Assembly: GCA_024280265.1 (NCBI GenBank)
Contig: JAJRQL010000087.1
Coordinates: 1-39,867 of the forward strand
DNA from: Deltaproteobacteria bacterium
Lineage (GTDB): Bacteria > Desulfobacterota > Desulfobulbia > Desulfobulbales > Desulfocapsaceae
Direction of reading: 5' to 3'
DNA: 39,867 bases
Part shown: positions 1-39,867 of the stretch, piece after piece
Layout: each line of letters starts with the position of its first letter
How positions within the stretch are numbered: position 1 is the first letter of the stretch
Translations under genes and position numbers: made by a program
Notes under the pieces: model-generated
The model's input: the letters and a program-made list of their open reading frames with translations, nothing else
Databases searched by the model: none
Told to the model about the DNA's origin: nothing

Positions 1-66
1 AATCAGGTTGATATCAATGAACAGATAGGTCAAGATGGATGTATCTTCGATGACATCCCGTTCTGA
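1..66 (+). CDS. C-terminal end of a CDS entering from the left edge; possibly single-stranded DNA-binding protein (SSB)
   Basis: Frame 1 is open from base 1 to TGA at 64-66, encoding NQVDINEQIGQDGCIFDDIPF*. The acidic -DDIPF end matches the conserved SSB C-terminal tip. Only 21 residues are visible. Confidence 0.5.
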   Translation, partial: NQVDINEQIGQDGCIFDDIPF

Positions 67-255
67 CCTGTCAGGGCAAAAGACCCTTCAGGGCATACGT
101 CCTTATTTAAGCAAATCTTTTTTCTCAGACGATGCGTAGTACCTTCCTTCTGCTGTCGAACTGCAGAAGCGGCAAAACACCATATCTTGCAGAATAAACA
201 AATTAACACAACAAATCAAAGATTGATATTTCAAGCATTAGGAGCCCCCACCAAC

Positions 256-2178
256 TCAGGGTTCAACAAGCCGCACCTGAACAATCCCCCGTACGGAGTT
301 ACAGCAGAAAAGAGCTTTTGCCCGCCGAATATCCTCAAGACTGAGTATCTTTTCCTGAACCTCAGGAAAAGGTTTGGAGAGAATCTCTGCTCGCATGGTA
401 CCTGCAAGCAGTCCTGAAGAAACCGGTGGTGTATAATAAGTACTACCTATATATACTATCAGATTTGTGATACACCCTTCTGTGATTTCAGAACGCTCAT
501 GTTGGAAAATCAGATCAAACAGAGCTTGCTCCCCCGCACGTTCAAATTCCCTGCTAAACAGGGCGCGCTCAGTGGTTTTGTGATAAAACCATACCAGAGA
601 AGAATCCACTTTGTACGGAGAGAGAGCAACAGCCGGCAGCCCATCATGGCTTGCAGGCGGAGATTGCGGCAAAACCTGACGCTGTGGAGCACCACATACC
701 CTGGTTGTAATTTCCACCTCCCCATCTTTTGCAAGTGTCAGCCGAACCAACTGGTAATCAGAGGCCCTGTGTTCAGCAGGTTCTACGCAGTCCAATGCGT
801 TCAGGATCGTATCGGCCGAGAAATTAAAGCTGAAATAACAGGCTGATTTTCTGAGTCGATCAAGATGGTAATCCAGTAGATAGTATTCATTCTGCGGATT
901 TCTGAGCAGTGTTTCCAGCAATACAAACTCCGGAATGGATTTTGTCAGGAAATCCGCCTTTAACAGACATTCCTGCCACTCCTGTTCCGGTACGGAATCG
1001 TGAACTATGCCTGACCCTATCCCCATTTCTCCACTGTTTCCGTTCAAACGGACTGTGCGTATAGGAACATTGAATATACCGGTCCCATCTGGAGCTAAAT
1101 ATCCTGCAGCACCAGTATACACACCTCTTGGAGCCAGCTCGAGCTCCCGGATTATCTCCATGGTCCGGATCTTTGGTGCACCTGTAACAGAACCGCATGG
1201 AAAGAGGGCCTTTAAAACATCAAGTATAGGTACACGACTCAAAACCCTCCCATCTGTCACAGCCGAAACTGTGGATGTCATCTGAAGAACACTCTCAAAC
1301 CTCTCCACATCAAAAAGGGACTCCGTAACAACTGCAGTATCACCTAATTGTCGACAGAGTCGAGCCAGATCATTTCTGAGCAGATCAACAATCATCACAT
1401 TTTCGCTGCGATTTTTGTCATCCTGCCTCAGCAGCTCACCCTGTTGTTGGTCCTCCTCCCAGTCCCGCCCTCTTTTCATTGTACCTTTCATGGGACGAAC
1501 AAGGATACGATCCGTATCAATCTTAAAAAACAGCTCTGGTGAAAGTGAAAGAATATGTTCTTCGGCAAGGTGGATCATTGCCCCGTATGCCACTGACTGG
1601 TTACGACGCAAATTTCGGTAAAATGCCTCTGGGGATCCGGAAAAGTCAAACAGGAGCTTCAGGGTATAATTCACCTGATAGGTATCCCCTACTGTGATAT
1701 ATTCTTTTATCTTTGATATTGCCCTGAGATAGCTCTCCCGGTTCTGACTAAAACGAATATCATTCACTGTAAAATCGGATAATTCCTCTGTAGCCACAGC
1801 AATGGGAAAATCTGTTACTCCGCTTTTATGGTCATAAAAAAAAGGTCGCTCAAACACGCCGAAGGAAGCCAGTATCGTTTTTTTGTCAAGCAGATCCTGC
1901 GTCAGCAGATCCGCAAGACGGCTCTCCAGTAAATATCCGAACTCATAGCTCATCCAACCTGCCAGGTAGAAACCGGCTGCAAGAGTCTCCTCCATTTTAG
2001 AAACAAACTGCGACAAATCGTCCCCCACCCTGAAATCAAGCCTCTCCAGAGGCTGCACAAAAAGATAGGAGTACCTATTCACCGCATCGCTGCGTGCAGT
2101 ATCGAAAAAAACATACTCTTCCTCACTCTCCAATGCACTCAACAGGGAGTCCAGTTGCTTTTGTTTCAATGGATTCAT
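256..2178 (-). CDS. pabBC: Aminodeoxychorismate synthase component I fused to 4-amino-4-deoxychorismate lyase (PabB-PabC fusion)
   Basis: 640 aa. Chorismate-binding signature GSVTGAPKIRTMEIIRELE in the N-terminal part. C-terminal aminotransferase class IV-like part with HKTTER and ITEGCITNLIV...SGLLAGTMR. Confidence 0.88.
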   Translation of the reverse strand: MNPLKQKQLDSLLSALESEEEYVFFDTARSDAVNRYSYLFVQPLERLDFRVGDDLSQFVSKMEETLAAGFYLAGWMSYEFGYLLESRLADLLTQDLLDKKTILASFGVFERPFFYDHKSGVTDFPIAVATEELSDFTVNDIRFSQNRESYLRAISKIKEYITVGDTYQVNYTLKLLFDFSGSPEAFYRNLRRNQSVAYGAMIHLAEEHILSLSPELFFKIDTDRILVRPMKGTMKRGRDWEEDQQQGELLRQDDKNRSENVMIVDLLRNDLARLCRQLGDTAVVTESLFDVERFESVLQMTSTVSAVTDGRVLSRVPILDVLKALFPCGSVTGAPKIRTMEIIRELELAPRGVYTGAAGYLAPDGTGIFNVPIRTVRLNGNSGEMGIGSGIVHDSVPEQEWQECLLKADFLTKSIPEFVLLETLLRNPQNEYYLLDYHLDRLRKSACYFSFNFSADTILNALDCVEPAEHRASDYQLVRLTLAKDGEVEITTRVCGAPQRQVLPQSPPASHDGLPAVALSPYKVDSSLVWFYHKTTERALFSREFERAGEQALFDLIFQHERSEITEGCITNLIVYIGSTYYTPPVSSGLLAGTMRAEILSKPFPEVQEKILSLEDIRRAKALFCCNSVRGIVQVRLVEP

Positions 2179-2407
2179 GCACCCTCTTCTATCAATTCAA
2201 GGAGGAATTTCAACTAAAAACGTCAAAAGATATGAGCACTCCCCTACAATGAAGTACCATTCAGCTTGCGCAGGAACTAAAAATATTCTATATTATGTGA
2301 TTCTGCGTAACTATTTCTGTATCAGATATTACACAAGCAGAGCTCCAATCTGTCAACACTGTCATTACACACTTTTTCTTATTACCTGCATTTTACAAGG
2401 AGGCCCT

Positions 2408-3088
2408 ATGTTAATTAAGGACTGGATGGCTACCACCATACTCACAGTGGACGCCAACACCTCGGTCATGCGAGCCGGAAGAACGATGAAAGACAATAAC
2501 ATCAGAAGATTACCTGTTGTCTCGCAAGGAAAACTTGCAGGTATCATCACCGATCGTGATCTCAAGGAGGCATCACCATCCTCTAAAACAGATATGGATC
2601 TGCATGAGATGTACTACCTTTTATCTGAGATGAAGGTAAAAGATGTCATGACAGAGACCCCCATTCGTCTCAAGCTTGACGATACCCTGGAAAAAGCTGC
2701 CCTTGTAATGCTGAATGAGAAAATTTCAGGCCTCGTCATTGTAGACGAAGATGAAAATCTGGTGGGCCTGCTCTCAGAGTCTGATGTCCTTCGCGGCTTT
2801 ATCCATGCCACCGGTATTCAGGATGGTGCTTTTCAGATTGTCATGGATATGTCTGACGCAGGAGGCTCTGTGTCACAACTCATTGATGTACTGCGCCAAA
2901 ACCGGGCCAGAGTACTTTCTATCCTCACCTCTTTCGATGATGCCCCAGCTGGATCTAAAAGGGTTTCTATACGTATTATGCCCTATAACGGAGAGGTGGA
3001 CGAACTGGTTAAAGAGCTTGAGGCAATGGAAGGATACACCATTGTCAGCCAGGGAATTGATGACTTAAAAAACCTGCCAAAAAAATAA
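2408..3088 (+). CDS. CBS-domain pair plus ACT-like domain protein (AcuB-like)
   Basis: ATG at 2408 preceded by AAGGAGG. Protein MLIKDWMATTILTVDANTSVMRAGRTMKDNNIRRLPVVSQGKLAGIITDRDL has two CBS motifs and a C-terminal ACT-like segment. The longer ORF from 2177 is a spurious upstream extension. Confidence 0.85.
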   Translation: MLIKDWMATTILTVDANTSVMRAGRTMKDNNIRRLPVVSQGKLAGIITDRDLKEASPSSKTDMDLHEMYYLLSEMKVKDVMTETPIRLKLDDTLEKAALVMLNEKISGLVIVDEDENLVGLLSESDVLRGFIHATGIQDGAFQIVMDMSDAGGSVSQLIDVLRQNRARVLSILTSFDDAPAGSKRVSIRIMPYNGEVDELVKELEAMEGYTIVSQGIDDLKNLPKK

Positions 3089-3147
3089 TACAACTGTACT
3101 TTAATAATTACTGAACACTACAGACAAACAACAAAGGAGAATCACCT

Positions 3148-6100
3148 ATGTCGAGGAAAATGGTCACTATTGATGGTAATCAGGCATGTACTCATGTTGC
3201 CTACGCCACCAGCGAAGTAATCACTATCTACCCCATCACACCTTCTTCACCAATGGCTGCAGAGGCTGATACCAAAGCCACCGCAAATCAGGAGAACATC
3301 TGGGGTTCCGTCCCGGTTGTAACCCAAATGCAGTCTGAAGGCGGTGTCGCAGGTTCCCTGCACGGGTCCCTCGCTACAGGTGTTCTCTGTACCACCTTCA
3401 CTGCATCGCAGGGTCTTCTCCTGATGATCCCCAATATGTATAAGATTGCCGGTGAACTCACTCCCACCGTGTTCCATGTAACAGCCCGTTCCATTGCTGC
3501 GCAGGGCCTCTCCATCTTTGGTGACCATGCAGATATCTACGCCGCCCGCCAGACCGGCTGGGGTATGCTCTGCTCCAAGAATGTTCAGGAATGTATGGAT
3601 ATGGCATTGATCGCCACCCAGGTGTCCCTGGCCTCCCGTATCCCTTTTATACACTTCTTTGATGGTTTCCGTACCTCCCATGAGATCCAGAAGATTGAGG
3701 AACTGACCAAAGACGATATGGCTGCATTGATTGATGAAGACCACATCATCGCCCATCGCAAGCGCGCCCTCACTCCTGACAGTCCCAGTATTCGTGGAAC
3801 CGCCCAGAATCCCGATGTCTATTTCACAGGACGTGAGACTGTAAATAAGTTTTATGCAGCCGCGCCCAAAATTGTTCAGGACACCATGGACAAATTTGCG
3901 GGCATCACCGGTCGTCAGTATCACCTCTTCGACTACTACGGTTCACCTGACGCAACAGACGTGATTGTGATGATGGCATCCGGTTGTGAGACTGTTTCCG
4001 CCACCATCGACCACCTCGTTTCCGAAGGAAAGAGTGTTGGCCTGGTTATTGTTCGCCTCTTCAGGCCTTTTGACTGCAAAGCGATGGTTAATGCCCTACC
4101 TTCTTCTGTTGAGCGCATCACCGTAATGGACAGAACCAAAGAACCAGGTTCTGCTGGCGAGCCACTCTACCTTGATGTTCGCGCTGTAGTTGGTGAGGCC
4201 ACCGAATCAAACACCTCCGCCTACCAGCCAATTATCCTTTCCGGACGTTATGGACTAGGTTCTGCCGAGTTCACCCCCACAATGGTTAAAGCCATTTTTG
4301 ACAACATGGAGTCTATGGCTCCCAAAAATCATTTCTGCGTTGGTCCAAATGATGATGTTACTGGGACCAGCCTTGATTATGATCCGGATTACTCCATCGA
4401 AGGTGATGACGTATATCGTGCCATGTTCTATGGTTTAGGATCTGACGGCACTGTTGGCGCCAACAAAAATACTATTAAAATCATTGGTACAGAGACCGAT
4501 AACTCGGCCCAGGGTTATTTTGTGTATGACTCCAAAAAATCTGGTTCCATCACCACCTCTCACCTGAGATTTGGCAAAAACCAGGTTGTTGCTCCTTACC
4601 TTATTAACAAGGCCAACTTCATTGCATGTCATAACTTCACCTTCCTTGATCAGTACGACATGCTCCGCAACCTTGAAGAGGGTGGTACTTTCCTTCTCAC
4701 CACCAGCTTTAATGCCAAGCAGATCTGGAAAGAACTGCCACGCAATGTGCAGAGAGACCTGATTAACAAGAAGGCAAACTTCTACATCATCGATGCTCTG
4801 TCCCTTGGCCAAACCCTTGGTCTTGGGGCCCGCATCAACATGATCATGCAAACCGCCTTCTTCCTTATCTCTGGAATCATCACTCAGGAAGAAGCCATCA
4901 CCGCCATTAAAAATGCCATCAAGAAAACCTATGGCAAGAAGGGTGACAAGGTAGTCAACATGAACTACGACGCCGTTGATGCTGCTGTAAAAAACATTGT
5001 CAAAGTAAAATTGGGCAAATCTGTTAACGGTCACGAGATGCCTCCCACCGTTCCTGAGTCTGCTCCTGACTTTGTTAAAAATGTCACGGCCAAAATGATT
5101 GAAGGTAAAGGTGACCAGGTGAAGGTTTCTGAAATGCCTAATGATGGAACCTGGCCGACTGCCACTACCCAGTATGAGAAACGTAACATTGGTGTTCATG
5201 TACCTGAGTGGCTTGAAGAAAACTGTATCCAATGTGGTCAGTGCTCTCTGGTTTGTCCCCATGCCGCAATTCGTATGAAACTCGGTAAGATAGTTCAGGC
5301 TCCCAAAAATTTCAAAACCATTCCTGCCGTTGGTAAAGCGTTTAAGGGTTCTGATTTTGCCATCCAGGTATTCACCGAAGATTGCTGTTCATGCACCCAG
5401 TGTATGGATGTGTGCCCCGGCAGGAAAGGCAAGAAAGCTCTGCAGATGGTTGCCAACAGTGAAACAATCCGTACCACTCAGGCCAAGAATGTGGCGTACT
5501 TTCTCGGTCTTCCTGAAGCTGCACCGTCTGATGTCAACCCTGCTACCATCAAGGGAAGCCAGCTTCTCCGTCCACTGTTTGAGTTCTCCGGAGCCTGTGC
5601 AGGCTGTGGTGAGACCCCATACATCAAACTTGTGACACAGATGTTTGGCGACAGAATGCTGATTGCCAACGCAACAGGATGTTCATCTATTTATGGTGGT
5701 AACCTGCCAACAACTCCATACTGTAAACGCGAAGACGGACGTGGACCCGCATGGGCCAACTCCCTGTTTGAAGATAATGCAGAATTTGGTCTTGGTATGC
5801 GGGCCTCTGCTTCCAAGCTTGGTGCCCAGGCTATCGAACTCCTGAACAAGGCAGTTGCAGAGAAACTAATCACCAAAAAGATGGCTGGTGATATCGCAAA
5901 AGCAACCCAAAAAAGCCAGACCGATATCGAGGCACAGCGTGATCGTGTTGCCAAGCTGAAAGCCAAACTGGAAGGAAGCAGCAATGTCATTGCCAAGCGT
6001 CTTCTTGGTTGTGCCGACTATCTTGTGAAAAAATCGGTATGGATCTTCGGCGGTGACGGTTGGGCCTATGACATCGGATATGGTGGACTTGACCATGTCC

Positions 6101-6687
6101 TTGCATCGGGCGAAAACGTAAATATTATGATCCTTGACACCGAGGTCTACTCCAATACCGGTGGCCAGATGTCTAAATCTACTCCACGTGCGGCTACCGC
6201 ACAGTTTGCAGCAGGTGGTAAGAAAATGCCAAAGAAAGATATCGGTATGATCTTCTCCACATACGGTAATGTTTATGTTGCCAAAATCGCCATGGGCGCC
6301 AACCCTACTCAGGTGGCAAAGGCCATTGCAGAAGCTGAAGCCTATGATGGACCATCACTCATCATTGCCTACTCACACTGCATCAACCATGGTATCGACA
6401 TGACCAAGGGTCTGCATCAGCAGAAGAAAGCAGTTGCCTGTGGTCACTGGCCTCTGTACCGCTACAATCCGGAACTGGAAGAAACCGGCAAGAATCCTCT
6501 GTCCATTGACTCTAAAGAGCCCACAATAAGCTTTGAAGAATATGCAATGGGCGAGAACCGCTACCGTATGCTGAAAATGATGAACCCTGAGCATACCGAT
6601 GAGCTTATGGAACAGTCTCAGAAAGACGTTACCAGGAGCTGGAAGTTCCTTAAGGCACGCGCTACATCACTCGACCCTGAGAAATAA
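3148..6687 (+). CDS. nifJ: Pyruvate:ferredoxin (flavodoxin) oxidoreductase, single-chain
   Basis: 1179 aa. N-terminal GNQACTHVAYATSEVITIYPITPSSPMAE-like segment, two 4Fe-4S motifs (CIQCGQCSLVCP, CCSCTQCMDVCP) and a TPP-binding region (GGDGWAYDIGYGGLDHVLASGENVNIMILDTEVYSNTGGQ). Confidence 0.97.
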   Translation: MSRKMVTIDGNQACTHVAYATSEVITIYPITPSSPMAAEADTKATANQENIWGSVPVVTQMQSEGGVAGSLHGSLATGVLCTTFTASQGLLLMIPNMYKIAGELTPTVFHVTARSIAAQGLSIFGDHADIYAARQTGWGMLCSKNVQECMDMALIATQVSLASRIPFIHFFDGFRTSHEIQKIEELTKDDMAALIDEDHIIAHRKRALTPDSPSIRGTAQNPDVYFTGRETVNKFYAAAPKIVQDTMDKFAGITGRQYHLFDYYGSPDATDVIVMMASGCETVSATIDHLVSEGKSVGLVIVRLFRPFDCKAMVNALPSSVERITVMDRTKEPGSAGEPLYLDVRAVVGEATESNTSAYQPIILSGRYGLGSAEFTPTMVKAIFDNMESMAPKNHFCVGPNDDVTGTSLDYDPDYSIEGDDVYRAMFYGLGSDGTVGANKNTIKIIGTETDNSAQGYFVYDSKKSGSITTSHLRFGKNQVVAPYLINKANFIACHNFTFLDQYDMLRNLEEGGTFLLTTSFNAKQIWKELPRNVQRDLINKKANFYIIDALSLGQTLGLGARINMIMQTAFFLISGIITQEEAITAIKNAIKKTYGKKGDKVVNMNYDAVDAAVKNIVKVKLGKSVNGHEMPPTVPESAPDFVKNVTAKMIEGKGDQVKVSEMPNDGTWPTATTQYEKRNIGVHVPEWLEENCIQCGQCSLVCPHAAIRMKLGKIVQAPKNFKTIPAVGKAFKGSDFAIQVFTEDCCSCTQCMDVCPGRKGKKALQMVANSETIRTTQAKNVAYFLGLPEAAPSDVNPATIKGSQLLRPLFEFSGACAGCGETPYIKLVTQMFGDRMLIANATGCSSIYGGNLPTTPYCKREDGRGPAWANSLFEDNAEFGLGMRASASKLGAQAIELLNKAVAEKLITKKMAGDIAKATQKSQTDIEAQRDRVAKLKAKLEGSSNVIAKRLLGCADYLVKKSVWIFGGDGWAYDIGYGGLDHVLASGENVNIMILDTEVYSNTGGQMSKSTPRAATAQFAAGGKKMPKKDIGMIFSTYGNVYVAKIAMGANPTQVAKAIAEAEAYDGPSLIIAYSHCINHGIDMTKGLHQQKKAVACGHWPLYRYNPELEETGKNPLSIDSKEPTISFEEYAMGENRYRMLKMMNPEHTDELMEQSQKDVTRSWKFLKARATSLDPEK

Positions 6688-6696
6688 ATCCTCTCT

Positions 6697-6740
6697 CTGA
6701 GCTGACCTGGATTCCAGGTCAGCTCAGGAAGGTTGTTTTT
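6697..6740 (+). terminator. Intrinsic terminator downstream of nifJ
   Basis: Perfect hairpin TGAGCTGACCTGG-ATT-CCAGGTCAGCTCA (6698-6726) followed by GGTTGTTTTTTT. Confidence 0.8.
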
Positions 6741-6759
6741 TTCAGGTACTCCTGAAAAA

Positions 6760-6807
6760 AACAAAAAAAGGGTATTGGAAGAATTCTTCCAATACCCTTT
6801 TTTTGTT
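6760..6807. terminator. 48-bp perfect palindrome acting as a likely bidirectional terminator between convergent genes
   Basis: AACAAAAAAAGGGTATTGGAAGAA|TTCTTCCAATACCCTTTTTTTGTT, centred on GAATTC, with T-tracts on both strands. Confidence 0.85.
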
Positions 6808-6843
6808 ACTCCCAACGACTGTTCAGCCATGAGGTCCTGTCTG

Positions 6844-7812
6844 TTACAGATCAGGATCGACCTCTTCACCTCTAGCCTTTTTAATCTCTTTATAATCACT
6901 GATGGATTGTGAGACTGAATCATCCTGACGCTGTTTGATCTCAGCAACTTTTTCCTCGATCTTATCCTGACGGATAGAAAGCCCCTCCGCACCGAAAAGA
7001 GCATTGGCAAGATACTTAAAAGAGAAAAGCATCAACTCAACGTCATCATTCTTGAGTTTTTCAAGGGTTTCATCGTCTATGATATAAGTGTCCAGGAAAG
7101 AACTCTCAAGGATGAACCTGCGAAAGTGATCCAGATCTGTTGAGGCCATAAAGAACATGCGCTTGGCCTGTTCAGAAAGAGCTGCCTGATGACCATAGGA
7201 TTTACGCCGCATAACCAGTCGTAACCAGTCCTTGTTCATCTCGTCACGAACATCAACTCCCTGGTCGGCACGCCACTCGGCAACAGTCCATTCCTTATCT
7301 TCAAGGAAGCCCTTACAATGATCCTCCTTCACAATAAAGAAAAATTTCTCTTCATCCTTGTGATCAGCACCTGCTCCCATGGAGCCCTGTCCCTCATGGA
7401 AATCAGCCATACCGACAGGATAGTAACGACACGCAGAAGGACGATCGGTATAAACAGTGCAGCCCTCGGGCGTCACAAATGGACATTTATTATCATCCTC
7501 ACGGAGTTTCAGCGCGACACCCGGCATATCTGTCTGTTCAAGATATACAGGAGTTGTATATTTCTCCAGAAATTCATGGGCAGGTATTTCAAGACGTTTC
7601 TTGAGCATTAAAATATCATAGGGAGTAAGAATGATCTTAATCCCACCGCAACAGGCGGTAAAACACTCCACACCGGGATAACAACGAAACTTAATCTTTG
7701 ACTCCAAGGTCAACTTCTGGGGAAGAATATTGGAAGGATTCAATCCCTTGCCAAATAATGTTTTTTCTTTTCCTGACATATTATGCTCACTCATTGACAC
7801 ACCTTTTTTCAA
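6844..7812 (-). CDS. YkgJ-family cysteine-cluster (putative Zn/Fe-binding) protein
   Basis: KFRCYPGVECFTACCGGIKIILTPYDI...CPFVTPEGCTVYTDRPSACRYYPVG fits the CxxxxxCCxG...C...C...RPxxCRxyP pattern. The start may be the ATG at 7794 (MSEHNMSGK). Confidence 0.85.
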   Translation of the reverse strand: MKKGVSMSEHNMSGKEKTLFGKGLNPSNILPQKLTLESKIKFRCYPGVECFTACCGGIKIILTPYDILMLKKRLEIPAHEFLEKYTTPVYLEQTDMPGVALKLREDDNKCPFVTPEGCTVYTDRPSACRYYPVGMADFHEGQGSMGAGADHKDEEKFFFIVKEDHCKGFLEDKEWTVAEWRADQGVDVRDEMNKDWLRLVMRRKSYGHQAALSEQAKRMFFMASTDLDHFRRFILESSFLDTYIIDDETLEKLKNDDVELMLFSFKYLANALFGAEGLSIRQDKIEEKVAEIKQRQDDSVSQSISDYKEIKKARGEEVDPDL

Positions 7813-8031
7813 TAGTTATATCGTTATATCTCGTTATAGAGAAAAATTTCACTTTCGATAAAAAACACATAGTAAACACATAGCAGGTCAGTGTCAAACC
7901 TATTTCCCTTGAGGATTCCCGCATTTCAGTTTCCACTTAATTTTTAATCAATTTTGTTGCGGTTTAGAAAAAATATACGTATAGTCCGATTCCGTAATTT
8001 AACTATTTTCTTTTCTACCGGGATATGACGC

Positions 8032-8226
8032 ATGAAACTTTTTGTTCGCCCTGTTGATTTTTCCAGAGTTCATACCCTGGTATACCATCTCCCTGAAGGC
8101 CCAACTCTTTCTCTGCCACCTGATGGCATAGAGGAATTCCTTGAACTTGAGCTAAACATTGGTCATGTCTGTGATACTTCAGATATTGATGGGGTGGTTC
8201 ATTTCTTTCCCAAAGGCAATGCCTGA
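8032..8226 (+). CDS. Small hypothetical protein (64 aa)
   Basis: ATG-started ORF just upstream of and co-oriented with the PHP phosphatase gene (23-bp gap). No family recognised. Confidence 0.5.
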   Translation: MKLFVRPVDFSRVHTLVYHLPEGPTLSLPPDGIEEFLELELNIGHVCDTSDIDGVVHFFPKGNA

Positions 8227-8249
8227 GCTATTATTCCTGGCGCGCTTCC

Positions 8250-9035
8250 ATGAAAGACCTGTCGTTAGAATCTGACGGCCATATCCACACCAGATACTGT
8301 CACCACGCCACAGGTGAAATGGAAGAGTATGTCCTGGCAGGCATTGCAGCCGGACTGCAGGAGTTGGTCTTTCTCGAACACATGGAAGCGGGAGTCCACT
8401 ACTTTGAAAGTACCTGGCTCACAGAAAAAGATTTCGATGTCTATTTTGAAGAAGGAAAACATTTACAGGAAAAATATGGCGATACCATAACGGTATCCCT
8501 CGGCGTTGAAGTCGGATACAGCCCGACACACAGGGAAGAGCTACGTGACCGACTGGCCCGACGCTCCTGGGACAGGATCGGAATATCTTACCACTTCATG
8601 CCCCACCCTGACAATAGCCGCTATCACCTCAATCTGGTGAGCAGAAAAGAGAGAAACATACTCGCAATTGAAGAACTTGGTTGTGACTTTATTCTGAAAA
8701 ACTACTTCAAAACTCTCACCGAGGCTGTGGAATTTCTTCCAGGTACCGTGCTCTGTCACCTTGATGCTGCCTTGCGCTTTCAACCCGGTATCGCCATAAA
8801 CCATAGCCATCGCGAACAGATCATAACACTCCTGAAAGCCCTGCAAGCAAAAGACATGAGCCTTGAGGTGAACACCTCAGGTTTCAGCATCAGAGAGGTC
8901 CCCTTCCCCGCCCCTTTCATCATTCAGGAAGCTATGGCAATGAATATCCCACTGTTACCAGGCTCTGACGCCCACAGACCGGAGCATGTGGGGAAATACT
9001 TTGACCAGCTGCCCGCCTACCTGGCTTCTCTGTAA
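8250..9035 (+). CDS. PHP-domain histidinol-phosphatase family protein (HisJ-like)
   Basis: SDGHIHTRYCHHATGEMEEYVLAGIAAGLQELVFLEH...LLPGSDAHRPEHVGKYF carries the PHP metal-binding motifs. Confidence 0.82.
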   Translation: MKDLSLESDGHIHTRYCHHATGEMEEYVLAGIAAGLQELVFLEHMEAGVHYFESTWLTEKDFDVYFEEGKHLQEKYGDTITVSLGVEVGYSPTHREELRDRLARRSWDRIGISYHFMPHPDNSRYHLNLVSRKERNILAIEELGCDFILKNYFKTLTEAVEFLPGTVLCHLDAALRFQPGIAINHSHREQIITLLKALQAKDMSLEVNTSGFSIREVPFPAPFIIQEAMAMNIPLLPGSDAHRPEHVGKYFDQLPAYLASL

Positions 9036-9058
9036 TCTCTCGCTCGAACGCCGACATT

Positions 9059-10678
9059 TCAGTCAATATACTCACCCATGGCTTCCTTTAAAAGAGCTGC
9101 ATTAAAAGGCTTTTGAATAACCTTATTCACTCCTGCGGCATAAGCAGCATCATTATCATTCACCTCGTTCTGGGTGGTTACCATAATGATGGGTAGCTCT
9201 TTGGGACCATATTTTTTTCGTATCTCACCGGCAAGCATCACCCCGGTAATCTCCGGCATATTCAGGTCAGTGAGAACCATAGCAGGTTTTTCAGTCTGCA
9301 ACCACTCAATGGCGGTGGCAGGAAATTCAAAGAGAACAGGTTCGTACCCCAACTCATGGAGCGTTGCCTTGTAAATGCTGAGGATCATCCGTGAATCGTC
9401 AACTGCGACCACCTTGACCTTATTTTCAACCTCATCGTCCCCTTTAATTTTTTTGGCAAAATCCCCAAACCCATTTTCCTCAAGGAGTCTGACGTAATGC
9501 TCCTTTGTATCTTTATGGGCATGGGGAAGATAGATTAAAGATAACTCCTGGAAGAAATCCTCGCCAACCAGACTTAAAAACACTTTATCGACCTGGGCAT
9601 TTACGATGATTTTGGTGATATGCCTGGCTTCATCATTCTTACTGCGCAGAAGATTTTTAATACCGGCAGTAAGAATTTCCGAGTAGTTCTGATCAATGGC
9701 CCTGGCTGCGGCAACACAAACATGATCTTCAGGGTCTGTCAATCCTGCGGTAAGTGTGTAAGCACCCTTGCGCAGTGGGAGAAGAGCCAGGGCCTCATAA
9801 GCTGCAAAACGAACATTGGCATCCTTGGGCTCCTTTCCGAGCAGTTTTCTGATAGGCATAATGGCCGATTCATCCCCGATATCTCCAAGCACATTCAAGG
9901 TATGAATAATGAAATCGGGATCATCCTGAAGCAGGTTACCGATAAGCGCAGGAACCGCTTTGGAGCCAATACGTATCAGCTCCTGTTTTGCATAGATGCG
10001 CATGTGTGCATAATGCGACGCCAGGGTGTCATTTAGTTTTTCAAGAGAAACCGGATCCTGAACATCAGCAAAGATGGAGAGGATCATGTAATCCATCTCG
10101 TTGTCGGTTCCCATCCGTTCAGCAAGGCGGTGCATAGCAGACTGTGTTCCCACCTGACCAAGGGCCTGAATCGCAGCAATAATACGATCTCTGTTTGCAG
10201 CATAGAGATAATCCGTGAGCGTGTTAATTGCCTGAGGATCTCCTATCATTCCAAGGGTCTCAATAATCAACTTAATCTCAGCCTCATCCTGCGAATTGGC
10301 TACCAGATACAAAAGAGCTGGAACAGCCTCTTCAAAACGCAGTTCTCCAGCCACATTGATCAAATGGGTTTTATCCTTAATCGAAGCGTATGAAAGAAAT
10401 TCTATGAGCAGCTCTGGATATGCAAGCAAATTCGACAGAAGGGTCTCTTTGATAATCGGAAGACTGTCGACTATCTCCACATGCTCTGTCATCAGGTGCA
10501 GCAAAGTCGGCACAGTGAACTTAACATCACCACGCGACAACTCATAGATCAACCTGTTCTGGGTCTTCATATCAACATCTGGAAGGTGTGCCAGGACAAG
10601 CTTTGTCTTCAGAGTATCTCCAGTCTGAATATTATCCCGAACCTCATCAATCATATGTTGAGTATTTAATTCTGCCAT
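9059..10678 (-). CDS. HEAT-repeat protein with C-terminal response-regulator receiver domain
   Basis: 539 aa. Multiple HEAT-like repeats (ALGQVGTQSAMHRLAERM, VLGDIGDESAIMPIRKLL). C-terminal KVVAVDDSRMILSIYKATL...PAMVLTDLNMPEITGVMLAGEIR...PIIMVTTQN...GVNKVIQKPF receiver with phospho-acceptor Asp in TDLNMP. Confidence 0.88.
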   Translation of the reverse strand: MAELNTQHMIDEVRDNIQTGDTLKTKLVLAHLPDVDMKTQNRLIYELSRGDVKFTVPTLLHLMTEHVEIVDSLPIIKETLLSNLLAYPELLIEFLSYASIKDKTHLINVAGELRFEEAVPALLYLVANSQDEAEIKLIIETLGMIGDPQAINTLTDYLYAANRDRIIAAIQALGQVGTQSAMHRLAERMGTDNEMDYMILSIFADVQDPVSLEKLNDTLASHYAHMRIYAKQELIRIGSKAVPALIGNLLQDDPDFIIHTLNVLGDIGDESAIMPIRKLLGKEPKDANVRFAAYEALALLPLRKGAYTLTAGLTDPEDHVCVAAARAIDQNYSEILTAGIKNLLRSKNDEARHITKIIVNAQVDKVFLSLVGEDFFQELSLIYLPHAHKDTKEHYVRLLEENGFGDFAKKIKGDDEVENKVKVVAVDDSRMILSIYKATLHELGYEPVLFEFPATAIEWLQTEKPAMVLTDLNMPEITGVMLAGEIRKKYGPKELPIIMVTTQNEVNDNDAAYAAGVNKVIQKPFNAALLKEAMGEYID

Positions 10679-10961
10679 TGTCGTTCCTCAGTCAATTCCA
10701 ACCAATGCAAAGTGAGTTTGTTCTCACTACTGGAATAAAGTAATATTGTATATCTCCTTGAACCTGCTGACTACCTGATACAAATTCAGAATATCACAAA
10801 AATAAGAATTATGTCTAGGAGCTTGTGCAGGAGACAGGAACTTTCAGAAAAAAGGAGGTGAGATGGATGCAGGAAAAAAGGCCCCTCTCCTGCAGAAAAC
10901 AACTACCAGACAAACAGTAAATCCCTACATCCCATCCGCTAACCTGTGACGCATCCAGAAA

Positions 10962-12689
10962 CTATTTGGAAGGGTACCAATCCACACCGATGTGCCGCAA
11001 CATATTGAAACCGCCTCCAAGGACCAAGCTGTCAGCACGCCCCTCACTGTCGAGAAAACTCTGGATCTCAAACGATCTTGTTCCAGAATCACAGAGAATA
11101 ATCAGAGTTTTATCGTGAGGTAGCTCTGTAAAACGTTCTCGAATTTCATTGTAGGGAATAGCAATCCACTTATCCTTTCCAAACTTCTCAACAAAGGGGG
11201 CAGCTTCCTGTGGGTGCCTGATATCAAGAGAAACCCACTCTTCTTCCAATGAAAAATCATCCATCCAGTCAAGAAACGATTCAATACTTACCTTTCTAAG
11301 GCGACCATCACAAAGATTGTCTGCAACGTACGCCAGGGCATTGATTGTATCAATTGCCGCTGAGAATGGTGGGGCATAGGCCATTTCAAGGGTTCCGAAA
11401 TCATCCAGGGTGGCACCACTTGATATGTAAGCCGCCGCAGCATTAATCCTTGCGGAGATTCCATCTCCCATAGGCCCAAATCCCTGAACACCAAGAACTC
11501 TCCTGGTGCGACGATCAAAAACCATCTGGAAACAGACAACAGCCTCCGTGGGGAAGAAATGGGCCCGGTCCGCCGGAGCGGTAAGTGCCACATCCGCATC
11601 AAATCCTTCAGCAAGTGCCACTTCAAGACTGAGTCCTGTGGCACCGATACACACATCAAATGCCTTCATGATAAAACTCCCTACCGCCCCCTTAAAGATG
11701 GAGGGAATGCCAGCCATATTATCACCGGCAACCCGGCCTTCCTTATTGGCCAGGGAACCGAGAGGTGCATAGAATTTTTTCCCAGACACCAGATGCATTA
11801 CTTCAACACAATCACCTGCCGCATAAATAGAGGGATCAGATGTCTGCATTCGCTCATTTACCACAATTGCGCCCATTGGCGAAGTTACAAGTCCTGCATC
11901 CACGGCAATTTCGGAGCGAGGCCTGACACCAGCAGCCATGATGACAATATCAGCCTCAATGGTTCGATTGGCGGTCTTCAGAGCTGTCACCTTACCATCT
12001 TTACCAATAATCTCGGTTGCGCCTTCACCAAGAAAGACGTCAACATCATTATCACGCAGATGTTTGGTAAGCATGGAGGCCAGTGGAAAATCTACAATAC
12101 GCGGTAGAACCTGAGGCATAAACTCAACAACTGCAGTTTCAACTCCCCAGAGATCCTTAAATGCCTCTGCCATCTCAAGACCAATGGCACCACCACCAAT
12201 CACAACCGCTTTCCCAACTTTTCCTTTGGCAATTCTATCCTTGATTTCAATGGCCTTATGGAGGTCAGAAATGGTAAAAACACCATCAAGATCAGCACCT
12301 GGAATGGGAAGAACAAACGGTCTTGAACCCGTGGCAATCATCAGAACATCATAGGGGACATCTCCCTTGTCACCGCTTGCCACATCCTGGACTTGAACCG
12401 TTTTGTCTTTACGGTCAATTCCAAGTGCCCGGGTTCCACTTTTAACAATAACCCCCTTCGCATCCCTGAAAAATGATTCATCCCGAACCATATGAAAACT
12501 GGTGGAGCGTAACTCGGCTTCATCAGAAACATCACCTGAAACATAGTAAGGAATTCCACAGCCGCCATAAGAAAACAGGGTGTCCTGTTCAATGATGGTC
12601 ACCTCCGCATCCTGCATCAGCCGTTTCACCCGGCATGCTGCCTTTGGTCCTGCAGCAACACCACCAATGATTACTATTTTTTTACCCAT
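10962..12689 (-). CDS. FAD/NAD(P)-dependent disulfide oxidoreductase with C-terminal rhodanese domain (CoA-disulfide reductase-like)
   Basis: MGKKIVIIGGVAAGPKAACRVKRL, GGCGIPYYVSGDV (redox Cys), GGGAIGLEMAEAF, YAAGDCVEV. C-terminal rhodanese-like LIILCDSGTRSFEIQSFL. Terminates with TAG. Confidence 0.88.
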   Translation of the reverse strand: MGKKIVIIGGVAAGPKAACRVKRLMQDAEVTIIEQDTLFSYGGCGIPYYVSGDVSDEAELRSTSFHMVRDESFFRDAKGVIVKSGTRALGIDRKDKTVQVQDVASGDKGDVPYDVLMIATGSRPFVLPIPGADLDGVFTISDLHKAIEIKDRIAKGKVGKAVVIGGGAIGLEMAEAFKDLWGVETAVVEFMPQVLPRIVDFPLASMLTKHLRDNDVDVFLGEGATEIIGKDGKVTALKTANRTIEADIVIMAAGVRPRSEIAVDAGLVTSPMGAIVVNERMQTSDPSIYAAGDCVEVMHLVSGKKFYAPLGSLANKEGRVAGDNMAGIPSIFKGAVGSFIMKAFDVCIGATGLSLEVALAEGFDADVALTAPADRAHFFPTEAVVCFQMVFDRRTRRVLGVQGFGPMGDGISARINAAAAYISSGATLDDFGTLEMAYAPPFSAAIDTINALAYVADNLCDGRLRKVSIESFLDWMDDFSLEEEWVSLDIRHPQEAAPFVEKFGKDKWIAIPYNEIRERFTELPHDKTLIILCDSGTRSFEIQSFLDSEGRADSLVLGGGFNMLRHIGVDWYPSK

Positions 12690-12839
12690 CTCAAACCTCC
12701 GATTTTATACGTGAGAACACTCCTTCGCAGCGGAGCTATTCAATTTCATTGATATAGACAAAACAATAAAACCCTGAGAAACACAAGTAGAAAAGAATAA
12801 TTCAAGACTATTTAGTGTCCGCCCGGAAATGATATTTTT

Positions 12840-13090
12840 TCTTTCTGTTCGAGGCGCAGAAGAAATTTTACCGCAGGCATATATCTGATATTCCGAGGAC
12901 AAAGTACCCGGTTTATTTCAACGTTATTAATACCGACAAGCTCATAAAAATCTGACATTGTAGATGGCTAAGTAGATAAGCGCAGACTTCAAAAAACATC
13001 ACATCCGAGGCGCAAACATTTTCTATTGTTTCGGCGTTCTGGAATACGTCGTAACGATTGAAAATGTGAAACAACGAAGGAGGTAAAGAG
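12840..13090. repeat. Intergenic block carrying two dispersed repeat copies
   Basis: 12863-12894 is an inverted copy of 18186-18217 (28/32 identical). 13025-13067 matches 39825-39867 (35/43 identical, same length). Counted by eye. Confidence 0.65.
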
Positions 13091-13176
13091 TTTTTACGAC
13101 GCCATCAATACTGGGTAAAAAAACTTAACACACCGAAGAGTCAGGAGAAAAAAACCATTTATAGACAGACATTACA

Positions 13177-13977
13177 TTATTTAACGCTGCTGAGGCAATC
13201 CAGTACCAGCCGTTGCCTGTCATCAAAAAGGCGCCTGCTGATCAGCCATATTGCGCTGAGGACACCAAAACCGGTTCCTGCTGCGATAAGAAACATGACC
13301 AGGATCTGATATTTAACAGCGTCCAGGGGTGATGATCCACCCAAAATCTGTCCCGTCATCATACCAGGCAGACTGACCACCCCGGCCGCTGCCATGGAAT
13401 TTATGATTGGAATCATCCCAGTACGCATGCAGTCACGCCTGATCTCACCACTCGCCTCCTGCCAGGTATGCCCCAGGAGGAGCCGCTGTTCCACCATTCC
13501 CCGCTGATTATATATCTCAGTGGTCAATCTGTCAGAAGCCAGAGCCACCCCGTTCATGGTATTACCCAGCAGCATCCCAAGCAATGGAATAGCGTACTGG
13601 GGCATGTACCAGGGATCAGCCCCCACCATCACAGTGAGTGCCAGAATAGTCACCGTGAAAGAGGAGATCAGCATGGAACCGGTACTGATCAGATAACCGG
13701 GTGCTCCACGCAACTTCCGTTTCTGCCTGGCCCACACCTCATATCCTGCGACAAGTAACATACAAAGAGACATCAGCCCCACAAAAGGAAGGCTGATACT
13801 GGCAAAAAGCGCCTTTAAAACCATACCGATGAGCAGCAACTGCACTGTCATACGAACACCGGAAATCACAATCCGTTTTTCAAGCCCCAGTCCTATACGC
13901 AGACTGGTTGCAGCAAGAAGCAATAGAAGACAGGCAGCCAGAGAGAGATCAAAACTGCTCAGAGATATTACATTCAT
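13177..13977 (-). CDS. fetB: FetB-like (UPF0014) ABC transporter permease
   Basis: 266-aa multi-spanning protein with GMLLGNTMNGVALASDRL...RRDCMRTGMIPIINSMAAAGVVSLPGMMTGQILGGSSPLDAVKYQILVMFLI, characteristic of FetB/YbbM. Confidence 0.88.
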   Translation of the reverse strand: MNVISLSSFDLSLAACLLLLLAATSLRIGLGLEKRIVISGVRMTVQLLLIGMVLKALFASISLPFVGLMSLCMLLVAGYEVWARQKRKLRGAPGYLISTGSMLISSFTVTILALTVMVGADPWYMPQYAIPLLGMLLGNTMNGVALASDRLTTEIYNQRGMVEQRLLLGHTWQEASGEIRRDCMRTGMIPIINSMAAAGVVSLPGMMTGQILGGSSPLDAVKYQILVMFLIAAGTGFGVLSAIWLISRRLFDDRQRLVLDCLSSVK

Positions 13978-14636
13978 TGCCGTTTCTCCTCTGTTAAACC
14001 CTTTTTCTCAACGCGATAAACCCTTGTTGCCACCCGAAAAAGCTGTTCAAGATCATGGCCTACCCAAAGACAGATGCACTGAGTACCGACACAGAAATCA
14101 AGAACCATGGCCTCAACCACTGCGACCATCTCCTTGTCCAGTGCCGATGTGGGCTCATCGAGAAGAAGTACCCGTGGGTGATTCATGAAGGAGCGAACTA
14201 AAGCCAGACGCTGCCGTTCACCTGTGGAGAGTCTGCTAATCCTCCATCCCATCACATCGGTATCAAACCCTAGATTTTCCAGGAGAATCCGCAATGCCGC
14301 TGTCTGGCTCTTATTGTCAAAATGGGCCCCAACAGTGTCATGCCACCAGAATGATTCGGCAGGCACCATCGCCACTCTTTTTCTCCACTCGGGAGCTGCA
14401 ACTGATGAGCAGGCGTCATCACCGAGAAAACAATCCCCTTCATGGACTATCACATCTGCAACTGCTCTTAACAGTTGCGTTTTGCCAACTCCTGAACGTC
14501 CGGTCAGTCCAATACATTCTCCAGGCCCAATGTCCATACTGTAGGGACCATTGCCAAGAAAGGAGAGTTGAGACAGGTTAAATCCCATTGCGACTCCATT
14601 TTCAGGGGAGGGTGATGGTAAAGGTGCTTCCTTCAT
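13974..14636 (-). CDS. fetA: FetA-like ABC transporter ATP-binding protein
   Basis: Walker A GRSGVGKT, signature LSTGERQRLAL, Walker B VLLLDEPTSALD. Overlaps fetB by 4 bp. Confidence 0.88.
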   Translation of the reverse strand: MKEAPLPSPSPENGVAMGFNLSQLSFLGNGPYSMDIGPGECIGLTGRSGVGKTQLLRAVADVIVHEGDCFLGDDACSSVAAPEWRKRVAMVPAESFWWHDTVGAHFDNKSQTAALRILLENLGFDTDVMGWRISRLSTGERQRLALVRSFMNHPRVLLLDEPTSALDKEMVAVVEAMVLDFCVGTQCICLWVGHDLEQLFRVATRVYRVEKKGLTEEKRQ

Positions 14637-16092
14637 TTTCCTTTGAACTCACTGTAATGGTACCATGATGCTGATCGATGATATTTTTAGTGATGGCAAG
14701 GCCTAGTCCTGTTCCCCGATTTCTATCAGTATAAAAAGGTTTAAAAATTTCTGCTATTTTCTCTTCACTCATCCCCACACCACTATCCTGGATGGCGACA
14801 AATATAGAGCCGTCTGTTCCGGCCACCCCATTTGTGACCCTGAGCACGCCGCCAGTCTGCATGGCCTGTATCCCATTCACCAGGATATTCAAAAGGGCAC
14901 GATAAAAAAGATCAGGATCAATGGTGAGTTTACCTATATCTTCGGAAAGTTCAACCTGAAGCTCTATATTTTTTTCCTTGAGTTCAGATTCTATAAATTG
15001 AAGTACCTGGGTAATGCAATTATTAATGTCAACAGGAAGCAGCTTAACTTTTTTGGGACGAGCAAAATCCAGGAATTCAAGAACAATATTGTTGAGCCTG
15101 GTGGTCTCAGCGACGATAATCTCCGCCAGATTCTCATTTCCGGGAGCCACTTTTCTGATCCTCTTCACTAGAATTTCAGCCGTCGAGCGAACAATTCCCA
15201 GAGGACTTTTGATCTCATGGGAAACAGTGGCCACCATGGTACCAAGATGTGCCAGTCGCTGGGCATGACTAAGTTTCTGCTCAAGGCTCAGGCGCTCACG
15301 AACTCTTTTTTCCATGATCCTGTCAGCCCTGGTAACAATAACCAGAAGAACAAGAAAGAGAACGGACATTACCAGGGAGGAAACAACAATAACTCTTCCC
15401 TGAAGCTCAACGATTGCCTCGTATTCCCGGGAAAGATCCTGGGAAATTTCGATAACCCCCATAATAGGCCCACTTCCACTTGCATCTTCCCGTACCTGCC
15501 GAAAGGGAATAAAGGTTTTCAGCTGACAGTGCACTGCCTGGGTTCCCGGGAGCAGGTTAAGGATGCTGCCACTGGATAATATCTGAGAATTCGAGATTCC
15601 GGAAAGAGCCTTTTCATACTCTATGCCCCCCACATCCTTTTCCCCAACAAGCTCTCTGTTGGTCGAGTAAGAAATAATATTGACACTGGAGTCATAAATA
15701 GTCACAGCTTCCATCTTCATACTGTCAGTTGCATTACGGACAATTCTATCTAGAACCTGAAACTGTTCCGGGTTGGAAAGGGCAATCTTCCCATAACGAA
15801 TAACAGTCGGAAGCACGAACCCTCTAAATACCTGCTGGTTGAGATTTTCCGCAAGGAGCAGAGAGTAGGCCTCACTCTGTTCAAGCATTACATCACGGGC
15901 ATGTCTGGAGATTACCCAGGAGAGAACAAGAGTAAAAATGAGAATTACTGCAAGGCTTGTAAAGGAAAAATATTTCACAAGCTGAAATGGCATAAGGCCG
16001 GCTCGAAGCCGTTCAAGATGCTCCGGGTCATCCACTGCAGCTGATTCGAACTGGAGTTCTTCCGGTTTCTTCTTAGTCACCACAGACTCCAC
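14602..16092 (-). CDS. Membrane-bound sensor histidine kinase
   Basis: Two TM segments flanking a sensor region. H-box ATVSHEIKSPLGIVRSTAEIL. ATPase N/G boxes (LLNILVNGIQAM, IQDSGVGMS, RGTGLGLAI). Confidence 0.92.
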   Translation of the reverse strand: MESVVTKKKPEELQFESAAVDDPEHLERLRAGLMPFQLVKYFSFTSLAVILIFTLVLSWVISRHARDVMLEQSEAYSLLLAENLNQQVFRGFVLPTVIRYGKIALSNPEQFQVLDRIVRNATDSMKMEAVTIYDSSVNIISYSTNRELVGEKDVGGIEYEKALSGISNSQILSSGSILNLLPGTQAVHCQLKTFIPFRQVREDASGSGPIMGVIEISQDLSREYEAIVELQGRVIVVSSLVMSVLFLVLLVIVTRADRIMEKRVRERLSLEQKLSHAQRLAHLGTMVATVSHEIKSPLGIVRSTAEILVKRIRKVAPGNENLAEIIVAETTRLNNIVLEFLDFARPKKVKLLPVDINNCITQVLQFIESELKEKNIELQVELSEDIGKLTIDPDLFYRALLNILVNGIQAMQTGGVLRVTNGVAGTDGSIFVAIQDSGVGMSEEKIAEIFKPFYTDRNRGTGLGLAITKNIIDQHHGTITVSSKENEGSTFTITLP

Positions 16093-17896
16093 AGCGTCTG
16101 CAGACAGATGTATCGCAGGGAACGGTGGTCTTTGCCTGGAAACTTTTCTGGTATTCGGCCCATAGATAGCTCTGTTTGATGGAATGATCTATAATTTCCC
16201 AGGGAAAATAATCGTCTACGCCGTACTGATGAACAGCATAAAATTCAGGCGTTAAACTCTCCTGACGCATCGCCTGTTTCCAGGGTAATCCCTTTGCTGC
16301 CATTAAGGCAAGAACATTGGCAAGCCTGCGGTCGCCTCTCGCCAGAACCGCCTGAAAAAGTACATTATCAGGTTTGTCATGATTCATACGTACATTCGCC
16401 TCTTGCCGCAGTGACTTTTTCAGAAAATCGATTTTTTTATTCAATGATTTCACAGCACCGATAGCTGAACCATCTTCTTCAGGATCCACCTCTTCCCCCC
16501 CAAAAGAATGAAACTGAAAAGGAGTCCAGGGTTTTGGTGCAAAACAATTCACTGACAGGCTGATCTCACAGAGCCGCCCCCTTGCCTTTCCAAGAGGCAG
16601 CATAACTGCCCTGACCTTCCTGATCAACTCAAGCATCTCTTCCAGATCATCATACGTTTCAGTGGGGAGACCTATCATGAAATAAAGTTTCAATTTGTAA
16701 AGACCTACTCCCGCCAGGCGTTCAGCCGCAAGTAGTATATCGATTTCTGTAAGGTTTTTGTTAATAACACGACGAAGTCTTTCTGAGGCACCGTCAGGCG
16801 CTATAGCCACACTTTTCAAGCCACTGTTTGCCAGAAGTTTCAGGAGGGGCCCTGATATACGATCTGCACGAAGGGATGAAAAAGAGAGCGAGCATCCACT
16901 GTCAAGAAAGTATGATGAGAGATTTTCCAGTTCATCCTGATCCGCCATTTCCATACCAAGCAGGCCAATTCGACGAACAGCAGCATTTCGTTCCTCAACA
17001 CCCTTAACCACAGCATCTGCATCCCAGAGCCGCGGAGGCCTGTAGATAAAACCTGCAGCACAGAACCTGCAACCACGCGAGCATCCGCGTCCAAGTTCCG
17101 TCACATAAAGATTTGAGAATTCAGCAGCTGGACTGAGGAGTTGGGAATGAGCTGCTTTTTTTACCGTTGGAACAATAACCTTTGTGACTCTGTTTGGGAT
17201 TCCATTCACAGCAGTATTCGCAAGAATCCTGCCACTGGATTCATCATATCGGGGAGTGTACAAAGCTGGCACATAGGCCCCTTTAATCATTTTCTGAACG
17301 GTAAAAAGTAACTCTGACCTGCTCATATGGGGCAGATTTTTCAAGAGTATAGAAAGCAGGGAGGGAAGTATCCCTTCAGCCTCACCAAGAAGGAAAAGAT
17401 CAGTAAATGGAGCCAGGGGTTCAGGGTTCATAAATGTTGCAACCCCGCCTCCGATGACCAGTTGACTGGCTGAGGAAATAAACCCGTCCTCACGACTCTC
17501 TGCGAAAAGCCCGACACTTGCAGAGAGCAGTAAACGGGCAATATTCACGTAATCATGCTCAAAACTGATTGAATAGAAAAGAAGTGGAAATTCATTGAGC
17601 CCTCTGCCGGATTCAAAGGAACGCAGTGGGGAATGCAGATTTTCCGGGAGAAAGAAGCGTTCGCAAACCAGCCCATCCCGGTCATTCAACAGAGAATAGA
17701 CCAATTGAAAACCAAGACTTGAAACACCAACGCTATACTTGTTTGGATAGAGTAGAGCTACTGGAAGTTTCCCTGTCCATTTTTTCAGATAGGTTCCACT
17801 TTCCTGCTCCAGAAGGCTTCTCTCCCGGACTGCTGCTCTTTTTTTTCTCTGCTTTCCTCTACCCAAATGTGTCACACCGGAAAATAACAGGAACAC
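16073..17896 (-). CDS. Radical SAM protein of the B12-binding-like/TIGR03960-type family
   Basis: TELGRGCSRGCRFCAAGFIYRPPR (CxxxCxxC) and N-terminal LPVALLYPNKYSVGVSSLGFQLVYSLLND. C-terminal Cys-rich CDTSVCRRCGVCGD. Non-ATG start. Confidence 0.85.
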   Translation of the reverse strand: MFLLFSGVTHLGRGKQRKKRAAVRERSLLEQESGTYLKKWTGKLPVALLYPNKYSVGVSSLGFQLVYSLLNDRDGLVCERFFLPENLHSPLRSFESGRGLNEFPLLFYSISFEHDYVNIARLLLSASVGLFAESREDGFISSASQLVIGGGVATFMNPEPLAPFTDLFLLGEAEGILPSLLSILLKNLPHMSRSELLFTVQKMIKGAYVPALYTPRYDESSGRILANTAVNGIPNRVTKVIVPTVKKAAHSQLLSPAAEFSNLYVTELGRGCSRGCRFCAAGFIYRPPRLWDADAVVKGVEERNAAVRRIGLLGMEMADQDELENLSSYFLDSGCSLSFSSLRADRISGPLLKLLANSGLKSVAIAPDGASERLRRVINKNLTEIDILLAAERLAGVGLYKLKLYFMIGLPTETYDDLEEMLELIRKVRAVMLPLGKARGRLCEISLSVNCFAPKPWTPFQFHSFGGEEVDPEEDGSAIGAVKSLNKKIDFLKKSLRQEANVRMNHDKPDNVLFQAVLARGDRRLANVLALMAAKGLPWKQAMRQESLTPEFYAVHQYGVDDYFPWEIIDHSIKQSYLWAEYQKSFQAKTTVPCDTSVCRRCGVCGD

Positions 17897-18171
17897 CTGG
17901 AAAGCGCACCTTGCTAATCACCCCCAGTCGACCTGCCAGCAGATAATCGACAAAATACTACCGACCCGACAAGTCGGAAAACTTTTTTTAGAGTCGCTGG
18001 ACTCTTTTCTGTAGCCCCCTGAGGGGTGTAAGTGCCTTGTTGGTAACTCTAAACTTCTGATTTCAAAAAAAGCTCTCACGGCTTCTCGGAGTCCCCGTAT
18101 CTCGCTTACTTGTTATTTATTACAAGCAACCTTGCAAAATTGCCTTTTCGTCCGATCTCTGCGTTATGTTC

Positions 18172-18218
18172 AAAATTTTACCATTGGAATATCATTCACA
18201 TGCCTGCGGTAAAATTTT
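18172..18218. repeat. Inverted repeat in the intergenic region downstream of ftsZ
   Basis: AAAATTTTACC (18172-18182) and GGTAAAATTTT (18208-18218), 11-bp arms. The internal part is shared with 12863-12894. Confidence 0.6.
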
Positions 18219-18289
18219 TCGCATGCCTTAATTTCGGGAAAAAAATCCTAATCCTTCAAGACTGCCTACAGCTTTAATGGAGTAAGACA

Positions 18290-19573
18290 CTAATTAGCCT
18301 TCTTCCTGAGATATGTAGGTGTCTCCAGATATTCCTCGTTCCATGGCTTACGCTCCTTGCCAGACGGCCGGGGCTCATTAGTGGAAATACCATGATTTTC
18401 AAACCCGTTAAAGTTGGATGAGGAAAAGATGGAGCTTCCTGATGGCTGGTTAGGTGGTGCCGGAGTGAGATTTCCTGATCTGACCTCATCTTCACGGGGC
18501 TCCCGGGAAGGGACAGTCTTGGCAGGAATATTCACCTGTACCATGTTCTTTTTCTTTGGGACTGATTCGCCAACACCTGTAGCAATAACTGTCACATGCA
18601 GCTCATCACCAAGGGCATCATCATAAAGTGCACCAATAACCACCTTGGCCTCATCATCAACCTTATCCTGGATAAGAGCAGATGCCTCCATGAACTCCGC
18701 CATGGTGAATGATTCTTCAGAGGCGGAAATATTAATGAGGAGGCCACGGGCACCATCAATCCCCACATCTTCCAGCAACTGATTATCTATTGCCCGATTA
18801 GCAGCCTCCGTGGCACGATTTTCACCAACTGCAAAACCGGTTCCCATGATAGCAGGTCCAACCTCACGCATCACAGTACGCAGATCAGCAAAGTCAGCAT
18901 TCATAAGTCCTGCAACATTTATAAGATCTGTGATACCTTTCACGGCCTACAGTAGAACCTTATCGGCCATACTGAGCATATCAGAGAGCTTGGAGTTCTT
19001 CTGCATCAGGGAAAGCAGTCTGTCATTGGGAACAGTGATAATTGTATCGGCGTACTTACGCAGCTCTTCCCAGCCCTGCTCCGCATTACGCATACGAAAT
19101 TTCCCCTCAAAATGAAAGGGTTTGGTAACCACCGCAACGGTTAAGGCGCCCATTTCCCGACTTGCCTTCGCGACAATGGGCGCAGCACCAGTCCCTGTTC
19201 CACCACCCAATCCGGCAGCGACAAAAACCATGTCAGCCCCTTTGAGGCTGCCTGTTATTTCATCTATTGATTCAAGAGCTGCCTGCTCACCTGTTTCCGG
19301 ATCTGCACCAGCCCCAAGTCCTTTGGTAATTCCGGGACCGATCTGAAGGCACACATCAGCACGCGACTGATCCAGCGCCTGCTTGTCCGTATTTGCTGTG
19401 ATGAACTCAACCCCCTGCAGACGGTTCTCCACCATTGTGTTAATGGCATTACCACCTCCGCCACCAACGCCAATGACTTTAACAACCGCAACACTTTCTG
19501 TTTCCGCCATTCTAAACGGCATATTTTCTCCTATTTTCACGAAATCTGCAGCACCCAAACGCAACATTTCCAT
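18290..19573 (-). pseudogene. ftsZ: Cell division protein FtsZ interrupted by one in-frame TAG (N part 18947-19573, C part 18290-18943, same frame); possibly readthrough, real lesion or sequence error
   Basis: N part GVGGGGGNAINTM...GLGGGTGTGAAP...PNDRLLSLMQKNSKLSDMLSMADKVLL-TAG. C part AVKGITDLINVAGLMNADFADLRTVM...TPTYLRKKAN-TAG. Reverse strand of 18941-18970 reads ATG GCC GAT AAG GTT CTA CTG TAG GCC GTG AAA GGT. The likely native start is MAETESVAV or MPFRMAETES. Confidence 0.9.
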
Positions 19574-19645
19574 AAAATTTAAACGAATAAATCATACCAT
19601 TTACCGTCTCTCACTGAAACGTTTTTCTGCAAATATCAAAAAAAA

Positions 19646-20914
19646 TCACATTATCTTACGTAACCAGTCTTTCATCCTGCCAACCATCGAACTTTCGCTA
19701 TAGCGATTGTCCAGCTGATGCTGACGCCCGTACATTACAAGCCCGACTCCTGTGGTACACCTGGGGGTATTCACCTCATTCACTTTTCCGCCGATCTGGG
19801 CCGGATATCCGACACGAACAGGCAGGTCAAATATCTGTTCCGCAAGATCGGCAAGGTTGGCAAGCAATGCTGTTCCACCAGTTATCACCACTCCACCGTT
19901 TATTTTATTTTTGAGACCGCAGTTTATCAGATCCTGGTTGATCATCTCAAGGATCTCAACCATCCTCGCCTGGATAATATCTACCAGCACCTTCTGAGTC
20001 ACCTTACGCGGCTCACGATCGCCCACCGTTGGTACATCAACCACATGATTTGGTTTAACAACAGACGAAATGGCACAGCCAAAATCCTCTTTCAGACGCT
20101 CAGCATCCTGCAGTGGTGTGCGCAACCCCACAGAGAGATCATTGGTCAAGTTATGACCGCCAAGACCAATCTCACAGGTATGGCGGATGGTTCCATCGCA
20201 ACACACTGCCAGGTCTGTGGTACCACCACCTATATCGAGCAGGGCCACTCCAAGCTCCATTTCATCAGTACTCAGCGTTGCGTGTGCCGAGGCAATTGAC
20301 TCAAGCACCATGTCGGCAACCTCAAGCCCCGCCTTATCACAGCAGGTATACAGATTATGAACAGCTCCCATGTCTGCTGTTACTATGTGAACATTGGTTA
20401 CCAGTCTCACCCCTGTCATACCAATCGGATTCTGAATACCGGTATGATCATCCACCATATACTCCTGGGGGAGGACATGGATAATCTGCTGGTTTTCCGA
20501 TATCTTCACAGTCCGGGCGGCGACAATAACATCTTCCACGTCGCTCTCCTTAATTTCCCGGCCGTTTATAGCCACAATTCCGGGGCTGTTAAAACCTTTG
20601 ATATGATTTCCAGCAATTCCAACATACACGGTATGTAAATCACACTGCGCAGATTTTTCGGCATCAGTGACGGCCTTACGGATTGATTTCACGGTGGATT
20701 CTATGTTCACAACCACCCCTTTTTTCAGACCAACTGAAGGGGCTGTACCGATACCGATTATATCAATTCCATCTTCACATACTTCACCCACCACACAACA
20801 TATTTTAGTAGTCCCTATATCCAGGCCAACCACCAGATCACCAGGTTTTCTGGACTCTTTCACAAGTTCCAACTCAACATTTCCAACTGCTTTTTTGCTA
20901 TCTATCTCGTCCAT
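19646..20914 (-). CDS. ftsA: Cell division protein FtsA
   Basis: LVVGLDIGTTKICCVVGEV, LLDIGGGTTDLAV, GGVVITGGTALL. C-terminal amphipathic MVGRMKDWLRKIM. Confidence 0.96.
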   Translation of the reverse strand: MDEIDSKKAVGNVELELVKESRKPGDLVVGLDIGTTKICCVVGEVCEDGIDIIGIGTAPSVGLKKGVVVNIESTVKSIRKAVTDAEKSAQCDLHTVYVGIAGNHIKGFNSPGIVAINGREIKESDVEDVIVAARTVKISENQQIIHVLPQEYMVDDHTGIQNPIGMTGVRLVTNVHIVTADMGAVHNLYTCCDKAGLEVADMVLESIASAHATLSTDEMELGVALLDIGGGTTDLAVCCDGTIRHTCEIGLGGHNLTNDLSVGLRTPLQDAERLKEDFGCAISSVVKPNHVVDVPTVGDREPRKVTQKVLVDIIQARMVEILEMINQDLINCGLKNKINGGVVITGGTALLANLADLAEQIFDLPVRVGYPAQIGGKVNEVNTPRCTTGVGLVMYGRQHQLDNRYSESSMVGRMKDWLRKIM

Positions 20915-20918
20915 TCAC

Positions 20919-21917
20919 TCACCCTGCCAGGCTTTTGGCCACTAAAACTTTATTTTCCTGATAATCCATTCGAATATAAGCAACACTTTCAATCAAAACT
21001 TTCCCTTTTTTCTTTCGGTACAAGATTCCCAGCACTTTCCGCAACTGATAATATTTTCTTTTTATATCTCCTTTACCAAAATAAATAGGAAAGGGGTGCT
21101 TCACTAGAAATATGACCAATTCACCTTCTGGCGTGCAATGTATTTCCGACACATTCTGTGCCGGGAGATTAGGATTATTCATCCTTGCCAATTTTAAAAA
21201 TGATAGTATTTCTGATATAATCTTCTCTCTTTCCGACCCAGAAGTAATACCATCAATCCCGGTAATAACTGGAAAGTCGATATCCTGGCCAGGCGCCACC
21301 ACTGCAAAATTTTCCCCCTTTCTACTGAGATACCTGAAACCCTTTTCTCCGTCAATTGCAACCAGTGCCAGAGGCCGATGTTCCTGTATTGAAACCTCCA
21401 ACCTGTCCGGCCATATCCTTCTGACATTGGCATATTCCACCCAAGGATGCTGCTGGAGACGAGATTTTACTGCAGCAGCATCAATAGTGAGCATATTCAT
21501 TTCATAGGATATACCAGAGAATTTTTTCAAGTCTCTGTCACTTGTCACCACACAACCACTAAACTCAATATCGTGGATGCGAAAATATTGCAGATCACCA
21601 AGCAGGTGTCTCCCCCAGCCAGGAAGGACCAAACCGCATCCAAGGAGCAACAGACCAGCAATCAGCAGGAACCTCAACGGTATCCTCTGACCACTCCCTC
21701 CCCTGTGCAAACTACCCAGCTTCTGTTTCTGCTTCGTACCTGCCTTTCTGGCCTGCCATTTTTCCCGTAAACTTTTTTTCCTGACACCTGTACTGGAGTG
21801 ATCTGTACCAGAATATCTTGGTGTTAGCTTCAGGCAAGCCTTCTGGTCACCGCCGCTTTGCCGAACCATACTCTTTAAAAGAGATATCACCTTCTCAGAC
21901 AATGTCTGTCTAACCAT
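20919..21917 (-). CDS. ftsQ: Cell division protein FtsQ (POTRA)
   Basis: Single N-terminal TM, then FRIHDIEFSGCVVTSDRDLKKFSGI...HPWVEYANVRRIWPDRLEVSIQEHRPLA. Position between murB and ftsA. Confidence 0.92.
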   Translation of the reverse strand: MVRQTLSEKVISLLKSMVRQSGGDQKACLKLTPRYSGTDHSSTGVRKKSLREKWQARKAGTKQKQKLGSLHRGGSGQRIPLRFLLIAGLLLLGCGLVLPGWGRHLLGDLQYFRIHDIEFSGCVVTSDRDLKKFSGISYEMNMLTIDAAAVKSRLQQHPWVEYANVRRIWPDRLEVSIQEHRPLALVAIDGEKGFRYLSRKGENFAVVAPGQDIDFPVITGIDGITSGSEREKIISEILSFLKLARMNNPNLPAQNVSEIHCTPEGELVIFLVKHPFPIYFGKGDIKRKYYQLRKVLGILYRKKKGKVLIESVAYIRMDYQENKVLVAKSLAG

Positions 21918-21931
21918 ATTTTTATTCCTGA

Positions 21932-22864
21932 TTACAAAAAGTGTACTTCAGGGGATAATCGAATTCCACTATCTTTTTCAACTTTATCTGTTACCATTTT
22001 CATCAGCCTGTAAACATCTTCCGCAGTTGCCGCACCTGTATTTACAAGGAAATTGGCATGAACCTCAGAGACCATTGCCCCGCCGCATCGCGTGCCTTTC
22101 AGGCCTGATGCCTCAATCAGCCTCCCGGCTGAATCACCTTTCGGGTTTTTAAAAAAAGAACCCGCGTTCTTTTCCATTTTCGGCTGACTTTTTTTTCTCT
22201 TCGCTGTGTTCGCCTGACAACGACTGCGAAGAACAGTCTTTTCACCACGCCGTAAAATCAGATCCACTGAAGTTATGATTCGTTTTTCCTCTCCCACTCC
22301 CTGGTTACTCCAGCATCGGTAGCCAAAATCAAGTTGTTTTCGCATCAATCTTTCGGCTCCCTTTGCAAGGGACAAAACTTCCATTGCTTCGATAACACCA
22401 GCCATATCCCCCCCGAAGGCACCAGCATTCATCAGTGCTGCCCCTCCGATGGATCCAGGAATACCCGCTGCAAACTCAAGTCCTTCGTAATCATGTTCCA
22501 CACACCAGTTGAGCAGCCTGGTTAGGCTGCAACCTGCAGCAACCCGAACTCTGATACCGCCGGTCACCGATCTTTCAAGAAGCTTCACCCCCGACATTTT
22601 TTTGCCAAAAAGAAGAACCACACCTTCAAAACCGCTGTCTCCAACAAGGAGGTTACTTCCCCTGCCAATAAAACGCCACGGGAGATCATTGTCAGAAACA
22701 AAACAGATCAAACGCTGTAGCTCCGCGATGCTCTCGACTTTAATCAATGCCCCTGCAGGCCCACCAATACCAAAAGATGTATATGGTGCAAGGGGACTAT
22801 CCCACAGAACCTCTTTCTCTGTAAGATCCCCCAGCCTTTCTCTCAGTGTCTGAGAAATCATCAT
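21932..22864 (-). CDS. murB: UDP-N-acetylenolpyruvoylglucosamine reductase
   Basis: [70 protein letters not shown]. Confidence 0.96.
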
Positions 22865-24261
22865 GCCTGCTGTTTTTCCAGAAGAAGTTCAACCAGTGCC
22901 TCTCCAGCACGTACAATATTTCCGGCACCCAGAGTCAAAACCAGGTCACCGGGCTTCAACTCAGGCAGAAGTGCTTCTGCAAGATTTTCGACCCGTGAAG
23001 CAAATTTTGTCTTTCGCTGACCATGTTTCTTTACTTCATCAAGCAGAATTTCACCCGATATCACCGGATCAGGGGGTTCACTGGCTGCATAAATTTCAGT
23101 CATTACCAGATAATCCGCCTGATGAAAACAGGTTCTAAACTCTTCAAGCAGGGCCAGAGTCCTGCTGTAACGATGCGGCTGGAAAAGCACCACCAGCCGT
23201 TTTTGAGGCCATCCCTCTTTTATGGCCGCCAGTGTTGCCCGAATTTCTGTGGGATGATGCCCATAATCATCAATAACCGTTATCCCCTGTCCCTCACCCT
23301 TAAACTGCATCCTGCGCTGCACGCCCTGAAAACCTGCCAATGCTTCACTTATGGTGTCAAAGGGGATTTCCAATTCCAGCCCCACAGAGATCGCAGCCAA
23401 TGCATTGTATACATTATGTTTTCCTGCAAGTGCCAGATCAATGCGTCCCAATTTTCTGCCGTGGTGGACGACACCAAACTTCACCCGCCCGTTGGCTGCT
23501 TCTATCCGCTCTGCTGCAAGGTCGGCCTGAGCTGTAAAACCATAGGTCAGTTTCCGCTTCTTTATTCGGGGCAGAATATCCGCTACATTGGGATCATCAA
23601 GACAGATAATAACCGCACCGTAAAATGGAATTTTATCAATAAATTCCAGAAAGGTATCTTTGATATGTTCTATATTATCATAATAATCCATATGCTCCAG
23701 ATCAATATTCGTCACCACTTCGAGCACAGGGGCAAGCTTTAAAAAAGAACCATCACTCTCATCTGCCTCTGCAACCAGAAACTCACCTTCCCCAAGTTTT
23801 GCATTACCTCCCAGACTATCCACCTTACCACCAACCACAATGGTGGGATCAAGGCCTGCCACATGCATCATCCAACTAACCATGGAGGTTGTCGATGTTT
23901 TGCCATGGCTTCCGGCGATGGCAATACCAAATTTTTTCAACCGCATAAGTTCAGCCAGCATTTCCGCCCGCTGAATCACCGGAATTTCCGCAGCAAGTGC
24001 TGTAACCACTTCAGGGTTATCACCACGTATTGCTGATGACGTGACCACAACGTCTACTCCTTTTACCCAGCGTCCGTCATGGCCTTTGTGGATAAGACCT
24101 CCAAGGGCCTGCAGGTTTCTTGTTATGGCTGAATCACCAAGATCCGAGCCGGATACTTCATAACCAAGGTTCAGGAGAAGCTCAGCAATGCCACTCATTC
24201 CAATGCCACCTATACCTACAAAATGTATTTTCTTTGTCTTGTTATACATTACTTCTTTCAC
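22861..24261 (-). CDS. murC: UDP-N-acetylmuramate--L-alanine ligase
   Basis: [57 protein letters not shown]. Start may be the ATG at 24249. Confidence 0.97.
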
Positions 24262-25372
24262 CCCTGCTTCCGGTTTCAGACGAACAGCTCATCAGACAGA
24301 GACACTCATCAACAATACGTTCTGCAGCCTGCGGAAAAGCTCTCTGGCGCATAGATTGACCCATTTCCTCAAGCTGAGATGGATTGGAAAAGAGGACTAC
24401 GAGCTGTCCCGCAAGGGTCTCAACGGTGAGATCCTTTTCAACAAACATCAGGGCCCCTCCACCTTCAACATAATATTGAGCATTCTTTTCCTGATGATTA
24501 TCAGCAGCATGGGGATACGGAATCAGGATAGCAGGTTTTCCAAGAACAGCCAGTTCTGCAAGGGTTGTCGCTCCTGCCCGTGACACCAGCAGGTCAGCTT
24601 CCCTATAAATAGCTGCCATATCATTGAAAAACGCTGCAACCGTAGCATCAATACTGTTTTCTCGATACACGGCCTTCACCTCTTCCAGATCCGCAGCACC
24701 CGTCTGATGTATTACTTTAACTTTAGCAAGTTCTGTTCCACATCCTGCAAAAGCTCCACTCACCAACTGATTGACCCGATGAGCGCCAAGACTTCCCCCC
24801 AGTACCAATAATGTGGGTTGCCCCCCAACTTCCTTTTTCATTTCAGAGAGTTTGATGATGGCATCCCGTACCGGATTTCCGGTAAGAACTGTCTTTTTTT
24901 TATCAAACCACCTTTCACTTCCGGGCAGAGATATGCAGATTCTGTTCACCAGACGTGACAGTTTCCTGTTGGCAAGACCGGGAACCGAGTTCTGCTCATG
25001 GATCAGGGTGGGTCGCCCCAGAATTCTGGCTGCAGCAACCACAGGTCCTGTAACATAGCCCCCGACGCCAACCACAAGATCCGGTTTAAAGCGAAGGATG
25101 TGATACATGGCTTCAAGACAGGACAGTGGCACCACCATTACCCCCTGAAGCAGACTCAGAAAGGTTTTCCCCTTCAACCCTCTGGAATGAATTGAACAGG
25201 TGGCATAGCCATATTGTTTCAGACTGCTTTTATCCATTTTTCGCTTTGTCCCCACAAAGAGGATCTCACTTCCAGGAAGCCTTCGATTTATTGCTTCAGC
25301 CGTGGCAATGGCTGGAAACAGATGTCCACCAGTCCCACCTCCTGTAAACATAAGTCGCACAGCCCTGCTCAT
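24242..25372 (-). CDS. murG: UDP-GlcNAc:lipid I N-acetylglucosaminyltransferase
   Basis: [61 protein letters not shown]. Confidence 0.97.
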
Positions 25373-26760
25373 GAAACTGCCCTCAGCTCTTCCCTGTCCG
25401 GCAACCCATTCACTGCCGCGGTGAAAACATCGCCACGCTGACCATAATCATCAAACATATCAAAACTTGCACAGGCAGGAGCCAAAAGGACTGTGTCTCC
25501 ATTACTGGCGCTACCTGCGGCAATGACAACCGCATCATCCATCGACTGAGAAAACTCTATATCAACGATATTTTTCATCACATCAGCTATGCTCTGGGCT
25601 GCCTCACCTATCAGGATCAGTTTTTTTACCTTTTGCCGAACGGGTTCTTTCAACACGGCATATTCCTCACCCTTATCACGCCCACCTGCTATGAGGATAA
25701 CATTTCCGGAAAATGAGGCCAGGGCACTACACACAGCACCCGTATTAGTTGCCTTTGAATCATTGATATAATCAACCCCCCCGAGCTTTCTGACATGCTG
25801 GAGACGATGTCTTGCCGGAACAAAACCTGCGAGGCCTTGCTGGATAGCATCTTCGTCACATCCGGACAGCAGGGCCGCAAGAGATGCTGCACTCGCGTTG
25901 AGAAGACCAGTATGTGACTCCAGGGATGTCGCTGCAACACTCACCTTTACAGCAACTCCTGCATGGCTGAGTGTGATTTCAGTACCATCCCCCACCGCAG
26001 CACAGCCACTCCCAACTCCGCCAAAACAAAGAATCTCACGCTCACCTGGCAACATCCTCACCTGCTGGCAGAGTGGATTGTCGCCACTGACAATTGCGAT
26101 ATCACCGTCCTTCTGGTGCTTAAACATTCGCATCTTTGCAGCAGTATAAGCGTCCATGGTCTTGTGACGATCCAGATGATCCGGGGTCACATTTAACAGT
26201 ATCCCAATATCAGGACGAAAGGTACCTGCTGATTCCAGCTGGAAACTGGACAGCTCAAGTACCAGATACTCCACATTCTCACTCCGCATGAGATAATCCA
26301 ATACAGGAGTTCCAATGTTTCCACCCACAAAAACCTTTTTTCCAGAAGCGCGCAGTAACTCAGCTATCAGTGCAGTCACCGTGGTCTTCCCATTAGTACC
26401 TGTGACGGCAATCACCGTCTCAGACAGATATGGTGCAGCCAGTGCCAGTTCACCAAGGATAGGAATATCTCTCTCCCGCACCTCTGAGAGAACGGGAAGA
26501 TCCGTTGGCACCCCAGGACTGATCGTTACAAAATCAGCATGAAGCATGGCACCTCTTCCCTCAGCAGGAGACATATACGAGACCCTGTTGAGGCTGAGGT
26601 AGGCCTGTTCTTCAGCTGAAAGATCTGTAAAATCACGATCATCAACCACTGCCACCAGAACCTTCCTGCTAAGCAGGAACTCCACCATGGCTCGCCCGGA
26701 AACTCCCATTCCCATGACAACTGCCCGAAGACCAGGCTCTATTTTTTCATTCCACTTCAT
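25369..26760 (-). CDS. murD: UDP-N-acetylmuramoylalanine--D-glutamate ligase
   Basis: GMGVSGRAMVEFLL, AVTGTNGKTTVTALIAELL, NVTPDHLDRHKTMDAYTAAK, YINDSKATNTGAVCSAL, LLAPACASFDMFDDYGQRGDVF. Confidence 0.97.
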   Translation of the reverse strand: MKWNEKIEPGLRAVVMGMGVSGRAMVEFLLSRKVLVAVVDDRDFTDLSAEEQAYLSLNRVSYMSPAEGRGAMLHADFVTISPGVPTDLPVLSEVRERDIPILGELALAAPYLSETVIAVTGTNGKTTVTALIAELLRASGKKVFVGGNIGTPVLDYLMRSENVEYLVLELSSFQLESAGTFRPDIGILLNVTPDHLDRHKTMDAYTAAKMRMFKHQKDGDIAIVSGDNPLCQQVRMLPGEREILCFGGVGSGCAAVGDGTEITLSHAGVAVKVSVAATSLESHTGLLNASAASLAALLSGCDEDAIQQGLAGFVPARHRLQHVRKLGGVDYINDSKATNTGAVCSALASFSGNVILIAGGRDKGEEYAVLKEPVRQKVKKLILIGEAAQSIADVMKNIVDIEFSQSMDDAVVIAAGSASNGDTVLLAPACASFDMFDDYGQRGDVFTAAVNGLPDREELRAVS

Positions 26761-27839
26761 CAGCGTAATTTCAAGGTTGCTATGGCAAAAAGACCAAGAA
26801 TAATAGAAACAATCCAGAACCTGACAACCACCTTTGGCTCATGCCAGCCTTTTTTCTCAAAATGATGGTGAAAAGGTGCCATAAGAAATATCCGTTTTCC
26901 ATGGGTCACTTTGAAATATCCTACCTGGAGAATCACCGAGAGTGCCTCCATTACAAATATCCCGCCCACAATGGCCAAAAGAATTTCCTGTTTGATTATG
27001 ATTGCGACCCCGCCAAGAGCACCGCCAAGGGCAAGGGAACCCACATCCCCCATGAAAATCTGGGCAGGATAAGCATTAAACCAGAGAAAACCGAGGCAGG
27101 CTCCCACCATGGCACCACAGAACACAGCAAGCTCTCCAGCTCCCTGAACATAGGGAATCTGCAGGTAATCAGCCAACACTGCATGCCCAGCCAGATAGGA
27201 AAAAACAAGATACACTGATGCCGTAATGACGGTGGGACCTGCCGCAAGGCCATCCAAGCCATCGGTCAGGTTTACCGCATTTGAGGAACCAACGATTACA
27301 AAGATTGCAAATATGACGTAAAACCAGGAAAGATCCGGCTGGATATTTTTAAAAAACGGCACACTGAGCTGCCCGTCATAGCCCGGGTATAAAAGGACAA
27401 ACAGACCCACCACAGACGCACCACATATCTGGAGAAAGAGTTTACCCCGCGCACTGAGGCCAGCGGTTGTCATCTTTTTTATCTTCTGAAAGTCATCGAT
27501 TCCGCCAATAAATCCAAAAAATAACAGAACAAAGAGCAGCAGCCAGACCAGAGGATTGTCCAGCCTCGCCCACATCAGCGTAGAGAGACTGATGGATGAG
27601 AGAATCAGCACTCCACCCATTGTGGGCACACCCTGCTTGGCAAGGTGAGTCTCCGGTCCGTCATTGCGCACCACCTGCCCAATTTGATACTGCTTCAGCT
27701 TGCGGATAAACCACGGCCCTAAAATCAGCACGATGAGAAATGCCGTCACCGCCCCCCCAATGGAACGTACGGTAATGTACCGGAATACATTTAACGCGCC
27801 GATACTGCTATGAAGCGGATAAAGAAGATGATAGAGCAT
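26760..27839 (-). CDS. mraY: Phospho-N-acetylmuramoyl-pentapeptide-transferase
   Basis: [78 protein letters not shown]. Confidence 0.98.
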
Positions 27840-30800
27840 TTATTGTTCCCCGATAAAACGTTCAACAAGACTTTCCAGATGCATGCCACGCGAACCCTTC
27901 ACCAGGATATAACTTCCCGACCGAATTTCACCGCGCCCAGCCATTTCTTTCAACCAGCAAAGGCATTCTTCCTGTTCTTTAAAAATTGTAACCCGTTCCT
28001 CTTGCATTCCCGATTTAACGGCACCAGAAGCTACACTGGAAGCAAACTCACCAAGTACTGCAAGATAATCAATACCGCATTCGGCGACATATGCACCGGT
28101 CTTCTTATGCAGAGTTTCACTCTCGGAACCAAGTTCCAGCATATCTCCTAGCACCGCAATTCGACAGGAACTGCCCAGATCTTTCAGGGTCGTAATACCT
28201 GCCTTCATGGATTCCGGATTTGCATTATAAGTATCATTTAGTATACGACAGCCTTCAGGACCTGAAAAAATCTGCATCCGGCGATCTTCAGGTCTGAATG
28301 CCATTAATCCCCTTGCTATTGTCTCAATTTCAATTCCTGCGGCAACCCCAATTGCCGCTGCTGCCAAAGCGTTTGAAATATTATGGCGGCCTGGCGTCTG
28401 TAGCACAACAGCTGTTGCCTGCTGGTACACATGAAGGATAAATGCCACATTCTCTTCGCCACCAGAGGTTTTTTGAACTGCATACACATCCGGTACGAAT
28501 GATTCTCCACTGGTCACGCCAAAAAAGATTTTTTCCTGCTCACAGCTTTTTGCAATTTCAAGCACTCTCGCATCATCACTATTTACGATCAATGTGGTAC
28601 CTTGGCCACAACCCTGAAAAAGCTCAGCTTTTGCCCTGGCCACTCCTCCGATATCACCTAAACCCTGGAGATGAGCTCCATGGACATTTACGATACATGC
28701 AATATCGGGATCGGCAATCTCGGTGAGCCTTGCTATTTCGCCAGGAGCGTTCATTCCCATTTCAAAAATAGCTGCAGTGTGCCTTGGCGACAGCGGAAGC
28801 AGTGACAGAGGAAGGCCAATAAGGTTGTTAAAATTTCCTTCGGTTTTAAGTACTTTTCCCGGCGAATCAGCGGGACCATCAGGCCACTGTGCCCTGAATA
28901 TTGAGGCGCACATCTCCTTGACTGTTGTCTTACCACTGCTCCCTGTAACAGCAGCAACAAGCGGAGAATTCATCTCCTTAATAACAGAACGCCTGTAAGC
29001 TGCAAGATCCCCCAGTGCCTTTTCAGTATCCCTCACCAGCACCACCGGAACCGGCAGGGCATCTTCAGGCACATCTTCAAGAACGAGGCAGGCAGCCCCG
29101 GCAGATACAACCTGATGAACGTATTGATGCCCATCAAAGCGATCACCTTTGAGGGCAACAAAGATATCACCCGCTTCAATTGTCCTGGAATCCGTACTGA
29201 TGGCACCAAACTCTTTTTGCTGTTGCAACTCACCCTGGCCGATGAGCTCTCCTGCAGTTGCACGTAGAAGGGAATAAATGTTCCAGTTACAAAGTGCCTC
29301 TGCGGCCTCAAGGCTGTCGTCAAAGAACTTTTTACCGCTGTTGCTCAACTGATACTTTTCGTGTCCTTTTCCTGCAATCAGAACAATATCATTCCCCGTA
29401 GCCGCTACGATTGCGGCCTTTATAGCCCGATGTCGATCAGCTATCACAACATAGCCGGTCTCGTCTTCACCCTTTGAATAGAGCCAGTCCACATGGTGCG
29501 GCCTGCCACTCATGCCCTTTTCAATGTCCAGAAGGATGCTATCCGGATCCTCAGTTCGCGGGTTGTCGTTCGTAAGAACAACAACATCTGAATACTCTTC
29601 GGAAATCTTCCCCATCAGAGGCCGTTTTCCGACGTCTCTGTCCCCTCCACATCCAAAGACTGTGTATAGTCTGCCATGTGGAAGTTGTTTCACAGACCGA
29701 AGCACCTGCCCAAGGGCATCAGGGGTATGGGCATAATCAACAAACACAGCAGGTCTAAAGGTAACTTCCTTCCGGGCCACCCGTACCTGTTCCATGCGCC
29801 CCGGTGCTCCTGTTGCTTTTTCCAAAGCATCACATATTACAGTAGCTGCAATGTCAGCGCACCTGGCCATCGAAAAAACTATCTGTAAATTTGCAACATT
29901 GAAGTCTCCCACCAGAGGTGACTCAAGGAGGCACTCTCCCTCTGGCGTGTGGAGCCGAACTTTAGTTGATTGCTGGCTATTGGTCACTAAAAGAGGATAT
30001 ATATCACTCCGGGGCTGTTCACCACAACTCAACACCTCCAGACCATTCCGGAGACAACTCAGCAGCAATTTTTCACTCCAGCTCCTATCCTCTGCCGAGA
30101 AACTGACAACAGCCTTTCCCCGAGGACGCATGTGATTTTTAAAGAGAAGTTTTTTGGCACAAAAATAACTCTCCATATCGAGATGATAATCGAGATGATC
30201 ACGGCTCAGATTTGCAAAAGCCGCCACATCAAAATTGATGCTTCCAATACGATTTTGCTGAAGCCCATGTGAAGATACCTCCATCACTACGGAGTCGACC
30301 CCATTGTCTGCCATCAGGCGCAGGGTCTGCTGGAGAAGAAAGGGTTCCGGGGTTGTAAAAGCCGCTGGACGCAGGATACAATTCCCATCGGAATCATAAT
30401 AACGATAGTTGATGGTTCCAAGAACGCCAGGTTGCTTTCCGGCACCACGCAATACCGATTCAAGGAGGTAACTGACACTGGTCTTGCCATTTGTGCCAGT
30501 GACCCCAAACATTGTTATCCCCTCTGACGGATACGAGAAGAGCATTTCAGCCAGTTCAGCATAAATTCTTCTGGTATCTGCAGCCACAAGAATACAGATA
30601 TCATCTTCGGGAAGGTCGTCTGGCGTGATACGGCCCTCTTCAACAAGAATCGCAGCACAGTGTGCAGCACCAGCCTGGGCGACAAAATCATGCCCATCAC
30701 TTGTAGCTCCTGAGATTGCGATAAAAAGAGAACCCGGAGCGGCTTTACGGGAATCAATGGTTATCCGATTAAGAGGACAGTTGGAAATGTCTCCTGACAA

Positions 30801-30989
30801 CAGGGAGATCCCTGGGATTGCGGTAATGATGGAAGCAATGTCCATGTCGGTGGAAGAGCACACAACAGTCCCCGGTTGTTCACATATCCAGTTATTCCCT
30901 GTGTGCATTTCCTGTTCTACAGCCATTTTCTTCTCTTTTACAACCATAGTACTCTTAAAACCGAAGATTTTATTTCGGTCCGGCTCCAC
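27840..30989 (-). CDS. murE/murF: MurE-MurF bifunctional fusion (meso-DAP-adding MurE followed by MurF)
   Basis: One uninterrupted 1049-aa ORF. MurE motifs GVTGTNGKTSVSYLLE, NLSRDHLDYHLDMESY, NDNPRTEDP, AGKGHEKYQ, then MurF motifs DSRTIEAGDIFVALKGDRFDGHQYV, AVTGSSGKTTVKEM, NDTYNANPESM, LGDMLELGSESE, VKGSRGMHLE. Confidence 0.95.
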   Translation of the reverse strand: MEPDRNKIFGFKSTMVVKEKKMAVEQEMHTGNNWICEQPGTVVCSSTDMDIASIITAIPGISLLSGDISNCPLNRITIDSRKAAPGSLFIAISGATSDGHDFVAQAGAAHCAAILVEEGRITPDDLPEDDICILVAADTRRIYAELAEMLFSYPSEGITMFGVTGTNGKTSVSYLLESVLRGAGKQPGVLGTINYRYYDSDGNCILRPAAFTTPEPFLLQQTLRLMADNGVDSVVMEVSSHGLQQNRIGSINFDVAAFANLSRDHLDYHLDMESYFCAKKLLFKNHMRPRGKAVVSFSAEDRSWSEKLLLSCLRNGLEVLSCGEQPRSDIYPLLVTNSQQSTKVRLHTPEGECLLESPLVGDFNVANLQIVFSMARCADIAATVICDALEKATGAPGRMEQVRVARKEVTFRPAVFVDYAHTPDALGQVLRSVKQLPHGRLYTVFGCGGDRDVGKRPLMGKISEEYSDVVVLTNDNPRTEDPDSILLDIEKGMSGRPHHVDWLYSKGEDETGYVVIADRHRAIKAAIVAATGNDIVLIAGKGHEKYQLSNSGKKFFDDSLEAAEALCNWNIYSLLRATAGELIGQGELQQQKEFGAISTDSRTIEAGDIFVALKGDRFDGHQYVHQVVSAGAACLVLEDVPEDALPVPVVLVRDTEKALGDLAAYRRSVIKEMNSPLVAAVTGSSGKTTVKEMCASIFRAQWPDGPADSPGKVLKTEGNFNNLIGLPLSLLPLSPRHTAAIFEMGMNAPGEIARLTEIADPDIACIVNVHGAHLQGLGDIGGVARAKAELFQGCGQGTTLIVNSDDARVLEIAKSCEQEKIFFGVTSGESFVPDVYAVQKTSGGEENVAFILHVYQQATAVVLQTPGRHNISNALAAAAIGVAAGIEIETIARGLMAFRPEDRRMQIFSGPEGCRILNDTYNANPESMKAGITTLKDLGSSCRIAVLGDMLELGSESETLHKKTGAYVAECGIDYLAVLGEFASSVASGAVKSGMQEERVTIFKEQEECLCWLKEMAGRGEIRSGSYILVKGSRGMHLESLVERFIGEQ

Positions 30990-32877
30990 TTGTCTGCATG
31001 CTTTTTATCTGCATTACATTTTCCGGGGTCCTGTCAATCGCAAGGGTTAAGATACAAACATCCCCTTTCTCAAGTACGTTTCCGGCCTCAGGGCTCTGGG
31101 ACACTATCCGACCTGTTCCTCGCACTGTTACCTCAATTTCAGCTCCCTGCAGAAGGCGTAATCCTTTTCTCAAACTGAGCCCGATGAGATCAGGCATTTT
31201 CACCTCTTGACCTTCCAGTATCCTGGCTAGGTGATCAGATTTGACGACATCCCCGGTACCATCACCCTGAAAATTATGCTCTACGCCCTTCTTCATTTCA
31301 ACCATGTCTGCGACATTCCAGTAGACCTGCTGCAAGGCAACCATGGATGGGATGACCTTATCTATGCCCTGACATAAACCGTCCACGCCAGTATTCTGTT
31401 CTGGTAACACCTGGAGTTCTTCATCCCGTGCGACAATGAAAAGTATCATTTCAGGATTTCTGGCAGGAATCACAGTGATGGCCATACGATCCCGAACATA
31501 GCTTCCGCCACGATCGTTGGGAACAAGCGAAACGGTTTCACCACAAAGAGAGGATGAACCAAGTATGCCCGGTCTCCCCTGAGTCAGGAGTAATGACTGC
31601 AGTGCTTCCGAAACCAGAGAGGGCAAAACATTCCGTCCCTGCAACTCTCCCCGGAAGGCATCATAGTAAAACTCCTTTTGTCCAGGTCGTTCCATAATCT
31701 TGTTAAGAATATGAGGTTGTATCTTTTTCCCTCCATTCAACAGATGTGCCATCCCAAGCAAAACTTTCAACGGTTTCGCTGTTGCCGGGATGGCGCCATA
31801 ATCAAGCCCGGGTCGGGTTTTTTCAAACCTGGGAGTATCTGTCTGGAGTTTTTTTCCTCCGGAAAAGTCCACGTTCATTTTCGTGGTCAACTGTAGACGC
31901 TCAAAAAGACGAAGTTGGCTGCCAAGATCAGTCTTTGCAGATACCAGGCTCCAGGGATACACCTGTTTCCCCTGCTCCCACCCGCCTTGCAGGAGTGCTG
32001 CATCCCTGTAAAAGCGGCGAATCTCATCAGGAACCACCATCGGGGTAAGAAGAAGATTATCCAGGACCCCTTCCCGACCCTGCCAGATCTTGTTGGGATT
32101 GTAGGTCGGATAACTGGCCCCTGCAATAATTCGTCCCTGATCGGTATCAAGAAGCAGAGAACTAATGCGGTCTCCTCCACTTCTGTTTGCAAGGCCCCGC
32201 ACATACTTCTCAAGAATGGCCTGAATCTTCATGTCCAGAGTCAGGACCAGATCATGGCCGCGACCTGTTGTATGAGTAAGACCTTTCAAATCTATGGCAG
32301 GGAAATCTTCCTGCCGCACCCTATCCTGACTCAGAAGCCGGTTATAATAATGCTCAACTCCGGCAAGACCAAGATTTTTTTCTGAATACCCAATCAGCTG
32401 TGATGCATTTTCCTGTTGCGGGTAAGCTCTTGCCACTTCTCTGTGCAGATAAACCCCGGGAAGGTTCAACCGGGTAATCGCATCCTCGTCCTCCTGACCG
32501 ATCGCTCTCTGCAACCAGACGAGCTGGGAATCCCGTTCGATTCGGGAAACAATCTCAGATTCAGTCAGACCGAGTATTTCCGATAGCTTTTCAGCGGTCT
32601 CTTCTATATTCCAGACATCCCTTGGACGAACGTACAGGGACACCCGCTCAAGTGTCCTGGCAAGTTCCTTAAAATTACGATCATAAATCGTACCACGAAC
32701 ATTGTCTACCACTTCACTCTCTGACGGAAATGTCTCTCGCCAGATATCAACAATATTCGCCAGTTGTTCTTTATAGAGAGTTCCAGCGCCTGTTATGGCT
32801 ACAAGGAGTATAATCAAAAAAAGCCAGAGCTTTCGCCTTCCGGTATCTGTTGTTCTGAGACGAGATCTCCTGGCCAT
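30970..32877 (-). CDS. ftsI: FtsI/PBP3-like class B penicillin-binding protein homologue with C-terminal PASTA domain; transpeptidase motifs appear degenerate
   Basis: RGTIYDRNFKELA, LNLPGVYLHREVARAYPQQENASQLIGYSEKNLGLAGVEHYYNRLL, LVLTLDMKIQ, DQGRIIAGASYPTYNPN, PLKVLLGMAHLLNGGKKIQPHIL and PASTA VKMPDLIGLSLRKGLRLLQGAEI. Position between ftsL and murE. Confidence 0.9.
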   Translation of the reverse strand: MARRSRLRTTDTGRRKLWLFLIILLVAITGAGTLYKEQLANIVDIWRETFPSESEVVDNVRGTIYDRNFKELARTLERVSLYVRPRDVWNIEETAEKLSEILGLTESEIVSRIERDSQLVWLQRAIGQEDEDAITRLNLPGVYLHREVARAYPQQENASQLIGYSEKNLGLAGVEHYYNRLLSQDRVRQEDFPAIDLKGLTHTTGRGHDLVLTLDMKIQAILEKYVRGLANRSGGDRISSLLLDTDQGRIIAGASYPTYNPNKIWQGREGVLDNLLLTPMVVPDEIRRFYRDAALLQGGWEQGKQVYPWSLVSAKTDLGSQLRLFERLQLTTKMNVDFSGGKKLQTDTPRFEKTRPGLDYGAIPATAKPLKVLLGMAHLLNGGKKIQPHILNKIMERPGQKEFYYDAFRGELQGRNVLPSLVSEALQSLLLTQGRPGILGSSSLCGETVSLVPNDRGGSYVRDRMAITVIPARNPEMILFIVARDEELQVLPEQNTGVDGLCQGIDKVIPSMVALQQVYWNVADMVEMKKGVEHNFQGDGTGDVVKSDHLARILEGQEVKMPDLIGLSLRKGLRLLQGAEIEVTVRGTGRIVSQSPEAGNVLEKGDVCILTLAIDRTPENVMQIKSMQTSGAGPK

Positions 32878-32919
32878 TGATTATTTACGATTCCCCATCC
32901 CGAATCCTCCTGGAGGGCT

Positions 32920-33291
32920 CTAAAACTTAGGGTACTGATCAGACGTTGGTCTTTGGATCGCCAGTTCATTTGAAGCCATTGTCCCCACTACTTCAGAAGA
33001 AAAAAGCTGCGCTTTTCTGGCACGAAGCAGGATGTTATTTCCCATCAGTTCTGCATGACTGGCTTCAATATCTGCGATCTCTGCCGCAAGCTTATCAGCT
33101 GAGCCATGCAGCAGGCTAAAGGAAATAACAACAAACAGGACTGAAGCCAGTAAAACTTTGGCCACTCCGGCCCAGAGCTGTTTTCCACCAGGCAACACAA
33201 AGCCATGGGACCGCCTGCTACTGGTGCCGGTGTGATAGCGAAAAGAATTTCTACGTGGAATCATCGTGTTAGCAGAAGGATTAATAATCAT
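32920..33291 (-). CDS. ftsL: FtsL-like cell division protein
   Basis: Small bitopic protein (TM VAKVLLASVLFVVISFSLL, then heptad-like region) between rsmH and ftsI. Start taken at MIINPSANT. Ends with TAG. Confidence 0.75.
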   Translation of the reverse strand: MIINPSANTMIPRRNSFRYHTGTSSRRSHGFVLPGGKQLWAGVAKVLLASVLFVVISFSLLHGSADKLAAEIADIEASHAELMGNNILLRARKAQLFSSEVVGTMASNELAIQRPTSDQYPKF

Positions 33292-33307
33292 GGTTTCACC
33301 TCTTCTT

Positions 33308-34207
33308 TTATATCTTTTCAGCAACCCGTAAGCGGGCACTCCGTGACCTTCTATTAATTTCCCTTTCCACTGAGCCTGCAACAACAGGCTTTTTGGTCAG
33401 AACGTTCAACTCTTCATTGTCACGAAACTTTCGTTTCACCATCCGGTCTTCCAGCGAGTGGAAGGAGATGACACAAAACCTGGCACCTGGCTTCAGATAC
33501 TGAACACCGTCTTCCAAAATCCCAGCAAGATTCTCCAGCTCCGTGTTTACAGCTATTCGCAGGGCCTGAAAAACCCGTGTGGCAACATGAATTCTCTTTG
33601 GATGAAATGGCCTGGGTACTGCCCGTGCCACAAGATCCGCAAACTCTTTTGAAGTAGTAACAGGAGACACAGCACGCTCTTTCACAACATATGATGCAAT
33701 CCTTCGTGCCTGTTTCTCCTCGCCATAATAGAAACAGATGTCGGCAAGCTCCTCTTCTGTACATTCGGCAAGAATTGATGCTGCGGTGACCTCCCTCCTG
33801 ACATCCATTCTCATATCCAAGGGCTCTTCCCGTTGAAAACTGAATCCACGCTCTCCCATGTCAAGTTGTAGAGAAGAAAGACCAATGTCAATGAGGATAC
33901 CGTCCACCAAGCCAACTCCAGCCTCGGCCAGACCGGCACCAATTTCAGAAAAATTCCTTCTCACTATGGTTAACCGATCACCATACGCTTTCAAACGTTC
34001 TCGACTCCTGTCGATAGCCGCAGCATCCCAATCAAAAGCTATCACGCGGCCACCGGGAGAACTCTGCTTCAGGATGGCCTCACTGTGGCCACCAAGCCCC
34101 AGAGTGCCATCCACATAAACCCCACCGCTGTGAGGAGCAAGAAACTCAAGAGTCTCCCGGGGTAAAACTGAACAATGGATTTCAGCTGCAGTCTGCTGCT
34201 TACCCAT
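33308..34207 (-). CDS. rsmH: 16S rRNA m4C1402 methyltransferase RsmH (MraW)
   Basis: GGVYVDGTLGLGGHSEAIL, GILIDIGLSSLQLDMGERGFSF, HVATRVFQALRIAVNTEL, FCVISFHSLEDRMVKRKF. Confidence 0.97.
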   Translation of the reverse strand: MGKQQTAAEIHCSVLPRETLEFLAPHSGGVYVDGTLGLGGHSEAILKQSSPGGRVIAFDWDAAAIDRSRERLKAYGDRLTIVRRNFSEIGAGLAEAGVGLVDGILIDIGLSSLQLDMGERGFSFQREEPLDMRMDVRREVTAASILAECTEEELADICFYYGEEKQARRIASYVVKERAVSPVTTSKEFADLVARAVPRPFHPKRIHVATRVFQALRIAVNTELENLAGILEDGVQYLKPGARFCVISFHSLEDRMVKRKFRDNEELNVLTKKPVVAGSVEREINRRSRSARLRVAEKI

Positions 34208-34677
34208 CAGAGAATCCCCAGCTTGGACAGACCCTCATCAAAGCTGTCAAAGTTCTCTCGTGTTGCCTTCAATTCAAACTGCCAGGCCTCTTTGTCCCAT
34301 ATTTCAACCCAGTCACGCATACCAGTAAGGATAACCTCTTTCCCAATCTGCAGTTCGCTGCGAAGTGAGGCAGGAAGTACAATCCGGCCCTGCTTATCAA
34401 GGTTACAGGCCGTTACGCCTGAAAATACAAGACGAATAAAACTTGTTAAACCAGGCTGCTCCTTACCCTGATCCACCAGTTTATCTTCAATTATTTCCCA
34501 CTCAGAAACCGGATATACCCGCAGATGTTGTTTCCATGGAGCGATCATCAGAGTCCCGGAACCATACTGGGCAAGCACGTCCCGGAACCGACTTGGAAAG
34601 TTCAACCTTCCTTTGCCATCCAGAACGTGCTCAGACATGCTCCGAAATCTGCTTTTTATGATTTTAGTATCACCCAT
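34207..34677 (-). CDS. mraZ: Transcriptional regulator MraZ
   Basis: SEHVLDGKGRLNFPSRFRDVL and CNLDKQGRIVLPASLRSEL (two MraZ/AbrB-like DxKGR motifs). The ATG at 34677 is preferred over the TTG of the ORF track (34713). The stop overlaps the rsmH ATG. Confidence 0.9.
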   Translation of the reverse strand: MGDTKIIKSRFRSMSEHVLDGKGRLNFPSRFRDVLAQYGSGTLMIAPWKQHLRVYPVSEWEIIEDKLVDQGKEQPGLTSFIRLVFSGVTACNLDKQGRIVLPASLRSELQIGKEVILTGMRDWVEIWDKEAWQFELKATRENFDSFDEGLSKLGIL

Positions 34678-34720
34678 CCAACACCACCCTTGACCCACTT
34701 CACTCCATTTCAAACCACCA
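34673..34720 (-). promoter_or_regulatory. Putative MraZ operator (array of TGG(G/N) repeats)
   Basis: Reverse strand reads TTATGGTGGTTTGAAATGGAGTGAAGTGGGTCAAGGGTGGTGTTGGATGGG. TGG starts lie at 10, 10, 11 and 10-bp steps, resembling the described MraZ box. Confidence 0.6.
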
Positions 34721-34728
34721 TAATAAGT

Positions 34729-34756
34729 TTTATAGCAGGATTGTTTCGCTTGTCAA
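34729..34756 (-). promoter_or_regulatory. Sigma70-like promoter for the mraZ/dcw operon
   Basis: Reverse strand TTGACA (34756-34751), 16-bp spacer, TATAAA (34734-34729), just upstream of the TGG array. Confidence 0.7.
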
Positions 34757-35004
34757 GAAATTTCACCAAATTTCACATGGCATTCAGGGGGGTTACACAG
34801 AGAGACCCGAAGCACTCCATATGGTGGACAGCAGGTGACACACCACAACAGCTTGCGACAACAGGGCCATAACGTAGGCAACAGGAAAACAGCCCCACAG
34901 TGCCAAGACCGTTGAACGTGCTGATAATACAGAATGATTAAAAACATAAAAAAAACATGCCTAGTTTAAGAAGAAGTCAGTGGTGTAAAATGGTGGGGAG
35001 AGGA

Positions 35005-35040
35005 TTCAGAAAAAAGAACCAGAAAGGCCCGTTTGGGCCT
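35005..35040 (-). terminator. Putative intrinsic terminator downstream of panB
   Basis: Reverse strand AGGCCC-AAAC-GGGCCT followed by TTCTGGTTCTTTTTTC. Confidence 0.5.
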
Positions 35041-35185
35041 GGGCCAGAAAAGACAAACTTCAATTCACAATTGAACAGAATTCAGAAGAAAGCAGGATGG
35101 AGGCATGGTTACCCGACAAAAAACAAAAAAACGGTACACCGGCCAGTTAATCATAGACGCCTGTCAGCCAAACAGGAGGGGCACG

Positions 35186-36022
35186 TCACATGCCAAGGAG
35201 TTTTCGCAAATCCGATACAGAGGAAAAGCTGTGTGCTTCATCAGGGAAGATGCTGTCGCGCACCTCACTGTTATAACTAACCACAGCCTCTTTTATCATG
35301 GGGGCCAGGCTGCAGTATGACTTTACAAAACTTGGAATAAATTTATCAAACATTCCCAACATATCGTGGGTCACCAGAACCTGCCCGTCACAGCCCCCTC
35401 CAGCCCCGATACCTATGGTGGGAATTGTTATTTCTTCAGAGATAATCTTCCCCAGTTCTCCAGGGATACATTCAAGAACAACAGCGAAAGCACCCGCCTC
35501 TTCAAGGGCCCTGGCCTCAGCAATCATCTTTTTAGCAGATTCAATATCACGTCCCTGTACTTTGTAGCCACCAAGCTGTGTGGCAGTCTGCGGAGTAAGA
35601 CCTATATGTCCCACAACAGAAATACCTGCCCGAACCAGAGATTTCAAGGTACCACATACTTCAAAACCGCCCTCCAGTTTGACAGCATCACAACCCGCCT
35701 CTTTTAAGAATCGCCCACCATTGAGAATGGCATCTCGCGTATCTGTCTGATAAGAGCCAAAGGGCATATCACCAACCACAAAGGCATCAGGTGCACCACG
35801 CCGTACTGCTGAGGCATGATGAATCATTTCATCCATAGTCACAGGAACCGTTGAATCATAGCCAAGCACCACCATTCCCAGGGAGTCACCCACCAGAAGA
35901 ATATCCACATCGGCCGCTGCAAGCATGGAGGACATACCTGCATCATAGGCAGTAAGCACGGTGATCTTCTCACCCATCTTCTTCATGGCAACAATGCCAG
36001 CTACAGTTTTGCGTTTCAGCAC
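35186..36022 (-). CDS. panB: 3-methyl-2-oxobutanoate hydroxymethyltransferase
   Basis: KITVLTAYDAGMSSMLAAADVDILLVGDSLGMVVLGYDSTVPVTMDEMIHHASAVRRG, VVGDMPFGSYQ, GHIGLTPQ, IGIGAGGGCDGQVLVTHDMLG. Confidence 0.98.
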   Translation of the reverse strand: MLKRKTVAGIVAMKKMGEKITVLTAYDAGMSSMLAAADVDILLVGDSLGMVVLGYDSTVPVTMDEMIHHASAVRRGAPDAFVVGDMPFGSYQTDTRDAILNGGRFLKEAGCDAVKLEGGFEVCGTLKSLVRAGISVVGHIGLTPQTATQLGGYKVQGRDIESAKKMIAEARALEEAGAFAVVLECIPGELGKIISEEITIPTIGIGAGGGCDGQVLVTHDMLGMFDKFIPSFVKSYCSLAPMIKEAVVSYNSEVRDSIFPDEAHSFSSVSDLRKLLGM

Positions 36023-36025
36023 GGC

Positions 36026-37090
36026 TCAGTCTCCTGTATCAAATAGAGTGGGTTGGTGTTTCATACTACCGGGAAGGGAGCGACCAAAGTGCTCATAAGC
36101 TGTCATGGTTGCCATTCGCCCCCGTGGTGTTCGTGTTAAAAATCCAGATTGAATCAAAAACGGTTCATACACGTCTTCAAGGGTGTTTTTCTCCTCACAA
36201 ACCACAGTGGCCAGCGTCTCAAGCCCAATTGGCCCTCCTTGAAATTTATCAATAATGGCGAGCATGATCCGTCTATCCATGTCATCAAGACCAAAACGAT
36301 CCACATTGAGTAAATCCAGGGCCTCATCTGCAACTTTTGCAGTCACCGATGGATGACTGCCAACTTCGGCAAAATCGCGCACCCTGCGCAGCAACCTGTT
36401 GGCAATCCTGGGAGTACCACGAGACCTGCGGCCAAGTTCCAGCGCACCCTCAGGATCAACCTTCATACCGAGAAGAGCAGCAGAGCGTGCAATGATGCGA
36501 ACCAGTTCTTCAGGCTCGTAGAGTTCGAGACGAAGGATCACCCCAAAACGATCACGTAGTGGAGGGGTCAACAGACCGGTTCGGGTGGTGGCTCCAACTA
36601 GGGTAAAGCGCGGCAGATCCATTTTCACTGATCGGGCCCCAGGCCCCTGACCAATGATAAGATCCAGCTGAAAATCTTCCATTGCAGGATAGAGTATCTC
36701 TTCCACCGCATGATTTAAGCGATGAATCTCATCAATAAAGAGAACATCCCCTTCCTGAAGGCTGGTGAGAATGGCTGCAAGATCTCCCTGCCGTTCAATA
36801 ACCGGGCCGGAAGTCACCTTGATCCCTGCCCCCATTTCATTGGCTATAATGTAGGAAAGTGTGGTTTTCCCAAGCCCGGGATAACCATGAAAAAGGACAT
36901 GATCGAGAGCCTCACCCCGCGCCCTGGCTGCCCGCATAAAGATGTCCAGGCTTTTACGCAATTGCTCCTGTCCCACGTATTCATCAAGGCTCTTGGGCCT
37001 GAGAGCGTGATCCGGCGCAAACAGTTCTTCCCGCACGGGAACTGGTGCCACAAGCCTGTCGTTGGCTTTGATCTCTTCTTCAAAGTTCAT
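36026..37090 (-). CDS. ruvB: Holliday junction branch migration helicase RuvB
   Basis: [80 protein letters not shown]. Confidence 0.98.
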
Positions 37091-37707
37091 GCAAGTGCCC
37101 GCAGTCCTTCCCGAATAAGTTCTTCGACCTTCATAGAGTTAAACACTTCATCGCCAAGCCTGCTTTTCACCTGTCCCAGAGCATCAGCTGCCACATTTTC
37201 CGGATACCCGAGGTTAACAAGGGCAGACAGAGCATCACCCAGGGATGCTCTATCTCCCGAATCGACAGGAGTAATTCCCGATAATTCAGATGTAGCTGTC
37301 TGTAAGTCTCCTACCTTATCCTTGAGCTCCATACAGAGGCGCTCTGCCGTCTTTTTCCCAACCCCTGAAATGGTGGTCAGGGCTTTTACATCTTCCGTGG
37401 AGATAGCACGACAGAGGACATCAACCTGCATCCCGGATAAGACAGCCAGGGCAAGTTTGGGGCCAATCCCGGAGACGGTCTTCAGGGTGAGAAACATCTC
37501 TGTCTCCACACGCTCCCCAAAGCCGAAAAGAATAATCGCATCTTCACGCACATTGGTGTGAACGTGAAGAAAGACCTCGCCCCCCTTCTCCGGCAGGCAC
37601 GAAAGGCCTTCTGTAGACCAAAAGACCTCATAACCGACACCACTTACATCAACAATACATCTGTCTGTGGCGATATACTGAACGGTTCCAGTGAGTGATG
37701 CGATCAT
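37087..37707 (-). CDS. ruvA: Holliday junction DNA helicase subunit RuvA
   Basis: [46 protein letters not shown]. Confidence 0.97.
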
Positions 37708-37719
37708 AACATTCGACTT

Positions 37720-38193
37720 TTATAAAAGTTGATGATTGGCATGACAAATTGCGACTGCAAGTGCATCAGCAGCATCACTACTGGGCTCTGCCGAGAGTCC
37801 GAGAAGAGCCTTTATCATATGCTGCACCTGAGCCTTTTCAGCCTGTCCATACCCCACAACCGCCCGCTTAACCTTCTTGGCACTGTAGTCATTGACCCCC
37901 AGTCCATTCTGCATGGCGGCCACCACAGCAGCCCCCCTGGCCTGCCCAAGTTTGAGAGCCGCTCCGGCATTTCTGGCCATAAATACCTCTTCCACTGCGG
38001 CCACATCAGGATTATGAAGCTGGATCACCTCGTTGATACCTTCAAAGATCTCATTGAGACGATTTGCCAGTGGATAACTCACCGTTGTTTTGATAACTCC
38101 GCAGGATACAAAAACCACCTTCCCTATTCCCGCATCAACGATGCCATAGCCGGTGATGCGAGAACCGGGATCAATCCCGAGAATACGCTGCAC
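37720..38193 (-). CDS. ruvC: Crossover junction endodeoxyribonuclease RuvC
   Basis: RILGIDPGSRITGYGIVD, AVEEVFMARNAGAALKLGQARGA, SSDAADALAVAICH. Confidence 0.97.
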   Translation of the reverse strand: MQRILGIDPGSRITGYGIVDAGIGKVVFVSCGVIKTTVSYPLANRLNEIFEGINEVIQLHNPDVAAVEEVFMARNAGAALKLGQARGAAVVAAMQNGLGVNDYSAKKVKRAVVGYGQAEKAQVQHMIKALLGLSAEPSSDAADALAVAICHANHQLL

Positions 38194-38207
38194 CTGTATT
38201 CGTTCTC

Positions 38208-38957
38208 TTACGATAACTGCTCCATCAACTCATCATTGATATCAAAGTTAGCATGGATATTCTGAACATCATCGTGACCTTCAAGGCTGTCAAGGAGTTT
38301 CAAAAGAGCCTTGGCAGATTTCTCTTCAGTAACCTCAACGATGGTCTGGGGAATCATAGTCAAAGACGCCTCAACAAAGGTAACCCCAGCCTTCTCAAAA
38401 CTGTCACGAACCTCATCGAAGTCTTCAGGTGCTGTGACCACCTGAAAAACATCTCCCTCTTCCACCACATCGTCGGCTCCCGCCTCAATGGCCAGATCCA
38501 TGAGTTCTTCTTCACTGGTACCAGACTTATCCACCAGAATAACACCTTTTTTATCAAACATATAGGCGACACATCCGGACTCCCCGAGGTTGCCACCACT
38601 TTTTGCAAAATAGTGCCGAATATCTGCAACCGTACGATTTCTGTTATCAGTCATACATTCCACAAGAACGGCAACTCCACCGGGGCCGTAGCCTTCATAG
38701 AGGATTTCATCATACACTTCACCCTCAATCTCACCGGTTCCTTTTTTGATGGCCCGGATAATATTGTCCTTGGGCATATTTTCTGAACGGGCAGTAGCAA
38801 TGGCGCTGCGAAGCCGTGGGTTACCATCGGGATCCCCGCCACCCATTCGGGCTGCCACAGTGATTTCTTTTATAAGACGGGTGAAAATCTTTCCACGTCT
38901 GGCATCGGCCGCCCCCTTCTTATGCTTTATATTGGCCCACTTGGAATGTCCTGACAT
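38208..38957 (-). CDS. yebC: YebC/PmpR-family protein
   Basis: [50 protein letters not shown]. The ATG at 38957 is the usual family start. Confidence 0.97.
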
Positions 38958-39059
38958 AATATCTTCCTTCTTTTCTATAAAAACGTTTGGAACAGCTAAT
39001 TTAGTGCCCATGAAAACGGAGCCGGAAACACCAGTCCACCTGCTCCTGGAACCATCATC

Positions 39060-39743
39060 TCATTTGCCACGAAAGCCCATTCCCAGAAGAAACACCTCAC
39101 GGCTCTCCACTCTGGAACTCTTGGGCTTAACGGTCTTGACCTTATCGAAGATCTCCTCCGCCTCTTTTACAAACTCCGGGTAATCCTCACCCTGAAATGC
39201 CTTACAGTAATAATTCCCCTTTGGGAGCAGAAGCTCGGCTGCAAGCGCCAGAGTCTGACGCACCAGATTCATTGACTGATGATGATCCGCCCAGCGATTA
39301 CCCGTGGTTCGAGGTGCAAGGTCTGATATCAATACCCGAAAAAAAGGTCGTATCTTCCGCACCTCAACAATCATCTCAGGCTTCATAATATTGTGACGCA
39401 ACCAGATTATATCAGACCCGCCACTCCTGGGAGATGCTTGAACTTCCTGCAAATCCACACCGACTACTATTCCCTTTTCACCCACCACTTCAGATGCGTA
39501 CAACGACCAGCTTCCGGGACAGCAACCGAGGTCAAGAACAGAATCACCACGTCGAATAAACTTATATTTATTCAGCGCTTCTTCAAGTTTGTAAACAGAC
39601 CGCGCAGGATACTTTTCCTTCTTGGCCTTTTTGTAATAAAAATCTTTTACCTTTCGCACACTACCTCTGTTCCCTATCTGAGTTTTTCCCGAATCCGTAA
39701 CTACTTTATGAACTTTACTCAAGCCAGCATATTGCTCAATCAT
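39060..39743 (-). CDS. rlmE: 23S rRNA (uridine-2'-O-)-methyltransferase RlmE (FtsJ/RrmJ)
   Basis: YKKAKKEKYPARSVYKLEEALNKYKFIRRGDSVLDLGCCPGSWSLYASEVVG, LISDLAPRTTGNRWADHHQSMNLV, FQGEDYPEF. The in-frame ATG at 39743 is a likely start. Confidence 0.92.
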   Translation of the reverse strand: MIEQYAGLSKVHKVVTDSGKTQIGNRGSVRKVKDFYYKKAKKEKYPARSVYKLEEALNKYKFIRRGDSVLDLGCCPGSWSLYASEVVGEKGIVVGVDLQEVQASPRSGGSDIIWLRHNIMKPEMIVEVRKIRPFFRVLISDLAPRTTGNRWADHHQSMNLVRQTLALAAELLLPKGNYYCKAFQGEDYPEFVKEAEEIFDKVKTVKPKSSRVESREVFLLGMGFRGK

Positions 39744-39824
39744 CGTAAAAACAACAATCAGTTGCAAAAAACGTAACCGCAACTCCCACAGGCCTGCTGC
39801 TGCCAATACATCGATCTACTTTAA

Positions 39825-39867
39825 ATTGTTCCTGCGTACTGGAGTATGTCGCAATAATTGAAAATGT
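39825..39867. repeat. Copy of a dispersed intergenic repeat (runs off the window edge)
   Basis: ATTGTTCCTGCGTACTGGAGTATGTCGCAATAATTGAAAATGT, 35/43 identical to 13025-13067. Confidence 0.6.

Follow-up and report, generated by a model that had tools for sequence, protein, structure and literature searches.

A putatively inactive FtsI accompanies the absence of FtsW in the division gene clusters of Desulfobulbia

Results

Organisation of the dcw cluster

The window, i.e. the complete 39,867 nucleotide stretch of a Desulfobulbia (phylum Desulfobacterota) contig that was analysed, carries a dcw cluster on its minus strand which is orthodox apart from its ftsI gene and an empty ftsW slot. The cluster commences with mraZ (34207..34713) and mraW/rsmH (33308..34207), both identified by Pfam/profile matches, followed by a gene in the ftsL slot (32920..33384) whose product has a transmembrane helix and a helical periplasmic part, and for which no match was found in Pfam or NCBIfam; it is referred to here as FtsL-like. 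Next are the ftsI homologue described below (30970..32877) and a murE-murF fusion (27840..30989), which overlaps the 3' end of the former by 20 nt. This fusion is a single open reading frame of 1049 codons, and is also observed in several members of the order (Desulfobulbales) and in the families f65 and f75 of the same phylum. The remainder of the cluster is composed of mraY (26760..27839), murD (25369..26760), murG (24242..25372), murC (22861..24261), murB (21932..22864), ftsQ (20919..21917), ftsA (19646..20914) and ftsZ (18290..19573). The last of these contains one in-frame TAG at codon 209 (18947-18949, minus strand), where two relatives (L384 and L382) encode Gln, and this is likely to represent a single-base assembly error.

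In relatives which possess FtsW, the ftsW gene is located between murD and murG; in the window these two genes overlap by 4 nt (25369..25372, minus strand) and the slot is empty, a feature that had been overlooked in the first-pass annotation of this DNA. A SEDS gene adjoins murG in all ten of the FtsW-bearing Desulfobacterota dcw clusters that were read and in two clusters of Omnitrophota, and in none of the FtsW-less clusters.

Domains and fold of the FtsI homologue

The gene in the ftsI slot is positioned between mraW/ftsL and murE, as expected for FtsI/PBP3, and is an uninterrupted frame with an ATG start encoding a protein of 635 aa, here termed pseudo-FtsI. The protein comprises a transmembrane helix, a pedestal (residues ~59–205), a region with the fold of a penicillin-binding protein (PBP) transpeptidase but lacking its active site (~206–485), a linker, and a PASTA domain (~557–612; 31042..31209, minus strand). 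In Pfam the PBP_dimer pedestal scored 44 bits (cut-off 24.4) and the PASTA domain 37 bits, also above its cut-off, while the Transpeptidase family PF00905, an alignment to which had been proposed as a check in the first-pass annotation, reached 13.4 bits against a gathering cut-off of 22.1. Additionally, the FtsI and SpoVD models of NCBIfam matched chiefly residues 56–283, far under their cut-offs, and the top sequence matches in the PDB were to FtsI/PBP3 of Pseudomonas aeruginosa (E ~7e-21), covering residues 60–331 only.

An AlphaFold model of pseudo-FtsI (pLDDT 76.8, pTM 0.69) matched PBP3, PBP2x and SpoVD over its full length, indicating a true FtsI-fold protein, and the PBP fold was retained in a second predicted model, built for an orthologue belonging to the order's other half. 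Pseudo-FtsI is thus FtsI by descent and by its predicted fold.

Loss of the active site and its spread across the order

Pseudo-FtsI and other members of the order were aligned with 21 canonical FtsI sequences derived from nearby Desulfobacterota, Omnitrophota and one Firmicutes record. The seven catalytic positions are occupied by S, K, S, N, K, T and G in all 21 canonical proteins. In pseudo-FtsI, the SxxK position reads E285-I-R-R288 (32014..32025, minus strand; E285 at 32023-32025 and R288 at 32014-32016), the SxN position G319-S-Q321 (31915..31923) and the KTG position E447-T448-V449 (31539-31531), while the serine of SxxK is retained in none of the 45 aligned order members. The first-pass annotation had placed the substitutions in SxxK and KTG at these same coordinates, which proved correct upon re-reading, and its view that all three motifs are missing from a protein with intact fold anchors is borne out by the alignment and the structural model.

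Judged by named relatives, the window belongs to Desulfocapsa or a neighbouring group. A family profile matched 196 of the 197 class genomes, and these all fall within one order. SxxK was then scored downstream of the P-x-Y-N-x-N anchor, wherever this anchor was found, in 141 distinct sequences rather than in all 196 genomes. Neither SxxK nor KTG was present in any of the 141 distinct Desulfobulbales orthologues, as compared to all three motifs in 21 of 21 FtsI outgroup sequences, with all seven residues in place, which argues that the loss is not due to chance. The orthologue survey suggested in the first-pass annotation therefore yielded no close relatives with canonical motifs, and the motif-less form of FtsI is, judged by sequence, fixed across the order as sampled. 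The lone apparent exception, L172, is an outgroup sequence titled Desulfobacterales, canonical but truncated, while SxxK-like patterns in some order members (PGSSLK, PGTTLK and PGASLR) are located in the C-terminal PASTA domain and not in the active site.

Selection acting on the inactive protein

When compared to its two nearest relatives, pseudo-FtsI displayed a dN/dS of ~0.1 overall and of 0.08 in the transpeptidase domain, values which indicate that purifying selection acts on the gene within the genus. Over the order as a whole, the pedestal has a mean pairwise identity similar to that among canonical FtsI proteins (0.37 versus 0.40) and that of the PASTA domain is higher (0.457 versus 0.346), whereas the transpeptidase core has drifted (0.21 versus 0.47). 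Nearly all conserved positions of the transpeptidase domain are fold residues that are also present in canonical FtsI, and neither newly invariant residues nor a new candidate catalytic set was detected in this domain across the order. Taken with the motif survey, these data strongly support the proposal, already made in the first-pass annotation, that pseudo-FtsI is catalytically dead yet maintained, as far as sequence comparison can indicate.

Census of SEDS proteins and class B PBPs

PF01098 was matched in 190 genomes of the class, and 185 of these encode exactly one SEDS protein. The other five displayed more than one match, which in one case represents a split gene and in others stems from assemblies with 5–8% contamination, and a further seven class genomes had no match. 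Outside the class, 113 of 141 genomes of the phylum encode two or more SEDS proteins. Where the single SEDS protein of the class could be located, it is RodA encoded beside MrdA. No second SEDS protein (FtsW) was found in the class using PF01098, although a strongly diverged copy could fall under the sensitivity of this model. By this census, no cognate FtsW is encoded for pseudo-FtsI, and a canonical FtsW-FtsI synthase would be lacking.

Nearly all of the 38 genomes closest to that of the window harbour two class B PBPs (PF03717), one canonical and one degenerate. The canonical protein of the window's genome matched TIGR03423 (pbp2_mrdA) with 732.9 bits against a cut-off of 455, has an intact active site, and its gene adjoins those for RodA and an MreD-like ORF. 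Searches with PF03717 and PF00905 ruled out a further canonical FtsI at another locus of this genome. The suggestion in the first-pass annotation that a true septal transpeptidase is encoded elsewhere was thus not upheld in this form, since MrdA/PBP2 is the sole class B PBP besides the degenerate FtsI in the 38 closest genomes.

One order member (G138, 99% complete) shows no SEDS match and its degenerate FtsI is the only class B PBP, which may reflect either a gap or a wall made by class A PBPs only. The reverse case is found in two other members of the phylum (G051:C30 and G055:C166), where a dcw-encoded FtsW and a canonical FtsI are accompanied by no further SEDS protein or class B PBP, and the RodA-MrdA pair was not detected.

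Convergent loss within Desulfobacterota

The combination of FtsW absence and FtsI degeneration extends beyond the class, to other families which possess a single SEDS protein. In the families f27, f58, f65, f71 and f75, FtsI is 538–643 aa in length and lacks SxxK and KTG, while f34, f64 and f74 retain only remnants of 267–457 aa in the ftsI slot; the remnants of f34 and f64 are short, so that their homology to FtsI is based on position and weak profile scores. For the PASTA domain, the f34 protein scored above the Pfam cut-off, whereas one f64 protein and the f74 protein gave matches that did not reach it. The FtsI of f65 has lost the PASTA domain as well, indicating that this domain is not universally required. 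Conversely, every checked genome with a dcw-located FtsW encodes a canonical FtsI, that of G100 reading FGKTGT. The genome comparison therefore shows that the loss of FtsW and the apparent death of the FtsI active site are coupled.

The number of origins of this state was evaluated with AU topology tests and a tree inferred from seven concatenated dcw proteins. A single clade of all FtsW-less lineages, and with it a single origin, was rejected (p = 4.7e-5), whereas one clade of these lineages without f34 and f64 was not rejected. Deep nodes among the other FtsW-less families had low support. At least two origins are thus required for FtsW-less division clusters with a dead or truncated FtsI. 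The murD-murG interval of f64, where ftsW would be expected, contains a small polytopic membrane ORF of 156–267 aa (L375:1654-2454 and L373:3151-3618, both minus strand), possibly a remnant of FtsW; the longer version had no Pfam match.

Discussion

FtsW-FtsI is treated as the near-universal synthase of the septal wall, and FtsI is a drug target. To our knowledge there is one well-described exception, represented by a set of clostridia. The data presented here place beside it an entire class, cable bacteria and cultured genera among its members, in which FtsW is absent and FtsI appears to be dead, and within the phylum this state was reached convergently, at least twice.

With FtsI dead and FtsW missing, the division wall must be built by some other enzyme. 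We consider it probable (roughly 0.7) that pseudo-FtsI is a retained, non-catalytic divisome and peptidoglycan-binding scaffold, that the septal FtsW-FtsI synthase has been lost, and that the septal wall is provided by a class A PBP and/or RodA-MrdA. Unlike the death of FtsI and the loss of FtsW, the scaffold role and the replacement synthase are what we infer. Of the structural or peptidoglycan-sensing role put forward in the first-pass annotation, its plausibility stands, since the pedestal and PASTA domains are conserved while the transpeptidase core drifts; the role itself belongs to the inferred part. Allosteric activation of FtsW, which would be the simplest function for a dead FtsI, is excluded because ftsW is gone, and pseudo-FtsI should therefore act on FtsQ, the FtsL-like protein or FtsA, and on the replacement synthase. 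In the proposed scenario, another synthase would have taken over septal wall synthesis, after which FtsW would have been lost and the catalytic function of FtsI would have decayed. The membrane anchor, pedestal and PASTA domain would have been retained because they connect septal peptidoglycan with FtsQ, the FtsL-like protein and FtsA, and because they recruit or regulate the replacement synthase, for which the likeliest candidate would be a class A PBP, acting alone or with a RodA-MrdA pair shared by elongation and division.

As there is no second FtsI and MrdA is the one further class B PBP of the 38 closest genomes, the PBPs surveyed leave, L,D-transpeptidases aside, either MrdA or a class A PBP as the cross-linking enzyme. 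That a class A PBP is the septal synthase, with pseudo-FtsI as its divisome regulator, is a serious contender at close to even odds. Genes for class A PBPs containing both GT51 and transpeptidase domains were found, among them that for an unusual protein of ~1,100 aa which recurs in almost every one of the 38 closest genomes, and there is direct precedent in Clostridioides difficile (PMC10693644, PMC12539705), although an order-specific link of any class A PBP to the dcw cluster was not found. The alternative that RodA-MrdA alone serves as a dual-use synthase, recruited to the Z-ring by pseudo-FtsI/FtsQ while class A PBPs only reinforce the septum, is possible but on balance doubtful. It is favoured by this pair being the sole SEDS-class B PBP pair in the class, canonical and always adjacent where read; however, in the C. 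difficile precedent a class A PBP took over septal synthesis (PMC10693644), and G138 shows no SEDS match. The latter genome lends the class A PBP a slight lean, with the proviso that a contig gap may account for it.

A new catalytic activity gained by the transpeptidase domain through other residues appears very improbable: the domain is retained and foldable, and purifying selection acts on it within the genus, but no residue in it is newly invariant across the order, and f34, f64 and f74 have it shortened or missing. The notion of a pseudogene, assembly artefact or lone deviant assembly, which the fragmented assembly (281 contigs) and the in-frame TAG in ftsZ might encourage, has a negligible probability and is ruled out by the identical state of 141 distinct sequences, including closed genomes, and by the dN/dS of ~0.1.

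Viewed against known systems, pseudo-FtsI resembles canonical FtsI/PBP3 (PF03717 and PF00905, often with PASTA) in dcw position, membrane anchor, pedestal, PBP fold and PASTA domain. It differs from canonical FtsI in lacking SxxK, SxN and KTG and an encoded FtsW partner. Division without FtsW-FtsI as such is already known from C. difficile, in which there is no functional FtsW/FtsI in division and the class A PBP1 is the septal synthase (PMC10693644), and where a non-catalytic divisome role of the class B protein PBP3 was demonstrated experimentally (PMC12539705), a role akin to that which pseudo-FtsI may have. However, C. difficile retains its dcw SEDS protein and class B PBP, specialised for sporulation, while in Desulfobulbia FtsW is physically absent and the FtsI motifs are lost across a Gram-negative class. 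In Bacillus subtilis and Staphylococcus aureus, as cited in PMC12539705, the transpeptidase activity of FtsI is dispensable and its essential non-catalytic role is to activate FtsW; pseudo-FtsI may share such a non-catalytic role, but these FtsI proteins keep their active site and Desulfobulbia have no FtsW to activate.

In the accessible text of Geerlings et al. 2021 (PMC7873302), zipA, ftsW and ftsN are listed as absent in two cable bacteria and two Desulfobulbus genomes, and FtsI is described as recruited and active in Desulfobulbaceae; the loss of the FtsI motifs, its class-wide extent and its convergent coupling with ftsW loss are not reported in that text. A literature search that took in few subscription journals returned no published pseudo-FtsI of this kind with regard to lost active site, class-wide extent or convergence.

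In its broadest form, the interpretation would be that an entire Gram-negative class divides in an FtsZ-dependent manner without a dedicated SEDS-class B PBP septal synthase, FtsI serving as a non-enzymatic, peptidoglycan-binding scaffold which guides either a class A PBP or the rod synthase to its septal site, with at least two origins in Desulfobacterota and some lineages having whittled FtsI down to little beyond membrane anchor and PASTA; we regard this as evenly balanced. Desulfobulbia would then separate, in nature, the structural role of FtsI from catalysis and from FtsW activation, and their cultivable members would offer a setting for finding by which other means a Gram-negative septum can be built. 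With regard to the class A PBPs, the protein of ~1,100 aa (G000:C243, L004:16-3351) carries a large insertion in its transpeptidase domain, and a PBP1A-type protein (G000:C9, L002) reads GGKPGTT at the KTG motif, as compared to GGKTGTT in the relative G012.
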